Below the pieces are notes generated by a model. It was given only the letters and a program-made list of their open reading frames with translations, was not told the DNA's origin and searched no databases. A DNA stretch of 64,000 bases from Halorubrum depositum (GTDB lineage: Archaea; Halobacteriota; Halobacteria; Halobacteriales; Haloferacaceae), in assembly GCF_007671725.1 (NCBI RefSeq), contig NZ_VCNM01000001.1, positions 1 through 64,000 on the forward strand. Reading direction: 5' to 3'. A program made the translations under genes and the position numbers. Positions 1-64,000 of this stretch are shown here, piece after piece. Each line of letters opens with the position of its first letter. The stretch's first letter is position 1.

Positions 1-67
1 ACTCGTGCGACTAGCATGGCTAAATCGAATCCCAATAGCAATGGCCTCCGGCAGGATCAACCGGAAT
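1..67 (-). rRNA. rrs: 16S ribosomal RNA, 5' end (partial)
   Basis: Read on the minus strand, position 67 begins ATTCCGGTTGATCCTGCCGG, the universal archaeal 16S rRNA 5' end. It continues through the expected helix sequences to the window edge. Only the first 67 bases of the gene are present; the rest of the rRNA operon lies to the left, outside the window. The operon is transcribed away from the tbp gene. Confidence 0.95.
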
Positions 68-350
68 GTATAACCTCCGAACCTGGTTCCCGGCTCGGAG
101 GGGGTGTTGGCGGGTTTTGACTCGCGATGAGCCAAAACACCATTGCATGGTCTATGTGGTGTCCGGGTCAGCCAGCGATCTGGATGACACCGAACTACCA
201 CGGCTCACATCAGATTTCCTCTTACGCCGGAGCGCAGGGGGCGAAATCCTCATATCGGTGAGTCGGACGAACCGACTCTGCGAAACCGGGCCGAGTTGAA
301 CGGCCCGAATCCGCGATGCGTTCTTCGCGTCTTGACCGAACGGGCTTATA

Positions 351-369
351 CACTTAAGCACGTCGGAAC
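351..369 (-). promoter_or_regulatory. rRNA promoter box, downstream copy
   Basis: On the minus strand this reads TTCCGACGTGCTTAAGTG, similar to the copy at 447-464. It is followed by TATAAGCCCG. It is about 285 bases upstream of the 16S 5' end and is read as the second of two tandem rRNA promoters. Confidence 0.6.
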
Positions 370-446
370 GCTTCGACCGGCCGCGGAGCGGCCGACCGTC
401 GTCCCCCACGCCGGGGGACCTTCGCATTCAACACGAATCCCGGCTT

Positions 447-464
447 GTACTTAACCCCGTCGAA
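447..464 (-). promoter_or_regulatory. rRNA promoter box, upstream copy
   Basis: On the minus strand this reads TTCGACGGGGTTAAGTAC, the haloarchaeal rRNA promoter pattern (TTCGA, then a TTAAGT TATA-like element). It lies about 380 bases upstream of the 16S 5' end. A related box occurs about 95 bases closer to the gene, which fits the tandem rRNA promoters known in haloarchaea. Confidence 0.65.
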
Positions 465-948
465 CCATCGCCGCCACGTCATGCGGTTTCATTGGGATCG
501 GTTGCCACGACGGATCGCGGACTGAAAGCGTTCGGACAGATTATTCAGGGGGCGTTCGGACGGACCGCAAAAGGCGGATCCGCTCGAACATATCTGATTT
601 CTGTCAGTGAATGGACCGGAGATCGCGGACGGATCACGAGGACCGTCTCACGCCCGCGAAGACGAACCGGTGTTCGGATTTCGCGTCGGACGCGACCCGC
701 GTCGTTCGGATCCCCGAAAGACGAGCGCGACATCGCGGAGGGATGGAGCGGAACCGGACGAGACGCCCGTCCTCGGCGGAGAGGTGCCGCTCGGCTCCGA
801 CTCGTCCGGTAGCCGTTCTCGGTCGCGTGCACGCGGGACGAGATATGATATCGCTGGCCGGATGATACCGCTAGATAGGTCGAGACGACAGGGCCCCGCA
901 AGCGAACGAAAGGAAAGTAGTGAGGAACACGCCGCGAGCGAGCGGTCG

Positions 949-990
949 TTTATACCACGGGCGTTTATAAGGGAGGGGGACGCATATAAA
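949..990 (+). promoter_or_regulatory. three TATA-like boxes before tbp
   Basis: TTTATACC (949-956), TTTATAAGG (964-972) and CATATAAAAG (983-992) occur in 45 bases just before the tbp start codon at 999. The middle box, about 30 bases upstream, is best placed for a leaderless or nearly leaderless transcript. The last is too close to serve the annotated start as a TATA box. The product of this gene binds TATA boxes, so the extra copies may allow self-binding; that is inference. Confidence 0.6.
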
Positions 991-998
991 AGCGAACG

Positions 999-1559
999 AT
1001 GACGAACCCTGCTGATTCGATCGAGATCCAGAACGTCGTTGCATCAACCGGGATCGGCCAAGAGCTCGACTTGGAAGCGCTCGCAGAGGACCTCCCGGGC
1101 GCCGATTTCAACCCGGACAACTTCCCCGGACTCGTCTACCGGACCCAGGAACCGAAAGCGGCCGCGCTCATTTTCCGGTCAGGGAAAATAGTCTGTACGG
1201 GCGCGAAGAGCATCGACGACGTGCACGAGGCGCTCGGGATCATCTTCGAGAAGCTTCGCGGGCTCCAGATCCCAGTCGAGGAGGACCCGGAGATCACGGT
1301 CCAGAACATCGTGTCGAGCGCCGACCTCGGACACAACCTCAACCTCAACGCGCTGGCGATCGGGCTCGGCTTGGAGGACGTCGAGTACGAGCCGGAGCAG
1401 TTCCCCGGGCTCGTCTATCGGATGGACGAGCCGGAGGTCGTCATCCTGTTGTTCGGCAGCGGGAAGATCGTCATCACCGGTGGGAAGCGGACGGACGACG
1501 CCGAGGAGGCCGTCGAGGAGATCGTCGAGCGGATCGAGGGACTCGGCCTCCTCGGCTAA
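999..1559 (+). CDS. tbp: TATA-box-binding protein (TBP)
   Basis: General transcription initiation factor of 186 residues that binds TATA boxes and recruits TFB and RNA polymerase. The two pseudo-symmetric halves of the saddle are plain: residues about 8-95 and 97-186 each contain an FPGLVYR...EP segment followed by SGKIV.TG. Length is normal for the archaeal family. The surface is acidic, as in other halophile TBPs. The start ATG follows a group of TATA-like boxes and needs no Shine-Dalgarno, consistent with a leaderless mRNA. It is transcribed divergently from the rRNA operon and convergently with orc1. Haloarchaea often carry several tbp copies; which one this is cannot be told from the window. 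Confidence 0.96.
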   Translation: MTNPADSIEIQNVVASTGIGQELDLEALAEDLPGADFNPDNFPGLVYRTQEPKAAALIFRSGKIVCTGAKSIDDVHEALGIIFEKLRGLQIPVEEDPEITVQNIVSSADLGHNLNLNALAIGLGLEDVEYEPEQFPGLVYRMDEPEVVILLFGSGKIVITGGKRTDDAEEAVEEIVERIEGLGLLG

Positions 1560-1666
1560 TTGCTCGCTCGATGGGATCGGCTAGATCGGATCGGCTCGAT
1601 CACGCCCGGGCTCGATCGCGCCCGGACGACGACCGGTAAACCGGTGGGTCGTCGGCACCGCGGCGG

Positions 1667-2869
1667 CTACGCCGCGCTGTCCTCAGTCAGCACCTCCTTG
1701 ACGACGCTCGGGTCCTCGAGCAGTTGGTGTTTCGTGTAGCTCCCCTCCGCGCTCCCGCCGCTGTGTTTCGACTGTTCGATGATGTCGAGGAACGCGTGTT
1801 CCTTGAGGAGGTCGCGGACGCGTCGGAGAGAGAGGCTGTCCGAGCCTTCCTGCCGGCAGATGTTCTCGTAGATCTTGTACACGTGACTGGTTCGGAAGCC
1901 GTCCTGTCGCCCGTTCGAGAGTGACAGCAGCGCGAGCGCCTGGAGGACGTACCGGGAGTGCGGCGTCGATCCGCGAATGAGTTCGCGGAAACGGTCCGTT
2001 TCGGCGCGCTGGCGCGCCTGCGTGACGAACTCCTCGCGGACGGTGGGCTCGTCGTTCCCCTGTGCGATCTCGCCGGCGTATCTGAGGATGTCGATCGCTT
2101 TCCGCGCGTCCCCGTGCTCCCGCGCCGCGAGAGCCGCGGCACGCGGAACAGTGGACGGGTCAAGCACGTCGTCGTGGAACGCGTCCGCCCGCGCCTGCAT
2201 GATCTCTCGGAGCTGGTTCGCGTCGTACGGCGGGAAGACGAACTCGCGTTCACAGAGGCTGGACTTGACGCGCTCGTCCATCCGGTCTTTGTACTGGATC
2301 TTGTTGCTGATCCCGACGACGCCGAGCTTGCAGTCGGTGATCTTCCCGGCCTCGCCCGCCCGAGAGAGCTGCATCAGGATCGCGTCGTCGTCGAGCTTGT
2401 CGATCTCGTCGAGGATGATGAGCACGACGTCGTATCGCTGGTCGAGGATGCGCCAGAGCCGCTTGTAGTAGGTCGACGTCGACAGTCCCTTGTCGGGGAC
2501 GTTGATCCCGGTCGCGTCGGGGTCGTTCACCCCGTCGGCGATCGTCTGTACGGCCTGCGTCTCGGTCGTGTCCTGCGCGCAGTCGACGTACGCGAAGGTG
2601 GCGTTGACGCCCTCCTCGCCGGCGGTCGAGACGAGCCGCTTCGAGACGTACTTCGCGCAGAGCGACTTCCCGGTCCCCGTCTTTCCGTAGATAAGCACGT
2701 TGCTCGGGCTCTGGCCGAAGATGGCCGGGTTGACCGCGTTCGCGAGGTCGGCGATCTCGTCGTCTCGACCGACGATCCGGCCCTCCCCGGGGAGATGACT
2801 GATCTCGAGGAGTTCCTTGTTCGCGAATATCGGGTCCTCCCGAGTGAAGAGGTCGTCCGCTGCGTCCAT
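1667..2869 (-). CDS. orc1: Orc1/Cdc6 replication initiator
   Basis: AAA+ origin-recognition protein of 400 residues. It binds ORB repeats at the adjacent origin and helps load MCM. Walker A GKTGTGKS is at residues about 62-69 and Walker B IILDEID at about 151-157. A winged-helix DNA-binding domain occupies roughly residues 300-400. The frame stays open to 2959, but the residues added there are encoded by the ORB repeats themselves. The ATG at 2869 (MDAADDLF) gives the family-typical N terminus, so I use it. The gene sits directly beside an ORB array, the usual arrangement for haloarchaeal oriC1 with its cognate orc1. Confidence 0.95.
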   Translation of the reverse strand: MDAADDLFTREDPIFANKELLEISHLPGEGRIVGRDDEIADLANAVNPAIFGQSPSNVLIYGKTGTGKSLCAKYVSKRLVSTAGEEGVNATFAYVDCAQDTTETQAVQTIADGVNDPDATGINVPDKGLSTSTYYKRLWRILDQRYDVVLIILDEIDKLDDDAILMQLSRAGEAGKITDCKLGVVGISNKIQYKDRMDERVKSSLCEREFVFPPYDANQLREIMQARADAFHDDVLDPSTVPRAAALAAREHGDARKAIDILRYAGEIAQGNDEPTVREEFVTQARQRAETDRFRELIRGSTPHSRYVLQALALLSLSNGRQDGFRTSHVYKIYENICRQEGSDSLSLRRVRDLLKEHAFLDIIEQSKHSGGSAEGSYTKHQLLEDPSVVKEVLTEDSAA

Positions 2870-2876
2870 GGGATCG

Positions 2877-2896
2877 ACACCGGGTTTCCGGTGAAA
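2877..2896 (-). repeat. origin recognition box (ORB) 1
   Basis: Minus-strand TTTCACCGGAAACCCGGTGT, just upstream of the orc1 start codon. It is identical to the copy at 3351-3370 and differs by one base from the copy at 2958-2977. Confidence 0.85.
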
Positions 2897-2957
2897 TGCA
2901 TTCCGTTTCGAGCGTGTGCCGAAGCCGGGCGATTGAGACACCGGGCGATTGAGACAC

Positions 2958-2977
2958 ACACCGTGTTTCCGGTGAAA
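2958..2977 (-). repeat. origin recognition box (ORB) 2
   Basis: Minus-strand TTTCACCGGAAACACGGTGT, in the same orientation as ORB 1. The two are separated by 61 bases that include a tandem GGGCGATTGAGACA repeat (2937-2956 region). Confidence 0.85.
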
Positions 2978-3093
2978 TGGGATAGACGGGTTGGGTGGTG
3001 TTCGGCGGGAGTGGGATGGAGGACCGAAGTAGGAGACGGGAGCGAAGGAGGAGACAGGAGCGAAGCGAGGATCGGAGCCATCGTGACGTTCGA

Positions 3094-3113
3094 ATTCACC
3101 GGAAACACGGTGT
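3094..3113 (+). repeat. origin recognition box (ORB) 3
   Basis: Plus-strand ATTCACCGGAAACACGGTGT, opposite in orientation to ORBs 1 and 2, at the orc1-proximal side of the AT-rich zone. Confidence 0.85.
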
Positions 3114-3172
3114 TCGCCTATAACCTCTTGCCGTCGGAAACGCGGATTTCAACCCCGAAGAGCCGGATCTGA

Positions 3173-3192
3173 CGACTTTATTTCCGGTGAAA
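3173..3192 (-). repeat. origin recognition box (ORB) 4, half-conserved
   Basis: Minus-strand TTTCACCGGAAATAAAGTCG. The first twelve bases match the ORB core, but the distal GGTGT half is lost. It sits at the edge of the AT-rich stretch. Confidence 0.65.
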
Positions 3193-3350
3193 GTCTCTCC
3201 ACATTCTGTGGTGATATCTCTCCACTATTGCTGGCAATGGACTGTACTCAAAACTAGTTTATAATTCTTTATAGAAGTGATTGTGACGGATGTCAGTGAA
3301 TCGGGAGATCGTCCGAAACCCTCCCCCGACCGCATCCGCCACACTCCCCG

Positions 3351-3370
3351 TTTCACCGGAAACCCGGTGT
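3351..3370 (+). repeat. origin recognition box (ORB) 5
   Basis: Plus-strand TTTCACCGGAAACCCGGTGT on the far side of the AT-rich stretch, inverted relative to ORBs 1, 2 and 4. It closes the array before the next gene. Confidence 0.85.
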
Positions 3371-3460
3371 GTCACTCTCCTCCTTGACGGGAATCACTCT
3401 AGACCGAGCGGCCACGACGGTCGCCGGTCCCCCAGACCGTCGATTGCAACGAGCAGAGTC

Positions 3461-4609
3461 TCAGCGATCGGAGGGATCGGCGGCGTCCGACTGCGACGAT
3501 CCGGAAGCCCCCGGATCGAGATCTCTGTGAAGGAGCGCGAGTTCGGGATCGATCCCACCGAGCGTCGAGACCTCGTAGGCGATGCGGTACGAACGCGTGA
3601 GAACCTGTACCGGCAACAGGAGAACGAGTACGGTCACAACCCCCACAAGCGCCGTGATCGCGAGCGCCGCCATCCCGGCCGTGGTCCCGACTAGCGCACC
3701 GAGCCCGCCGAGCGCGGCGGCCACGAGCAGGAGCACGAGGCCGCCGACCGTAGCCACGAGCGCGAACGCGAACGCGGCCGCGACCCCCGCGACGACCGAG
3801 AGTCCCAGCGAGACGACGACGTGGACGAGGAGATACACCAGTAGTTCCGTCCACTCCGCGCGAGGAGTGTCCCAGAATCGACTCCACCCCCCGAGGACAC
3901 CGGTCTCCTCGACGATCATCGTCGGCACGACGAACTCGTAGGTGAAGCGGAGCGCGAGGACCGCGACCGCGACGAGTACCGCGCCGAGGAACCCCAGAAT
4001 GATCGTCGTACCGACCGACAGCGAACCGAACGTTCCGGCGAGCGCGTCGACCGGCTCCCACCCGATCGGAGCGTCCGCGGCGACCGCGACGAGAACCGCG
4101 AGCGCAACGGGCGCCGCCGCCGCGACGCTGAGCACCGCGGTGAACAGGAACAGCCCGAGCGACTGACGGAGCCGCGCGAGGAACGGCCGCCAGATCCGGA
4201 CCTCGTTCGTGCGGAGGGCGTCGTAGAAGACCAGCCGCAGCGACAGCGAGGCGATCGAGAGAGCGACGACCAGCAGGACGATCCCGACGGCGACGACCGC
4301 GAACGTCCCCGAATCGACTGCCCCGACGATCCCCTCAGGGGTCACGGCGCCGGGATCGACTCCACCGGCGCCCGGACCGACGCCACCGGAGCCCGGACCG
4401 ACGCCGCCGAAGACCGAATCGATCTCCTGAGGCGACGTCACGCCGGCGTCGGAGACGACGGAAACGGGGACGTTCGCGCTCGCGCCGCCGCCGCCCATCA
4501 GGAGCACGAGGAGGGCGAGCTTCGTCCAGCGAACCAGGCTGAACGGGAACAGAAACCGACGCGTGGCGTCGACCGCGTCGTCGAGGGCGTCGATGGCGTG
4601 CCAGCTCAT
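3461..4609 (-). CDS. multi-pass membrane protein next to the origin (DUF7544-like)
   Basis: Membrane protein of 382 residues with unknown role. A hydrophobic segment near residues 28-40 is followed by a Gly/Pro-rich loop (residues about 60-95). At least five further transmembrane stretches follow between about 100 and 350, and the tail is acidic and cytoplasmic. The resemblance to the haloarchaeal family called DUF7544 is from memory. Its place on the far side of the origin from orc1 is, to my knowledge, common in haloarchaea, but no replication role is implied by the sequence. A TATA element (CTTATATAATA, 4632-4642) is spaced for a start at 4609. Confidence 0.75.
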   Translation of the reverse strand: MSWHAIDALDDAVDATRRFLFPFSLVRWTKLALLVLLMGGGGASANVPVSVVSDAGVTSPQEIDSVFGGVGPGSGGVGPGAGGVDPGAVTPEGIVGAVDSGTFAVVAVGIVLLVVALSIASLSLRLVFYDALRTNEVRIWRPFLARLRQSLGLFLFTAVLSVAAAAPVALAVLVAVAADAPIGWEPVDALAGTFGSLSVGTTIILGFLGAVLVAVAVLALRFTYEFVVPTMIVEETGVLGGWSRFWDTPRAEWTELLVYLLVHVVVSLGLSVVAGVAAAFAFALVATVGGLVLLLVAAALGGLGALVGTTAGMAALAITALVGVVTVLVLLLPVQVLTRSYRIAYEVSTLGGIDPELALLHRDLDPGASGSSQSDAADPSDR

Positions 4610-4631
4610 GTCCGGCGGTTCTCACGGATCG

Positions 4632-4642
4632 CTTATATAATA
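4632..4642 (-). promoter_or_regulatory. TATA box for the origin-side membrane protein
   Basis: The plus-strand text CTTATATAATA reads TATTATATAAG on the minus strand, 23-33 bases before the ATG at 4609. That spacing fits a near-leaderless transcript. Confidence 0.6.
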
Positions 4643-4718
4643 CGTTGAAGAAGCGGGTCGGGGCGTCGCACTTGGTCCGACCGCAGCCCTTTACGCCGGA
4701 CGGTGCGAGGCTACGAGT

Positions 4719-5561
4719 ATGAAAGTCCGCGGCGAACGGGAGTGCCGAGAATGCGGCGTCCGGTGGTCGTACTACGAGACGGGAAGCGTCGAGTGCCCGG
4801 ACTGCGGGAGCCTCCGGAGCGTCGGCGTCGACGACCGCACGGCCCACACCGACGCGCCCGCGTCGCTCGACCTCACCCCCCATCGCACCCGGTTCGGAGA
4901 CGCGAGCGGGACGCTTCCCACGGAGGGCGTCGACGAGCTCAAATCGGACCTCCGCGAGTACGTCCGCAAGCGCGGGTTCGTTCGCGGCGGAGAGCTGCTC
5001 CCGCTAGACACCACGTACCTCGCGGCCCGAGAGCTCCTGGAGGCGGTCGACTGCTACGACCGGCTCCGCGATCCCGCCGACGCCGACCGCGAGTACCTCC
5101 TCGGTCTGCTCGCCGGAGCCGACGACGGCGACCGCCCCGCGACGGAGAACGTCCCCGAGCGGCTCCGCGAGGCGCGCGGAATGGCGGCGGCGCGCGCGGT
5201 CGACGAGTACCGGAGCGATCTCCTCGCGTTCCTCGACGAACTCGACTCCGGGACAGACGACGAACCCGACTCCGGGACAGACGACGAACCCGACTCCGGG
5301 GCAGAAACCGGCACCGAGGCAGACGCGCCAACGGTCAGGGTCGCCGGCGGCGACCCGCAGTCACGGATCGCTCCGGCCAGAGAACTTCTGGGACGCCTCC
5401 GCGACCGAGCGAAGCGCGTCGAGGCGCTCAACGGTGACGTTCCAGCGGCGGACGCCGACGCGCTCGTCGACGCCGCCGACGCGCTCGGCGAGTACGTCCG
5501 GACCGGCGAGGACACCGCGATCGAACGGGCTCGGTCGCTACTGGCCGAACGGAACGTCTGA
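4719..5561 (+). CDS. zinc-ribbon protein, haloarchaeal family of unknown function
   Basis: Protein of 280 residues. The N terminus is a treble-clef/zinc-ribbon with CREC (about residues 9-12) and CPDC (about 26-29). The rest is helical and acidic. Around residues 175-195 the DNA carries a 24-base tandem repeat (5244-5267, 5268-5291, then a partial third unit) that encodes DSGTDDEP repeats, probably a flexible linker. The last twenty bases and stop codon are the first unit of a separate 20-base tandem repeat. I recall this as the DUF7117 family, which I could not verify. It is likely a nucleic-acid- or protein-binding accessory, but no function can be assigned. Confidence 0.75.
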   Translation: MKVRGERECRECGVRWSYYETGSVECPDCGSLRSVGVDDRTAHTDAPASLDLTPHRTRFGDASGTLPTEGVDELKSDLREYVRKRGFVRGGELLPLDTTYLAARELLEAVDCYDRLRDPADADREYLLGLLAGADDGDRPATENVPERLREARGMAAARAVDEYRSDLLAFLDELDSGTDDEPDSGTDDEPDSGAETGTEADAPTVRVAGGDPQSRIAPARELLGRLRDRAKRVEALNGDVPAADADALVDAADALGEYVRTGEDTAIERARSLLAERNV

Positions 5562-5620
5562 GGGACGAACGAGACGTCTGAGAGCCGAACGGGACGCCTG
5601 AGTGCTGAACGGAACGTCTG
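5541..5620 (+). repeat. four tandem 20-base repeats over a stop codon
   Basis: Four consecutive 20-base units begin at 5541, 5561, 5581 and 5601. Each ends in a variant of CGAACGGGACGTCTG. The first unit is the end of the upstream coding sequence, so the stop codon (TGA at 5559-5561) sits at a unit junction. The units differ at a few positions each, so the array is not freshly made. Confidence 0.85.
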
Positions 5621-5697
5621 ATCGACGTCGGACACGTCGGAATCACCCATGATACTCGCGGGGGCACATTCAACCTCCGCCTCGCCGACCCCCAACC

Positions 5698-5925
5698 ATG
5701 TCGCGGTTCGACGTCCACGATCACCGCCACGCGCTGAAACAGCTCAGAGACACCGGCTCGACGGGACTCTGGGAGAACCGAAAGGACGTCCCGTGCCCCG
5801 TCTGTGACGACCCGTTCGATCGGCTGTTCACGACGCGAGAGGCGGGAACGACGTTCCCCGAGAACGACGGGGCTCGATTCTGTCTCCTCCGCGACGACGA
5901 CGCGATCCACCTGTTCCGGCACTGA
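5698..5925 (+). CDS. small zinc-finger-like protein (DUF7385-like)
   Basis: Protein of 75 residues with a CPVC pair at about residues 33-36. The conserved-looking C-terminal part reads TFPENDG, RFCLLRDDD and a final LFRH, so a second Cys/His pair could complete a metal site. Close relatives in haloarchaea are, from memory, labelled flagella cluster protein or DUF7385. Nothing here links it to motility genes. The start ATG follows a region without a clear Shine-Dalgarno. It is well separated from its neighbours and probably transcribed alone. Confidence 0.7.
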   Translation: MSRFDVHDHRHALKQLRDTGSTGLWENRKDVPCPVCDDPFDRLFTTREAGTTFPENDGARFCLLRDDDAIHLFRH

Positions 5926-5997
5926 CCGCCCGTCCGGCCGAAATCCGGTGTGACGGGACCCCGACGCTCAGTCGTTCGCGCGACGGAATGCCGACGC

Positions 5998-7653
5998 TCA
6001 GTCGCTCGCGACCGGATCGACGTCGTGTTCCGGCTCGTCGATGTACCGCTCGGTCCAGGTCCCCCGGGCGAACCACGCGACACCGATGATCGCGCCGAGG
6101 ACGTTCCCGAGCGCCATCCCGACCCAGATCCCGGTCTCGCCCCACCCGGCCACGAAGACGAGGTAGCCGACGCTGGCGACCCGACCGACCCAGAGGGTGA
6201 GAATCGATATGACCATCGCGGTCTTCGTGTTGCCGGCGCCGCGGAACGCCCCGAGGATCACCTGCGAGACGCCGATGAAGGCGAACTCCACCGAGCGGAT
6301 CCGGACGTACTCGACCGCGTAGCCCACCGTCGCGGGCGCGTCCGGCACGTCGCCGAGGAAGACCCCGACGATCGGTTCCGTGAACGTCACCGCGACGACG
6401 GCGACGAGGAACATCACGCCCGCCCCGGTCGTGGCAGCGATCTTCACCGACCGCCCCGCGCGGTCCGCCCGGTCCGCGCCGAGGTTCTGCCCCACCATCG
6501 TGTCGATCGCGCGCCCGAGCCCCATCGCGGGGAGGAAGACGAGCGAGATGAGCCGGTTCCCGAGGCCGTACGCCGCCACCACCGGCGGCGAGAACGTGAC
6601 CACCATCGCCGTGAGGGTGATCATCGCGAGCGCGCTGGTCGTCTGCTCGACGCTGGAGGGGAGCCCGAGACGGAAGATGTCGCGGATGAACCCGATGTCC
6701 GGAGCGAGGTGGCTCACCGAAACCGCCGGACCCAACTCGGTGCCGAACAGCAGCCAGATGCCGATCGCGGTGGCGACCCCTCGCGAGAAGATCGTCGCTA
6801 TCGCGGCACCCTCGATCCCGTAGCCCGTGAATCCGGTGAGCGCGAACAGCGAGGCCTCCAGCGCGACCGGGTCGACGGCGCCGATCATCGGGACCCCCGC
6901 GAGCCACTCGAACAGCGGGTTGTCCGCGAACCCGAAGATGAGGAACGGGTCGAGGAACACGTTCAGGACGACGGAGACGAGCATCACCGCCATCGGCGTC
7001 CGAGTGTCGCCGTAGCCGCGCATCAGCGCGGAGAAGACGAAGAAGCCGAACATCAGCGGGATGCCGGCGAAGATGACTTCCATGTAGTCGGCCGCCAGCG
7101 GGATGACCGTCGCCGCCGTGGCGGGGTCGCTCGGGAGGAGCTCCAGGGCCGGCCGCGTGTAAAAGTACCCCGCGACCCCGATGAACACCGACAGCACGGA
7201 GACCGTGAAGATGGTCTGTCCCGCGACCAGCCCCGCCGACCGGTCGCCGTCGGCCCCCGTGTACTGCGCCACGAGGATGGCGCCCGCGGTGGTGAATCCG
7301 CCGGCGACGGCGATGAGCAGGAAGATCAGCGGGAACGCGAGGCTGATCGCCCCGACGGCCTCCGCCGACAGCCGACCGAGATAGAGCGTGTCGACGACGT
7401 TGTACATCACCTGCAGCAACTGGATGACGACGATGGGCCACGCCAGGCTGAACAGCGGCCGCACCAGGCTTCCCTCGGTGATCGACTCCTCGGGAACGCG
7501 TTCGTCGCCGTCGTCGCCGTCGTCGCCGCCGGAACCGTCGTCATCGGGGAGATCGTCGTCGTGAGAACCGTTTCCGTCGACCCCGGGCGGGGAATCCGGT
7601 CGGTCCTCGGAGGGCTCGTCGCTCACTGATTTATAAGTGAACGGCTCCGTCAA
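5998..7653 (-). CDS. MATE family efflux transporter
   Basis: Sodium- or proton-coupled multidrug/toxin exporter of the inner membrane, up to 551 residues. After an unusual acidic, Asp/Gly-rich N-terminal tail (about 55 residues) there are about twelve hydrophobic segments in two related halves. Typical MATE stretches such as NVVDTLYLGRLS and DTMVGQNLGA are present. The start is uncertain. A TATA-like CACTTATAAATC (7629-7640, minus) lies inside the first dozen codons, so transcription may begin downstream and translation may use a later codon. The gene follows mscS on the same strand by 40 bases and could be co-transcribed with it. Confidence 0.88.
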   Translation of the reverse strand: MTEPFTYKSVSDEPSEDRPDSPPGVDGNGSHDDDLPDDDGSGGDDGDDGDERVPEESITEGSLVRPLFSLAWPIVVIQLLQVMYNVVDTLYLGRLSAEAVGAISLAFPLIFLLIAVAGGFTTAGAILVAQYTGADGDRSAGLVAGQTIFTVSVLSVFIGVAGYFYTRPALELLPSDPATAATVIPLAADYMEVIFAGIPLMFGFFVFSALMRGYGDTRTPMAVMLVSVVLNVFLDPFLIFGFADNPLFEWLAGVPMIGAVDPVALEASLFALTGFTGYGIEGAAIATIFSRGVATAIGIWLLFGTELGPAVSVSHLAPDIGFIRDIFRLGLPSSVEQTTSALAMITLTAMVVTFSPPVVAAYGLGNRLISLVFLPAMGLGRAIDTMVGQNLGADRADRAGRSVKIAATTGAGVMFLVAVVAVTFTEPIVGVFLGDVPDAPATVGYAVEYVRIRSVEFAFIGVSQVILGAFRGAGNTKTAMVISILTLWVGRVASVGYLVFVAGWGETGIWVGMALGNVLGAIIGVAWFARGTWTERYIDEPEHDVDPVASD

Positions 7654-7693
7654 TCAGGCTTCCGATTCCGGCGGCCTGCGTGGCACGACGGTC

Positions 7694-8872
7694 TCAGACC
7701 CCGTCTCCCCCAGTCGCGCGGTCGTTCTCCGGAGCGTCGCCGACGAGGCCCGTACCGCCCGCCCGATCGCCTTCGGGATCGTCGGCCGGAGAATCGTCGC
7801 CCCGGGAGCCACCGGCCGGGGAGTCGCCGTCGGCCGTCCGACCGTCCCGCGCGCCGTCGTCGTCCGGCTTGTCGCCCGCCCGCTCGCCCGGCGGGCGTCC
7901 GTCCTCCGGACTTCCAACCCGCGCGACGCCGGAGGTGTCGTCGAAGACGAGGTGGCGGTGGGGGTACGCCATCTCGACGTCGGCGTCGGTGAGACGCTCG
8001 CGGATGCGCGTGTTCACGTCCGACTGTACCTTCGCGAGCTTGTACGGCTTCTTCACCCAGTACCGGAGCCGGAGCAGGATGCCGTCGTCGCCGAACTCGT
8101 GGAGGCGACAGTCGGGGCTGGCGGTGTAGCGCGCGACGCCGACCCGAATGTCGGGACCGCCGTTGATCACCGCGTCGCAGTCGCGGGCCGCCCGCTCGAT
8201 CAGCCGGCGACCCTCGGAGATGTCGCTCTCGTAGGTGACGAGCACGTCGATAGTCCGCCGCGTTCGCTCGTCCTCGGCCGAGAAGTTGGTCACGTCGCGC
8301 TCGCGCATCGTCCCGTTGGGAACGACGAGGAAAGTGTTATCGAGCGTGAATATCTTCGTGTACCGGATCGTGATGTCCTCGACGAACCCCGTCGTCCCGT
8401 TCTCCAACTCGATCATGTCGCCGATCTCGAACGGCTGGTCCGCGAGGATGAACACGCCGTTGATGAAGTTCCCGACGAGCGGGGCGAGAATGATGCCGAT
8501 CACGGCCGAGAACACCGCCGTCCCGACGAGCAGATCGGTGAACTGGAATCCGGCGGCCCTGAGCCCGAACAGCAGCGCGATGACGACCGTCCCGACTCGG
8601 ACCCCCCGGACGATCGTCTGTGCGACGCTCTGTCTCGACACCCGCCGAGCCACCGGACGGCCGATGAGCCGAACGAGGAACTTCGAGAGGAGCGCCCCCA
8701 GCGCGACCGACAGAATCACTACCAACAGTCGCGAGCCGGGAAGCGACCCCAGCCGCGAGACGGCGTTCGTCACCGGATCGAGGACCTGTCCCACCGCGGG
8801 GCCGAGGACCCGTCCAAGCGCCGGATCGAGGGCGGTCCCCGAGACCGATGCCGCGCCCGCGGACTGTGCCAT
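7694..8872 (-). CDS. mscS: MscS-type mechanosensitive ion channel
   Basis: Small-conductance mechanosensitive channel that vents osmolytes during hypo-osmotic shock; 392 residues from the ATG at 8872 (MAQSAGAAS). An in-frame extension upstream to 9178 is low-quality and overlaps the promoter of the divergent PAC2 gene, so I reject it. There are three hydrophobic segments, then the Gly/Ala-rich pore helix region around GTAVFSAVIGIILAPL. The beta domain follows (PFEIGDMIELENGTTG, VPNGTMRERDVTNFS), and then the alpha/beta cage. The last about 80 residues are an acidic Asp/Gly-rich tail. The likely operon partner downstream is a MATE exporter. Confidence 0.9.
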   Translation of the reverse strand: MAQSAGAASVSGTALDPALGRVLGPAVGQVLDPVTNAVSRLGSLPGSRLLVVILSVALGALLSKFLVRLIGRPVARRVSRQSVAQTIVRGVRVGTVVIALLFGLRAAGFQFTDLLVGTAVFSAVIGIILAPLVGNFINGVFILADQPFEIGDMIELENGTTGFVEDITIRYTKIFTLDNTFLVVPNGTMRERDVTNFSAEDERTRRTIDVLVTYESDISEGRRLIERAARDCDAVINGGPDIRVGVARYTASPDCRLHEFGDDGILLRLRYWVKKPYKLAKVQSDVNTRIRERLTDADVEMAYPHRHLVFDDTSGVARVGSPEDGRPPGERAGDKPDDDGARDGRTADGDSPAGGSRGDDSPADDPEGDRAGGTGLVGDAPENDRATGGDGV

Positions 8873-9022
8873 AGCCAATCCGGCGTCGCCCACCGGAAAA
8901 AGGGTTTCTCCCTCCGGGCGGAGTCGGGACGATGTTAGGGGAGGCAGAGTCAAGACCGCGTTCGGGAATTCGAGGTCGCGAACTGGGTAACCACTATCAC
9001 CCCGCCGAGCGAACCCGGTACC

Positions 9023-9763
9023 ATGTCCGAGACCCCGCCCGCCAACCCGTCTTTCAGTGTCGCGCACGACTCCACGCCGAGCGACGTTCTCGTCGCCGGC
9101 TTCTCGTCGTACGGCCTCGCCGGACTGACCGCCGTGGACTACTTGGTCGACGACCTCGACCTCGAGGAGACCGGACACGTCCGGATCGAGGGGCTACCGT
9201 CGATCACCCCGTTCGCGAAGGGGCGGCCGCGCCACCCGATCCGGCTGTACTCGGCGGACGACGTCGACGTCACCGTGCTCGTGGCCGAGCAGTTCGTTCC
9301 GCCCGCGCTCGGGAAGCTGCTCTCGTCGGCGATCCTCGACTGGACGGAGGGCGCCGGCGTCTCGGAGATTGCGGTGTTGGCCGGCGTTCCGATCCCGCAC
9401 GGCCCGGACGCCCACCGGACCTTCTACGTCGCGACGGACGACTACCGCGAGGCGCGGCTCGCGGACGAGACGGTCCCGCCGATGGAGGCGGGCTTTCTGG
9501 ACGGGACGAACGCCTCGCTGCTCGAACGGGGGATGGACTCGCCGCTCGGCGTCGGCGTGTTCATCACGCCGGTCCACGCGCAGGCGCCGGACGTGGAGGC
9601 CGCGGTGCGGCTCGTGGACACGGTCGACGACACCTACGACCTCGGCGTCGATTCCGAGCCGCTGGCGTCGTTCGCAGAGGAGATCCGCAGACACTACGAG
9701 GGGCTCGCCGAACGGATGGAAGAGCGCGAGCCGGAGGGAGGGTACGACCGGATGTACATGTGA
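9023..9763 (+). CDS. PAC2 family protein (proteasome assembly chaperone-like)
   Basis: Protein of 246 residues with the PAC2 fold, related to eukaryotic proteasome assembly chaperone 2 and archaeal PbaB-type proteins. Family features are the N-terminal VLVAGFSSYGLAG segment, the IAVLAGVPIPH segment, the C-terminal region around PVHAQAPDVEAA, and a helical tail. In haloarchaea, members are thought to act in 20S proteasome assembly or as ATP-independent chaperones; the exact job here is inference. It is transcribed divergently from mscS with a 150-base gap. Confidence 0.85.
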   Translation: MSETPPANPSFSVAHDSTPSDVLVAGFSSYGLAGLTAVDYLVDDLDLEETGHVRIEGLPSITPFAKGRPRHPIRLYSADDVDVTVLVAEQFVPPALGKLLSSAILDWTEGAGVSEIAVLAGVPIPHGPDAHRTFYVATDDYREARLADETVPPMEAGFLDGTNASLLERGMDSPLGVGVFITPVHAQAPDVEAAVRLVDTVDDTYDLGVDSEPLASFAEEIRRHYEGLAERMEEREPEGGYDRMYM

Positions 9764-9836
9764 GGGCGACTCGGGTCAGCGGATCGCGCCGAGGGATCCG
9801 ACTCTGAAAACGCGTGCAACTCGGCTCATAGTAAAA

Positions 9837-9846
9837 ACCTATATCC
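9837..9846 (+). promoter_or_regulatory. TATA box of the trmB gene
   Basis: ACCTATATCC lies 22-31 bases before the ATG at 9868, the spacing expected for a leaderless haloarchaeal transcript. It supports that start codon. Confidence 0.55.
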
Positions 9847-9867
9847 GAGGGGCGTGTCAGCCTGGAC

Positions 9868-10920
9868 ATGACCGACGACCTCCGCGACACGCTCGACCAC
9901 GTCGGGGACAGATTCAACCTCGGCGAGTACGAAATCGACGCCTACCTCGCGGTGTTGGAACACGGCGAACTGACCGCGAGCGACATCGCCGATCGAACCG
10001 ACATCCCGCAGCCGCGCGTGTACGACACGGTCCGGAGCCTCTCGGACCGCGGGCTGGTGGAACTGCGCGAATCGCGGCCGATGAAGATCGTCGCCGTCGA
10101 CCCGGACGACGCGTTCGGCGACCTCCGGTCGTCGTTCGCCGAGATGGTCGACGAGCTCGAGGCGCGGTACACCGCGCCGACCCGCGAGACCGAGGCCGTC
10201 TCGCTCGTGAAGTCGCGATCGACGATCCTCCGGTACCTGGAGGAGGTCATCGCGGGCGCGGAGTACGAGCTCGCGCTCTCGCTCACCCCCGGCCTGCTGC
10301 GTCGCTTCCGCGACGACCTCGCGGCGAAGGTGGCCGCCGGCGTCAGCGTCGAGCTCCTCGTCACGCCCGCGTCGAAGGCGCCGGACCCGGACGAGTTCGA
10401 CTACCTCGAGGTCGCCACGATCGCCCGGGCACGACGCGGGATCACCACGCCGATCCTCGCGGTCGCCGACGGGGAGTACTCCGTCTACGCCACGCAGGAT
10501 GCGCTCCGCGACGACCGCGAGCGCTACGGCGTCATCTTCAACCGTTCCGCGCTCGGCTTCCTCGTCTCGGGTTTCTTCGGCACCGTGCTGTGGACGACGG
10601 CCGAGACGCTCGCGACCGACGGGGGCGCGCGCCCGTTCCCGCGCCGCTACGCGTCGATCCGCCGGGCTGTCAAGGACGTCAAGGAGTTCGGCGACGAGGA
10701 GTTCTACGCCACCGTCGAGGGGCGCGACATCGAGACGGGCGAGTCCGTCACCGTCCGCGGCCGCGTCGTCGACCTCGCGTTCGAGGAGTCCGAGGAGGTC
10801 GCCTCGCTGGTGGTCGAAACGACCACCGGGCGCGTCGAGATCGGCGGCCGCGTCGCCGCGCTTGAAGACGTCGAGGGGCAGGAGATCGTCATCGGCCGCG
10901 ACGAGCCGCCGGCGCTGTAG
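9868..10920 (+). CDS. trmB: TrmB family transcriptional regulator
   Basis: Sugar-responsive transcription factor of 350 residues. The winged helix is at about residues 15-80 ([38 protein letters not shown]). The middle (about 105-260) has the phospholipase-D-like TrmB effector domain, and the C terminus (about 270-350) is the beta-rich extension. The layout matches the single-copy TrmB of Halobacterium, which controls glycolysis/gluconeogenesis and cofactor genes in response to glucose; that role is assumed by family. No target is identifiable next door, although an aldo/keto reductase follows on the same strand. Confidence 0.9.
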
Positions 10921-10970
10921 GGCGGCCGGCCGGTTCCGCTCGAGCGTCCGACGCCGCGCAGTCGCCCCGA

Positions 10971-10978
10971 TTTATTAC
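10971..10978 (+). promoter_or_regulatory. TATA box of the aldo/keto reductase
   Basis: TTTATTAC lies 22-29 bases before the ATG at 11000. It supports a leaderless transcript and decides the start against a much longer in-frame extension. Confidence 0.55.
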
Positions 10979-10999
10979 TCGGGCGACCCCCGGACGGGT

Positions 11000-11968
11000 A
11001 TGGAGTACACGACGCTCGGCGACACCGGAACGACCGTGAGCGAGCTCGCGCTCGGCTGCATGAGCTTCGGGAGCGAGCACGAGTGGATGCTCGACGAGGA
11101 TGAGGGACGCGAGCTCGTCGAGCGCGCGATCGAGCTCGGGATCACGTTCTTCGACACCGCGAACGTCTACTCGAACGGCGAGAGCGAGGCGATCCTCGGC
11201 GACGTGCTCGCCGAGTACGACCGCGACCGGTTCACCGTCGCCACCAAGGTGTACGGCGAGATGGACGAGTCGAACCCGAACTCGAGCGGGCTCTCGCGGA
11301 AGGCGATCGAACAGGAGCTCCAACACAGTCTCGACCGGCTCGGCATGGACACGATCGACCTCTACCAGATCCACCGCTGGGACTACGACACGCCGATCGA
11401 GGAGACGCTGGCGACGCTCGACGACGCCGTCCGCCGCGGCGACGTGCGATACGTCGGCGCCTCCTCGATGTGGGCCCACCAGTTCGCCGAGGCGCTCCAC
11501 GCGAGCGACCGCGAGGGGTACGAGCGGTTCGTCACCATGCAGAACCTCTACAACCTCGCGTACCGCGAGGAGGAGCGCGAGATGGTCCCGCTGTGCGAGA
11601 GAGAGAACGTCGGTATGATCCCGTGGAGCCCGGTCGGCGCCGGCTACCTCGCGCGCCCGTACGAGCGCGACGACGCCACGACTCGCGGGGAACACGAGAC
11701 CGCGCTCGGGCGCCCGTACCGCGAGGGCGGCGGCGAGGAGATCAATCGCCGCGTTCAACAGCTAGCCGACGAGAAGGGCGTGAAGATGGCCCAGATCGCG
11801 CTCCGCTGGGTGGCCGGGAAGGACGTCGTCGACGCCCCCATCGTCGGGACGTCAAGCGTCGAACACCTGGAGGACGCGGTCGAGGCCCTCGACGTCGACC
11901 TCTCGGAGTCGGACGTCGAGTGGCTGGAGGAACCGTACGAGCCCGTCCGTATCTCCGGGCACGAGTAG
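11000..11968 (+). CDS. aldo/keto reductase
   Basis: NADPH-dependent oxidoreductase of 322 residues with a TIM-barrel fold. The catalytic tetrad is visible: Asp and Tyr in FFDTANVYSNGESE, Lys in ATKVYG, and His in YQIHRWDYD. Cofactor-binding segments occur near the end (GTSSVEHLEDAVEALD). The closest type appears to be the YhdN/IolS or Kv-beta-like group with an EHEWML insertion; the substrate is unknown. The open frame extends upstream through trmB in another frame, but the TATA box and family N terminus (MEYTTLGDTG) fix the start at 11000. Confidence 0.92.
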   Translation: MEYTTLGDTGTTVSELALGCMSFGSEHEWMLDEDEGRELVERAIELGITFFDTANVYSNGESEAILGDVLAEYDRDRFTVATKVYGEMDESNPNSSGLSRKAIEQELQHSLDRLGMDTIDLYQIHRWDYDTPIEETLATLDDAVRRGDVRYVGASSMWAHQFAEALHASDREGYERFVTMQNLYNLAYREEEREMVPLCERENVGMIPWSPVGAGYLARPYERDDATTRGEHETALGRPYREGGGEEINRRVQQLADEKGVKMAQIALRWVAGKDVVDAPIVGTSSVEHLEDAVEALDVDLSESDVEWLEEPYEPVRISGHE

Positions 11969-12066
11969 GTCTCGACGGGTGCGGTCGATTTTCCCACCAC
12001 GGCGTCCCCGATCTCACCCCTGTGTCAGCGTAACACACTTAACAGATCGCTCTGTAGTAGGAGTCA

Positions 12067-12786
12067 GTGGCATCCCGACAGGGCGGGCCGGGAGACGCGG
12101 AGTCGTCCCGACCCGGATCGACGGAGCGTCGGACCGCGTCCACGACCGCGCCGGCGGGGTCTCGCCGGCGGACGGCGAGGACGGATTCCCTCCCGTTCGA
12201 CCCCGAGACGGGCGGCTCGCGGCGCCGCGACCCCGCACCGGACCGGCGGTCGGCGGTCGCGCGAACCGCGGAGGACCCGCCGATCCGCGACCCCGGGCTG
12301 TACGCGCTGACCGATCACTTCCGCGAGCGACTCGAACAGCCGGGGCGCTACGTGTCGACTCGCACCGTGAGCGACGCGATCCGCCGCGGCCAGCTCCGCT
12401 GGAACCGGACGGACGGCTGGCGGTTCGCCCTCGTCGAGGGCGGGATCCGGTTCGTCGTCGTCGTCGGCGACACGGAGACCAACTCCCCCGTCGTCGTCAC
12501 CGGCTGGACCGAGGTGGCCGACCGCGACGCCGCGCTCGACGCCCGCCGGTGGGATCCCGTCGACGTCGACACCATCGCCGTGCGGGCGGCGCTCAGCGAA
12601 TCCGCCTCGACGCCGATTCCGGACCGGATCCGCCCGAGGACCGTGACCCGGCCGTTCGTCGTCGGCGACCATCGCCTGAAGACCGAACCGGGCGAACCGT
12701 ACGTCAGGTGCGCCGACTGCGGCTGCCGGTTCCGCTCGAAGGACGCGATAACCTCCCGCGGCTGTCACGGTCGCTCCGGTCGGTAG
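12067..12786 (+). CDS. hypothetical protein with C-terminal Cys-rich zinc site
   Basis: Protein of 239 residues from a GTG start. The first about 65 residues are Arg/Ser/Thr-rich and look disordered, unusually basic for this organism. A compact domain follows (about 75-185) containing LYALTDHFRERLEQPGRYVS and RFVVVVGDTETNSPVVVTGW. The end has CADCGC and a later CHG, a likely zinc site. I do not recognise the family. It lies between the aldo/keto reductase and an XPB-like helicase on the same strand. Confidence 0.65.
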   Translation: MASRQGGPGDAESSRPGSTERRTASTTAPAGSRRRTARTDSLPFDPETGGSRRRDPAPDRRSAVARTAEDPPIRDPGLYALTDHFRERLEQPGRYVSTRTVSDAIRRGQLRWNRTDGWRFALVEGGIRFVVVVGDTETNSPVVVTGWTEVADRDAALDARRWDPVDVDTIAVRAALSESASTPIPDRIRPRTVTRPFVVGDHRLKTEPGEPYVRCADCGCRFRSKDAITSRGCHGRSGR

Positions 12787-12855
12787 CCGCCGGCCCGTAA
12801 CCGACCGCGGCCCGCGGACGCTACCCATTTCAGCGTCGCGGTCGAACCAGACTCA

Positions 12856-14778
12856 ATGACCGACGACGCCGGCGACGCCGCCGGAAACGACTCCGGGGCT
12901 AGCGACGATCCGGCCGACGACGGCCCGCCGGACGAAGACCTCTCGCTCGACCGCTTCCACGAGGCGCTCGAAGCCGAGGAGCGCCCGATCGCGACCGCCA
13001 GCGAGGTCGCCCGCCGGCTCGGCACGACGCAGTCGGCCGCCCGCGACGCGCTGGCGGCGCTCGTCGACCGCGGCGACGTAGATCGGCTCGACGTCGAGAG
13101 CGACCCGGTCGTCTTCTACCCGACCGACTGGGGACGGCTGGCGAGCCGCGAGCGCGTCGTCGCGTTCCCGAACCGCCGCGAGATCGTCGTCGACCGCCCG
13201 ACGCAGTACACCCGCGCGCGGCTCTCGCAGTTCGCGCACCTCGTCGACACCACCGGCACGGAGCCCGGCACCCGCGGGTACCTCTACCGGATCCGCCAGG
13301 AGGACGTGTGGGCCGCGCCGTTTGACGACGCCGACGCGCTTATCGCGAGCCTCCGGTCGGTGCTCCCGCGCCGGTTCGACCACCTCGAGGAGTGGATCCG
13401 CGACCAGTGGCGCCGCGCGCACCGCTTCCGCTTGTACACTCACGAGGACGACTACGTCGTCTTGGCGGCCGCCTCCGAGAGCCTGATGGGCAACGTCGCG
13501 GACCAGCACCTCGACGACGACCACCTCCGGGCGCCCATCTCCGAGACTGAGGCGTGGGTGAACGAGGGCGCCGTCGCCGAGATCAAACGCGCCCTCTACG
13601 ACGCGGGCTACCCGGTCGAGGACGACCGCGACCTCGACGTGGGCGACCCGGTCGACGTCGAGCTCACCACCGACCTCCGCCCGTATCAGGAGACGTGGGT
13701 GGAGACGTTCCTCGAACGCCGCTCCGGCGTCTACGTCGGCCCGCCGGGCTCCGGGAAGACCGTCGCCGCCATCGCGACCGTCGCCGCCGTCGGCGGCGAG
13801 ACCCTCATCCTGGTCCCCTCGCGCGAGCTCGCCGGCCAGTGGCGCGAGGAGCTGCTCGAACACTCAACGGTCGATCCGAACGACATCGGGCTGTACCACG
13901 GCGGGCGAAAGGAGATCCGACCGATCACGATCGCGACCTACCAGATCGCCGGAATGGACCGGCACCGGAGCCTGTTCGACTCCCGGAAGTGGGGGCTGAT
14001 CTGCTTCGACGAGTGTCACCACGTTACCGCCCCGGTGTATAGCCGCACGGCAGAGCTTCAGAGCAAACACCGACTCGGCCTCTCCGCCACGCCGGTCCGC
14101 GAGACCGGCAGCGAGGAGGAGATCTACACGCTGATCGGCCAACCCATCGGCGCCGACTGGGACGAGCTGTTCGAGGCCGGGTTCGTCCAAGAGCCGGAAG
14201 TCGAGATCCGGTACGTCCCGTGGCGCGACGAGATGGCGCAGAACGAATACGCGAGCGCCGACGGCCGCGAACGACGGCGGCTCGCCGCCGAGAACCCCGC
14301 GAAGATCGAGGAGATCCGGTACCTGCTCGCGGCCCACCGCGACAAGAAGGCGCTCGTCTTCATCGAGTTCCTCGATCAGGGCGAGGCGATCGCCGATGCG
14401 CTCGACGTCCCGTTCATCAGCGGCGAGACCCCGCACCGCGAGCGCACGGAGCTGTTCCGGCGGTTCCGCGAGGAGGGGGGCGGAGACCGGAAACAAGCCG
14501 GTTCGGACGGCGAGGACATCGACACCCTCGTCGTGTCCCGCGTCGGCGACGAGGGGATCGACCTCCCGAACGCCGAGGTCGCCATCGTCGCCAGCGGGCT
14601 CGGCGGCTCTCGCCGGCAGGGCTCCCAGCGCGCCGGTCGGACGATGCGTCCCGCCGGCTCCGCGCTCGTCTACGTGCTCGCCACGCGCGGGTCCAGCGAG
14701 GAGGAGTTCGCGCAGCGCCAGATGCGACACCTCGCGCGCAAGGGCGTGCGGGTGCGCGAGACGAACGTCGCGGAGTAG
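12856..14778 (+). CDS. XPB/Rad25-like superfamily 2 helicase
   Basis: DNA helicase of 640 residues. An N-terminal winged-helix-like part (about 35-95) and a damage-recognition-like region precede the two RecA domains. Motif I is GPPGSGKT (about residues 297-304). Motif II is DECHH, motif III LSATP, and motif VI QRAGRTMRP. This is the haloarchaeal Rad25/XPB type, presumed to act in DNA repair or transcription-coupled remodelling. No Bax1-type nuclease is adjacent. The start ATG at 12856 (MTDDAGD) is the first in frame and gives the usual acidic N terminus. Confidence 0.88.
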   Translation: MTDDAGDAAGNDSGASDDPADDGPPDEDLSLDRFHEALEAEERPIATASEVARRLGTTQSAARDALAALVDRGDVDRLDVESDPVVFYPTDWGRLASRERVVAFPNRREIVVDRPTQYTRARLSQFAHLVDTTGTEPGTRGYLYRIRQEDVWAAPFDDADALIASLRSVLPRRFDHLEEWIRDQWRRAHRFRLYTHEDDYVVLAAASESLMGNVADQHLDDDHLRAPISETEAWVNEGAVAEIKRALYDAGYPVEDDRDLDVGDPVDVELTTDLRPYQETWVETFLERRSGVYVGPPGSGKTVAAIATVAAVGGETLILVPSRELAGQWREELLEHSTVDPNDIGLYHGGRKEIRPITIATYQIAGMDRHRSLFDSRKWGLICFDECHHVTAPVYSRTAELQSKHRLGLSATPVRETGSEEEIYTLIGQPIGADWDELFEAGFVQEPEVEIRYVPWRDEMAQNEYASADGRERRRLAAENPAKIEEIRYLLAAHRDKKALVFIEFLDQGEAIADALDVPFISGETPHRERTELFRRFREEGGGDRKQAGSDGEDIDTLVVSRVGDEGIDLPNAEVAIVASGLGGSRRQGSQRAGRTMRPAGSALVYVLATRGSSEEEFAQRQMRHLARKGVRVRETNVAE

Positions 14779-14825
14779 GTCGCGGCGGAATCGGTCGCGA
14801 CGGAGGAGGAGAACCGTACGCCGAA

Positions 14826-15590
14826 TCACTCCAGCGCGTCGCGGAGCACCCTCGCACCTCGTTCAATCGACGCGATCGGGTCCGCGGGCTCGTCGTGCTC
14901 GTAGACGAGCCACTCCGCGTCCGCTCGCCGAGCGCTCGCGACGACCGCGTCGAGGTCCACGTCGCCCTCGCCGAGCGCGACCGATTCGCCGCGATCGACG
15001 TCGACGTCCGCGGCGTGGACGCGCGTGATCCGGTCGGCGTGGCGGTTGATCAACGCGGCGGGGTCCGCGCCGCCGGCCAGCGCCCAGCCGGCGTCGACCT
15101 CGAAGCCGACCCGATCGTCGGTCCGATCGATCAGCCGCTCAAACGCGGGCGCTCCGTCGACGGTCGCGAACTCCTGGTCGTGGTTGTGGTACGCGAGCCG
15201 GACGCCCTCGGCGCCGAGGGCCGCCGCGAGGTCGTCGAGCCGCGTCGCGACCGCGTCGACCGCGGCCGCGCTCTCGAACTGCTCCGGGTCGAACCACGGG
15301 ACGACGAGCGTGTCGACGCCGAGTCGGTCGTAGCGGTCGACGGTCTCGTCGAACTCGTCTTCCAACGCCTCGGCCGGAGTGGCTTCCAGCGCCTCGATCG
15401 GGACGTGCGCGGACGCCGCGTCCAGACCGTTCCGGTCGAGCGCCGCGAGCACCTCCTCGGTCGGCGACTCGCGCACCCGGTAGGCGAACTCCACCCCGTC
15501 GTAGCCGACCTCGCCCACGCGGTCGAGCAGGTCCGGGAGCGGCGCGTCGAGCGAGCGCAGCGTGTACAGCTGGACCGCGATGTCGACCAT
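14826..15590 (-). CDS. sugar phosphate isomerase/epimerase (xylose isomerase-like TIM barrel)
   Basis: Enzyme of 254 residues of the AP-endonuclease-2/xylose-isomerase-like barrel family. Candidate metal ligands are seen in YHNHDQE (His, Glu), GFEVDAGWA (Glu, Asp), RVHAADVD (His) and VYEHDEP (Glu). The family includes IolE dehydratases, hydroxypyruvate isomerases and tagatose epimerases; the substrate cannot be read from sequence. It is transcribed divergently from a TPP-dependent enzyme 121 bases away, with a Gfo/Idh/MocA dehydrogenase beyond it. This suggests a shared sugar or polyol pathway. Confidence 0.85.
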   Translation of the reverse strand: MVDIAVQLYTLRSLDAPLPDLLDRVGEVGYDGVEFAYRVRESPTEEVLAALDRNGLDAASAHVPIEALEATPAEALEDEFDETVDRYDRLGVDTLVVPWFDPEQFESAAAVDAVATRLDDLAAALGAEGVRLAYHNHDQEFATVDGAPAFERLIDRTDDRVGFEVDAGWALAGGADPAALINRHADRITRVHAADVDVDRGESVALGEGDVDLDAVVASARRADAEWLVYEHDEPADPIASIERGARVLRDALE

Positions 15591-15711
15591 ATCAGCCGTC
15601 TCTCGCCGAGCGACGTATCGGTTCGGATGCCTCGCGGCCGCGACGATACCGATCGGCCGGCGTCCCCGGCCCCGCCGAAGCTTTCAACACCCGCTCAGTC
15701 GACTGCGCGGT

Positions 15712-17439
15712 ATGGACACTCCCGACTCCCCGGGCGGTACGGATCCGGGCGCCGCCGACGCCCCGATCGTCGCCGAAGCGGTCGTCGACCAGATGCTCGA
15801 CCGCGGGGTCGACGTCGCCTTCGGGATCCCCGGGAAGCAGACGCTCCCGCTCAACCGGGCGCTCGCCGACCGCGACGCGCGGTTCGTCGTCGCGCGCCAC
15901 GAGACGGCCGTCACCCACCAGGCATGGGGGTACGCCGAGACGAGCGAGCCGGGCGCGATGGCGGCGTCGGTCGTCGTCCCCGGCCCGGGCGACATGAACG
16001 CGATGAACGGGCTGAAGAACGCCCTGAACGACTGCGTCCCCCTCCTCCACCTCGCCGTCGAGACCGAGCGCGAGGTGCGCGGCGGTGACGGGATCCACGA
16101 GACGCCGCCCGAGACGTACGACACGGTGGTCAAGGAGAACGTCCTCGTCGACTCCCCCGCGGGCGCGGTCCCCGCCGTTGCCGACGCGATCCGCGTCGCC
16201 CGCGAGCACCCGCAGGGGCCCGTCCGCGTGGGAATCCCGAAGGACGTCCTCGCGAGCCGGACGCCCCAGCCCGCGATCGGGGACCAGTCACCGAGCGCGC
16301 CGCCGGCCCCGCCCGCCGAGGCCGTCGACCGCGCCGCGGAACTGCTCGCGGCGGCCGACGCGCCCGTGGTCCTCGCGGGCGGCGGCGTGCGGCGCGCCGG
16401 CGCGAGCGACGCGCTCCGATCGGTCGCGGAGTCGCTCGACGCGCCCGTGGTGACCACGTATAAGGGGAAGGGGACGCTGCCGGAGGACCACCCGCTCTCC
16501 GCCGGCGTCCTCTGCGGCGGGTCGAGCGCGGCACTCCGCGACCTACTCGCCGACGGCGACGTCGGGCTCGTCGTCGGCTCCGACCTCGACGCGGTCGCGA
16601 CCGCCTCGTGGTCGGTCCGGATGCCGGACCGGCTCGTCCACGTCACCCTCGACGGCAACGACGTCGGGTTCGGCTACGAGACCGACCTCGGGGTCGTCGC
16701 CGACGCGGACGCGTTCCTCCGGGCGCTCGGGGACCGCTTCGCCGGGGACGAGGGAGCCGATCCGTCGACACCGGCGGCTGAGGACGGCGCCGAGCGCGCC
16801 CGAGCGGTCAGGTCGGCCGACGAGGAGCGGTTCGCGGCGCTCGACGACGACCGCGCCCCCGACGGGCCGCTCCGCTCGGTCGAAGTCCTGCGGGAGGTCC
16901 GCGAAGCGCTCCCCGAGGAGACGGTCGTCACGGCGGACGCGGGCGGCTTCCGGCTCTGGACGCTCGTCTCCTTCCCGGCGGCGGGCCCCCGCTCGTACGT
17001 CAACCCCGGCTCGTGGGCGACGATGGGGACGGGCCTCCCGTCGGCGATCGGCGCGAAGCTCGCGAATCCCGACCGCGACGTCGTCGCGCTCACCGGTGAC
17101 GGCGGGCTCATGATGTGCGTGCACGAACTGCACACGCTCGCCGCCGAAGACGTCGACGTGACGGTCGTCGCGCTCAACAACGACGACTACGCGATCATCA
17201 GCGAGGAGGCGTCGCGCTCGTACGGCTTCCCCGAGGGCGCCTACGGGTGGGAAGACGCCGGCCTCGATCTCGTGAGCGTCGCGTCCGGGATGGGCGTCCC
17301 CGCGGAGCGCGTGACCGACCGAGACGCGGTCGGGGACGCGGTCGACGCGGCCCGGCGACGCGACGGCCCCGCGCTCGTCGAGGTCGTCACGGACCCCGCG
17401 GAGCCGCAGGCGAGCGAGTGGATGACGCGGGACCTGTGA
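15712..17439 (+). CDS. thiamine pyrophosphate-dependent enzyme, acetolactate synthase-like
   Basis: TPP enzyme of 575 residues. The N-terminal PYR domain has the catalytic-type Glu in RHETAVTHQAWGYAE. The middle domain spans about 200-340. The C-terminal PP domain has the Mg/TPP motif starting GDGGLMM and ending LNNDDYAII. Family members include acetolactate synthase, glyoxylate carboligase and IolD. The missing regulatory partner argues against plain biosynthetic IlvB, so the reaction is uncertain. The start ATG at 15712 gives MDTPDSPGG; an earlier in-frame start would overlap the divergent promoter. Confidence 0.82.
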   Translation: MDTPDSPGGTDPGAADAPIVAEAVVDQMLDRGVDVAFGIPGKQTLPLNRALADRDARFVVARHETAVTHQAWGYAETSEPGAMAASVVVPGPGDMNAMNGLKNALNDCVPLLHLAVETEREVRGGDGIHETPPETYDTVVKENVLVDSPAGAVPAVADAIRVAREHPQGPVRVGIPKDVLASRTPQPAIGDQSPSAPPAPPAEAVDRAAELLAAADAPVVLAGGGVRRAGASDALRSVAESLDAPVVTTYKGKGTLPEDHPLSAGVLCGGSSAALRDLLADGDVGLVVGSDLDAVATASWSVRMPDRLVHVTLDGNDVGFGYETDLGVVADADAFLRALGDRFAGDEGADPSTPAAEDGAERARAVRSADEERFAALDDDRAPDGPLRSVEVLREVREALPEETVVTADAGGFRLWTLVSFPAAGPRSYVNPGSWATMGTGLPSAIGAKLANPDRDVVALTGDGGLMMCVHELHTLAAEDVDVTVVALNNDDYAIISEEASRSYGFPEGAYGWEDAGLDLVSVASGMGVPAERVTDRDAVGDAVDAARRRDGPALVEVVTDPAEPQASEWMTRDL

Positions 17440-17561
17440 GCGAAGAGACGGGACGACGCGGAACGGGTGAGAGAAATCGCCGGTGCGTCGGCGTCTCGCG
17501 TCGGTATCGTCTGCGTAACCCGGAACGTGAACCTTAACAACTTTCGTTGTGAATCGCGCCT

Positions 17562-18632
17562 ATGACTCACGCGAACGACGTCGCCGTCGGCATCGTCGGA
17601 CTCGGCGGGATCGGACACCACCACGCGACGAAGCTGACCGAGCGCGACGCGAACCTCGTCGGCGGCATGGACATCGACGCCGACGCCCGGCGTCGGTTCC
17701 ACGAGGAGTTCGGCGTCCACGCGTACGAGGACGAGGCGGCCCTCTACGAGGAGTGCGACGCGGTCCTGATCACGACGCCGAACCGGTTCCACGAGGAGTA
17801 CGCGGTGTCGGCGCTGGAGGCCGGACTCGACGTGCTCTTAGAGAAGCCGCTCGCGCACACGGTCGAGAGCGCGGAGCGCATCGCGGCGGCCGCCCGCGAC
17901 GCCGAGGGGTTCTGCATGGTCGGGTTCAACAACCGGTTCGCGGAGCCGGTGCAGGTGATCAAGGGGTATCAGGACGAGGGACGGTTCGGCGAGACGACCC
18001 ACGTCGAGGCGAACTACGTCCGCCGCCGCGGGGTCCCCGGCCGCGGCTCGTGGTTCACGTCGGGCGACGTCGCCGGCGGCGGGGCGCTCATCGACATCGG
18101 CGTCCACGCCATCGACCTGGCGCTGTACTTCCTCGACCACCCGGAGGTCGTCGAGGTGTCGGGCGAGACGCGCACCGAGTTCGGGAACCGCGACGACTAC
18201 GCGTTCGTCCACATGTGGGGCGACGACAACGGCGCCGACGGGTTCGACGTCGAGGACTCGGCGTCGGCGTTCATCCGCGACGCCGACGGCAACACGGTAT
18301 CGCTGGAGGTCGCGTGGGCGACGAACCGACCGACGAACGACGAGTTCGTGATCCGGGGGACGGAGGCGGGCGCGACGTTCGACCGCGGCAGCGACGAGCT
18401 CGCGATCCACGAGGCGCGGAGCTTCGACGGCGACCAGCACCACTTCTCCGACGCCGAGGTCGAGACCCGTGAGGGCGACAGCCACGCCGCCGAGCAGGCG
18501 ACGTTCCTCGAGGCGGTCGCCGCGGGCGAGGCGCCCGCGATCAACACGGTCGACGAGGCGCTCTCCGTCCAGCGCGTCATCGACGCGATCTACCGATCCT
18601 CGGAGCGCGGCGAGGCCGTCCGCCTGGACTGA
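17562..18632 (+). CDS. Gfo/Idh/MocA family dehydrogenase
   Basis: NAD(P)-dependent sugar or inositol-type oxidoreductase of 356 residues. The N-terminal Rossmann fold has VGIVGLGGIGHHHA. The EKPLA motif with its catalytic-site Lys is at about residues 93-97. The C-terminal alpha/beta domain has GGGALIDIGVHAIDLALYFL. It follows the TPP enzyme on the same strand after a 120-base gap and may be co-regulated with it. The substrate is unknown; inositol, glucose-fructose and myo-inositol-like dehydrogenases all belong here. Confidence 0.9.
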   Translation: MTHANDVAVGIVGLGGIGHHHATKLTERDANLVGGMDIDADARRRFHEEFGVHAYEDEAALYEECDAVLITTPNRFHEEYAVSALEAGLDVLLEKPLAHTVESAERIAAAARDAEGFCMVGFNNRFAEPVQVIKGYQDEGRFGETTHVEANYVRRRGVPGRGSWFTSGDVAGGGALIDIGVHAIDLALYFLDHPEVVEVSGETRTEFGNRDDYAFVHMWGDDNGADGFDVEDSASAFIRDADGNTVSLEVAWATNRPTNDEFVIRGTEAGATFDRGSDELAIHEARSFDGDQHHFSDAEVETREGDSHAAEQATFLEAVAAGEAPAINTVDEALSVQRVIDAIYRSSERGEAVRLD

Positions 18633-18724
18633 GCGGGCGGTCGGACGGGCTGCCGGGTCGCCGCGCCGACCGCTCCCGCTATCCGAACCTATTCGGTCCT
18701 CCGGTCCCTCCTCGGAACCAATCC

Positions 18725-19945
18725 GTGACACGCGACGCCGGCCCGACCCCTCCCTCCGAACGCATCGTCAGCCTCGACGCGCTTAGAGGATTCGCCCTCC
18801 TCGGCATCCTCGTCATCAACGTCTGGGTGTTCGCGATGCCCGAGGCGTCGCTGCTGAACCCCACCGTCTACGCCGACGCCGCCGTCTACGGCGACTTCAC
18901 CGGCGCGAACTACTGGGCGTGGTTCGCCGGCCACGTGTTCGCGCAGTCGAAGCTCATCACCCTGTTCTCGGCGCTGTTCGGCGCCGGAGTCCTGCTGTTC
19001 GTCGAGAGCAAAGAGGAGAAGGGCCAGGACGCGGTCCGGCTCCACTACCGGCGGACCGCGGTGCTCATCGCGATCGGACTCGTGCACGCGTACCTGCTGT
19101 GGTACGGCGACATCCTCGTCGCCTACGGCTTCACCGGCCTGTTCCTCATCACGGTCCGCGACATGGAGGCGAAACGGCTCGCGGCGCTCGGCGGGCTCTT
19201 CCTGCTGTTCGTTCCCGCCACGGAGCTGTTTGCCGCGGTCAGCATCGGCGGCGACGCGATCGCGGCGCAGTGGGCGCCGAGCGAAGCCGCGCTGCGCCAG
19301 GAGGTGGCGACCTACCGAGGCGGCTGGCTCGAACAGATGGACCACCGTGTTCAGTCCTCCTTCGAGCGACAGACGACCGGGTTCATCGGGTCCAGCTTCT
19401 GGCGCGTCGGCGGCGTGATGCTGCTCGGGATGGCGCTGTACCGCTGGGGCGCGCTGACCGGGGAGCGCTCGGCGAGATTTTATAAACGGCTCGTCGGCGG
19501 CGGGGTCGTCGGCGTCGCGATCGTCGTCGCCGGCGTCGCCTACATCGAGGCGAACGACTGGAGCGCGGGCGCGGCGCTGTACTGGCGACAGTTCAACTAC
19601 TGGGGGAGCCTCCTCGTCGCCGGCGGCTACCTCGGGCTCGTCATGCTGTACGCGAAGCGGCGCCCCGAGGGTCCGATGACGAGGACCTTCGCCGCGGTCG
19701 GCCGGACCGCGTTCACGAACTACCTCCTCCAGACCGTGCTCGCGACCTCGATCTTCTACGGTCACGGACTCGGCCTGTTCGGCTCCGTGACCCGCGTCGA
19801 GCAGTACGGGATCGTCCTCGCGATCTGGGTCGTCCAGGTCGTGTTGTCCGTGGTGTGGCTCAAGTACTATCGGTTCGGCCCCGTCGAGTGGGTCTGGCGG
19901 ACGCTGACGTACGGCGAACGACAGCCGATGCGAAACCCGGAGTGA
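18725..19945 (+). CDS. DUF418 family membrane protein
   Basis: Integral membrane protein of 406 residues from a GTG start. The opening SLDALRGFALLGILVIN is the hallmark of the YeiB/DUF418 and acyltransferase-3-like families. About ten hydrophobic segments follow. The C-terminal DUF418 core holds GRTAFTNYLLQTVLATSIFY and GPVEWVWR. Roles of the family are unproven; transport or lipid/cell-wall acylation has been suggested. It is the last gene of a same-strand group with the TPP enzyme and dehydrogenase. Confidence 0.88.
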   Translation: MTRDAGPTPPSERIVSLDALRGFALLGILVINVWVFAMPEASLLNPTVYADAAVYGDFTGANYWAWFAGHVFAQSKLITLFSALFGAGVLLFVESKEEKGQDAVRLHYRRTAVLIAIGLVHAYLLWYGDILVAYGFTGLFLITVRDMEAKRLAALGGLFLLFVPATELFAAVSIGGDAIAAQWAPSEAALRQEVATYRGGWLEQMDHRVQSSFERQTTGFIGSSFWRVGGVMLLGMALYRWGALTGERSARFYKRLVGGGVVGVAIVVAGVAYIEANDWSAGAALYWRQFNYWGSLLVAGGYLGLVMLYAKRRPEGPMTRTFAAVGRTAFTNYLLQTVLATSIFYGHGLGLFGSVTRVEQYGIVLAIWVVQVVLSVVWLKYYRFGPVEWVWRTLTYGERQPMRNPE

Positions 19946-20078
19946 TCGAGCTATGAGGAGCGTCTCTTCGTCGATTTACCTGCAGTTCGTTCTGTTACTG
20001 CCTGCGACACGGTGAGCACCGCCAAAGCCCCGACCGCTCGCTTATAAATAGTTACCGAGAGATCGCCAGCGAACACCT

Positions 20079-20250
20079 CCAAAGCCCCAGCCGCGAGGGC
20101 TCGCGTGACTCGCTGTCGTTCGAGACGCCAAAGGCGTCTCGTGATGACGAGAGAGCGGAGCTCTCTCGAACCACGGTCCTCGGTCGCTCGTTTCACTCGC
20201 TCCCTGCGGTCCTTGCGTCGTCATGCGTCGCCCTCGCGGCTGCCCCTTTG
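20079..20250. repeat. nested palindromic intergenic element
   Basis: The outer arms are CAGCCGCGAGGGC (20088-20100) and its complement GCCCTCGCGGCTG (20230-20242). Inside are two perfect hairpins: GAGACGCC/GGCGTCTC (20122-20140) and CGAGAGAG/CTCTCTCG (20148-20168). A diverged copy of the left motif, CCAAAGCCCC, occurs also at about 20021. No credible protein is encoded, and it fills most of the gap between DUF418 and the FAH-family gene. From memory, elements with this CAAAGCCCCAGCCGCGAGGG arm recur in Halorubrum genomes; I could not verify this. It could be a non-autonomous repeat or a structured RNA. Confidence 0.75.
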
Positions 20251-20301
20251 AGTCCCGCCCCGCACCGCTCCGCAACCGCACCTCACGCCTCCCCAGCCTC
20301 G

Positions 20302-20326
20302 CCGCGGCCGCCGGTGGCGGCCGCGG
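20302..20326. repeat. perfect GC palindrome, 11-3-11
   Basis: CCGCGGCCGCC, then GGT, then GGCGGCCGCGG form a perfect inverted repeat between the nested palindromic element and the 3' end of the FAH-family gene. It could act as a terminator-like hairpin or be part of the larger repeat. Confidence 0.7.
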
Positions 20327-20407
20327 GCTCCCGCGCGCGTGCTCCTCGGCCGCGAGGCGGCCTCACAGGCACGCGCCACCGCACACTCGATTTTAAAATG
20401 TCCCCGC

Positions 20408-21127
20408 TTACGCCTCGTCGACGACCCGATTCGACAGCGTCCCGACGCCCTCGTAGGTGATCTCGACGCGCTCGCCGGGCTCGACGAGCCCCGGGTTCGC
20501 CGGGCTGCCGAAGGCGACGCAGTCGCCGGGCTCGAACGTGAACCGCTCGGAGAGGTACGAGACGATCTCGTGGGGGCCGAACAGCATCAGCTCGGTGTTC
20601 GCGTCCTGGCGCTGTTCCCCGCCGACCGTCGTCGAGATGTCGAGGTTCGTCGGGTCGACGTCGGTCTCGATCCACGGGCCGAGGGGCGCGGAGCCGTCGA
20701 ACGCCTTACGCGCGGTCCGGCCCTGCTGATCGAGCGCGTCGACGTCGTTCATGACCGTGTAGCCGCGGACGACGTCGGGGACCTCCTCGGGGTCGAGGTC
20801 CCGACAGCGCTCGTCGATGACGGCGACCAGCTCGCCGGCGTACGTCAGCTCGTCGGTCCACTCGGGGTACGCGATCGACTCGCCGTGCGCGAGCAGGCTC
20901 GCCGGCGGCTTGATGAAGAAGTCGGGTTCCTCCGGCCGCTCGTACTCCATCTGGTCGAGCGTCTCGACGTAGTTCCGCCCGACGCAGTAGAGCGCGCTCG
21001 GGTCGCACGGCGGGAGGAGCCGCCCGTCGCGGCCGACCTCGTAGCGGCCGTCGTCGGCGACGATCGTCCCGTCCTCGTAGCGTCCGGAGACCGGTCCGTC
21101 CGGCGTGAGCAGGCGTGCGAGTCGCAT
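20408..21127 (-). CDS. fumarylacetoacetate hydrolase (FAH) family protein
   Basis: Metal-dependent enzyme of 239 residues. The FAH core starts near residue 45 with YCVGRNYVETLDQ. FFIKPPASLLAHG, ELTYAGELVAVIDERC and VRGYTVMNDVDALD follow in family order. Members hydrolyse or decarboxylate acylpyruvates and related diketo acids (fumarylacetoacetate, oxaloacetate, oxopent-4-enedioate). The short length points to the acylpyruvase/bacterial FAHD1-like group. It stands alone, with its 3' end facing the palindromic element. Confidence 0.88.
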   Translation of the reverse strand: MRLARLLTPDGPVSGRYEDGTIVADDGRYEVGRDGRLLPPCDPSALYCVGRNYVETLDQMEYERPEEPDFFIKPPASLLAHGESIAYPEWTDELTYAGELVAVIDERCRDLDPEEVPDVVRGYTVMNDVDALDQQGRTARKAFDGSAPLGPWIETDVDPTNLDISTTVGGEQRQDANTELMLFGPHEIVSYLSERFTFEPGDCVAFGSPANPGLVEPGERVEITYEGVGTLSNRVVDEA

Positions 21128-21223
21128 GGCGGCACGTCCACGCGGGGGCGTCGAAAAGGCGTCGGTCCCGGTCGGTCGTCGTCGCGCTTCGTCGCAGTCA
21201 ATGGTAGTCCCGCTCAGCCGCGA

Positions 21224-21661
21224 TCAGTCGTCGTCGCGCTCGCCCGCTGTCCCGATCACGACCCCCGACCGGATCTCCAGCGCGGTCTCGTACTCCTCGC
21301 GCCGCGTCCGTCCCGACCCCGCGCGCTCGACCGCCGTCTCGTGGGCGCGTGCGACGGCGTCGCGCTCGCGGTCAGTGAGTCCCAGCCGCTCCCCCACGTC
21401 CTCCCAGTGATCGGGCTCGACGAGGAACGTCTCGCGGTCCGGCTCGGCGGCGATGCGCTCGTACCGCCGGCGGTAGTCGTCGATCCGCGGGCCGAGGTCC
21501 GCCTGCACGCGGGCGAGGAGGGCGGGGAGCCGCTCGGCGGGGACGCTGGCGAGCGCCGCCGTCTTCACGAGGGCGGGGCCGTCGATCGGGTAGTCGCCGT
21601 CCGGCGACGCCGACTCCGCACCCGGCGTCTCCGCGCCCGACGACTCCTCGTCGCCGGCCAT
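21224..21661 (-). CDS. conserved haloarchaeal protein of unknown function (DUF8048-like)
   Basis: Protein of 145 residues, last gene of a three-gene operon. A short acidic tail leads to a helical domain with PIDGPALVKTAALASVPAERLP, FLVEPDHWEDVGERLGL and TALEIRSGVVIG. I recall this pattern as DUF8048 but could not confirm it. The ATG at 21661 overlaps the stop of the preceding gene by one base, so translation is likely coupled; a longer in-frame start to 22048 would overlap that gene fully and is rejected. Confidence 0.7.
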   Translation of the reverse strand: MAGDEESSGAETPGAESASPDGDYPIDGPALVKTAALASVPAERLPALLARVQADLGPRIDDYRRRYERIAAEPDRETFLVEPDHWEDVGERLGLTDRERDAVARAHETAVERAGSGRTRREEYETALEIRSGVVIGTAGERDDD

Positions 21662-22041
21662 CAGCCGCCGGCCCGCATCGCCTTCTGCCTGTACTTCGGG
21701 AGGAGCTCCGCCAGCACTTCCGGATCGCCGACGAACTCGGCGGTCACCTCTGTGAGCTCGATCGCGGCCGCGGCCGTCACCTTCTCGGCGCTGAGCGCGA
21801 CGCGCCACCCGTCGCCGTCGACGCGAGTCGCCTCCGCCGGGTCGTCCGTGCCGACGAGCTCCCCGCCGAGGTTGACGAGGTAGTGGGCCGCGAGCCGCCG
21901 CGAGATACCGCGGTACGCGACCGTCTCGCGCTCCCATCCCTCCTCCGCGGTCGGGAGGCCGTCGCCGGGGTGGCCGTCGTCGCCCGTGTCGCTTCCCTCT
22001 CCCGCGTCGCCGTCGGCTCTCGTCTCGCCGTCCGCGGTCAT
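21661..22041 (-). CDS. MoaD/SAMP-associated protein, possible DUF1952-like partner
   Basis: Protein of 126 residues with an acidic N-terminal tail (about 35 residues) and a small alpha/beta domain (RGISRRLAAHYLVNLGGEL, GWRVALSAEKVTAAAAIELTEV). It overlaps the SAMP gene by four bases (ATGA) and is surely co-translated with it. Its own C terminus is RAGG, a diglycine end like that of ubiquitin-like modifiers. In Thermus a MoaD-related protein carries a similar small second domain fused at the C terminus (DUF1952). This gene may be the split counterpart, which is inference from context. Confidence 0.6.
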   Translation of the reverse strand: MTADGETRADGDAGEGSDTGDDGHPGDGLPTAEEGWERETVAYRGISRRLAAHYLVNLGGELVGTDDPAEATRVDGDGWRVALSAEKVTAAAAIELTEVTAEFVGDPEVLAELLPKYRQKAMRAGG

Positions 22042-22319
22042 GCGCCACCCGCGACCGGCGGGAACACCGAGAGGCGGTCGCCGTCCTCCAAGCTCGTCTC
22101 CAATCCCTCGAGGTGGAGCACCTCGCGACCGTTCTTCAGCACGTTGATCTGCGGGGCGAGGCCGCCGTCGACGATCAGGCGACCGCTCATCCCCTCGTAC
22201 TCGCCCTCCAGCTCCCGCAACACGTCCCCGACGCTCGAGCCGTCCGCGAACTCCGCCTCGACGATCTTCCCGCCGGCGGCCTCACGAAACGTCGCGAAGA
22301 ACCGCAGTTCCAGTTCCAT
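22038..22319 (-). CDS. samp3: ubiquitin-like small archaeal modifier, SAMP3/MoaD type
   Basis: Beta-grasp protein of 93 residues. It closely follows the Haloferax SAMP3 pattern as I remember it (MELELRFFATFRE start, INVLKNGREV, VFPPVAGG end). SAMP proteins are adenylated by UbaA at a C-terminal diglycine and serve in protein conjugation, molybdopterin synthesis or tRNA thiolation. Here the frame adds one Ala after the GG (codons GGT GGC GCA TGA), because the stop overlaps the next start. So the diglycine is not the very last residue and would need trimming, or a start/stop arrangement different from that in Haloferax. Confidence 0.82.
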   Translation of the reverse strand: MELELRFFATFREAAGGKIVEAEFADGSSVGDVLRELEGEYEGMSGRLIVDGGLAPQINVLKNGREVLHLEGLETSLEDGDRLSVFPPVAGGA

Positions 22320-22438
22320 ACCGGTGTATCAAGGCCCCACGGCTTAAAAACGGGCGGCTGCGGGGATCGATGCGGGGCCGACCGGATCGACCACAACGAA
22401 AAACGGCGGGTCTCTCGCGGCGAAAAACGGCGGTTCGC

Positions 22439-22822
22439 CTACAGATCCGAGAGCCGGATCCCGTCCTCGACGAGCCGGAAGTTGCGCTCGCGGCCCAGCT
22501 CGTCGCCGAGCCACTCGTGTTCGTACAGCTGACCGATCAGCTCCACGTAGAGGTTGCGCCACGCGATGGCGTAGATCGGCGACTGCCCCCACGCCCGCAG
22601 TTCGGGGACGAACTCGTGGTACGTGCTCGCCTGTTCCTCCATGCGCTCGACCGCGTCGGCGACGACCTCGGCCGCCTCCGCGGGCTCGGCGTCCTCGATC
22701 TCCTCGTTGATCCGCGACTGAATGCCGGCGATGGCGCGCCGCATGTCCTGTTCGGCGGTGCCGTCCTCCTCGGGGAGCGACTCGACGACCCCTCGGGGCA
22801 CGCCGAGCTCTATCTCTGGCAT
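22439..22822 (-). CDS. hypothetical helical protein downstream of phoU-like gene
   Basis: Protein of 127 residues from the ATG at 22822 (MPEIELGVP); an upstream TTG start is less likely. It is predicted mostly helical and acidic, with a Trp/Tyr-rich patch (AWGQSPIYAIAWRNLYVELIGQ). I do not recognise a family. It lies 40 bases after the AbrB-PhoU gene on the same strand, so co-transcription is likely. It may belong to the same regulatory unit. Confidence 0.65.
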   Translation of the reverse strand: MPEIELGVPRGVVESLPEEDGTAEQDMRRAIAGIQSRINEEIEDAEPAEAAEVVADAVERMEEQASTYHEFVPELRAWGQSPIYAIAWRNLYVELIGQLYEHEWLGDELGRERNFRLVEDGIRLSDL

Positions 22823-22862
22823 GTCCGGGACTCCGGACGGGACGGTCAAAAACCCACCCGAC

Positions 22863-23861
22863 TCACGGCGTCGGCGCGGCCTTCTGGAGGGCCGTCTCCG
22901 CGATGTTGCCGCCGTAGTCGGCCGACCGGAGCACGGAGTCGACCACGAGGCCGAGCAGCTGAGCGCGCGCGGGGTCCAGGTCGCGGAGGAGCTCGTCGAT
23001 CGCGCGGACCCGCTCGTCGATCGCCCTGACGCCGGTTCGGGCGTCGTTCGCCAGCCGCGTCGCCTCGTCGCTATCGTCGGCGAACAGCGCGTCCATCGCG
23101 GTGTCGATCACCTCGACCGCGTCGCCGTGGAGGTCGCTGACCGCCTCGACGACCTCGTCTGGGAGGGGCTCGTCGATGCTGAGCGTCAGGTGGCCGATCT
23201 TCGTCGCGTGGTCGCCGATCCGCTCCAGCTGGCGGGCGCTGGAGTGGTAGTCGAAACACTCCTCGCGCGGGAGCCCGAGCTCCTCGGCCGCCTTCGGCGT
23301 GCGCAGCGTCGCCCGGAAGATCCGGGAGACGACGAGCCACAGCCGGTCGAGGTCGTCGTCGCGACCGATCACGTCGCGGGCGAGGTCGTGGTCGAGCTCG
23401 GAGAGGGCGGCGATGGCGTCCTCCAGCATCGACAGCGAGATCAGCCGCATCCGGGTGACGGCGTTGTGGATCGACAGCTCGGAGGAGTCGAGCAGGTCCT
23501 GGATGACGACCCGGTCGCGGGTCTCCTCTAACACCTCCAGCCCGACGAGGCCCTGGACGGCCTCGCGGATCGCGGAGCGCTGCTCCGTGGTGATCTCGGC
23601 GCCCTCCAGTTCGATCACGTCGAACCCGCTGACGTACATCGTCGTCACCGCGCGGGTGAGCGCCTGTCCCGTGAGGTCGGTGACGTCGAGGGTGCCGCGG
23701 GTCCGCTCCTCCTCCGACCGCGGCGTGAGGAACAGCGAGTCGCCGTCCGGGAAGAACTCGATCTCGGTGCCGGCCTCCACGTCGTTCTCGGTCGCCCACG
23801 TCTTCGGGATCGAGACCGTGTACGTCGAGCCGCCGGTGACCTGCACCTTCCTCGTTTCCAT
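22863..23861 (-). CDS. AbrB/SpoVT-PhoU phosphate-uptake regulator
   Basis: Protein of 332 residues. The N-terminal SpoVT/AbrB swapped-hairpin DNA-binding domain (METRKVQVTGGSTYTVSIPK) is at residues about 1-45. A linker domain follows, then PhoU-type helical bundles at about 115-330 with QLERIGDHATKIGHLT, close to the PhoU metal-binding signature. Archaeal proteins of this build are annotated as phosphate uptake regulators. No pst genes are in the window, so phosphate control here is by family only. A 15-base palindrome upstream (23930-23944) is a candidate operator. Confidence 0.88.
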   Translation of the reverse strand: METRKVQVTGGSTYTVSIPKTWATENDVEAGTEIEFFPDGDSLFLTPRSEEERTRGTLDVTDLTGQALTRAVTTMYVSGFDVIELEGAEITTEQRSAIREAVQGLVGLEVLEETRDRVVIQDLLDSSELSIHNAVTRMRLISLSMLEDAIAALSELDHDLARDVIGRDDDLDRLWLVVSRIFRATLRTPKAAEELGLPREECFDYHSSARQLERIGDHATKIGHLTLSIDEPLPDEVVEAVSDLHGDAVEVIDTAMDALFADDSDEATRLANDARTGVRAIDERVRAIDELLRDLDPARAQLLGLVVDSVLRSADYGGNIAETALQKAAPTP

Positions 23862-23929
23862 GCTCCACTATCGCACACGCGCTCCCTTAAGTTTATTCAA
23901 AATATATACTATCGTCCCGTTGCCAGTAG

Positions 23930-23944
23930 ACCGTTTCAAACGGT
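23930..23944 (-). promoter_or_regulatory. palindrome upstream of the AbrB-PhoU gene
   Basis: ACCGTTT-C-AAACGGT is a perfect 7-1-7 inverted repeat. It lies about 70-85 bases before the start codon at 23861 and about 15 bases upstream of an AT-rich TATA-like stretch (23900-23910, AAATATATAC on plus). The position suits an operator or activator site; the binder is unknown. Confidence 0.5.
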
Positions 23945-24010
23945 TTTCGCACGTCTCTACTACCGAGTAACGGCTATGGGAAAAGCGTAAGACGCGGCAA
24001 CAGCCTGATT

Positions 24011-24026
24011 TATATAGGCCTATATA
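24011..24026. promoter_or_regulatory. 16-base AT palindrome with double TATA
   Basis: TATATAGGCCTATATA is perfectly self-complementary and gives TATA-like sequences on both strands. It lies midway between the AbrB-PhoU gene and tRNA-Glu. It could be a two-way promoter core or a protein-binding site. No other feature explains the about 300-base AT-richer gap (23862-24165) in which it sits. Confidence 0.4.
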
Positions 24027-24165
24027 TTTCTTTAGGGACGCTCTCGCTCGCCAGGTTTTCTCGGCTTCGACGCGGCCGAATCCGGCGACCGGATCCCTGC
24101 CGCGCCGTCCCACGGTGACGGGAGTTGAGAAGAGTTAAATCGGATGCGGCACAAGCGGAAATTGC

Positions 24166-24276
24166 GCTCGGTTGGTGTAGTCCGGCCAATCATGTTGGCC
24201 TTTCGACGGATGCGGCGCGACGGTGCGCCGGTTCGGAAGTCAGCCGACGACCAGGGTTCAAATCCCTGACCGAGCA
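24166..24276 (+). tRNA. tRNA-Glu (UUC) with a 36-base intron
   Basis: Exons fold as a 75-base tRNA: acceptor GCTCGGT/ACCGAGC, anticodon stem TTGGC/GCCGA, loop C-T-TTC-G-A, T arm CAGGG-TTCAAAT-CCCTG. The intron is 24206-24241, between positions 37 and 38. The splice site makes a textbook bulge-helix-bulge: central helix CTTT (24200-24203) with GAAG (24236-24239); bulges CGA (cut after G24205) and TCA (cut after C24241); inner helix CGGA/TTCG; and a GGCGC/GCGCC stem inside. TTAAAT at about 24136 may be its TATA box. The 3' CCA is not encoded. Confidence 0.93.
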
Positions 24277-24370
24277 CTTCTCGCGAACCCACACAGCGAG
24301 CAGCGGTGCCGTCGTCTCGTCCCCGCCTCCGAAGGGGAAGAATCACGGCGCTCGCCGACGACGCTCCGGT

Positions 24371-25567
24371 ATGACCGAGCAGTCCGACGACGACGCGACG
24401 GTACGCGACGGCGACCGTTCTCGCTTCGAGACCCGCGCGATCCACGCGGGACAGGAGCCCGATCCCGAGACCGGCGCGCTGATGACGCCGATCCACGCGA
24501 ACTCCACCTATAAGCAGGACGCGCCGGGCGACCACCGCGGCTACGAGTACAGCCGGACCGGAAACCCGACCCGGACCGACCTGGAGGCGAACCTCGCGTC
24601 GCTGGAGTCGGGGAGCCACGCGCGCTGTTTCTCCTCGGGGATGGGGGCGATCAACACCGTGTTGAACCTGCTGTCCGCGGGCGACCACGTCGTCGCCGGC
24701 GACGACGTGTACGGCGGCACCCACCGCATCCTCACGCAGGTGTACGACGAGTACGACGTCGACACGACGTTCGTCGACACCACCGACCACGACGCGGTCA
24801 GGGACGCGGTGCGCGAGGAGACGGAGCTGGTGTGGGTGGAGACGCCGACGAACCCCCTGATGAACGTCAACGACATCGGCGCGCTCGCGGAGATCGCCCA
24901 CGCCAACGACGCGCTCTGCGCGGTCGACAACACGTTCGCGACGCCGTACCTCCAACGCCCGCTCGAACACGGCGCGGACGTCGTCTGCCAGTCGCTCACG
25001 AAGTACCTCGGCGGCCACTCCGACACGATCGGCGGCGCGCTGATCGTCGACGACGAGGGGCTCGACGAGCGGCTCGGCTTCTACCAGAACTCGGTGGGCG
25101 CGACTCCGGGCCCGTTCGACTCCTTCCTCGTCCTCCGCGGGACGAAGACGCTCCCGGTGCGGATGGACCGCCACTGCGAGAACGCCATGGCGCTCGCCGA
25201 GTGGCTGGAGTCCCACGACGACGTGAGCCGCGTCTACTACCCGGGGCTGGAGAGCCACCCGGACCACGAGCTCGCGGCCGAGCAGATGGACGCCTTCGGC
25301 GGCATGCTCTCCTTCGAGTTCGACGGGACGCTCGACCAGGCGTCGACCGTCGTGAGCGAGACCGAGGTGTTCACGCTCGCGGAGTCGCTCGGCGGCGTCG
25401 AGAGCCTCATCGAACAGCCGGCCGCGATGACCCACGCCGCGATCCCGCGCGAGGAGCGCCTCGCGGCCGGGCTCACGGACGGGCTCATCCGCGTCTCAGT
25501 CGGTCTCGAACACGTCGACGACATGAAGGCCGACCTGCAGGCCGCGTTCGACGCGGCGCTGGAGTGA
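24371..25567 (+). CDS. cystathionine gamma-synthase/lyase-like PLP enzyme
   Basis: Transsulfuration enzyme of 398 residues (Cys/Met metabolism PLP family). FETRAIHAGQEPD opens the fold. YSRTGNPTR (phosphate-binding) and FSSGMGAI follow. AVDNTFATPYLQRPLEHGAD and SLTKYLGGHSD (PLP Lys) lie in mid-protein, and the C terminus has IRVSVGLEHVDD. Gamma-synthase, gamma-lyase and O-acetylhomoserine sulfhydrylase activities cannot be separated by eye. The ATG at 24371 is chosen because the longer frame would run through the tRNA-Glu gene. Confidence 0.9.
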   Translation: MTEQSDDDATVRDGDRSRFETRAIHAGQEPDPETGALMTPIHANSTYKQDAPGDHRGYEYSRTGNPTRTDLEANLASLESGSHARCFSSGMGAINTVLNLLSAGDHVVAGDDVYGGTHRILTQVYDEYDVDTTFVDTTDHDAVRDAVREETELVWVETPTNPLMNVNDIGALAEIAHANDALCAVDNTFATPYLQRPLEHGADVVCQSLTKYLGGHSDTIGGALIVDDEGLDERLGFYQNSVGATPGPFDSFLVLRGTKTLPVRMDRHCENAMALAEWLESHDDVSRVYYPGLESHPDHELAAEQMDAFGGMLSFEFDGTLDQASTVVSETEVFTLAESLGGVESLIEQPAAMTHAAIPREERLAAGLTDGLIRVSVGLEHVDDMKADLQAAFDAALE

Positions 25568-25649
25568 GCGAGGGCGAGCCGTCGGGTCCGTCTCGCGTCG
25601 GCCGCCGCTCCCCGCGCCGAATCCGGCACCCTTCGCCGCACGGGCACCC

Positions 25650-25658
25650 TTTATAAGG
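25650..25658 (+). promoter_or_regulatory. TATA box of the hydroxyacid dehydrogenase
   Basis: TTTATAAGG lies 22-30 bases before the ATG at 25680. It is a strong match to the haloarchaeal TATA element and supports a leaderless transcript. Confidence 0.65.
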
Positions 25659-25679
25659 GTCGCGCCGAGTGGCGTCGCC

Positions 25680-26627
25680 ATGAGCGATCCAGACGTCCTC
25701 GTGCTGCGACAGACGATCCACGGATCCGACGCGTCGGACCTCGTCGCGTCGCTCCGCGAGCGACTCCCCGACCGCGAGATCGCGCTGGCGCGGACGCCGG
25801 CGGAGGAGCGCGAGCTGATCGCGAACGCCCGCGCCGCCGTGGGGCTCCACATCGACGAGGAGCTGCTGGCCGCCGCCGAGGAGCTCGAGCTGTTCGCCTG
25901 CGTGTTCGCCGGAACCGGGCACCTGCCGCGCGACGCGCTTGCGGACCGCGGCGTCGCCGTGACGAACGCCTCGGGCGTCCACGGCCCGAACATCGCCGAG
26001 TACGTCGTCGGGTCGATGATCACTCACGCCCGACAGTGGCCGCGCGCGCACCGACAGAAGGCGGAGCGGGAGTGGCGCACCTACGAGACGACCGAGGTGT
26101 ACGGCTCGACGGTCGCCGTCGTCGGGCTCGGCGCCATCGGGCAGACGGTGCTCGACCGGCTGGCGTCGTTCGAGGTCGACACCGTCGGCGTCCGCTACTC
26201 CCCGGAGAAGGGCGGGCCGGCCGACGCGGTGTACGGCTTCGACGAGTTCCACGAGGCGATCGCCGACGCGGAGTACGTGGTGCTCGCGTGCCCGCTCACC
26301 GAGACGACGCGGGGGCTCGTCGACGAGGAGGCGCTGAAGACGATGCGCTCCGACGCCGTCCTGATCAACATCGCGCGCGGCCCTATCGTCGACACCGACG
26401 CGCTCGTCTCCTCGCTCCGAAACAGCCGGATCCGCGGGGCCGCGCTCGACGTGACCGACCCCGAGCCGCTCCCCGAGGATCACCCCCTGTGGGGGCTGGG
26501 CAACGTCACGATCACTCCGCACAACGCGGGTCACACCCCGTACTACTACGACCGCGTCGCCGACATCCTCGCCGGAAACCTCGATCGGCTCGAGGGCGGC
26601 GAGGAGCTTGAGAATCGGGTGGTGTGA
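25680..26627 (+). CDS. D-2-hydroxyacid dehydrogenase
   Basis: NAD(P)-dependent reductase of 2-oxoacids, 315 residues. The catalytic domain flanks a Rossmann domain with VAVVGLGAIGQTVLDRL. Catalytic residues are Arg in NIARGPIVD, Glu in DPEPLPEDHPLW and His in ITPHNAGH. The length and the HTPYYYDRVADIL tail match a haloarchaeal subgroup, as in the Haloferax D-lactate/2-oxoacid reductases. The precise substrate is unknown. It stands alone behind its own TATA box. Confidence 0.9.
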   Translation: MSDPDVLVLRQTIHGSDASDLVASLRERLPDREIALARTPAEERELIANARAAVGLHIDEELLAAAEELELFACVFAGTGHLPRDALADRGVAVTNASGVHGPNIAEYVVGSMITHARQWPRAHRQKAEREWRTYETTEVYGSTVAVVGLGAIGQTVLDRLASFEVDTVGVRYSPEKGGPADAVYGFDEFHEAIADAEYVVLACPLTETTRGLVDEEALKTMRSDAVLINIARGPIVDTDALVSSLRNSRIRGAALDVTDPEPLPEDHPLWGLGNVTITPHNAGHTPYYYDRVADILAGNLDRLEGGEELENRVV

Positions 26628-26723
26628 CCGCGCGCGGGAGCGCGCCCAGGTCAGCGTAAAGCGCGCCGACGAGGCGCGGAGTCTGGTCGGGTCAGTTGAC
26701 GCGGGGTCTCTCCCGGCGATAGC

Positions 26724-27392
26724 TCACCCCACGATGTCCGTCACACCGCGTAGATCGCGTGTCTCGTAGGTCGGGGTTACGGAGAGGGTCACGTCCTCAC
26801 AGTGCGCTCGACGGACGAACACCGAATCCATGCCCGCCCGACGGGCAGCGAGCACATCGCTCTCGCTGTCGCCGACGTAGAGGACGGACTCGGCGTCGAG
26901 TTCCGTGCGCGCTCGGTCGAGGTAATGCGTGTTTGGTTTCTTCAGGTCGAGACTCTCGACCGTCATCTCGCGTCCGTAATAGGTGTCGAACATCCACTCG
27001 AAGCCGAAGAAATCGAGCACGAACTCGATCGTGCTGTGGTGGTTGTTACTCACGACGCCACATCTCTGCGAAACGGACGAGATACACGTGACGTCGTCGT
27101 ATCCGGTCCGACATCCCGTCTCGAACTTCTCGAACTGCGACCGCTCGTCGAGTCGCTCACGCGCGTGCCAAAACGGCTCCACGTCGATACCGTGAGTGGC
27201 ACAGATCTCGCGAACTCTCTCCCTCGTCGTGCCGGTGACAATGTCGTCGATCTGCTCTCGAGGGGGGTCTGTGACGCCTACCTCCGCGAAGGCGGCCCGC
27301 GTGGCCTCCACTTTCGTTTCGTACGCCGGCGGCTCAACTAGTATTCCGTCACTGTCGAACAGAACAGCATCGTAGAGCGACACTCGCCCCAT
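26724..27392 (-). CDS. HAD superfamily hydrolase
   Basis: Phosphatase-like enzyme of 222 residues. Motif I is FDSDG (catalytic Asp pair), motif II lies in GVVSNNH, the motif III Lys in LKKPNTHY, and motif IV in GDSESDVLAA. The helical cap lies between about residues 20 and 90. Haloarchaeal relatives are annotated phosphoglycolate phosphatase-like; the substrate is unknown. I use the ATG at 27392 (MGRVSLYDAV); a GTG at 27383 is also possible, and the longer frame to 27482 lacks support. The base composition is slightly lower in GC than flanking genes. Confidence 0.85.
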   Translation of the reverse strand: MGRVSLYDAVLFDSDGILVEPPAYETKVEATRAAFAEVGVTDPPREQIDDIVTGTTRERVREICATHGIDVEPFWHARERLDERSQFEKFETGCRTGYDDVTCISSVSQRCGVVSNNHHSTIEFVLDFFGFEWMFDTYYGREMTVESLDLKKPNTHYLDRARTELDAESVLYVGDSESDVLAARRAGMDSVFVRRAHCEDVTLSVTPTYETRDLRGVTDIVG

Positions 27393-27712
27393 TTCCGTCA
27401 ACGCGGAATTAGTTCTTTCGGCAAACCGGGTGTACGCTCCCACCGGAGCCGGAATTACCGCGGTGAACAGACGGGTCCTCACGAGCGAGGCGGACCGGGG
27501 AAGGGATCAACGGTCCCCGTCACTGACTCCGTATCCGGAACGTCGCCTGTGTCCGCGTCGAGGATCGGGCCCGGTCGCTCGACTGCGTGTGCCACAGAGC
27601 GGCTCTCGGGTGCGACTAACGCAGGGAGCCGCGCGATCCGTCGCGGCTGGGCGGAAGGGGGCGTCGCCGGACCGACCACTGATAACGCCGGACGACGCCG
27701 CGGGTCGCCGGT
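27393..27712. other. 320-base gap between HAD hydrolase and cyclophilin genes
   Basis: No gene is supported. Short frames on both strands lack coding character. A near-palindrome TTACCGCGGTGA lies at about 27456-27467. Otherwise I see nothing. Confidence 0.5.
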
Positions 27713-28279
27713 CTACTCGTCGACGGTGACCTGCTCGATCTCGACCGTGTCACGGGGCTCGTCGCGGCGGTCGGTCGGCACGGCGCCGATCTCCTCGACG
27801 ACGTCCATCCCGTCGATGACCTGCCCGAAGACGGCGTGCTTGCCGTCGAGGTGCGGGGTCGCGTCCAGCGTGATGAAGAACTGCGAGCCGTTGGTGTTCG
27901 GGCCGGAGTTCGCCATCGAGAGGATCCCCGGGCCGTCGTGGGTGAGGTCGTCGTGGAACTCGTCGTCGAACTGGTAGCCGGGGCCGCCGCGGCCGTTCTC
28001 CTGCGGGTCGCCGCCCTGAATCATGAAGTCCTCAATGACGCGGTGGAAGACGTTCCCCTCGTACAGCGAGTCGCCGCGGACCTCGCCCGAGTCGGGGTCC
28101 GCCCACGTGTTGGTGTCGCGCGCGGGGTCGGCGTCCGCGGCGGGGTCGTGTCGCGCCAGTCCGAGGAAGTTCTCGACCGTCTTCGGGGCGCGGTCGGCGA
28201 ACAGCTCGACGACGACGTCGCCGTGGTTCGTGTGGAGCGTCACCTGCGGGTTGTCGGGGTTGGAAACCTCTCGTGCCAT
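27713..28279 (-). CDS. peptidyl-prolyl isomerase, cyclophilin type
   Basis: Cytosolic protein-folding catalyst of 188 residues. Signature segments are [32 protein letters not shown] (catalytic Arg in FHRV), [18 protein letters not shown], and [18 protein letters not shown]. An insertion of about 20 residues after the first helix ([20 protein letters not shown]) is acidic and typical of halophile versions. The ATG at 28279 ([10 protein letters not shown]) is preferred over one at 28318. It is transcribed divergently from a Usp gene. Confidence 0.93.
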
Positions 28280-28408
28280 GTCGCCGTGGAGGGACGCGTG
28301 TCGGAAAACCCTACCCATCCGCGTCGTCGCAGGCGCCGCCGGGGGAGTCGTCTTCCGAACGCCGATCTGGCCGGTATCGTTTTGCACCCGGCCCGAGCAG
28401 TGTCGCGT

Positions 28409-28900
28409 ATGTACGACGACATCCTCCTCCCCGTCGCGCCCGGCGGCGAGGCGAACGACGCGGTCCCGCACGCGGCCAGCCTCGCCGAGCGCTACGACGC
28501 GACCGTCCACGTCGTGAGCGCGGTCGACACGCTCGCTCGGACGCTTCGCGGACCGCACGCCGGCGCCTTCGCCGAGCGCGTCGAATCCGCGGCGCAGGAG
28601 CGCGTCGAGTCGGTGACCGCGGAGCTGGAGGCCGCCGGCGTCGACGTCGTCGGCTCCCTCCGGCAGGGGGAGCCGGTTGACGTCATCGAGAACGCCATCG
28701 CGGACACGGGCGCCGACATCGTCGTGATGCCGAGTCACACCCGCAGCGGCCTCCGGCGAGTCCTCCTGGGGAGCGTCACCGAGAAGGTGGTCCGGGTCTC
28801 GCCCGTTCCCGTCGTCACCGTGCCGATGGCCGACCCCGACGACGAAGTGGACGAAGCGGCCGCGAGCGCCGACGACGGGCAGACCGCCGACGGGACGTGA
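28409..28900 (+). CDS. universal stress protein (UspA family)
   Basis: Nucleotide-binding-fold protein of 163 residues starting [14 protein letters not shown]. The C-terminal part of the fold has [28 protein letters not shown], which approximates the ATP-binding glycine/serine signature. A disordered acidic tail follows. Its stop codon overlaps the GTG start of truA (GTGA), so the two are translationally coupled. The physiological role is not readable from sequence. Confidence 0.9.
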
Positions 28901-29808
28901 CCGCCGCCGCGACGACCCGCGCGTTCCGGGTCGCGTACGACGGCCGCGAGTACGCCGGCTTCCAGCGTCAGCCCCACGCGACGACCGTCGAGGGGACGCT
29001 CCTCCGAGCGCTCGCCGAACACGGGATCCTCGACCGCGGCGACGGGCCGACGCACGCGACGCCGCCGGGGTACGCCGCGGCGGGACGCACCGACGCCGGG
29101 GTCTCCGCCGTCGCGCAGACGGTCGCGTTCGAGGCGCCGGCGTGGCTCACGCCGCGGGCGTTCAACGGCCACCTCCCCGGATCGGTGCGGGTCTGGGCGG
29201 CCGCCGACGTCCCGGACGGGTTCCACGCGACTCACGACGCGGTCAGGCGAACGTACCGGTATCACCTCTACGCGCCCGAGTCGGGAACCGCGTCGGCGGA
29301 CCCGACCCACGCCGTGACGGACGACCGCGTCCGCGACGCCCTCGACCGTCTCTCGGGGCGACACGATTTCCACAACCTGACGAGCGACGACGCGGGAACC
29401 GTCCGGGACCTGACCGCGACCGCGACGCGGGACGGCGATCTGCTCGTGATCGAGGTCGCCGCCGACGGCTTCCCGCGCGCGCTCGTCCGGCGGCTCGTCG
29501 CCGCGGTCCGAGCGGTCGGCCGAGGACACAGTGAGCCGTCGCGGATCGACCGATTGCTCGCCTCAGAGCCGGTCCCCGGCGAGATCGGGGTCGGTCCCGC
29601 ACCGCCCGAGCCCCTGGTGCTGTGGGACGTCGCGTACGACGGGGTCGCCTTCGACGTCGACCGGGAGGCCGCCGAGAGCGCGCGCGTCGCCTTCGGGGAG
29701 CGGTACCGAACGGCCCGCCACGTCGCGGCGGCGACGGGGGCGATTCGGGACCGGGTCGCGTCGGGGGACCCGGGCGAGCCCTCCGGACGACGCGACGACG
29801 CCGCTTAG
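28897..29808 (+). CDS. truA: tRNA pseudouridine synthase TruA
   Basis: Makes pseudouridine at tRNA positions 38-40; 303 residues. The start [17 protein letters not shown] is typical, and the catalytic Asp is in [26 protein letters not shown] and [17 protein letters not shown] follow. The GTG start overlaps the Usp stop codon. The C-terminal about 60 residues (after [12 protein letters not shown]) continue into a basic tail ending RRDDAA. The 3' end overlaps the convergent HTH gene by four bases. Confidence 0.92.
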
Positions 29809-30353
29809 TCGGCCGCGCTCACTTCGGCCGCGTCGGCTGCCGGGGTCTCCATCCCGTCGACGCGCAGCAGGAGGGTGTTGCCGTCGACGTGCGTGGCGTC
29901 GACGGTCCCCGAGAGCCGGAGCCCGGCGGCCGGCGTCGGACCGACGGTGACCCGGTCGCCGGCCTCGAAGGAGCCGACCGGGCCGCGGATCACGAGCTCC
30001 GCGCGGCAGAGCTCGGGGTTGGCGACGCTGGAGAGGTCGATCTCCTCGACGTTCACCCCCTCTACCGGCTCGCCGTCGACGGCGACCGGCGTGGTTTCGG
30101 CGTCGTCCATCCGCTCGACGCCGAGGGTCTCGTAGGCGCCGTCGGTGGGGACGTAGCCGCCGTTGGGACCCGGGACACCTTCGACCAACCGGAGGTCCCG
30201 GAGGCTCTGCATCCGATTCCGGACCGTGCCCGCGTTGCGGTCGATGGACTCGGCGATCTCGCTCCCGGACACCGGCCGATCGGCGTTCTCCGCGAGGTTT
30301 ACGAGCGCGGTCAACACGCGTTTCTGACTCGACGTGAGCCGTATCGTCGACAT
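29805..30353 (-). CDS. HTH transcriptional regulator with C-terminal beta domain
   Basis: Regulator of 182 residues. The winged helix at about residues 1-65 (LTSSQKRVLTALVNLAEN; GSEIAESIDRNAGTVRNRMQSL) is of the Rrf2/MarR-like type. The second half is beta-rich (VIRGPVGSFEAGDRVTVGPTP; VDATHVDGNTLLLRVDGM) and may bind a ligand. I use the ATG at 30353; a TATA-like CATTTATC lies 25-33 bases upstream, supporting it over 30368. The gene faces a long AT-rich intergenic region. Its ligand and targets are unknown. Confidence 0.8.
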   Translation of the reverse strand: MSTIRLTSSQKRVLTALVNLAENADRPVSGSEIAESIDRNAGTVRNRMQSLRDLRLVEGVPGPNGGYVPTDGAYETLGVERMDDAETTPVAVDGEPVEGVNVEEIDLSSVANPELCRAELVIRGPVGSFEAGDRVTVGPTPAAGLRLSGTVDATHVDGNTLLLRVDGMETPAADAAEVSAAD

Positions 30354-30774
30354 GACCAAAAGCAGCAAACATAGATTGATAAATGTTTTCTTCTACGCAC
30401 CTTATATTCTTGTTACAGTAAATTATTAGCCCATAATCTAATGAACGTCTTGTATCTGGCGGCAAAAATATATGAATACGTATCTTGATAGAGATCGAGA
30501 GGATCGGTAACGTATGTGTGCGGTATTCCGGGTTATAAATATGTATCTGCCCAGTCTAAATCCAGAATTATGACGTATATGGGAAAGAAAGCGTAATACC
30601 TTATACAATCTACACCGTGAGTATTTACCCGTTCGTTTGGAAGCGGCGGGTGATCATGGACCGTCGAACCGACGACCGACTGCGGCCACGTCGTCACCGA
30701 GCCGCGGAACCCGACCGCACCGTACGGTGGAGTCGCCGAGCGACGACCCGAGCGACCGACCGGAGTGCCGGCGG
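30354..30774. other. AT-rich intergenic region between HTH regulator and nadE
   Basis: About 290 bases (30354-30645) are markedly AT-rich compared with both neighbours. They contain several TATA-like sequences, an ATACGTAT palindrome at 30475-30482, and three GTATCT motifs (near 30452, 30480 and 30543). No coding frame is convincing. The remaining stretch to 30774 returns to high GC. The richness in promoter-like sequence suggests a long regulatory region or a fragment of foreign DNA. Confidence 0.55.
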
Positions 30775-31728
30775 ATGAGCGAGCGCGGATCCCCGGCCTT
30801 CGAAGGCGATTCGCTCGAGGAGCGGGGCGCGAGCGCGGTCCCGTCGAGAGCACGCGACGAGGGCGGAACGACCGACGGAACGTCCTCCGACGGCGGTCTC
30901 GCCGACCGCGACCTCGGACTCCGCGACCCCGGTGACGAGCGCGAGCGCGTTCGCTCGTTCGTCGAGTCCTCGGTTTCGGCCGCCGGCGCGGAGGGGGTTG
31001 TCGTCAACATGAGCGGCGGGCTCGACTCCACGGTGACGGCGGCGCTCGCCGTCGAGGCGCTCGGCGCCGACCGCGTGTACGGCCTGATACTCCCCTGTAA
31101 CAAGGTCGGCGCGCACCACGCCCGCGACGCGGAGGCGCTCGCGGACGCGCTCGGGATCGACCACGACACCGTCCACCTCCACTCACTGTTCGCGCAGCTC
31201 GGCGCGGTCGCGCCCGACGAATTCGACCTCCACGACGAACCGGTCCTGTCCGGCAACGCCGTCGCCCGGCTCCGGATGACGCTCGCGTACCTCGCCGCGA
31301 ACGCGACGGATAGACTCGTCTGCGGCACGGCCAACCGGAGCGAGCTGCTGCTCGGTTACTTCACGAAACACGGCGACGGGGGCGCGGACGTGCATCCGAT
31401 CGGACACCTGTACAAGACCGAGGTCCGCGCGCTCGCGGCCGAACTCGACGTCCCCGAGTTCGTCGTCGAGAAGCCGCCGACCGCGGGGTTCCTCCCCGGC
31501 CAGCGCGACGCCGACGACCTCGGCGCCCCGTACGAGGTCATCGACCGGGTGCTCCGACTCGGCGCCGACCGCGGCCTCGACGCCGCGGCGGTCGCGGACC
31601 GGCTGTCGGAGGGCGAGGACGCCGGTGTCGACGTCGACGAGGCGACCGTCGCCGACCTGCTCGCGCGACACCGCGCCACGGCCCACAAGCGCACGGCGCC
31701 GAGCGTGCCGACCGGTCGCGGGCGATAG
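30775..31728 (+). CDS. nadE: NAD+ synthase, ammonia-dependent type
   Basis: Last step of NAD synthesis: converts nicotinate adenine dinucleotide to NAD with ATP and ammonia. 317 residues. After an acidic, disordered tail of about 55 residues comes the PP-loop ATP pyrophosphatase motif SGGLDSTVT. GTANRSELLLGYFTKHGDGGAD and GFLPGQRDADDLG follow, all standard for NadE. No glutaminase domain is present. The ATG at 30775 (MSERGSP) is chosen; an earlier TTG start would extend a non-conserved region. Confidence 0.92.
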   Translation: MSERGSPAFEGDSLEERGASAVPSRARDEGGTTDGTSSDGGLADRDLGLRDPGDERERVRSFVESSVSAAGAEGVVVNMSGGLDSTVTAALAVEALGADRVYGLILPCNKVGAHHARDAEALADALGIDHDTVHLHSLFAQLGAVAPDEFDLHDEPVLSGNAVARLRMTLAYLAANATDRLVCGTANRSELLLGYFTKHGDGGADVHPIGHLYKTEVRALAAELDVPEFVVEKPPTAGFLPGQRDADDLGAPYEVIDRVLRLGADRGLDAAAVADRLSEGEDAGVDVDEATVADLLARHRATAHKRTAPSVPTGRGR

Positions 31729-31763
31729 CGCTCGGCTCCCCGCCACGGTCGGGTCGAGTCGCG

Positions 31764-33215
31764 CTACTCCCAGTCGTCGGGCCAGAGGTCGGCCGCGCGC
31801 ATCCCCGTCTCGAAGTCGGCGTCGCGGAACTCGGCGACGAGGGCGTCGCGGTCGAGCCGGGGCACGTCGCGCTCGGGGGCCGCGAACTCGCAGACGAGCA
31901 GGGCCGTCAGAATCGCGTGCTCCCGGACGTTGCGGTCGTCGACCTTGTCCCGCGTGTCGGCGCGCGTGTGGCCCCACCCCCGACCGCGGTCGCCGGAGTC
32001 GCTGTGGAGCTGGAGCGCCGGCACTCCGCGGCGGACGAACGGCCACTGGTCGGAGAACGGGTGCGGCTCCGCGTCCACCGCGATCGGCTGCCGGGTCGCC
32101 GTCGACACCGACTCCGCGACCGACGCGGCGGCGTCCGAGGCGTGCGCGAGCGCGACGAGGTCGCGGAATCGCCCCGCGCCGTCGACGTTGACGACGCCGC
32201 GGATCCGGTCGAGGTCGACCGTCTCGGCCAGGTGCTCCGCGCCGAGCAGACCCACTTCCTCGGCGCCGACGGCGACGACGTCGACGCCGATCGGGAGGTC
32301 CGCCTCGGTTAGGATCCCCGCCGCGGTCGCGACGGTCGCGATCCCGCAGCCGTTGTCGAGCGCCCCCTCCGCGATGTCGTGGCCGTCGTAGTGGGCGAGC
32401 AGCAGGAGCCGCTCGTCGGTGTCGGGGCCCGCGCGGCCGACGACGTTCCGGCTCTCGCCGGGGGCGGTCGTCGCCTCGACCGCGATCTCGGCCTCGGCCG
32501 CGGCGTCTCCCGCGCCGCGCGTTCCGCCGACGCCGCCAGCACCGCCCCCACCGGCCGCGTACTCGCGGAGCCACGCGCCGGTCTCCTTGGAGACGCCGAC
32601 GGCGACCGCGTCGGCCTCGTCGCCGAACGTCAGCGAGCCGGTCGGCGGGAGCTGGCCGTCGAGGTGGTTGACGAAGACGAAGCCGACCGCGCCGGCGTCG
32701 ATCGCGTAGCCGAACTTCTCCATCCGGTGGACGAACCGCCCGTCCGGGGTCGTCGTCGAGGCGACGGCGATCCGCCCCTCGACGTCTCGCTCGTCGATCT
32801 CGGCGGGGGTGCCGTACCCGACGTCGACGAGTTCGCCTGCGACCTCCCCGGCGGGCGAGTAGGGGAGCGCGATCGACTCGAACTCGCGGGCGGTCCCCAC
32901 ACCGCCTCGGTCGGGGACCCGAACCCGGAGCGCCGCGCTCCCGCGCTCCCAAGCGTCGAGCTCGAACGGCTCGGTGTCGACGTCGGCGAGTCCCGCGCGC
33001 TCGAACGCCTCAGCGACGATCCCGGCCGCCCGGCGCTCCCCGTCGCTGCCGGCCATGCGGCTCCCGATCGCGGTGAGGTCGGTGAGGAAGCGCCACGGCT
33101 CGTCGTCCGTCCACGTCCGGCCGAGCGCCGGCGCGAGCGCGTCGCGTCGCTCGCGGACGCGCTCGACGGCCTCCGGATCGGCAGATACGTCGGTTTCGGT
33201 CGGCTGCGAGTGCAT
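31764..33215 (-). CDS. M28 family zinc aminopeptidase with PA domain
   Basis: Peptidase of 483 residues. A protease-associated-like domain lies about 120-220. Metal-site segments of the M28 domain are LAHYDGHD (His, Asp), DNGCGIATV (Asp bridging), GAEEVGLLGAEH (general base Glu pair), VNVDGAG (Asp) and WGHTRADT (His). No signal peptide is visible, so it is probably cytosolic. A Gly/Ala-rich loop (AAGGGGAGGVGGTRG) interrupts the PA-like region. The 5' end is about 90 bases from the left boundary of the integrated element. Confidence 0.88.
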   Translation of the reverse strand: MHSQPTETDVSADPEAVERVRERRDALAPALGRTWTDDEPWRFLTDLTAIGSRMAGSDGERRAAGIVAEAFERAGLADVDTEPFELDAWERGSAALRVRVPDRGGVGTAREFESIALPYSPAGEVAGELVDVGYGTPAEIDERDVEGRIAVASTTTPDGRFVHRMEKFGYAIDAGAVGFVFVNHLDGQLPPTGSLTFGDEADAVAVGVSKETGAWLREYAAGGGGAGGVGGTRGAGDAAAEAEIAVEATTAPGESRNVVGRAGPDTDERLLLLAHYDGHDIAEGALDNGCGIATVATAAGILTEADLPIGVDVVAVGAEEVGLLGAEHLAETVDLDRIRGVVNVDGAGRFRDLVALAHASDAAASVAESVSTATRQPIAVDAEPHPFSDQWPFVRRGVPALQLHSDSGDRGRGWGHTRADTRDKVDDRNVREHAILTALLVCEFAAPERDVPRLDRDALVAEFRDADFETGMRAADLWPDDWE

Positions 33216-33306
33216 GTCGCAGACTGCTCCGGTAGCCTGTTAAGGGTATGGCTCCCGGCACCGGAAACGCTACGTTCAAGTGCGGTCATCAGGTAAATCT
33301 GACCGA

Positions 33307-33384
33307 GCACCGTTGGTCCAGTGGTAGGACATTAGCTTCCCAACCTAATAGCCCGTCGGTTCAATCGGGTACTGGTGCGTTGGG
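33307..33384 (+). pseudogene. decayed tRNA-Gly copy (left attachment site)
   Basis: The first 49 bases match tRNA-Gly(CCC) at 36323 except one, and that change (C at 33344) breaks the anticodon stem. Beyond it only scattered similarity remains (GGTTCAAT, then ACTGGTGC versus ACGGTGC), and the T arm cannot fold. It is therefore a non-functional tRNA relic marking the left end of the element. Confidence 0.82.
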
Positions 33385-33433
33385 AGCTAAGACGCGCGGT
33401 ATACCCACTTTCCTCCGAATTTGGTAGTGAAAA

Positions 33434-33456
33434 TAGACCAGTAATATACTGGTCTA
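33434..33456. promoter_or_regulatory. perfect 10-3-10 inverted repeat before the integrase
   Basis: TAGACCAGTA, ATA, TACTGGTCTA. It lies between the left attachment site and the integrase start at 33532, the usual place for an integrase arm site, an excisionase site or an operator controlling the integrase. Confidence 0.65.
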
Positions 33457-33531
33457 ACACTAATCCGGCAATCCCCACGCCGTACTGCGGTTTGCCATCC
33501 CCCCCCCCTCCGGCTTCTACATGAATCAGCC

Positions 33532-34674
33532 ATGTTCGACACGATCGACGACGACGATGTAGAATTGCCTGTCTCACCAGTCGCAGAGTCAACTGTGGAA
33601 GATCTTGAAGAATATCCTCCACTACACCGAGAGAACTACAAGGGGTTCAAAATCGACCTCCTCAAGTGGTTACTCCGGACTGGCAAAGCTCCAGATAAGG
33701 GAGATGGATATGCGATAGAGACGGTTCGGCAGACACACTATCGCATTGAGCACGCATACCGCTGGAAATGGGAGAAAGATGGAATCACGACAGATTTCAC
33801 TCCTGATGACGCCGACGACCTCATCAAACTACTCAATGCACGAACGACAAAGCCCGAGTCAGAGGTAGCAAAGTACCAGAAGGCGATCAAGCGACTGTTC
33901 AAATATTTCAATCGCGCAAAAGGCCGCGATTACGAGTGGGACCCTGGATACCTGAACAGCAAGGGTGGCTCTTCAATGAGTCATAGCTACTTCAAAAAGT
34001 ACGAACTCGGTCGACTGTATGAAGCGGCGCTGGAAATCTCTGATTTTCGCAGTTATAACAACAAGTCACTGACCCCGATTGAGCGCGAACGGCTGTCCCA
34101 TCACCTTGCAGATCGGAATGGGGTGAAAGTTGACGAGATTGGTCCGGAGGATTTCAAAGAAGCCGGTTCTTGGAAGTACCCGTCAATTATCGCAGTCTGC
34201 TGTGACACGGGACTCCGACCCATTGAGGTCAAGCGGTCGAACACAGAGTGGATCAACCTCCGCGATCAAGAACTCGTGATCCCCTCCAAGGAATCGAGTA
34301 AGGGAGATTCAATGTGGGAAGTCGTGCTGTCAAGTGAGGCAACACGCGCCCTGAGTAACTGGATGGACGAGCGTGATGCTCTGAAAAAATACGACGATAG
34401 CGATGCGATCTGGCTCACCAAATACGGGAATCCCTACAGCTCTGGGTCACTGAACAGTCTGCTAAATAAACTCATTGAGCGGGCAAACATTGAGCCGCGG
34501 AATCGGGATCTCACTTGGTACTCAATCCGGCGGGGAGTTGCAACTCTTTGGGCAAACGAGGAGGGTATTCACAACGCGAAAGAGCAGCTACGTCACAAAC
34601 AAATTGAGACAACAGAGCGATATGTTCACTCGGGATCAGAGGAACGTGGTAAACTGGCTGACTCAAAGTGGTAA
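33532..34674 (+). CDS. int: tyrosine recombinase (site-specific integrase)
   Basis: Integrase of 380 residues presumed to recombine the element at tRNA-Gly. The N-terminal part (about 30-150) is a SAM-like core-binding domain, and the catalytic domain is about 160-375. Active-site residues: Arg229 in DTGLRPIE, Arg333 in WYSIRRG (Tyr330 in place of the usual His), His355 in LRHKQ, and Tyr364 in TERYVH. The protein is less acidic and its codons less GC-rich than the host average. The gene is intact, not split by integration as in SSV-type elements. A run of ten C residues (33499-33508) precedes the start. Confidence 0.9.
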   Translation: MFDTIDDDDVELPVSPVAESTVEDLEEYPPLHRENYKGFKIDLLKWLLRTGKAPDKGDGYAIETVRQTHYRIEHAYRWKWEKDGITTDFTPDDADDLIKLLNARTTKPESEVAKYQKAIKRLFKYFNRAKGRDYEWDPGYLNSKGGSSMSHSYFKKYELGRLYEAALEISDFRSYNNKSLTPIERERLSHHLADRNGVKVDEIGPEDFKEAGSWKYPSIIAVCCDTGLRPIEVKRSNTEWINLRDQELVIPSKESSKGDSMWEVVLSSEATRALSNWMDERDALKKYDDSDAIWLTKYGNPYSSGSLNSLLNKLIERANIEPRNRDLTWYSIRRGVATLWANEEGIHNAKEQLRHKQIETTERYVHSGSEERGKLADSKW

Positions 34675-34770
34675 TAACAAATCAAAACGATAGTTTTCTG
34701 TACTCTCGATCCTTCAGCGCAAGAGAGTCACGGATTGCTCAATACAGCTCAGGTAGATAACGGTCGGTGA

Positions 34771-35346
34771 TTAGTGAGCAGGCTGAGATTCAGGGCGTGA
34801 GTCCTCCTGTGTAGATCCAGACGGGGAGGTTGATAGAGAATCATCCGCACCGGTCGGTGTGACCGGTCGCTCCTCATCCGTCCGGAACGTGACGATTGCG
34901 CCTCCAGCAATAGCGCCGATTGTGATGAGAAGTGCCACTTCAACGAGCATCCTGACGACGGTTGCGACTAATATGATGCCGGTAATGAGATTCATCGACG
35001 TTATGCCCGACATTTGGAGTAGTATCGGAACGGCGGCGACGAGGACGCCGATTGTACTCCCGATAGCGATTGCCCCACCGACCCGCCGATACTCCGTAGA
35101 GAGATCGACTCGTCGGGCAACGTACAAGCCGAGACCGACTGCCATAGCGAGCGTCACCAACGGCCCAACGATTCTGCCCATGTCATTGTAGACTGTCACG
35201 GTCTGCCCGACACTCCCTATCATCGGGATTGCGCCCTCAAATCCACGGTCAATCCCCCGACCGAGAATAATATCCGGTACGGACTGAATGACAAGTCCGA
35301 AGACGCCGACAAGTCCAGCTAACACTCTAATTCTATTTCTATCCAT
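34771..35346 (-). CDS. element-borne membrane protein of unknown function
   Basis: Protein of 191 residues with an N-terminal hydrophobic helix (RVLAGLVGVFGLVIQSVPDIIL). Three to four further transmembrane stretches lie between about 60 and 155, and a polar Ser/Pro/Asp tail follows. I recognise no family. It is encoded on the strand opposite the integrase inside the integrated element, convergent with it. Its lower GC content is shared with the rest of the element. It could be a superinfection, immunity or envelope protein, but nothing in the sequence shows this. Confidence 0.75.
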   Translation of the reverse strand: MDRNRIRVLAGLVGVFGLVIQSVPDIILGRGIDRGFEGAIPMIGSVGQTVTVYNDMGRIVGPLVTLAMAVGLGLYVARRVDLSTEYRRVGGAIAIGSTIGVLVAAVPILLQMSGITSMNLITGIILVATVVRMLVEVALLITIGAIAGGAIVTFRTDEERPVTPTGADDSLSTSPSGSTQEDSRPESQPAH

Positions 35347-35396
35347 GATTATATGTATGGTCGTTGTAGTGAAAAGTGTTCGTAGGAGATATGCCT

Positions 35397-35678
35397 ATGT
35401 TATCGGAAGCCATTGCTAAATTCGCAAGCGCGATCTCGCGGTTGATTCAGTCTCGCAACCCTGGAAATATTTACTGTAGATCGTTCAGTACAGGTGAACT
35501 ACTGAAGATTTCGGGGGTTTACTTAGTGGAGGAGTGCTTATACTTCTATTTCTTCTCAGATACTACAGGGGATTGGCTCGGGGAAAATCGCCGTAAAGCA
35601 AACGCAACAGTAGATGATACAATCCCTATTGGGACGCCATACAACATTGCTCCCCCCACGCCGGTTAAAAGTCCATAG
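35397..35678 (+). CDS. possible small protein within the element
   Basis: Frame of 93 residues from the ATG at 35397, with AGGAG (35384-35388) at a good Shine-Dalgarno distance and ATTATATGT (35349-35357) as a possible TATA box. The first half looks protein-like (amphipathic helix, then YLVEECLYFYFFSD). The last about 44 codons lie antisense to the membrane protein at 35546-35983, so one of the two ends may be spurious. No family is recognised. Confidence 0.35.
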   Translation: MLSEAIAKFASAISRLIQSRNPGNIYCRSFSTGELLKISGVYLVEECLYFYFFSDTTGDWLGENRRKANATVDDTIPIGTPYNIAPPTPVKSP

Positions 35679-35983
35679 TCAGGTTGAGGGTGATTAAGCG
35701 AGATGACACTATACAGGGCAAAGCCGCTTATGACGATCACGGCGACGGCGATACTCACGAGTATTCCGTCGTTGCGATATGTGTGTATCCCTGCCAGAAT
35801 AATCGCTGATACCGTGACTCCAAGCGGGCTCATAAGCAAACCAAATGAGTTTCCGATCTCGAAATTCCCAGTAAGATAGAGCTGGCCGAAGAACAAGGCC
35901 ATGAGAATGACTGAGTATCCGAGATACCGAAGTGATAGGTTCAACGACTTCCCGAGAAGAAGCGATTCTAGCCGTGAGTCCAT
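35546..35983 (-). CDS. second element-borne membrane protein of unknown function
   Basis: Protein of 145 residues with four hydrophobic segments (about residues 18-38, 45-66, 73-95 and 105-128), short loops and a polar C-terminal tail. Not recognised. It shares the small multi-span form of the neighbouring 191-residue protein, but no sequence similarity is obvious by eye. It is encoded near the right end of the element on the minus strand, in low-GC sequence. Confidence 0.65.
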   Translation of the reverse strand: MDSRLESLLLGKSLNLSLRYLGYSVILMALFFGQLYLTGNFEIGNSFGLLMSPLGVTVSAIILAGIHTYRNDGILVSIAVAVIVISGFALYSVISLNHPQPDYGLLTGVGGAMLYGVPIGIVSSTVAFALRRFSPSQSPVVSEKK

Positions 35984-36322
35984 ACACCATGGGGATTCTC
36001 TGGTTGTATAAGATTTTCACCGAGAAGGTCGCGGGAAATTAGAGATATAGATAGTACCCAAAACGAGCAGGTACTCTATGACCGGGTTCAATAAGCACTC
36101 TTTAGCGACCAGCTGTTTCATCCTGTTTTGAATCGGAAGAATAGGATTTCAACAGATCTGACCGCTTATAACAATTCTTTGAGCGGAACAGATGTTGTGT
36201 TTCCTTGAGATACTGTACTGCCCCTCGTGGTAGCACAATGAATGAGTTTATACCAGAGGATACGTTTTAGCCAAATGCGAGATCAAACAGGGGCAACATC
36301 CGGAACTTGTTGCCGATTGTAA
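35984..36322. other. gene-poor right end of the element
   Basis: About 340 AT-rich bases between the last element gene and tRNA-Gly. No coding frame is supported. It holds TATA-like sequences (TTATAAC at 36164, TTTATACC at 36247) and a hairpin at 36292-36314 directly before the tRNA. The TTTATACC box could now serve as the promoter of tRNA-Gly, since the original promoter lies beyond the left end. Confidence 0.5.
36292..36314. repeat. inverted repeat just upstream of tRNA-Gly
   Basis: GGCAACA, nine-base loop, TGTTGCC. Ends eight bases before the tRNA 5' end, at the right boundary of the element. It could be a recombinase arm site or a transcription signal. Confidence 0.5.
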
Positions 36323-36393
36323 GCACCGTTGGTCCAGTGGTAGGACATTAGCTTCCCAAGCTAATAGCCCGGGTTCGATTCCCGGACGGTGCA
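36323..36393 (+). tRNA. tRNA-Gly (CCC)
   Basis: 71-base cloverleaf: acceptor GCACCGT/ACGGTGC, D stem GTCC/GGAC, anticodon stem TTAGC/GCTAA with loop TT-CCC-AA, T arm CCGGG-TTCGATT-CCCGG, discriminator A. No intron and no encoded CCA. It forms the right end of the integrated element; its first 49 bases are duplicated at 33307. Confidence 0.95.
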
Positions 36394-36445
36394 CTCCCTT
36401 CGGTCGTGCACCGTCCGTTGTCACGCTCGCTCCGCTCGCGTGACT

Positions 36446-36458
36446 CCCGGACGGCGCA
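36446..36458 (+). repeat. duplicated tRNA-Gly 3' end
   Basis: CCCGGACGGCGCA matches 12 of 13 bases of the tRNA-Gly 3' end (36381-36393), 65 bases downstream of it. It may be the scar of another integration event that used the 3' half of the gene. Confidence 0.5.
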
Positions 36459-36540
36459 TTCCTGCGGCGAACAGGCTCGTGAGCCGCAGGTGTGCCGAGG
36501 AATTGAACCCTATCAGTCGTGTCCCGACCGAACCCGCCCG

Positions 36541-37848
36541 TCAGAAGATGTTCGCCTGGCCGTAGACGGAGATCCCGGTGTCGGTGATCTCGTACGGCTT
36601 CGTCTCCCGGGAGTGGTTCGCGTCGCGGATCTTCTGGATCTCGACGGCGAGCCGGGTCTCGCGGAAGTCGGAGCCGCGGACGTACTGGAGTACGAACACC
36701 GCGTCGGTGAGGTACTCGACGATCCCGTGTCGGGAGGCGTACGGCGTCTCCTGGTTCGCCTCCGAGGTCAGCAGCGTCGTCACGCCGGCCTCCTTCAGCG
36801 ACCGAGTGAACCCGAACACCTCCGAGCGCCGCTTCGCGGGGTGATCGTACATCATCTCCAGCAGGGAGACGGAGTCGAGCACCAGCCGGTCGGCGTCGAA
36901 CTCGGCGATGAGCCGGACGAGGTCGTTCCGGATCGACGCGAGCGAGTTCGCCATCTCGATGGGGTCGATGGCGACCACGGCGAGCCGGTCCTCGTCGGCG
37001 TGCTCGCGGAACGACCACCCCTTCTCCTCGGCGGTCGAGAAGATCGACTCGCGCGTCTGTTCCAGCGTGATGTAGATCCCCTTCCGGTCGGACTCGAGCG
37101 CCTCGTTGAGGAACTGGAGCGCGAACGTCGTCTTCCCCGTCCCCGCCCCGCCGATAACGGAGAGCAGGGAGCGACTCGGGACGCCGCCGAGGATCATCTC
37201 GTCGAGCCCTTCGATGCCGACGTCGGTGCGCTCGATCGACGACTCGAACTCGTCCGGGTCGACGTCGAATCCGGGCTCGGTCCCGTCTCCACCGCCGCCG
37301 AAGTCGCCGAACCCGAAGTCGTCTGACCCGAGGTCGTCGGACCCGCCCTGAGCGCGGTTGCGATACCCGCCGAACGGATCGTCCTCGCCGAACGACCCGC
37401 CGCCGAAAGGGCCCCCGTCGGAGCCGTCGGAGCCGCCGTCGAAGTCGCTACCGCCGAAATCGCCACCACCGAAGTCGCCACCGGTCGGTTCACCGGACGA
37501 GTCCGTCTCACCGGATCCCCTTCCGCCGAACGGATCGTCGTCGCCGAACGACCCCGCGCCGAACGACCCCGCGCCGAACGGATCGCTCTCGGCGCCGTCG
37601 TCTCCGTCCTCGGGCGCCGGTCCGCCCGTTCCGTCCGTCTGGCCGGTTTCGTCAGTTCCGTCGCGGACCCCACCGAACGGATCGTCTTCCTCTCCCCCGC
37701 GGTCGGAAGCCCTGTCGTTCCCGGGACCGTCACCCACGCCCTCGCCGTTGTCGGCCCTCGCGTCGGCGGATTCGCCGTCGGTCGAGCCGTCGGACTCCTC
37801 GTCGAGGTCGCGTAACGCGCGCTCGAACCAGTCGTCCTCCTCGCTCAT
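36541..37848 (-). CDS. KaiC/RecA-superfamily ATPase with low-complexity N terminus
   Basis: Protein of 435 residues. The C-terminal about 235 residues form a single KaiC-like ATPase domain: TDVGIEGLDEMILGGVPSRS, Walker A GGAGTGKTT, IYITLEQTRESI, and Walker B in RLVLDSVSLLEMM. The first about 195 residues are a disordered Asp/Gly/Ser/Phe tract with repeated DPFGG and GDFGG units, possibly phase-separating or binding partners. Related haloarchaeal proteins are annotated KaiC-like or gas-vesicle GvpD-like regulators; the function is unknown. The ATG at 37848 (MSEEDDWFERAL) is chosen over long upstream frames that run antisense to nadK. Confidence 0.88.
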   Translation of the reverse strand: MSEEDDWFERALRDLDEESDGSTDGESADARADNGEGVGDGPGNDRASDRGGEEDDPFGGVRDGTDETGQTDGTGGPAPEDGDDGAESDPFGAGSFGAGSFGDDDPFGGRGSGETDSSGEPTGGDFGGGDFGGSDFDGGSDGSDGGPFGGGSFGEDDPFGGYRNRAQGGSDDLGSDDFGFGDFGGGGDGTEPGFDVDPDEFESSIERTDVGIEGLDEMILGGVPSRSLLSVIGGAGTGKTTFALQFLNEALESDRKGIYITLEQTRESIFSTAEEKGWSFREHADEDRLAVVAIDPIEMANSLASIRNDLVRLIAEFDADRLVLDSVSLLEMMYDHPAKRRSEVFGFTRSLKEAGVTTLLTSEANQETPYASRHGIVEYLTDAVFVLQYVRGSDFRETRLAVEIQKIRDANHSRETKPYEITDTGISVYGQANIF

Positions 37849-37969
37849 TGTTCCAGTCGGCCGTGGGGGGTCGACATGTCTCGGGCAACGCGGGCGGCCG
37901 GCTTGAAACTTTCCGGAACCGGGAGCCGAAGTCCGCATCCTTTTGTCCGGCGGGGAGAATCGGTGGCGC

Positions 37970-38797
37970 ATGGAGGTCGGCATCGTGGCGCGGAAGGGGA
38001 GCGAGCGCGCGGCGAGCCTCGCGGCCGAGCTGCGCGACGCGGTCGTCGCCGCCGGGGGGTCCGTCTGGCTCGACGCGGAGACGGCCGACGCGCTCGGCGA
38101 GGGCGACCGCGGGCGCTCGGTCGACGCCCTCGTCGACGCGGACCTCGCCGTCGCGGTCGGCGGCGACGGGACGTTCCTCTTCGTCGCGCGCAACGCCGGC
38201 GACACGCCCATCGTCGGCGTCAACCTCGGCGAGGTGGGGTTCCTCAACGCGGTTCCCCCGGCGGACGCAGAAGCGGCCGTGCTCGCCGAGGTCGACGCGT
38301 TCGGCCGCGGCGAGCTGGACGTCCGAGAGGCGCCGCGGCTCGCGGCGCGCGCGGGCGACTGGACGTCGGTGCCGGCGGCGAACGAGATCGTGATCCAGAG
38401 CGGCCGCCGCGGTCCGGGGGCCGGCATCGACTACGAGGTCCGCGTCGACGGGAGCCGCTACGCGGGCGGCCACGCCGACGGCGTCCTCGTCGCGACCCCG
38501 ACCGGCTCGACGGCGTACAACCTCTCCGAGCGCGGCCCGCTCGTCGGCCCGGGCGTGAGCGGGCTCATCGTGAACGAGATGGCCGCCGAGTCGGGGATGC
38601 CGCCGCTCGTCGTCGACGTCGACGCCGCGGTCACGGTCGCGGTCGAGGGCGTCGACGAGGCGACCGTCGTCAGCGACGGGCGGAACGTGACGACGCTGGA
38701 GGCGCCGGTCGAGGTGACCGTCGAGCGGACGACGCCGCCGATGCGGATCGCCGGCCCTCCGTCGGACTTCTTCGAGGCGCTGGGGAAGCTCTCCTGA
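37970..38797 (+). CDS. nadK: NAD kinase
   Basis: Phosphorylates NAD to NADP using ATP or polyphosphate; 275 residues. The GGDGT motif is in VGGDGTFLFVARN, NLGEVGFL follows, and the NE/D region reads PAANEIVIQ. The C-terminal YAGGHADGVLVATPTGSTAYNLS segment is the family signature. ATG at 37970 (MEVGIVARKG) is the conserved start. It lies divergent from the KaiC-like gene. With nadE 6 kb away, two NAD-metabolism genes now flank the integrated element. Confidence 0.93.
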   Translation: MEVGIVARKGSERAASLAAELRDAVVAAGGSVWLDAETADALGEGDRGRSVDALVDADLAVAVGGDGTFLFVARNAGDTPIVGVNLGEVGFLNAVPPADAEAAVLAEVDAFGRGELDVREAPRLAARAGDWTSVPAANEIVIQSGRRGPGAGIDYEVRVDGSRYAGGHADGVLVATPTGSTAYNLSERGPLVGPGVSGLIVNEMAAESGMPPLVVDVDAAVTVAVEGVDEATVVSDGRNVTTLEAPVEVTVERTTPPMRIAGPPSDFFEALGKLS

Positions 38798-38867
38798 GCG
38801 GCGGGGTCGCTCCGCGACCGCCCCCGACGCGAAAGCTTCAACCGGCCGCCCGTCGCATCCGCGCTCG

Positions 38868-39395
38868 ATGGAGGTCCCTCTCGGACTGGTGCCGTTCGCC
38901 GGGCAGTCCCGCACCGAGCACGCCGGCGTGCTCGTGGGAGGCGCGGTCGCCTGCCTGGTCGGCTACGTCGGCGCCGCGGTCCTCCTCTTCGGCCTCGGCG
39001 CGCTCGACCACGGCGAGCCCGCGGGACCGCGCCGGGTCGCGTCCGCCTTCGCGTCGCTCGCCTGTTGGGGGTTCTACGCCGCGGCCTTCGTGCGCGGCAA
39101 GGGGGGGCCGGTGACCGACGCCCTCGCCTACCCGATCGCGACAGTGACGCTGGTTCCGTTCGCGTTTCGGTGGAGCGTTTTCGGCCCGGCCTGGGACGCG
39201 GTCCGCGACCGGATCGGGTTCCTGGTCTTCCAGCCGGGGCTGTTCCTCGACGCGGCGGCACTGACCGTTCCGGGCGTCGCCTTCGGCGCCGGGCTCCTCG
39301 CGCTCTGGGCGAGCGTCCTCGGCGAAGAGGCCGTCGGGGAGTGGCAGCGGGAGCACCTCCCGGAGGAGTTCCGGCGGGCGTTCGCCGAGGAGTGA
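38868..39395 (+). CDS. hypothetical membrane protein
   Basis: Protein of 175 residues with four hydrophobic segments (about 20-45, 55-72, 84-100 and 120-150) and a charged C-terminal tail (EWQREHLPEEFRRAFAEE). I do not recognise the family. It begins 70 bases after nadK on the same strand and could be transcribed with it. Confidence 0.75.
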   Translation: MEVPLGLVPFAGQSRTEHAGVLVGGAVACLVGYVGAAVLLFGLGALDHGEPAGPRRVASAFASLACWGFYAAAFVRGKGGPVTDALAYPIATVTLVPFAFRWSVFGPAWDAVRDRIGFLVFQPGLFLDAAALTVPGVAFGAGLLALWASVLGEEAVGEWQREHLPEEFRRAFAEE

Positions 39396-39494
39396 AGCCG
39401 CGAGGGGCGAAGCGGTCGGCCGCGGACGCCGGCGACGCCGCGAGGTGCGAGGCCGGCCCACAAAGCGTTTATACCGCGGAGCGAACCGTCGGCC

Positions 39495-40172
39495 GTGAAC
39501 CGCCGGTTCGCGCTGTTCGGATACCTCGTCGCGGGCGTCGCGATCGCGGGCGCGGCTGCGGTCGCCTGGATCGCGTCGCCCGAGGCCGCCGTCGCGCGAC
39601 TCGCGTTGCTCGCGGACGACCCGGTCCGGTTCGGCGTCGCGCTCCTCGCGCTGACCGCCGTCAGGCCGCTGTTGGCGTGGCCGACGACGCTGCTCGCCGT
39701 TGCCGTCGGGTTCGGGTACGGCTGGGTCGGCGTCCCGCTCGGCGTCGCCCTGTTGGTGGCGACCGCCGTCGTCCCCTACCGACTCGCGCGGGCGGGACGG
39801 GTCCGCGTCCGCGGGGCCTCCCGGACCGCGGACCGGCTCTGCGACGCGGGCGAGCGACTGGCGACCGCGGCCGGAGGTCTCCGAGCCGTGGCGGCCACTC
39901 GCCTGCTTCCGCTCCCATCCGACGCGGTCTCGGTCGGGGCGGGGGCCGCGGGGATCCGCCCGCGGCCGTTCCTCCTCGGGACCGCGGTCGGCGAACTCCC
40001 CTGGGTGATCGTCGGCGTCGCCGTCGGCGTCTCGCTGGACCGGCTCGCGGCCGGCGACCTCTCCGCGGTCGATCCGACCGTGCTGGTCGCGATGGCCGGC
40101 ACGGGAGCGCTGCTGCTCGCCGGGCCGCTGTATCGAACGCTCGTCCGAGAAGAACCCGCTACGACTGCGTGA
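39495..40172 (+). CDS. TVP38/TMEM64 (DedA-like, VTT) family membrane protein
   Basis: Protein of 225 residues from a GTG start. About six hydrophobic segments surround the family core: RPLLAWPTTLLAVAVGFGYG, later RLLPLPSDAVSVGAGAAGI with conserved Arg and Pro, and PFLLGTAVGELPWVIVGVAVG. VTT proteins act in lipid or small-molecule transport across membranes; the exact role is unknown. TATA box GTTTATACC (39467-39475) stands 20-28 bases before the start and supports GTG initiation. Confidence 0.82.
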   Translation: MNRRFALFGYLVAGVAIAGAAAVAWIASPEAAVARLALLADDPVRFGVALLALTAVRPLLAWPTTLLAVAVGFGYGWVGVPLGVALLVATAVVPYRLARAGRVRVRGASRTADRLCDAGERLATAAGGLRAVAATRLLPLPSDAVSVGAGAAGIRPRPFLLGTAVGELPWVIVGVAVGVSLDRLAAGDLSAVDPTVLVAMAGTGALLLAGPLYRTLVREEPATTA

Positions 40173-40520
40173 CCGCCTCGGCGGGCGACCGCGGGATTCG
40201 ACTGCGGTCGCCGGCGGATCGCGGCAGGGCGTGTGCCGTCCCGGCCGCGGGGTAGACGCCGCGGCGGGCGGTCGTCGCTATCGCGCGGTCCCGATCAGAA
40301 CCGCGACTGCGGGCGGAACGCGCCGATCGACCGGAGGCGCGGTGCCTCCGGACGGTCGAGGCGGCTCGTGTGCCTCTCCGATAGCCGGTGCGGACGTGCA
40401 TTCCCATGACCCCGGATCCCGGGACCGTCCCAGCCCTAACCCCGAAGCCGCGGCGGCGCCCCGACGGCGCCGATCCGAGACGGCTTCAACGGGGGTCGAT
40501 GGGTGACACGCCGTCCGTCC
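40173..40520. other. 348-base gap
   Basis: GC-rich stretch between convergent genes (the VTT protein on plus and the DUF4382-like lipoprotein on minus). Short frames on both strands look like shadows. I see no promoter, repeat or RNA gene of note. Confidence 0.5.
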
Positions 40521-41261
40521 TCACGAGTCGTCTTCGGTCCCGTTCGCGTCGTCCCCGCTCCCGTCGGACTCCTCGTAGGAGACCTCGATCCCGCGCGGAA
40601 CCGGACGCAGGAGGTACGAGCCGTTTCCGCGCCGGACCGGCGCGAAGTCGGCCGTGAAGCTGGTCCGGGTGTTCTCGCGGACGTCGAACTCCTCGTTGAA
40701 CGTCAGCGGCGCGTTCCCGGGCAGGTCGACGTCGGCCTCGTCGCCGCCCTCCAGCGTGCCGTCGACGTTCGAGACGTCGAGCTGGAGGAACCGGTACGTG
40801 CCGACCGACAGCTCGCGCTCGTCGATCAGCTGCGTCTCCCCGTTCTGCAACTGGACGAGGTCCGCTTCCTGCGGCTCGTCGAACTCGAGGTACTCACGGC
40901 CGGCGGGTTCGTCGCTCTCGTCGTCTCCGCCATCGCCGTCGGTCTCGTTGCCGTCGGCGTCGTCCCCGTCGGTCGCGTTCTCGTCGTCCCCGCCGTCGTC
41001 GTCCGTCTCGTTCCCGTCCGCGCCGCTCTCGGCGCCCTCGGGTCCGAGCCAGATCCCCTGTATGGTGACCACGAGCGATTCGAAGTCGCCGATGTCGGCC
41101 GGCTGGTCGGTCACCCGCGTCGCGAGGGTTCCGGTCGCGCGGCCGACGCAGCCGGCGACCCCGGCGACCCCGAGCGCGGCGGCGCCGGTCGCCTGCAAGT
41201 AGGTCCGGCGGGAGACCGAATCGGTCTCGGACGCGTCGGCCTCGGGCGTGCGGTCCGTCAC
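40521..41261 (-). CDS. Tat-exported lipoprotein, DUF4382-like
   Basis: Protein of 246 residues from a GTG at 41261. The twin-arginine signal SRRTYLQATGAAALGVAG ends at a lipobox with Cys (VAGC), so it is likely a Tat-secreted lipoprotein on the outer face of the membrane. The mature part begins with a DUF4382-like beta domain (SLVVTIQGIWL). It is interrupted by a long Asp/Glu/Asn/Gly spacer (about residues 83-120). It resumes at EYLEFDEPQEADLVQLQNG and ends with PRGIEVSYEESD. It starts one base after the preceding gene stops, so they form an operon. Confidence 0.82.
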   Translation of the reverse strand: MTDRTPEADASETDSVSRRTYLQATGAAALGVAGVAGCVGRATGTLATRVTDQPADIGDFESLVVTIQGIWLGPEGAESGADGNETDDDGGDDENATDGDDADGNETDGDGGDDESDEPAGREYLEFDEPQEADLVQLQNGETQLIDERELSVGTYRFLQLDVSNVDGTLEGGDEADVDLPGNAPLTFNEEFDVRENTRTSFTADFAPVRRGNGSYLLRPVPRGIEVSYEESDGSGDDANGTEDDS

Positions 41262-41262
41262 G

Positions 41263-41556
41263 TTACGCGCCCCCCGAGTCGTCGCCGTCGCCGGACCCGG
41301 CGTCGTCACCGTTGCCGGCGACGTCGCTCACCGTGTCACCGAGGTCGTCGACGCCGCCCGAGAGGAAGTCGTTCACGCTGCTCAGGACGTCACCGACGAA
41401 GTCCGGCACCTGATCCGGCAGGTCGCTCGGCGGTCCCGCGTCGCCCGCCGGGTCGTCCGGACCGGACGTCGCCGCGACGGCACCGCCGGCCGCGCCGGTC
41501 CCGATCAGTACCACCGTGGCCAGCGCCACGATCAAGGTCGTTCGGATCGCGTTCAT
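41263..41556 (-). CDS. small secreted acidic protein
   Basis: Protein of 97 residues with a Sec-type signal peptide (MNAIRTTLIVALATVVLIGTGAAGGAVAA). A low-complexity Asp/Gly/Pro/Ser mature part follows with no recognised domain. The ATG at 41556 is preceded by GAGG and a TATA-like ATTAAAG about 30 bases up. It is the first gene of a two-gene operon with the DUF4382-like lipoprotein, so the pair may act together at the cell surface. Confidence 0.72.
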   Translation of the reverse strand: MNAIRTTLIVALATVVLIGTGAAGGAVAATSGPDDPAGDAGPPSDLPDQVPDFVGDVLSSVNDFLSGGVDDLGDTVSDVAGNGDDAGSGDGDDSGGA

Positions 41557-41722
41557 GACGGTTTCCTCTCGGGGCGCTACCCCCTTTAATGGCACAAGCC
41601 GTTCAGCCCATTTGCCCCCGATTTAACTCGGTTTAATCGTCCGAAGGCGGGCCGAAGAACGGATTCCGTCTCTATTCGGACCTACTTATAAAACAGCGCG
41701 TCAGACGGCCGGGGCGATCCGG

Positions 41723-43027
41723 CTACGGCTCCAGCCGGTTCGGGTCGCGCGGGAACATGATCGCCTCCTTGATGTTGTCGAGGTCGGCGACCTTCTGGAC
41801 GAGGCGGTCGATGCCGAGCCCGTAGCCGCCGTGGGGCGGGGTACCGAAGCTGAGCGCCTCGATGTAGAACTCGAAGTTCGCCGTCTCGACGCCCTCCTCT
41901 TCCATGACCTCGACCATGCGGTCGACGTCGTGTTCGCGCTGCCCGCCCGAGGAGAGCTCCTGGCCCTTGTAGATGAGGTCGAACTTCCGCGAGGCGATCT
42001 CGTCGCCCTCGACGTCCTGCATGTAGTAGAACTTCTCGTCGGGGTAGCCGACGACGAAGAACGCGGGATGCCCCTGCTCCTCGAAGTGCTCGCCCAGCAG
42101 CTTCTCGCCCTTCGTGTCGAGGTCGGTCGGGTCGTCCGGGAAGTGGCCGTACTCGCGCTCGAGGATGTCGAGCGCCTCGTCGAAGGTGATCCGCGGGAAG
42201 TCGTCCTCGGGCACGTCGAGGTCGACGTCGAGGAGGTCGAGCTCGCGCTCGGCGTTCTCGGCGGCCGCGCGGAGCGCGTACCGCAGCGACTCCTCTTGCA
42301 CGTCCATCACGTCGTCGTGGTCGTCGATGTACGCAAGCTCCACGTCGAACATCGCGATCTCGGAGACGTGCCGGGAGGTCGCGAAGTCCTCGGCGCGGAA
42401 CGCGGTGCCCGTCTCGTAGACGGCCTCGTAGCCCGAGGCCATCAGCATCTGCTTGTACAGCTGCGGGCTCTGCGAGAGGAACGCGTCCTTATTGTAGTAG
42501 AGGATCGGGAACAGCTCCGCGCCGCCCTCGGCGCCGCCCTTCGAGATGAGCGGCGTTTTGATGTCGACGAACCCCTCGTCGTCGAACCACTCCTCCATCG
42601 CGGTCATCAGCTTCGAACGGAGGGTGAAGACGGCGAGCGTCTCCGGCTTCCGGAGGTCGAGCGCGCGGTTGTCGAGCCGGGTCGAGAGGTCGACCTCGAT
42701 GTCCTTCGAGATCTCCAGCGGGAGCGGGGAGTCGGCCTCGTCGATGACCTCGTACTCGGTCGGCGCGATCTCGACGCCGCCGGGCGCCTGGTCGCTCTCA
42801 AGCGGCTCGCCGACGACGCGGACCACGTCCTCGGCACCGACGTCCTGCACGGCCTCGAACAGCTCCGGCTCCCGCTCCTCCTTGAAGACGATCTGGATGA
42901 GCCCCTCGCGGTCGCGCACGATGAGGAAGACGAGGCCTCCCAGGTCGCGGATCTCGTGGACGTGGCCGGCGATGGCGACCTCGTCCGCGTCCGGTTCGAC
43001 GTCCGACGTGTGGATTCGCTCGATCAT
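41723..43027 (-). CDS. aspS: aspartyl-tRNA synthetase
   Basis: Class II synthetase of 434 residues charging tRNA-Asp. The N-terminal OB fold (about 15-105) has [23 protein letters not shown]. Class II motif 2 is at [14 protein letters not shown] and motif 3 at [12 protein letters not shown]. Archaeal/eukaryotic-type length. Whether it also charges tRNA-Asn cannot be told by eye. ATG at 43027 gives the conserved MIERIHTSD start; another in-frame Met 15 codons earlier is less likely. Confidence 0.94.
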
Positions 43028-43204
43028 GACGGTGGCTGCGTTACGTGGGTCTGGTCGGGCGTTCGCCATAGGCCTGTCGTCTCGCCGTCGACGGAACCCG
43101 TCGCGCGCGGCGGTCTCGCCGCGGATTCGCGGCGGTCGCGCGGTCGGCGCCGCAGTCGGATTCCGACGTGTGCTACCGAGGCACAATCTCGCCACAGATT
43201 TAAT

Positions 43205-43219
43205 ATCCGTCCGACGGAT
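43205..43219. promoter_or_regulatory. palindrome overlapping a TATA-like box
   Basis: ATCCGTC-C-GACGGAT, a perfect 7-1-7 inverted repeat. It directly follows TTTAATA (43198-43204), which reads TATTAAA on the minus strand. The site lies 178 bases before aspS (minus) and 41 bases before a possible small plus-strand gene, so it could serve either. Confidence 0.5.
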
Positions 43220-43259
43220 TCGCCTATCAACGGCGCACTCGCGCCGCGGAGTCCACGTA

Positions 43260-43372
43260 TGACCCGCTTCCGTTCCGTCGCCTCGGCGTCCGCCGCCATC
43301 GCCAGCGGCGCGCTCCTCGGCTGGAACGGCTACGGGACTCCGGACACACGGTCCGTCCGGCCGACCGCGTAA
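43260..43372 (+). CDS. possible short peptide gene
   Basis: Frame of 37 codons ([20 protein letters not shown]...) behind a TTTAATA box at 43198-43204 and a palindrome at 43205-43219. A hydrophobic middle and single Trp are seen. No family is recognised and codon evidence is limited, so it may be chance. The rest of the region 43028-43577 holds no other supportable gene. Confidence 0.25.
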
Positions 43373-43577
43373 CGCGCGTCGGCTGGGGAGGGTTCCCCCG
43401 CGGGACGGACCGCACCCCGTTCTCTCCAGCCGCCGCCGTATCGACCGCGGAACCGCCGGACGCGACCGTGTCACCCTCGCGAGCGCCGAGGCCGCCCCGC
43501 CGCCCGCTCCCGCGGGCGCCGAGGAACGGAGCCCGGCGTTCGAGGTCGCACCGCGTTCGATTCGCGGCGAGGGATTC

Positions 43578-43919
43578 ATGGCAGCAGCCATCCGCACGCA
43601 GACGGTGGAAGCGACGGTGAGCGTTCGCGTCTCGCAGGCGGCCGGCGGCGACCTTGCGGCCGGCACCCGCCGACAGCTGGAGCGCGTCGACGGGGTGGCC
43701 GTCGAGGGGCTGACGATCGCCGGCGTCCGGCCGGGGCTCAACGACACGACGGTGGAGGCGGTCGCGACCCTCTCGGTCGACGGCGAGGAACCGGTCACGG
43801 ACCCCGAGCATCACACCGACGCAGACGCTCCCGGCGGCGTCGCCGACCGCGTCGCGGAGCGACTGAGTGACGGGTTCGGCGTGGAGCCGGAGCGCGTCGA
43901 ACTCGTCGACGGCGCGTAA
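43578..43919 (+). CDS. hypothetical small acidic protein
   Basis: Protein of 113 residues with alternating beta strands ([45 protein letters not shown]) and a C-terminal helix ([24 protein letters not shown]). The strong GC3 bias suggests it is truly coded. I do not recognise a family. It is convergent with larC, 40 bases away. Confidence 0.6.
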
Positions 43920-43958
43920 CCGAACCGGGTCTCACCCCGCTTCCGTCTCCCGCCGACT

Positions 43959-45377
43959 TCACTCGCCCAAGCGATCGCGCACCCGCGCCTCCGCCCGCCG
44001 GAGCACGTCTCGGACCGGTAGCCCCGCGGTCTCGGCGACCGCGGCCGCGTCGTCGTACTCGGCGCTCACGTCGTAGACGTCGCCGTCGGCGGTCGACGCC
44101 ACCTTCACCGACACCTCGTACGCGTCGCCGTCGACCGCGAGCGTCGCCGTCTCGAAGGCACGCTCCGCGATCCATCGGTGGCTCGCGCCCGACTGTCGGA
44201 CGCCGAGGGTCCCCGTCTCGCGGGCGAGCCGTTCCGCCACCGCCTCGGCGTCCTCCGGCTTGCAGACGACCGTGACGAGGTGGCCCGGCCGCGACTTCTT
44301 CATCGTCGTCGGGACGACCGTCACGTCTCGGGCGCCGGCGCGCACGAGGCTCTCCTGGAGTCCGCCGAGCACCTCGGGCGAGGCGTCGTCGAGGTTCGTC
44401 TCCAGCACCGCGATCTCGTCGCGGACGAGTCCGCCGACGTCCGCTCCCGCGGTCGCACCGCCCTCGCTACCGCCGTCGCCGACGAGGACGCGGAGGACGT
44501 TCGGGTGATCCGGGAAGGTCGCGTCGCCCGCCCCGTAGCCGGCGGCGTCGACGTCGAGGGAGGGCAGGCGGTCGACGCCCTCGGCGACCGCCGCCAGTAT
44601 CGCGGCCCCCGTCGGCGTGAGCAGCTCGCGGTCGACGGGGCCACCGACCACCGAGAAGCCGGCGCCCGCTAAGATCTCGGTCGTCGCCGGCGCGGGGACC
44701 GGGTAGACGCCGTGGCTCATCGAGACCTCGCCGCCGCCGGTCGCGACCGGAGTCGCCACGACGCGGTCGGGGTCGAGGTCGTCGAGGAGGAGCGCCGCCC
44801 CCACCACGTCGGCGATCGCGTCGTCCGCGCCGACCTCGTGGAAGTGCGTCTCGTCGAGATCGGTGCCGTGGACCGACGCCTCGGCGAGCCCGAGACGCTC
44901 GAAGGCGTCGAGCGCGACCGACTCGACGGACGCAGGGAGATCCATCGACTCGACGAGCGCGACGACCTCGGGGTAGCTGCGGTGGACGCCCGCTCCCTCG
45001 GCGTGATCGCCGTGCTCGTGTTCGTGGTCGTGGTCATGTCCGTGGTCGCGCTCACTCTCGCCGTGTTCGTGGTCGTGGTCATGTCCGTGACCGTGGTCGT
45101 CCTCGCCGTGACCGTGGTCGTCCTCGCCGTGACCGTGGTCGTGTCCGTGATCGGGATCGCCCCCGGCCTCTCCGCCGTCGCCGTCTTTCTCGTCGAGGAG
45201 CACGTCGACGGTCGTCGCTCGGATCCCCTTGTTCGTCGTCTCCCCGATCTCGTACCGGACCGGGAGCCGATCGGTCACGGGCGAGAGGACCTCCGGGTCG
45301 GCGCCGGCCGCGATCAGCGCGGCGCAGATCATGTCGCCGGCGGCGCCGGTCCGGCCGTCGAAGACGAGCGTTCGCAT
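43959..45377 (-). CDS. larC: LarC-type nickel insertion protein
   Basis: Protein of 472 residues that in bacteria inserts nickel into pyridinium bisthiocarboxylate mononucleotide, the cofactor of lactate racemase. It opens with FDGRTGAAGDMICAALI and carries a His/Asp-rich metal tract (about residues 77-128, HGHDHDHEHG-type repeats). HFHEVGADDAIADVVGAA follows. The C-terminal half has NLDDASPEVLGGLQESL and TMKKSRPGHLVTVVCKP. Neither larB nor larE nor a racemase is in the window, so the final enzyme served is unknown. Confidence 0.9.
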   Translation of the reverse strand: MRTLVFDGRTGAAGDMICAALIAAGADPEVLSPVTDRLPVRYEIGETTNKGIRATTVDVLLDEKDGDGGEAGGDPDHGHDHGHGEDDHGHGEDDHGHGHDHDHEHGESERDHGHDHDHEHEHGDHAEGAGVHRSYPEVVALVESMDLPASVESVALDAFERLGLAEASVHGTDLDETHFHEVGADDAIADVVGAALLLDDLDPDRVVATPVATGGGEVSMSHGVYPVPAPATTEILAGAGFSVVGGPVDRELLTPTGAAILAAVAEGVDRLPSLDVDAAGYGAGDATFPDHPNVLRVLVGDGGSEGGATAGADVGGLVRDEIAVLETNLDDASPEVLGGLQESLVRAGARDVTVVPTTMKKSRPGHLVTVVCKPEDAEAVAERLARETGTLGVRQSGASHRWIAERAFETATLAVDGDAYEVSVKVASTADGDVYDVSAEYDDAAAVAETAGLPVRDVLRRAEARVRDRLGE

Positions 45378-45659
45378 GGCGGACCGGAGGCGAGCGCGGG
45401 ACAAATACCTCCGGATCCGTCGGCGGGCCCCCCGGAACCGCCCTGCGACCGCGGCCGGAGCCGGCGTCGCTATCCCGGCCGGGTCGACGGCGAAAACGCA
45501 CGCTTACGACGGCGTTTTAAGTCGGGGGTCCGTACCGTGTCACATGATGACACAGTCCGCCGCGGGTCCCGGTTCTCCCGGACGGACCGGCGGCACGGGC
45601 AGGGGCAACAGGCTTATTCCCGAACCGGCTGGAGATACGGGTAACCCCCGCGAGGAACC

Positions 45660-47882
45660 ATGAACGAAGTCCAACTCGAAGTGGCGAAGGCGTACCCGAA
45701 CGACTCGGGACGCGGCATCGCCCGCCTCGACCCCGACACGCTGTTGCACCTCAAGCTCTCGCCCGGCGACATCATCGAGATCGAGGGCGCGGAGACGACC
45801 GCCGCGAAGGTCTGGCGCGCCGACCGCCAGGACTGGAACACCGACACGGTCCGCGTCGACGGGTTCACCCGCCAGAACGCCGACGTCGGCATCGGCGAGC
45901 GCGTGACCATCCGAAAGGCGGAGGCGGAGAAGGCCGAGAAGCTCGTCTTGGCCCCGCCGGAGGAGGCGTCGGTCCAGTTCGGCTCCGACGCCGCCGGCAT
46001 GGTGAAACGCCAGATCCTCAAGCGCCCGGTCGTCGAGCGCGACATCGTCCCCGTGATGTCCTCGACGAATCACCCGTTCATGCGGTCGCCCGGGCAGGCG
46101 ATCCCGCTGATCGCGGTGGAGACCGAGCCGGACGGCGTCTGTCTGATCACCGAGGACACCGACGTCGAGCTCCGCGAAGAGCCGATCTCCGGGTTCGAGA
46201 AGACGGGCGGCGGGATCACCTACGAGGACATCGGCGGCCTCCAGAACGAGATCCAGCGCGTCCGCGAGATGGTCGAGCTGCCGATGAAGCACCCGCAGAT
46301 CTTCTCGAAGCTCGGGATCGAGCCGCCGCAGGGCGTCCTCCTGCACGGCCCGCCGGGCACGGGGAAGACCCTGCTCGCGAAGGCCGTCGCCAACGAGACG
46401 TCGGCGTCGTTCTTCTCGATCGCCGGCCCGGAGATCATCTCGAAGTACTACGGCGAGTCCGAACAGCAGCTCCGGGAGATCTTCGAGGACGCGAAGGAGG
46501 AGAGCCCCAGCATCATCTTCATCGACGAGCTCGACTCGATCGCGCCCAAGCGCGAGGACGTCACGGGCGAGGTCGAGCGCCGCGTCGTCGCCCAGCTGCT
46601 GACGATGATGGACGGCCTGGAGACGCGCGGGCAGGTGGTCGTCATCGGCGCCACCAACCGCGTCGACAGCGTCGACCCCGCGCTCCGCCGCCCCGGCCGG
46701 TTCGACCGCGAGATCGAGATCGGCGTCCCCGACGAGACGGGCCGCAAGGAGATCCTCCAGATCCACACCCGCGGGATGCCGCTCTCGGACGACGTCTCCC
46801 TCGACCACCTCGCCGACGAGACGCACGGGTTCGTCGGCGCCGACATCGAGAGCCTGACGAAGGAGGCCGCGATGAAGGCGCTCCGTCGCTACCTCCCCGA
46901 GATCGACCTCGACGACGAGGAGGTCCCGCCGAGCCTGATCGACCGGATGATCGTCAAGCGCGACGACTTCTCGGGCGCGCTCACGGAGGTGGAGCCGTCG
47001 GCGATGCGGGAGGTGCTCGTCGAGCTCCCGAAGATCTCGTGGGACGACGTGGGCGGGCTCAGCGACGCCCAAGAACAGGTCCAAGAGTCCGTGGAGTGGC
47101 CGCTCACCTCGCCCGAGAAGTTCGACCGGATGGGCGTCGACGCCCCGAAGGGCGTGCTGTTGTACGGCCCACCCGGAACCGGGAAGACGCTGATGGCGAA
47201 GGCGGTCGCCAACGAGACGAACGCGAACTTCATCTCGGTCAGGGGGCCGCAGCTGCTCTCGAAGTGGGTCGGCGAGTCGGAGAAGGCGATCAGACAGACC
47301 TTCCGGAAGGCCCGGCAGGTGAGCCCGACGATCATCTTCTTCGACGAGCTCGACAGTCTCGCGCCCTCGCGCGGGCAGGAGATGGGGAACAACGTCTCCG
47401 AGCGCGTCGTCAACCAGCTGCTCACCGAGCTCGACGGGTTAGAGGAGATGGGCGACGTGATGGTGATCGGCGCCACCAACCGCCCCGACATGATCGACCC
47501 CGCGCTGCTGCGCTCGGGCCGGTTCGACCGGCTCGTGATGATCGGCCAGCCCGACCAGGAGGGCCGCGAGCAGATCCTCGACATCCACACCCAGGACACG
47601 CCGCTCGCGCCCGACGTGAGCCTCCGCGAGATCGCGGAGATCACGGACGGCTACGTCGGCTCCGACCTCGAGGGGATCGCCCGCGAGGCCGCCATCGAGG
47701 CCCTGCGCGACGACGACGACGCCGAGGAGGTCGAGATGAAGCACTTCCGGCGCGCCATGGAGTCGGTGCGTCCCACGATCAACGACGACATCCTCGCGTA
47801 CTACGAGGAGGTCGAACAGCAGTTCAAGGGCGGCAGCGGAAACGCGATCCGCGACACCGGCGGCCGGATCGGGTTCCAGTAA
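45660..47882 (+). CDS. cdc48: Cdc48/VCP-type AAA+ ATPase
   Basis: Unfoldase/segregase of 740 residues, ring-forming. The N domain (about 1-190) starts [21 protein letters not shown]. The two AAA modules each have Walker A GPPGTGKT, with Walker [10 protein letters not shown] and IIFFDELDS. Arginine fingers lie in the RRPGRFDRE and RSGRFDRL regions. The pore motif is KYYGE in D1. In haloarchaea it works with the proteasome and SAMP system on protein turnover. The end of the gene is followed by a T-run hairpin at 47920-47936. Confidence 0.95.
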
Positions 47883-47918
47883 GCCGCGGAGCCGTCTCCG
47901 GAGGCCGTCCGCCCGCGC

Positions 47919-47936
47919 CGACCGTTTTTTCGGCTG
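47919..47936 (+). terminator. T-run hairpin after cdc48
   Basis: GCCGA, CCG, TTTTTT, TCGGC: a short inverted repeat around six T residues, 37 bases after the cdc48 stop. Oligo-T is the known archaeal termination signal. Confidence 0.45.
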
Positions 47937-47958
47937 GGAAGCGTATTGACGCACGGCT

Positions 47959-48192
47959 ATGTCCGACGACGTCACCGTCGACGTGGAGGTCGAAGTGGAG
48001 GTCGACAGCGACGAACTGGAAATCGAGCGCGACGACGCCGAGGTCGTGGAAGCGAGCTACGAGGCGAGCGGCGTCGAGATCGGCATCGAAGCCGAGGTGG
48101 AGACGCACGGGGGCGACGACGAGGAGCACGGTCGCGATGAGGAGGAGACCGACCAGCACGAGGCCGATCACGACGCGGACGACGACGAGTAG
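47959..48192 (+). CDS. small very acidic protein
   Basis: Protein of 77 residues made almost only of Asp, Glu, Val, His and Ser, with an alternating VDVEVEVEV start and a His/Asp/Glu-rich tail (HGGDDEEHGRDEEE) that could bind metal. No family is recognised. It lies after cdc48 on the same strand, behind a probable terminator. The 5' region lacks a clear TATA box. Confidence 0.55.
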   Translation: MSDDVTVDVEVEVEVDSDELEIERDDAEVVEASYEASGVEIGIEAEVETHGGDDEEHGRDEEETDQHEADHDADDDE

Positions 48193-48272
48193 CCCGACGC
48201 CGTCGCCCGCGAGCGCGACTCCCGAGCGTCTCGTTCCGCGTCTTTTAACCCCGACAGCGACCAAGCGGAGCC

Positions 48273-48806
48273 ATGTCCCAGCCGCGCGTCCCGGGCGGTG
48301 ACGAGAACACGCTGGAGCTGCCCTGCGGGCAGACGATGGCGGCCGGCGAGCTGGACCTCGGGATGCGCGAGTTCGAGTGCGACTGCGGCGAGACGCACGC
48401 GGTCGTGATGGACGTGCATCCCCCCGAGCGGTTCCTCCCCGACTTCCTCGTCGAGGTGCTCCGCGAGGCGATCGAGACGACCAGCGAGGAGATGCCGGAG
48501 TTCGACACCCCGCACCTGCTCGGCGTCGTGTTAGAGGAGTTCCCGGAGGCCGTCGTCGCGTACGACGCCAGCGAGAACGCGGACGTCGGCTACGCGATGG
48601 CGTGGGTGACCGACTTCGACTCCCGGCGCCTCCACGAGATCGTCGTCGAGCTCGTCGTCGAGCTGATGGAGCACGCCGTGAGCCACGCCGACGACGACGA
48701 GGCGCTCTCGGCGTTCGAGGCGGAGATGGTCGAGTTCGACGTGAGCGAGTTCGTCGAGCAGTACCGCGCCGAGCGCGACCTCGAGGCCGAGGACCCGTAC
48801 GCCTGA
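48273..48806 (+). CDS. DUF5815 family protein
   Basis: Haloarchaeal conserved protein of 177 residues. The N-terminal metal site reads LPCGQTMAAGELDLGMREFECDCG (single Cys, then a CDC pair). The middle has MDVHPPERFLPDFLVEVLREAIE. The C-terminal region has [32 protein letters not shown]. No function is known to me. It has its own likely TATA (TTTTAACC, 48242-48249) and a start 24 bases further. Confidence 0.8.
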   Translation: MSQPRVPGGDENTLELPCGQTMAAGELDLGMREFECDCGETHAVVMDVHPPERFLPDFLVEVLREAIETTSEEMPEFDTPHLLGVVLEEFPEAVVAYDASENADVGYAMAWVTDFDSRRLHEIVVELVVELMEHAVSHADDDEALSAFEAEMVEFDVSEFVEQYRAERDLEAEDPYA

Positions 48807-48917
48807 ACGCCGTGCTCCGTCGATTTTAAACGGGGCCCCGGAAGACGGCTCGGACGGCCGAGATCTCCCGTTTCGGCGCTCCTGTCAGACATTTGTCCGA
48901 CTCGCGTCTCACTGAAC

Positions 48918-48939
48918 CCTATATGTACGGCTGTCGTAC
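48918..48939 (+). promoter_or_regulatory. TATA box and inverted repeat before the small HTH gene
   Basis: CCTATATGT (48918-48926) is followed at once by a perfect 5-5-5 inverted repeat GTACG-GCTGT-CGTAC (48925-48939) that covers the expected transcription start. It is a likely operator for the HTH protein encoded 10 bases downstream. Confidence 0.55.
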
Positions 48940-48948
48940 GTAAGACGT

Positions 48949-49164
48949 ATGAGCGGCGGCGAATACGACCGCTACGACCGAATTCGCAGCGTGCTCGCCG
49001 AGGCCGACGAGCCGCTGACGGCGCGGGAGATCCTCGCGCTCGCCGACGAGTGCGAGGAGATCGACAGCCCGCACCGCGTCGCGACCGTGCTGGGCCGGTG
49101 GGCCGAGCGCGGCGAGGTCGAGGTCATCGCGGACCGCCCGTACCGGTACAGGCTGGAGACCTGA
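48949..49164 (+). CDS. small winged-helix protein
   Basis: Protein of 71 residues forming one winged-helix domain: helices YDRIRSVLAEAD and TAREILALADE, recognition-type helix SPHRVATVLGRWAERG, then the wing EVEVIADRPYRYRLE. It looks like a DNA-binding regulator. An inverted repeat lies over its promoter (48925-48939), so autoregulation is plausible. Its 3' end overlaps a decayed peptidase fragment on the other strand. Confidence 0.72.
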   Translation: MSGGEYDRYDRIRSVLAEADEPLTAREILALADECEEIDSPHRVATVLGRWAERGEVEVIADRPYRYRLET

Positions 49165-49360
49165 TCGCGGCCGCGCGCGTCGCGGGCGACGCCGGCTCCT
49201 CGCGGTCGGGGTCCGCGGTCGGGAACACGCGGGTCTCGACGCCGATCGCGGCGAGTCGTTCGCGGCCGATCCCGAGTTGCGTCGCGTCGGCCGGACGCGA
49301 GGGCGCCACGACCGCCAGCTTCTGATCGTCCCCGAGCGGTGGGGGCGTCGCAAACGCCAT
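49124..49360 (-). pseudogene. N-terminal remnant of an S66-type LD-carboxypeptidase
   Basis: Frame of 78 residues beginning MAFATPPPLGDDQKLAVVAPS and continuing LGIGRERLAAIGVETRVFPTA. This resembles the first 50-60 residues of peptidase family S66 (VAPS segment, then a helix leading to a FPTA strand). Complete members run to about 300 residues or more and include a catalytic Ser that is absent here. The reading frame ends inside the opposite HTH gene. It is read as a truncated relic, based on family memory and not confirmed. Confidence 0.5.
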
Positions 49361-49440
49361 GTCGGCGGCTTGCGTTCGACGTCCCGATACGTCACCGGGT
49401 CGTATGATACTCCATCACGTGCGGTACGTCTCGACGTACC

Positions 49441-49455
49441 TTGCGAAAATCGCAA
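49441..49455 (+). promoter_or_regulatory. inverted repeat upstream of carB
   Basis: TTGCGA-AAA-TCGCAA, a perfect 6-3-6 repeat. It lies 32 bases before the carB TATA-like box (CTTATTAC, 49488-49495), whose spacing to the ATG at 49519 fits a leaderless start. It is a candidate control site for pyrimidine/arginine regulation. Confidence 0.5.
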
Positions 49456-49518
49456 AGTCGCTGCGAGATTCGTATTCTATCGTCGGCCTTATTACGATGA
49501 GCGTACTCCGTCGCGATA

Positions 49519-52746
<3,228 letters not shown>

Positions 52747-52831
52747 GCGCGTCGCGGTAGGAGACAGGGCACGGAATCGCCGCACGCCCGGAGGGGGAAC
52801 GCACAAGCCGCCCGCCGCCCTCCGGGCGGGT

Positions 52832-53473
52832 ATGAACGTCGATATTCTGCTGTACGACGGCTTCGACGAGCTGGACGGGATCGGCCCGTACGAGGTGTTC
52901 GACTACGCGATGGAGTACGCGAGCGAGAGCGGCGACGCCGCGGGCCGCGTCCGGTACGTGACCCTCGACGAGCGCGACTCGGTGACCGCGAGCCACGGGA
53001 CGCGGGTCGGGGTCGACGGGACCCTGCCCGAGCCGGACGCGGCCGACGTCCCCGACCTGCTGGTCGTCCCGGGCGGCGGCTGGAACGCGCGCGACGAGGA
53101 GGCGAGCGCGTGGGCGGAGGCGCGGAAGGGGGACGTTCCCCGCGCCCTCGCGGCCCACCACGCGGCCGGCACGCGGATCGCCTCGGTCTGCACCGGGTCC
53201 ATGCTGCTGGCGGAGGCCGGCGTCACCGACGGGCGGCGCGCCGTCACCCACGCCGGCGCGATCGACGAGCTCCGCGAGTCGGGGGCCGAGGTCGTTGACG
53301 CGCGCGTCGTCGACGACGGCGACCTGCTCACGGCCGGCGGCGTGACCTCCGGGATCGACCTGGCCCTGTACCTCGTCGAGCGAGAGTTCGGCGGCGACGT
53401 CGCCGACCGCGTCGCGACCGTCATCGAGTACGAGCGCCGCTACGAGGTCGCGGGCGAGAGCGAGAGCGACTGA
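52832..53473 (+). CDS. DJ-1/PfpI family protein
   Basis: Flavodoxin-like class I glutamine amidotransferase-fold protein of 213 residues. It starts VDILLYDGFDELDGIGPYEVF. A GG-rich elbow (VVPGGGWNARDE) follows. The nucleophile-elbow Cys is in IASVCTGSMLLAEAG, followed by RAVTHAGAIDEL, and a C-terminal helix leads to the end. The group near isocyanide hydratase and archaeal deglycase-like proteins shares this pattern. The substrate is not known. It is convergent with a Usp gene, seven bases apart. Confidence 0.88.
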   Translation: MNVDILLYDGFDELDGIGPYEVFDYAMEYASESGDAAGRVRYVTLDERDSVTASHGTRVGVDGTLPEPDAADVPDLLVVPGGGWNARDEEASAWAEARKGDVPRALAAHHAAGTRIASVCTGSMLLAEAGVTDGRRAVTHAGAIDELRESGAEVVDARVVDDGDLLTAGGVTSGIDLALYLVEREFGGDVADRVATVIEYERRYEVAGESESD

Positions 53474-53479
53474 CGCCGG

Positions 53480-53953
53480 TCAGTCGTCGCCGTCGTTGGG
53501 AAGCGGGGCGTCGGCCTCGCTCTCCCCGGCCTCGTTGCTCGTGGTCGCGCCGTCGGCCTCGACCGTGATCACGGTGCAGTCGAGCTCGCTCCGGAGGAAC
53601 GAGTCGATGTCCGGGTCGGAGAGGAGCTTCTGGACCATCCGCCGCCAGCGACCCGCCTGCTTCGAGCCGATGACGACGACGTCGGCCTTCTCGGCGACGA
53701 TCTCTTCGAGGATGGTCTCCTCGACGAGGAAGCCGCGCCGGACGACGTACCGCGCGCGGTCCACCGCCCCGATCCGCCGCTCGACGGCGCGCTTGAGGTC
53801 GCTGCGTGAGACGCCGCCGGAGTTCTGATACAGGTCCACGTGGAGGATCGTGAGGTCGGCGTCGCGCTCCTCGGCGACGCGGACGGCCTCCCGCAGCGTC
53901 GCCGCTGAGTGCGACGACGGAGGGAATCGGACCGGGACCACGACGAGAGTCAT
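53480..53953 (-). CDS. universal stress protein-like, non-canonical ATP motif
   Basis: UspA-fold protein of 157 residues starting TLVVVPVRFPPSSHSAATLREAV. The region where ATP-binding Usps carry Gly-x2-Gly-x9-Gly-Ser reads VIGSKQAGRWRRMVQKLLSDPDID, so that motif is degenerate and ATP binding is doubtful. A disordered acidic tail follows. This is one of three Usp proteins in the window (with 28409 and 60896). Confidence 0.8.
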   Translation of the reverse strand: MTLVVVPVRFPPSSHSAATLREAVRVAEERDADLTILHVDLYQNSGGVSRSDLKRAVERRIGAVDRARYVVRRGFLVEETILEEIVAEKADVVVIGSKQAGRWRRMVQKLLSDPDIDSFLRSELDCTVITVEADGATTSNEAGESEADAPLPNDGDD

Positions 53954-54028
53954 GACGGGAAGGTTGTGGCGGAGGGATAAATACGCTGTCGGTGCGAATA
54001 TTCGCGTTGAGAATCGAAGGGCCGCGCT

Positions 54029-54331
54029 TCACACGACGGGGGCGCCGGTCACCGCCGCGAACTGCTCCGGATCGAACCGAACCCCGCCGATCGAGTCGAT
54101 CCACGGGAGCCGCCCCAGCCGCCGAGCCCGGTCGTGCGACACGCGGACGACCGCGAACCCCGACCGGTGGTGGAGCACGAGCCGGCCCGACGTCCCCACG
54201 AGCCCGAGCAGCCCGGTGACGAACGCGTCGTGGTCGACCGATTCGGGGCGTTTCACGAAGAAGAACGCCTCCGCGTCGGGATCCGGTCCCGAGACCTCGA
54301 TCGACGCGCCGAACCGCTCCGCGAGGGTCAC
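54029..54331 (-). CDS. small ferredoxin-like protein of a five-gene cluster
   Basis: Protein of 100 residues, last gene of the cluster 54029-57187. The pattern FFFVKRPESVDHDAFVTG, then LVLHHRSGFAVVRVSHD and RLGRLPWIDSIGGVRFDPE, resembles the inhibitor-I9/subtilisin propeptide ferredoxin fold, but no protease is encoded nearby. It overlaps the upstream PASTA/HhH gene by four bases (ATGA), so translation is coupled. The function is unknown. Confidence 0.6.
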   Translation of the reverse strand: MTLAERFGASIEVSGPDPDAEAFFFVKRPESVDHDAFVTGLLGLVGTSGRLVLHHRSGFAVVRVSHDRARRLGRLPWIDSIGGVRFDPEQFAAVTGAPVV

Positions 54332-55626
54332 CGCCCCTCCGTCATCCGGGCCGCCTGTTCGATCCAGTCCGCGGCCCGGCTCGTCGACGCCCGCGTGATC
54401 TCGGCGACCGTCTCCGGGTCGAGCGCCGACAGCTGCGCGACGTTTTCGATCCCCTTCTCGCGCAGTCGACTCGCGTACGTCGGTCCGATGCCGGAGACGG
54501 ACTCGAGCCCGGGCGACTCCTCGTGGCCGGCGAGCTCGTCCTGCAACGCGCGGACCCGCTCGACCGGGATCGACAGCCGCTCGGCGAGCTCCTCCGGGTC
54601 CTGTTTCACCAGCGACTCGAGGTCGGTGACGCCGGCGCGGTGCAGCCGGTCCGCGACGGCCGAACCGTTCTCCGGATCGGCCTCGACGATCGCGCGGCGG
54701 AACGCCTCCATGCGCTCCTTCTCGTCGGCGTCGGTCGGTTCGTCGGGCTTCTCCTCCGCGGGTTCGTCGACGCTTGCGTCGCCGCCCCCCGTCGCGTCAG
54801 CGTCGGTCGAGTCGGTCGAGTCGTCGGTATCCTCATCCGCGTTCGATTCGTCCGTCGTCTCCGTACTCGATTCGTCTGTCGCCTCCGGACCGGCGGCGGG
54901 CTCCTCGGCGAGAACGAGGTCGACGGGCGATCCGGGCTCGGCGACAGCGTACGCGTCGGGGAACTGCTCGACGACGGCTCCGGGGGTCGTCGTCGGGTCG
55001 GGGGTGCGCTCGACCGCGCCGACCGCGAGGTCGGCGGCGGTCAGCCGGCGGACCGCGGCCTCGCGCGACAGCCCTCGCAGCTCCGGCACGTCGACGTACT
55101 CCGTCTCCGGTCTGTCCGGCTCGGTGCGGGGCGCCCGCAGCCGGAACGAGACTTCGCTGAGGTTCGCCGAGAGCGACGACTCGTCCAGCGAGGGGAGGTG
55201 CATCCGGACCCCCTCCTCGGTCTGGGTCACGTTCGCCTTGAGCGTGAAGTCGACGTCGTCGACGCGGTACCGCTCGCTCGATAGGTCGTCGTCGGCCGCC
55301 TCCAGCGCCGCGCCGAGGTTCGAGAAGACGGTCTTCGGCTCCAGCGCCGGCCGCTCGGCCTCCAGTTCCCGCACGCGCTCCTGCAGCCGATCGCGGTCGT
55401 CGCTCAGCGTCGAGAGCCGGTGCTCGAGCGCGTCGCGTTCGCTCCGCACGTCGAGTACGTCGGTCTGGAGCCGGACGAGCGACTCCTGCCGCTCGGTGAT
55501 CACCCGCTCGAGCGCCGCCCGCTCGACGGTGTCGAGCTTGTCGACGTCGAGCTGCGGGACCTCCGCCAGCTGGAACGTCTCGGCGATCCGATACGGGTCG
55601 CTTTTGACGTCGAACCCGTCGCTCAT
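54328..55626 (-). CDS. coiled-coil, PASTA-like and helix-hairpin-helix protein
   Basis: Protein of 432 residues with an unusual domain order. A coiled coil lies at about residues 30-95, and a beta region at about 115-165 (YRVDDVDFTLKANV; LSEVSFRLRAP). A PASTA-like unit follows at about 177-240 (VPELRGLSREAAVRRLTAADL; PGAVVEQFPDA). After an acidic linker (about 241-305) come helix-hairpin-helix motifs at about 310-425 (GLESVSGIGPTYASRLREKG). PASTA domains are best known outside the cell on serine/threonine kinases and penicillin-binding proteins; no signal peptide or membrane helix is seen here. Start ATG at 55626 overlaps the preceding gene by four bases. Confidence 0.75.
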   Translation of the reverse strand: MSDGFDVKSDPYRIAETFQLAEVPQLDVDKLDTVERAALERVITERQESLVRLQTDVLDVRSERDALEHRLSTLSDDRDRLQERVRELEAERPALEPKTVFSNLGAALEAADDDLSSERYRVDDVDFTLKANVTQTEEGVRMHLPSLDESSLSANLSEVSFRLRAPRTEPDRPETEYVDVPELRGLSREAAVRRLTAADLAVGAVERTPDPTTTPGAVVEQFPDAYAVAEPGSPVDLVLAEEPAAGPEATDESSTETTDESNADEDTDDSTDSTDADATGGGDASVDEPAEEKPDEPTDADEKERMEAFRRAIVEADPENGSAVADRLHRAGVTDLESLVKQDPEELAERLSIPVERVRALQDELAGHEESPGLESVSGIGPTYASRLREKGIENVAQLSALDPETVAEITRASTSRAADWIEQAARMTEGR

Positions 55627-56015
55627 GGTCGACGCGTCTCCGGCGGCACGGGCGCGATCTTGAGGCGGACCTCGCTCGCGATCTCGGCGTCCACCTCGTA
55701 CTCGTCCGCGACGCGATGGTTGAGCGGCACGGCTTTCACGACGGGCTTGTACCCGCGGACCTGGTTCGTCTCCGGGTCGCGGATCTCCTTGCCCTCGACG
55801 GAGAGCGTCACCTCCAAGTCGGCCTCGACCTCGGCGAAGCGGAGCCACGACGCGTCGAGGTCGTACGCGAGCTCGCCGCTCTCGATCTCGCGTTCGAGCG
55901 CGCGCTGGGACGCCATCGACCGGCGGTCCAGCTCCTCTTGCCCCTCGGCGACCGAGAACGCGACCGAGCGGACGAACTCCGAGAGCGGTCGCGCGAGCCA
56001 CTCGTCAGTCGGCAC
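55623..56015 (-). CDS. cluster protein, third paralogue (possible DUF2589-like)
   Basis: Protein of 130 residues from a GTG start overlapping the upstream gene by eleven bases. N-terminal helix PLSEFVRSVAFSVAEGQEEL and the strand LRFAEVEADLEVTLSV line up with the same positions in the two upstream proteins (56005-56568 and 56669-57187). The C-terminal strand LKIAPVPPE matches their ends in PVP. It has an extra charged insert, EIRDPETNQVRGYKPV. It appears soluble, with no signal or membrane helix. The function is unknown. Confidence 0.65.
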   Translation of the reverse strand: MPTDEWLARPLSEFVRSVAFSVAEGQEELDRRSMASQRALEREIESGELAYDLDASWLRFAEVEADLEVTLSVEGKEIRDPETNQVRGYKPVVKAVPLNHRVADEYEVDAEIASEVRLKIAPVPPETRRP

Positions 56016-56568
56016 GGTCGCCTCCGCGTTCCGCGTCGGTCCCCGTCGATGAGTCGGCCCGCACCGGAAGCGGCGTCGGTTCGAGGCGCGCGGCCAGTCG
56101 GGCGTTCGCGCCGAACTCCCGGTCGAACCGTCTCCAGTCGATCACCGACTGCGTGCTCGCCGTGAGCCCGCTCGCGGGGTCGGCGGGGTCACCGTTAGTG
56201 CTCCCGTCGTCGCCCTCGCGTTCGGTCGCGCGCACGTCGACGTCGACTTCGACCGTCGCCTCGCTGAACCGGTACCAGGCGGGCGTGATCCCGATCTCCA
56301 GCAGGGATCGGCGCTCCGTCGCGGCCGGCGTCGCGGTGACCGTCCCGTCGGTGTCGATCGTCCGCGTGACCGACGGGACGACCTCGAGTTCGGTCTCCGC
56401 GAGCGACGTCCCCGTCTCCGCGCTGTGCGCGTCGAGCGCGGTCTGCGCGTGGGCGACGCCCGCGGCCAGCAGGTAGACGAGGTCGTCGAACGGGACGTCC
56501 GCGACCGGCTGGTCCGGTCGGCGGCGGGCGGTACTGGGCAGACTCACGTGATGGGCACGTAGTGGCAT
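56005..56568 (-). CDS. cluster protein, second paralogue (possible DUF2589-like)
   Basis: Protein of 187 residues (or 180 if the GTG at 56547 is used). VPFDDLVYLLAAGVAHAQTAL, SLAETELEVVPSVTRTID and YRFSEATVEVDVDV correspond segment by segment to the first gene of the cluster (VPFPEMVASMGQGIADAQNQL, TLAETEIEVVPAITRTID, YQFSEAVIEVEMDI). Two paralogues side by side suggest a hetero-oligomer. A Thr/Ser/Asp-rich loop follows the last motif. A link to the bacterial DUF2589 family is a suggestion from pattern only. Confidence 0.7.
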   Translation of the reverse strand: MPLRAHHVSLPSTARRRPDQPVADVPFDDLVYLLAAGVAHAQTALDAHSAETGTSLAETELEVVPSVTRTIDTDGTVTATPAATERRSLLEIGITPAWYRFSEATVEVDVDVRATEREGDDGSTNGDPADPASGLTASTQSVIDWRRFDREFGANARLAARLEPTPLPVRADSSTGTDAERGGDRAD

Positions 56569-56668
56569 AGATGGCGGTATCGCGGGTGCGGTTCGATTGT
56601 CGCAGGTGGGGTTCAGGCGTCGCCGTCGGGAGCCGCTCTCTCGACGGCGGGACCGCGAACCGATTCGA

Positions 56669-57187
56669 TCACTCCTCGGGCGTGGTGCGGTTGTCGACGG
56701 TCTCGACCTCGGGAAAGAGGTACGGCGGCTCCGGCACCGGGACCATCGTGGTCTTCAACTTGCTCGTCCCGTGGACCTCCTTCCCGAACTTGCGGTTGTG
56801 GCTCACGTCGGTCTGTATGCTGCCGCCCCACAGTCCGAATCCGGCGTGCGCCTTGGCGCTGACGTCGATGTCCGTCTCCCGCTCGGTGGTCGTCTTGATG
56901 TCCATCTCGACTTCGATGACGGCCTCCGAGAACTGATAGAACGTCGGGAACAGCCCCGCTTGCAGCAGCGAGACGTCGATCGCGTCCGCCGAGGAGTAGG
57001 TGACGTCGCCGTTCGAGTCGATCGTCCGCGTGATCGCCGGGACGACCTCGATCTCGGTCTCCGCGAGCGTCTTGGCGACCTCGACCGAGTTCATGTCCAA
57101 CTGGTTCTGCGCGTCCGCGATCCCCTGGCCCATGCTGGCCACCATCTCGGGGAACGGTACGTCGAGTAACTCCTGTCCTACGGACAT
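56669..57187 (-). CDS. cluster protein, first paralogue (possible DUF2589-like)
   Basis: Protein of 172 residues, first gene of the cluster. An N-terminal amphipathic helix (VPFPEMVASMGQGIADAQNQ) leads to a beta-sandwich-like part (AETEIEVVPAITRTIDSNGD; YQFSEAVIEVEMDIKTTTER) and a C-terminal strand LKTTMVPVPEPP. The pattern (helix, paired beta motifs with an EA.IEVEM strand, PVP end) recalls the DUF2589 family, unverified. TATA-like GTTTAATATC (minus, about 57210-57219) stands 23-32 bases before the ATG at 57187, so this gene leads the transcript. Confidence 0.72.
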   Translation of the reverse strand: MSVGQELLDVPFPEMVASMGQGIADAQNQLDMNSVEVAKTLAETEIEVVPAITRTIDSNGDVTYSSADAIDVSLLQAGLFPTFYQFSEAVIEVEMDIKTTTERETDIDVSAKAHAGFGLWGGSIQTDVSHNRKFGKEVHGTSKLKTTMVPVPEPPYLFPEVETVDNRTTPEE

Positions 57188-57538
57188 TCTTAAGTAATGA
57201 TCACAATAGATATTAAACTGGTATGTAATAAATTAGGGGAGTTGTCGACGGTTTTTGGGTGGTGTTCGGTGGTCCCTCGCTTATCTCTGAGATACGTCTA
57301 AAACAATTTAAGGCGTCTTTACGGGCGTTTCACGGTTTCTTACCGAGGACCGATAACCCGGACTGTTTAAATGGGTGGTGATCGAGAATTCCCGCGGTCC
57401 GACGGTCGATCGTTTTTCGTCGGGTTCGTGCGGTAAATCACGCTCAGTACTCGATCGCTGTCGCTCAGCGATATTCAAATCCAGTCTCAATTTCCGGTCA
57501 GCAACCGTTCGCTATCGCTGACGGGTGCAGAGGTTCAG
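57188..57538. other. 351-base gap before the five-gene cluster
   Basis: Holds the cluster promoter (TATA-like at about 57210) and otherwise no supportable gene. The sequence is moderately AT-rich near 57190-57380 (AACAATTTAAGG, GACTGTTTAAATGGG), with further TATA-like boxes that could be additional promoters. The remaining part up to tRNA-Tyr shows nothing I can name. Confidence 0.5.
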
Positions 57539-57612
57539 TCCGCCCTCCCCGAATTGAACGGGGGACAAGTCGATCTACAGTCGACTGCTCTACCAGGCTG
57601 AGCTAAGGGCGG
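57539..57612 (-). tRNA. tRNA-Tyr (GUA)
   Basis: On the minus strand a 74-base cloverleaf: acceptor CCGCCCT/AGGGCGG, D arm with GGTAGAGC, anticodon loop CTGTAGA (GTA), T arm CCCCG-TTCAATT-CGGGG, discriminator A. No intron, no encoded CCA. It lies between the five-gene cluster promoter and the next gene; no attachment-site duplicate is visible. Confidence 0.93.
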
Positions 57613-57764
57613 TTACCGTATTCTAGCCGCCGGATTCAACTTAAGGGTTCCCTTTCAGCGCAGGTGTGATCCGCCGTACCGCGGGCGCTTCGGGAACCAT
57701 CCGCCTCGCTCCGACCCCGCCCGCCGCGCGCGGTTTTTAAGTCGCTCGCGGCGGGAGCGGAGGT

Positions 57765-58640
57765 ATGGCCGACGGCGACGACAGACAGGCGACGTTCGGG
57801 TCGGACGGGAGCCTGGAGACCGACACGACGCCGGACGCGACCGGCGAGAACGACTTCGGCGAGCCGAAGGAGCCGAACGAGACCGACGGCGGCTACAACC
57901 GCTACGCCGTCTCCAGCCTCCTCCAGAAGGCCGTGCGCCGCTCCGACGAGGAGGTCGCCGCATGGGCCGCCTGGGAGCTCGCGCGCTCCGGCTACGCGTG
58001 GAACCTCTGGGACAGGCTGACCCTCTACGTCGTCGAGGACCTCCGCGCCGGTAGCGAGGTCGCGCTGACGATCGAGCGCTACGAGGAGCTCGCGACCGAG
58101 CGCTGGGAGCCGGCCGAGTGGAAGGGCCGCCTCTGTGCGATCCACGCCGCGTTGGCGGCCGCCCGCGCCCAGTCGACCCGCGAGGGCCCCAACGCCGACG
58201 AGTACTTCCGGGCCGTCGCCGACCTGCGCGCCGAGGCCCGCGAGCGCGGCGAGGAGCCCGCCCACGACTTCCCGGTCGGCGACCTCGAACCCGGCGGCGA
58301 GTTCGACGCGATCTTCGACGGCCACACCGGCGAGGGGTCGAAGCTGGGGCGCGGGACGCGCTTCTTCAAGACCCGCGGCGCGCGGGTCGGGCCGGAGGGC
58401 GAAGGCGAGCACAGCGCCCGCTGGCAGCGCCTCGCGATGCTGCTCGACGACGAGCGCGACTACTCCGCCGCCGAGCTCGACCGCGCCGTCGAGCCCGTCG
58501 ACCCGGACGACCCGTGGCACGAGCCCGAGACGATCGGCGAGGGAGGGGACGACGAGAGCGCGCGGGAAGACCGGGCAGATGGCGAAGGTCGAGACGACGC
58601 CGACGACCCGGACGGGTCGCTCTCCGACTTCTCGTCGTAG
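57765..58640 (+). CDS. standalone MgsA/RarA C-terminal-like protein
   Basis: Protein of 291 residues. The middle (about 46-115) reads YAVSSLLQKAVRRSDEEVAAWAAWELARSGYAWNLWDRL and continues with an ED segment. This resembles the C-terminal helical domain of MgsA/RarA/WRNIP1 clamp-loader-like ATPases (QKA.RR.DE..A pattern). The AAA+ domain is missing; both ends are acidic and disordered. It may be a DNA-replication or repair accessory; family assignment is inference. Confidence 0.65.
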   Translation: MADGDDRQATFGSDGSLETDTTPDATGENDFGEPKEPNETDGGYNRYAVSSLLQKAVRRSDEEVAAWAAWELARSGYAWNLWDRLTLYVVEDLRAGSEVALTIERYEELATERWEPAEWKGRLCAIHAALAAARAQSTREGPNADEYFRAVADLRAEARERGEEPAHDFPVGDLEPGGEFDAIFDGHTGEGSKLGRGTRFFKTRGARVGPEGEGEHSARWQRLAMLLDDERDYSAAELDRAVEPVDPDDPWHEPETIGEGGDDESAREDRADGEGRDDADDPDGSLSDFSS

Positions 58641-58780
58641 CCGTCGGTGGGCCGCGACGGGTCCGTTCCGCCGAGGGCCACCGACCGCACGGTTCTCCGC
58701 GAACACCGACGGGCGGCGACTACCGCACCCGCGTCGCCGGTTCCGCCAATCCTTATCACTCCGGCTCGGGAAGTACCGCC

Positions 58781-59368
58781 ATGGCAGACGTAGCCATCGT
58801 CGGCGGCGGACCGGCCGGACTCAGCGCGGGACTGTTCGCGGGCAAGAACGGTCTTGACGCGGTCCTGTTCGACGCCGACAAGACCTGGATGCACAAGGCG
58901 CACCTGTTCAACTACCCCGGCATCGGCTCGGTCGGCGGCAGCGAGCTCCTCGCGACCATGCGACAGCAGGCCGACGACTTCGGCGTCGACCGGAAGCAGG
59001 GCGAGGAGGTCACCGGCGTCGCCGAGTCGGGCGACGGGTTCGCAGTGACGACCGAGTCGGGCGAGTACGAGGCCGACTACCTCGTGCTCGCGACGGGCGC
59101 GAGCCGCGACCTCGCCGAGTCGCTCGGCTGCGCGTTCGGCGACGACGACACGGTCGACGTCGACGTCTCGATGGAGACCAGCGTCGACGGCGCCTACGCC
59201 ACGGGCGGGATGGTCCGCGCCGAGGAGTGGCAGGCGGTCATCTCGGCCGGCGACGGCGCCGCCGCGGCCCTCAACATCCTCTCGAAGGAGAAGGGCGAGC
59301 ACTACCACGACTTCGACGTCCCCGACACCGCGACGTCCGTGTTCGGCGGCCTGATCGACGACGAGTAA
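58781..59368 (+). CDS. small FAD-dependent oxidoreductase, thioredoxin reductase-like half
   Basis: Protein of 195 residues. FAD-binding GGGPAGLSAGLFAGKNG lies at the start and DGAYATGGMVRAEEWQAVIS near the end, the two FAD segments of the thioredoxin reductase fold. The intervening NADPH domain and redox CxxC are absent. Such half-length versions occur in haloarchaea, with electron donors unknown. The ATG at 58781 (MADVAIVGGG) is unambiguous; a longer frame runs antisense to nothing real. Confidence 0.85.
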   Translation: MADVAIVGGGPAGLSAGLFAGKNGLDAVLFDADKTWMHKAHLFNYPGIGSVGGSELLATMRQQADDFGVDRKQGEEVTGVAESGDGFAVTTESGEYEADYLVLATGASRDLAESLGCAFGDDDTVDVDVSMETSVDGAYATGGMVRAEEWQAVISAGDGAAAALNILSKEKGEHYHDFDVPDTATSVFGGLIDDE

Positions 59369-59517
59369 CGCTCGCTCGCGATCGTCTCTCTCGTCCGTCC
59401 CTTTTCAGTCAGCGCCGTGTCGGCACAGTCGGGGTTACCGTCGTCGACAGCTCGAAAAGCGTCGAGAAGTGCCGTCCCAAATCTCAGATGCGGGTATATC
59501 CGAGTCCGTCGAGAGCC

Positions 59518-59751
59518 CTATCGCGACCCGCCGGCTGACGCCGGACACGTGTCGACGCCGAGCAGCGAGTAGAGCAGACAGGTGCCGCTCGCGGCGGTCC
59601 CGAGCATGAGCAGCGACGCGACGCCGAGGAGGGGCGCGGCGAGTGCCGACAGGGGAACCGCCCCGGCGAGGGTTGCGAGCGAAACGGTCCCGAGCACCGC
59701 ACCGAGAGCCGTTCTGACGAGCTTGTCCGCGGATCCGACGTTCTGGTTCAT
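59518..59751 (-). CDS. DUF2892 (YgaP-type) membrane protein
   Basis: Protein of 77 residues from the ATG at 59751 (MNQNVGSADKLVRTAL). Two hydrophobic segments (about 13-32 and 37-58) and a Cys-containing end (GTCLLYSLLGVDTCPAS) match the DUF2892 membrane domain of YgaP-type rhodaneses. TATA-like ACGTATATATGG (minus, about 59775-59785) fits the start. It lies 165 bases after the sulfurtransferase gene, echoing the fused rhodanese-DUF2892 arrangement in bacteria. Confidence 0.82.
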   Translation of the reverse strand: MNQNVGSADKLVRTALGAVLGTVSLATLAGAVPLSALAAPLLGVASLLMLGTAASGTCLLYSLLGVDTCPASAGGSR

Positions 59752-59915
59752 ACCGCACAATACTACGCACAACCATATATACGTTCGCACTCGGCCGAGT
59801 CCGGTCGTCGGAGCACCGGTCGCATCGGATCAGCGCGGACCGGGCCGCGGGCGTCCCGCCGGAGTCGCGAAAAATGTGAAATATCGACGAGTCGGCCGGC
59901 GACCGCGATCGCCGC

Positions 59916-60788
59916 TTACTCGCCCGTCTCGATCGGCGCGCCGACGAGGTTCCCCCACTCGGTCCACGAGCCGTCGTAGTTGCGGACGTCGTCGTAGCCG
60001 AGCAGCTCGTGCAGGAGGAACCACTCGATCGACGAGCGCTCGCCGACGCGGCAGTACGTGATCGTCGACTCGTCGCCGTCGACGCCGGCGTCCGAGTACA
60101 GCTCGCGGAGCTCGTCCGCGCTCTTGAACGTGCCGTCCTCGTTCAGCGTGGTCGAGATCGGGACATTGCTCGCGCCGGGGATGTGGCCGCCCCGCTGGGC
60201 GGTCTCGTTGAGCCCCTCGGGCGCGATGACCTCGCCGGAGAACTCCTCGGGGGAGCGGACGTCGACCATCGGGATCCCCTCCTCGATCGCCTTGTCGATG
60301 TCGTCCTTGTACGCGCGGACGCTCTCGAAGGGGCCGCGGGCCTCGTAGTCGCGCGGCGTGAAGTCGGGCTCCTCCGTGGAGAGCGGGTAGTCGTTGGCGA
60401 CCCAGTACCCCTTCCCGCCGTCGATCACGCGGACGTCCTCGTGACCGTAGTACTTGTAGATCCAGTAGCCGAACAGCGCGAACCAGTTGGGGACGCGACC
60501 GCCGCCGTAGACGACCACGGTGGTGTCGGCGTCGATGCCGCCCTCGCCGTTCCGGGCCGCGAAGTCCGCCTTCGAGACGATGTCGCGCTCCGTCTCGTCG
60601 GTGAACACCTCGTCCCACTCGAAGTTCAGCGCGCCGGGGATGTGGCCCTCCTCGTAGGGCGTGTACTCCGACTCGTCGGTGACGGTCGGATTGTTGATCT
60701 CGACGAGTCGCAGGTCGGCGTCGTCCTCCTGAAACGCGTCGAGGTTCGATTCCACCCAGTCCGCCGTGACGAGTACGTCCTCAGACAT
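59916..60788 (-). CDS. thiosulfate/3-mercaptopyruvate sulfurtransferase
   Basis: Double-rhodanese protein of 290 residues. The first, non-catalytic domain has EEGHIPGALNFEWDEVFTD. The second has VDVRSPEEFSGE and the persulfide Cys in TYCRVGERSS. The CRVGERSS loop is closer to thiosulfate sulfurtransferases (CRxGxR) than to mercaptopyruvate types (CGxGxT). Start ATG at 60788 is preceded by an in-frame GTG at 60791. A YgaP-type membrane protein follows on the same strand. Confidence 0.9.
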   Translation of the reverse strand: MSEDVLVTADWVESNLDAFQEDDADLRLVEINNPTVTDESEYTPYEEGHIPGALNFEWDEVFTDETERDIVSKADFAARNGEGGIDADTTVVVYGGGRVPNWFALFGYWIYKYYGHEDVRVIDGGKGYWVANDYPLSTEEPDFTPRDYEARGPFESVRAYKDDIDKAIEEGIPMVDVRSPEEFSGEVIAPEGLNETAQRGGHIPGASNVPISTTLNEDGTFKSADELRELYSDAGVDGDESTITYCRVGERSSIEWFLLHELLGYDDVRNYDGSWTEWGNLVGAPIETGE

Positions 60789-60895
60789 CACTTTCTGTTA
60801 CGCGGGCGACGCTTTTGAACTCCCGGTAATGGTGGTCCTTGCCGTGGTCTCTGACGCGGGGGGTGACGGGCCGTTCCGAATGCTCGGAGCGAACG

Positions 60896-61321
60896 CTACC
60901 GGATCACCGTCACCGGCACGTCGGCCTTGTCGACGACGCTCTTCGCGACGCTGCCGACGACCTGCTCGCGCTCCGCGCTCAGCCCCCGGTGCCCGACGTA
61001 GATCGCGTTGACGTCCGCCTCGGCCGCGTAGTTCGCGAGCGCGTCGGCCGGACGCCCGGTGAGCAGCTGCGTCTCCACGTCGATCGACTCGTCGCCGACC
61101 GCCTCCTCGGCGATCGTCTTGGCGTTGGCGAGGACGCTCTGGCCGGCGTCGACCGCGGCCTCCTCGCCCGGGAGGACGATCGTGCCGTCGACGAGCTCCG
61201 AGTCCGGCGTCAACACGTGGGCGATCTCGAGGGTCTCGTAGAACGCGACCGCCTGCCGCGCCGCGTATCTGACGGCCTCGTCGCTCTCCGTCGATCCGTC
61301 GGTCGCAACGAGATAGCTCAT
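60896..61321 (-). CDS. universal stress protein (UspA family), ATP-binding type
   Basis: UspA-fold protein of 141 residues. It starts YLVATDGSTESDEAV and ends with the full signature VGHRGLSAEREQVVGSVAKSV, so ATP binding is likely. No tail or extra domain. It is transcribed toward the sulfurtransferase gene. Confidence 0.9.
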   Translation of the reverse strand: MSYLVATDGSTESDEAVRYAARQAVAFYETLEIAHVLTPDSELVDGTIVLPGEEAAVDAGQSVLANAKTIAEEAVGDESIDVETQLLTGRPADALANYAAEADVNAIYVGHRGLSAEREQVVGSVAKSVVDKADVPVTVIR

Positions 61322-61392
61322 ACCCGGAGATGGCGCCGGCTCGCATATAACTCCTGTCCGGCGTTCTCACGTCCTGCGGTTCCGGGCCGGCC

Positions 61393-61938
61393 TCAGTCGC
61401 GGTCGACCGGTCGCGCGACCATCTCGCCCCACGGCTCGAATCCGTGCCGATCGTAGAAGGCCCGAGCGCGCTCGTTCGCGGGGTCGACGTCGAGCACGAC
61501 CCGGTCCAACGGGAGGTCTTGGTCGCCCGCGAGGTCGACGGCGGCGGCCATCAGGTCGTCGGCGACGCCCGTGCCGCGGTGGTCGGGCGCGACGTACAGC
61601 TCGTTTACCACCGCCGCGTCCCAGACCATCGCCAGCCGCGCGGGAAGCACGAAGACGTAGCCGACGACCTCGTCGTCTCCGGCGGTCTCGCCGCCGGCCT
61701 CCTCCCCCTCGCCGCTCTCTGCGACGGCGACCGTCACGCAGCGCTCGTCGTCCGCGACGCACCGATCGACCCACACGAGCCACCGATCGCGGTACTCGTC
61801 GGTGAGTTTCCCTTCGTAGGCGGCCGCCTTCTCCTCGCCGCCGGTGTTCTCTCCGAGGCCGCGCTCGAAGGCGAGCTTGCAGTCGTACAGGCCGTCGGCG
61901 TCGGTCGCGGGATCGTACGGACGGAGCGAGAAGCTCAC
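61393..61938 (-). CDS. GNAT family N-acetyltransferase
   Basis: Acetyl-CoA-dependent transferase of 181 residues. Motif A is NELYVAPDHRGTGVADDLM, with DVDPANERARAFYDRHGFEPW as motif B. An acidic Glu/Gly insert (ESGEGEEAGGETAGDDE) splits the second strand. The substrate is unknown. It overlaps the stop of the TIGR00300 gene by four bases (ATGA), so it is coupled to it. Confidence 0.88.
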   Translation of the reverse strand: MSFSLRPYDPATDADGLYDCKLAFERGLGENTGGEEKAAAYEGKLTDEYRDRWLVWVDRCVADDERCVTVAVAESGEGEEAGGETAGDDEVVGYVFVLPARLAMVWDAAVVNELYVAPDHRGTGVADDLMAAAVDLAGDQDLPLDRVVLDVDPANERARAFYDRHGFEPWGEMVARPVDRD

Positions 61939-63260
61939 GCCTCCTCGCCCCCGTTCCCGGTCTCGATGTCATCTCCTCCCTCGACGTCCCCGTCCTCCAG
62001 CACGAACTCCGCGAGCTTCGGGACGAACGTCCCGATGTCGGTGACCATCCCGACGGCCTGCGCCGAGCCGCGGTCGAGCAGCTGGGTGACTGTCGCGGGG
62101 TTGATGTCGACGCAGACGGTCTTCGTCGTCGACGGGAGGCAGTTCCCGACGGCGACCGAGTGGAGCAGCGTCGCGAGCATGATCACGATGTCGGCCTCGT
62201 GCGCCTGCTCGCGGATCGCGTCCTGCGCCTCGACGGCGTCCGTGATCGTGTCCGGGAGCGGGCCGTCGTCGCGGATCGAGCCCGCGAGCACGACGTCGAC
62301 GTCGCGCTCGACGCACTGGTACATCACGCCCTCGGTCACGATACCCTCCTCCACGGCGGCCTCGATCCCGCCCGCGCGGATGATCTCCGAGATGGTCCAG
62401 ATGTGGTGTTTGTGCCCCTTCCGCGGGTGTTCGAGCGTCTCGACGTTCATCCCGAGCGACGTGCCGTACAGCGAGCGCTCCAGGTCGTGCGTCGCGAAGC
62501 CGTTCCCGGCCGAGAGCGCGTCGACGTAGCCCGCCGCGACGAGGTCCGCGAGCGCGTCGCCGGCGCCCGAGTGGATCACGGCCGGGCCGGCGACGACCAT
62601 CACGTTCCCGCCCGAGCGCTTCACCTCCCGGAGCTCCGCGGCGACCTCTCGGATGGTGGACTCCGAGGGGCGCTCGGCGGAGACGCCCCCCTGCATGAAG
62701 CCGAACGCGCCGCCTCCGCTTCGCGGACGCTCCGGCGGGTGCACCCGGATCCCCGACCGGTCGGTCGCGATCAGGTCGCCCTCCTCGACCGCGTTGAGCA
62801 CCTTCGTGTACGCGCGCGGTCCGCGGTCCGAATCGCTTCCCGTGCTCCCCTCGTCGCCGTCGGCGTCCGGCTCTGGTTCCACGACCAGCGCGCAGTCCAT
62901 CTCGATCCGCTCGACCTCGATCCACTCCCCGTCGTACAACACCTCTGTCGGGTGGTTCGTGGTGGAGTAGAAGTCGGGCGGCACGACCCTGTCCGCGGGC
63001 GCGGCGACGAGGTCCACGTCGGTCGGGTCCTCCAGCACCGCGCCGTTCTGGTGGAGCTCGTGGAGGATCGCCCGCAGCGACCCCTCGTCGTCGGCCGAGA
63101 CCGTCATCCGGCAGTACGACTCCTCGTCCTCGTGTTTCCCCACGTCGAACCGCTCCACGTCGAAGGAGCCGCCCAGGTCCATCACCGCGCCGAAACAGCG
63201 CTGCATCGTCCCGCTGTCGATGATGTGGCCCTCGAGCTCGACGGTGCGTTCGTGGCTCAT
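61935..63260 (-). CDS. TIGR00300 family enzyme, ornithine cyclodeaminase/arginine dihydrolase type
   Basis: Protein of 441 residues. The N-terminal LOR/SDH-like part begins VELEGHIIDSGTMQRCFGAVMDLGG. The C-terminal NAD-binding part contains VMVVAGPAVIHSGAGDALADL, AGNGFATHDLERSLYGTSLG, and SIRDDGPLPDTITD. Relatives include the archaeal ornithine cyclodeaminase of Methanococcus and the C-terminal domain of cyanobacterial arginine dihydrolase (AgrE/ArgZ); the reaction here is inferred to be ornithine or arginine breakdown to proline. An acidic insert lies at about 128-148. Confidence 0.88.
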   Translation of the reverse strand: MSHERTVELEGHIIDSGTMQRCFGAVMDLGGSFDVERFDVGKHEDEESYCRMTVSADDEGSLRAILHELHQNGAVLEDPTDVDLVAAPADRVVPPDFYSTTNHPTEVLYDGEWIEVERIEMDCALVVEPEPDADGDEGSTGSDSDRGPRAYTKVLNAVEEGDLIATDRSGIRVHPPERPRSGGGAFGFMQGGVSAERPSESTIREVAAELREVKRSGGNVMVVAGPAVIHSGAGDALADLVAAGYVDALSAGNGFATHDLERSLYGTSLGMNVETLEHPRKGHKHHIWTISEIIRAGGIEAAVEEGIVTEGVMYQCVERDVDVVLAGSIRDDGPLPDTITDAVEAQDAIREQAHEADIVIMLATLLHSVAVGNCLPSTTKTVCVDINPATVTQLLDRGSAQAVGMVTDIGTFVPKLAEFVLEDGDVEGGDDIETGNGGEEA

Positions 63261-63318
63261 ACCGCACCGTTTCGGCCCGCGGAGAAACCCGTTTCCCCTG
63301 CCGTCGACGATCCCCCCG

Positions 63319-64000
63319 TCAGATCAGCCCGAGCGCCGCGAGGATCTGGTTCCCGAACACCATCGCGATCAGCCCGGCGAGCATGACGAGCCCGGACGAG
63401 ACGGTGATCGTCCGGACCGCGGCGTGGCGGTCGGAGAGCGGGATCCGGCTGATCACCGCCTCGGCGACCATCCGGAGGATCCGGCCGCCGTCGAGCGGGA
63501 ACGCCGGCAGGCAGTTGAACAGCGCGAGCTGGATGTTGATCCAGCCGGTCCAGAAGAGGAGGTTCGCGAGCAGGAAGACCGCGCCGGCGAGCGCGCCGGA
63601 CGCCCCGTCGACGACGAAGAAGTTGGTCACGTCGCCGGTGAACCCCGCGAAGTTGAACGGGAGCCCGAACAGGCTGCCGAGCGGGAGGATCAGCGAGACG
63701 AACACGAGCCCCAGCGGCGAGTCGGTCAGCCCGCCGATCGCGACCCCGTCGCCCGCGGTCTCGCCGCCGTCGCCGCCGAGCAGTTCGAGGTAGGCACCGG
63801 CGGGGTACTCGGAGACGCCGAAGTCGTCGAGCGCGAGCCCGCTGGAGCCGGGGAACACCGTGACGCCCACGAACCCTCCGTCGCGGTTCGGGTGCGGAGC
63901 CAGCTCGACGTCGTACGCCCGCCGCTCGTCGCCGCCGTCGTACGCGATCACCTCGACCGTCGCGCCGGGATCGCGCTCGCCGAGCACCGCCGAGAGGTCC
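63319..64000 (-). CDS. site-2 protease (M50) family membrane protein, partial
   Basis: C-terminal part of an intramembrane metalloprotease; the 5' end lies beyond the window, so the HExxH motif is not seen. It has a PDZ-like segment (about 63890-64000), then transmembrane helices. NCLPAFPLDGGRIL carries the LDGG motif that supplies the third zinc ligand, and two further helices end the protein. Members release membrane-bound regulators by regulated intramembrane proteolysis. Confidence 0.85.
   Translation of the reverse strand, partial: DLSAVLGERDPGATVEVIAYDGGDERRAYDVELAPHPNRDGGFVGVTVFPGSSGLALDDFGVSEYPAGAYLELLGGDGGETAGDGVAIGGLTDSPLGLVFVSLILPLGSLFGLPFNFAGFTGDVTNFFVVDGASGALAGAVFLLANLLFWTGWINIQLALFNCLPAFPLDGGRILRMVAEAVISRIPLSDRHAAVRTITVSSGLVMLAGLIAMVFGNQILAALGLI

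Follow-up and report, generated by a model that had tools for sequence, protein, structure and literature searches.

A five-gene cassette of Halorubrum depositum encodes three tandem paralogues and may specify a cytosolic self-assembling machine common to archaea and bacteria

DUF2589 (PF11655) is an uncharacterised protein family whose genes occur in tandem pairs. Among 5.4 million papers a single one mentions it, concerning the DUF2589-related AF0414-AF0417 of Archaeoglobus fulgidus, which were up on lactate (PMC3949148). PASTA domains are found in kinases and penicillin-binding proteins, whereas the I9-type fold is that of subtilisin propeptides and of the stand-alone inhibitor POIA1. The iSTAND conflict systems are multi-gene bacterial systems with OmpA and PASTA domains (PMC7159879), a combination that recurs in some bacterial relatives (type C, see below) of the cassette described here. 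Unlike iSTAND systems, the cassettes lack genes for a STAND NTPase, MoxR or vWA, have no membrane segments, and all of their proteins are different. P1, P2, P3 and P5 are not named by Pfam, NCBIfam, PHROGs or PADLOC, and the system is undescribed within the collections searched.

The window analysed comprises the first 64,000 nucleotides of contig NZ_VCNM01000001.1 of H. depositum. Five minus-strand ORFs were verified in it (Table 1), with gene overlaps of 11, 4 and 4 bases and a single gap, of 100 bases, that separates gene 1 from gene 2, matching the arrangement given in the original prediction. A segment scan detected neither a membrane span nor a signal peptide in any of the five proteins, and a membrane-like segment was absent from 584 of 585 family proteins.

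Table 1 Features of the cassette and its proteins in the window
Feature	Position	Strand	Basis
P1 (172 aa), best-conserved subunit, with a long helix at the N terminus, then beta strands and an amphipathic hairpin, ending in PVPxPP	56669..57187	(-)	
P1 long helix, residues 12-43, IADAQxxLDxNS motif	57059..57154	(-)	AF2 pLDDT ~85 there
P1 amphipathic beta-hairpin, residues 84-130, hydrophobic tip GFGLWGG	56798..56938	(-)	hydropathy alternation
P2, P1 paralogue, 187 aa, faster evolving	56005..56568	(-)	BLASTP to P1
P3, third, shorter paralogue, 130 aa; 11-base overlap with P2, 4-base with P4	55623..56015	(-)	hhalign
P4, 432 aa, running from coiled coil through shared core, PASTA and acidic linker to HhH	54328..55626	(-)	domain matches
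P4 coiled coil, about residues 30-97	55336..55539	(-)	weak coiled-coil family matches
P4 core, residues 100-162, a diverged version of the P1-P3 helix-beta unit	55141..55329	(-)	coordinates by homology
P4 PASTA, residues 178-240	54907..55095	(-)	PF03793 35.6 bits, E=9e-9, curated cut-off 23.2
P4 helix-hairpin-helix (HhH) region, residues 306-428, two stretches	54343..54711	(-)	PF14520 (HHH_5) 54.6 bits, E=1.6e-14, cut-off 27
P5, 100 aa, stand-alone protein with a ferredoxin fold like that of subtilisin propeptides (I9)	54029..54331	(-)	AF2, Foldseek, VIA, profile
Candidate P1 promoter TTACATAC-N3-TTTAATAT	57210..57228	(-)	position kept in Halorubrum loci, more divergent in L031

P1 and P2 share 42% identity (BLASTP, E=1e-33), P2 and P3 match at E=2e-4, and hhalign related P3 to P1 at 99.6% and to P2 at 99.0%, with shuffled or reversed controls below 1% for the weaker paralogue pairs. 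Iterated HMMs seeded with P1, P2 or P3 all arrived at one set of ~335 ORFs from 105 loci. Judged from sequence, the three are true paralogues, as had been proposed for genes 1 to 3, and not members of unrelated families. In a phylogenetic tree they occupied separate lineages, with the archaeal and bacterial P1 proteins of the main type all together (SH-aLRT 100). The separation of these lineages indicates that the duplications are older than the spread between the domains and that the copies were retained as a set. P1 was 87-96% identical across other Halorubrum loci and 56-84% identical to its counterparts in other archaea and bacteria (~60% for bacteria). Its dN/dS of 0.03-0.18 reflects purifying selection far stronger than that on P2 or P4, and residues A24, Q27, L30 and D31 of its long helix are invariant. 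Of the 32 type B loci, 29 include a bacterial counterpart of P2.

DUF2589, named in the original prediction as a family for comparison, is by profile comparison the nearest family to P1-P3, related only distantly. Membership in the family did not hold, since P1-P3 lay below its 23-bit cut-off with no match at E<=1 (HMMER); the DUF2589 model itself gave no match in the H. depositum genome at E<=10. The distant relation did hold: hhalign of the P1 family against ten DUF2589 proteins reached 85.8% (E=5e-6, 157 columns; controls <=0.4%), with weaker values for P2 (35%) and P3 (28%). The 157 columns cover the AQxxLxxxS helix, a PLL..I..P strand, an amphipathic hairpin with a glycine/aromatic tip and a C-terminal strand. 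In contrast to the cassette, the DUF2589 loci inspected have no annotated P4- or P5-like gene adjoining the pair. In Parerythrobacter, two DUF2589 genes lie ~10 kb away from the cassette.

The fourth protein joins a coiled coil, PASTA and HhH motifs without an export signal, as previously suggested and now borne out by Pfam matches and the segment scan. The original prediction mentioned neither the promoter ahead of gene 1 nor the further shared element of this protein, a core that aligned with the paralogues: hhalign of the bacterial third paralogue against P4 gave 89-90% and against F5 92.5%, with reversed or shuffled controls <=0.3%. One helix-plus-beta unit is therefore common to four of the five genes. 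Similar to PASTA kinases and penicillin-binding proteins, P4 carries PASTA, with a score over the curated threshold, but it has no kinase, transpeptidase or membrane anchor and is predicted to be cytosolic. Its PASTA domain is also, unlike in known PASTA proteins, fused to a coiled coil, a paralogous core and HhH, and is kept in peptidoglycan-free archaea; halophilic archaea are generally held to have no peptidoglycan. The domain order of P4 is repeated in ~28 archaeal loci, and the combination of core and PASTA also occurs in bacterial type C. Elsewhere the architecture varies, with 2-12 PASTA copies in methanogen relatives, total lengths of 168 to 537 aa among bacterial counterparts, and neither PASTA nor HhH in type B systems.

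The HHH_5 match, far over its cut-off, and the presence of HhH in most Halobacterial P4 proteins, in ANME-2 and in a Pontiellaceae contig would suit a chromosome or DNA scaffold in which P4 binds DNA through HhH and recruits a multimer of P1-P3. Nonetheless, such a role appears decidedly unlikely, as HhH is missing from most methanogen P4 proteins, from that of Methanohalarchaeum (L094) and, with the exception of L104, from every bacterial tether of types B and C, and also occurs in non-DNA proteins such as the phasin PhaH and ribosomal L21 fusions (NCBIfam matches). The lack of both PASTA and HhH in type B means that binding of DNA or a polymer cannot be the essential shared function.

For P5, the AF2 model (pLDDT 86) shows the beta-alpha-beta-beta-alpha-beta fold of propeptides. 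The best Foldseek match was the subtilisin propeptide 2z58_B (E=3e-3, prob 1.00), VIA matched the model to POIA1 (1v5i_B; Z 8.2, 70 residues, 3.4 A), and subtilisin propeptides were the sole matches of the P5 sequence profile in the PDB. The I9-type assignment of gene 5 is thus upheld at the level of the fold, whereas no Pfam family, and so not Inhibitor_I9 (PF05922), was matched at E<=1. ACT domains score near subtilisin propeptides for this protein. In contrast to I9 and subtilisin propeptides, P5 is encoded by a separate gene within a multi-subunit cassette and has no adjoining protease. A homologous gene is present at 25 type A loci out of 30 and at 29 type B loci out of 32; type C systems lack it. 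The closeness of the fold to subtilisin propeptides and POIA1 could point to a protease guard, with P5 inhibiting a subtilase and P1-P4 being its scaffold or targets. We regard this as decidedly improbable: no subtilase gene was found near the cassette among the loci inspected, type C does without P5, chaperoning is another role of I9-like folds, and ferredoxin-like folds are widespread.

The AF2 monomer model of P1 was mediocre (pLDDT 63, pTM 0.40), with low confidence in the hairpin of residues 84-130, and neither Foldseek nor VIA returned a significant PDB match. A low-ranking match to the Microcystis extracellular tube (E=2.3) was set aside as noise. The alternation of family-mean hydropathy over the hairpin was 1.64, compared with 0.65+-0.17 after shuffling, and none of 5000 shuffles reached as high a value. 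This alternation and the hydrophobic tip resemble the stems of beta-barrel pore-forming proteins, and a similar hairpin is seen in DUF2589 relatives. The hairpins of P1 (and DUF2589) might accordingly insert as a membrane-active beta-barrel pore that P4 and P5 regulate and that is directed at the cell's own membrane or, once released, at other cells. The OmpA-like and PASTA domains of type C relatives could be taken in the same sense; in other proteins these domains bind peptidoglycan. A pore is, however, unlikely, as the proteins bear neither secretion signals nor membrane helices, the loci showed neither a lysis gene nor a conserved neighbour for export, the structures of pore formers were not matched by Foldseek or VIA, and archaea without peptidoglycan retain PASTA.

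A neighborhood survey recovered 96 loci of three gene-order types, in which the genes remain together in Halobacteria, other archaea and bacteria. The unit is conserved over Halobacteria, methanogen lineages, ANME archaea (ANME-2) and ten or more bacterial phyla, and this breadth, together with ~60% identity of the main subunit between domains, implies that the function is useful and portable. The composition of the cassette is not fixed, since some archaeal loci are without P2, or without P1 or P5. Beyond shared genus context, types A and B have no conserved neighbors outside the cassette; type C has L12-like and TPR genes upstream. The type C L12-like protein was considered as a disguised P5 and rejected (hhalign 0.6%).

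The cassette is patchily distributed, occurring in 26 of 391 Halobacterial genomes and in 29 of 91 genomes of one methanogen family. A sister genome has a cassette-free site adjoining tRNA-Tyr, and no remnants were found at the equivalent site in Halorubrum genomes that do not carry the cassette. Patchiness, the empty site and cross-domain transfer at ~60% identity would be in line with a system of defence against viruses or of conflict between microbes that selection causes to be gained and lost. We nevertheless hold this to be very unlikely, because nuclease, ATPase, toxin and other effector domains are all absent, the surroundings are not a recognisable defence neighborhood, and the dN/dS of P1 indicates strong purifying rather than diversifying selection. 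As to known defence systems, the sole PADLOC match was with PD-T4-6 kinase models, and there only with their PASTA part. A phage, tail-like or viral origin was likewise discarded: neither 50,697 phage records nor 2.9 million scanned IMG/VR contigs contained a match, and PHROGs matches of P1-P3 and P5 came only at E>0.1.

The core homology of P1 to P4, their co-conservation, the domain order of P4, the absence of export and membrane signals, the hairpin periodicity and the P5 fold form the observed base for a different reading, and paralogy and co-inheritance are what suggest assembly. With a confidence that falls a little short of even, we propose that the products of the five genes make up a soluble hetero-oligomeric scaffold in the cytosol, in which P1-P3 would form a lattice, P4 a tether and P5 an accessory. 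The mediocre P1 monomer model, the lack of a PDB match to P1 and the variable composition of archaeal loci weigh against it. The subunit contacts and the lattice geometry are conjectured as follows. The long AxxAQxxLDxxS helix of each paralogous lattice subunit would pack against neighboring subunits, and the amphipathic hairpin of its two or more beta strands, completed only on assembly, would contribute to a sheet or barrel shared between subunits, in the shape of a ring, tube or shell; the poor folding of the hairpin in the P1 monomer model would be explained by its expected completion by partners. P4 would dock into the lattice through its own core and multimerise through its coiled coil, with PASTA and HhH projecting as adaptors to ligand or cargo, and P5 may serve as a chaperone of assembly or as a shield against subtilases. 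The original prediction of an assembly of different subunits, with a scaffold that binds DNA or a polymer, remains a reasonable guess and is supported in part; its elements of homology, gene co-conservation and I9 fold stand, and its DUF2589 lead holds as a distant relation but not as membership.

An amphipathic helix and hairpin would superficially also suit a protein that coats the surface of an inclusion, whether gas-filled (gas vesicle) or for storage (PHA granule). This is highly improbable, given that GvpA and PHA synthase are both absent from the H. depositum genome and that, across the 391 genomes, the cassette was not enriched with either GvpA (5/26 vs 157/365) or PHA synthase (10/26 vs 212/365); for this host both roles are excluded. 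Returning to the cytosolic scaffold, the cassettes may tentatively be seen as a possible new class of self-assembling machine common to archaea and bacteria, built from 3-6 paralogous helix-hairpin subunits (of a superfamily including DUF2589) around a coiled-coil/PASTA tether. It would exist in an archaeal form of four or five genes and in two bacterial forms, one of five genes and the other of about ten (with OmpA-like, TPR and L12-like proteins). If a large cytosolic structure does form, cells would gain a component of a new type.

Defined by five families, three gene orders, a shared core and a candidate promoter, the system is testable in culturable hosts, among them Halorubrum, methanogens and Caulobacter. 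A pattern search allowing <=1 mismatch matched the promoter motif once in the whole genome, and a regulon sharing it was therefore rejected. Its TATA-like box lies ~27 bases ahead of the ATG of P1, so the transcript is probably leaderless.

All five minus-strand ORFs of the cassette were present as originally predicted, with overlaps of 11 bases (P2/P3) and 4 bases each (P3/P4 and P4/P5) and a single gap of 100 bases between P1 and P2. A TATA-like box lies about 27 bases before the ATG of P1, a spacing that suggests a leaderless transcript. The promoter candidate is found at an equal distance upstream of P1 in related Halorubrum loci, the L031 copy being more divergent, and has one match in the genome with one mismatch allowed.

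Cassette genes, promoter candidate and borders of the site in the window
Feature	Position	Strand	Description
P1	56669-57187	minus	ORF
P2	56005-56568	minus	ORF
P3	55623-56015	minus	ORF
P4	54328-55626	minus	ORF
P5	54029-54331	minus	ORF
Promoter candidate of P1	57210-57228	minus	TTACATAC-N3-TTTAATAT
tRNA-Tyr	57538-57612		directly upstream of cassette
UspA	53480-53953		other border of site

P1 and P2 share 42% identity (BLASTP, E=1e-33), P2 and P3 align weakly (E=2e-4), and P1 and P3 gave no alignment by BLAST. In profile-profile comparisons, P3 matched P1 (99.6%), P2 (99.0%) and the bacterial F3 set (99.7%), so that the proposed three tandem paralogues were borne out. Iterated profile searches from P1, P2, P3 or two bacterial relatives all arrived at the same roughly 335 ORFs, spread over 105 loci. 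B3, third in order among the five genes of bacterial type B, matched P1 at 94%, as did F4 of type C with P3; the type C tether F5 matched B3 at 92.5%. Segment 100-162 of P4 matched B3 at 89-90%, the direct match of P4 with P3 being weak (10%) and the connection going via B3 and F4. Reversed or column-shuffled controls reached at most 0.5% for these pairs and 0.9% for B4, the fourth type B gene, with P4. Four of the five genes thus share one core, ordered as an AxxAQxxL helix, a SEAxxEVxxxV-kind strand and a closing strand.

P1-P3 and P5 were unnamed in all protein-family and defence libraries searched, and their novelty is relative to these and to the open-access papers searched. DUF2589, a family of no known function, comes closest (hhalign 85.8%, E=5e-6, 157 columns; controls at most 0.4%). 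The suspected link to DUF2589 holds as a distant relation and fails as membership: the cassette family appears to be a sister of DUF2589, not a member, because HMMER did not assign its proteins to it. Of the open-access papers searched, one (PMC3949148) mentions DUF2589. In Parerythrobacter lutipelagi, which has a type B cassette, a DUF2589 tandem pair (L162, 3552-5648), the sole one in 23 cassette-bearing genomes tested, lies about 10 kb downstream of that cassette; after the pair come small unknown genes and then a predicted metalloprotease. On a plasmid of Vibrio sp. 16 (L163, 930-6831), another pair lies downstream of genes for an HlyD adaptor and for an ABC exporter that contains a peptidase, a gene order that hints at a possible connection of some DUF2589 proteins with export.

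The cassette has a patchy distribution in Halobacteria, with carriers in 10 of 86 genera and in 26 of 391 genomes. The predicted co-occurrence of the five genes was upheld by the neighbourhood survey: they stay together in all Halorubrum carriers, and the gene sets recur in archaea and bacteria. A plasmid of Sphaerotilus sulfidivorans encodes a P1 with 60% identity and a matching gene set. The best 79 loci among roughly 85,000 species genomes scanned include cultured hosts (Sandarakinorhabdus, Pelovirga, Parerythrobacter, Rhodoferax, Natronomonas, Caulobacter, Flavobacterium and others) and MAGs of Chlorobi, Chloroflexi, Cyanobacteria, Clostridia, Actinomycetes, Acidobacteria and more; MAG loci may contain binning errors, and cultured strains cover all three types. 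These types (A, B and C) were assigned by eye on gene order. Archaeal type A (P1-P2-P3-P4-P5; 30 loci) has P1 in 28, P2 in 23, P3 and P4 in 30 each and P5 in 25. Bacterial type B (P5-P1-P2-B3-B4; 32 loci) has P1 in 32, P2 in 29, B3 in 28, B4 in 26 and P5 in 29, several gaps falling at contig ends. Bacterial type C (34 loci) has about ten genes, with a mean of five core paralogues (the first carrying an OmpA-like domain), a proline-rich or charged protein, F4 and F5, and upstream an L12-like and TPR gene pair; no named family covers either of these two proteins at full length. At 4914-6535 of L139 and in type C equivalents, the former weakly resembles ribosomal L7/L12 C-terminal domains, apparently repeated. 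In a phylum-wide search, methanogen lineages (family names inferred) proved to carry a reduced P1-P3-P4-P5 form, with the cassette in 29 of 91 genomes of one family. A divergent methanogen variant (L226, 5896-8235) encodes a P1-like protein of 308 residues with a C-terminal extension, then two small genes resembling the core family by eye, the last possibly HhH-like. In a Pseudanabaena MAG, a type B cassette is followed 1.3 kb downstream by an apparent vWA and OmpA-like fusion (L097, 4943-7129) that has one membrane segment. ORF calling in GC-rich loci was mechanical, so some ORFs behind the gene-order typing extend too far in start site and length.

The anticipated domains of P4, the proposed tether, were recovered: a coiled coil, with PASTA (35.6 bits) and HHH_5 (54.6 bits) above curated cut-offs. 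The order coiled coil-core-PASTA-HhH is kept in about 28 archaeal loci, and coiled coil-core-PASTA is seen again in type C. Type B tethers (168 to 537 residues) end after the core, detected there by hhalign. Type B has neither PASTA nor HhH, so binding of DNA or glycan is an accessory property and not the essence of the system. PASTA copies rise to 2-4 in the main methanogen tether. A 1324-residue P4 relative (L227, 9550-13524; methanogen genome) adjoining a four-gene cassette combines coiled coil, core and 12 PASTA units and lacks an export signal.

For P5, the proposed I9-type ferredoxin fold found support in a predicted beta-alpha-beta-beta-alpha-beta model (pLDDT 86), which was closest in structure to subtilisin propeptides (2z58_B, Foldseek prob 1.00) and to the stand-alone inhibitor POIA1 (VIA Z 8.2, 70 residues, 3.4 A). 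All ten PDB matches of its sequence profile were subtilisin propeptides, each with a weak E (0.2-0.6). The I9 assignment is good but not exclusive, since other ferredoxin-like folds, e.g. ACT domains, score nearly as high (VIA).

Model quality for P1 was middling, and the model matched no solved fold. Residues 84-130, which include a hydrophobic tip, alternate between hydrophobic and polar much more strongly than by chance (1.64 vs 0.65+-0.17 shuffled; 0 of 5000 shuffles) and are unfolded in the AF2 monomer, as expected if partners complete that part. The main rival reading is a membrane-inserting hairpin; a membrane-like segment is absent from 584 of 585 family proteins. Most simply, the cassette is read as encoding a soluble assembly of several paralogues in which P4 would be the tether.

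In the P1/P2/P3 tree, a branch with SH-aLRT 100 sets archaeal and bacterial main-type P1 together on one side, and P3 likewise, so the duplications predate the spread between domains. Constraint on P1 is strong (dN/dS 0.03-0.18) and that on P2 and P4 much weaker (0.36-0.86). Relatives were absent from the phage records and IMG/VR contigs searched, and remnants from the cassette-free genomes examined. The same UspA gene adjoins the cassette in all nine Halorubrum loci examined. In a cassette-free sister genome, the interval from tRNA-Tyr to UspA is 658 bases long and holds an unrelated small gene, vs about 3.6 kb here; the site is variable, being empty or filled otherwise in sister species.
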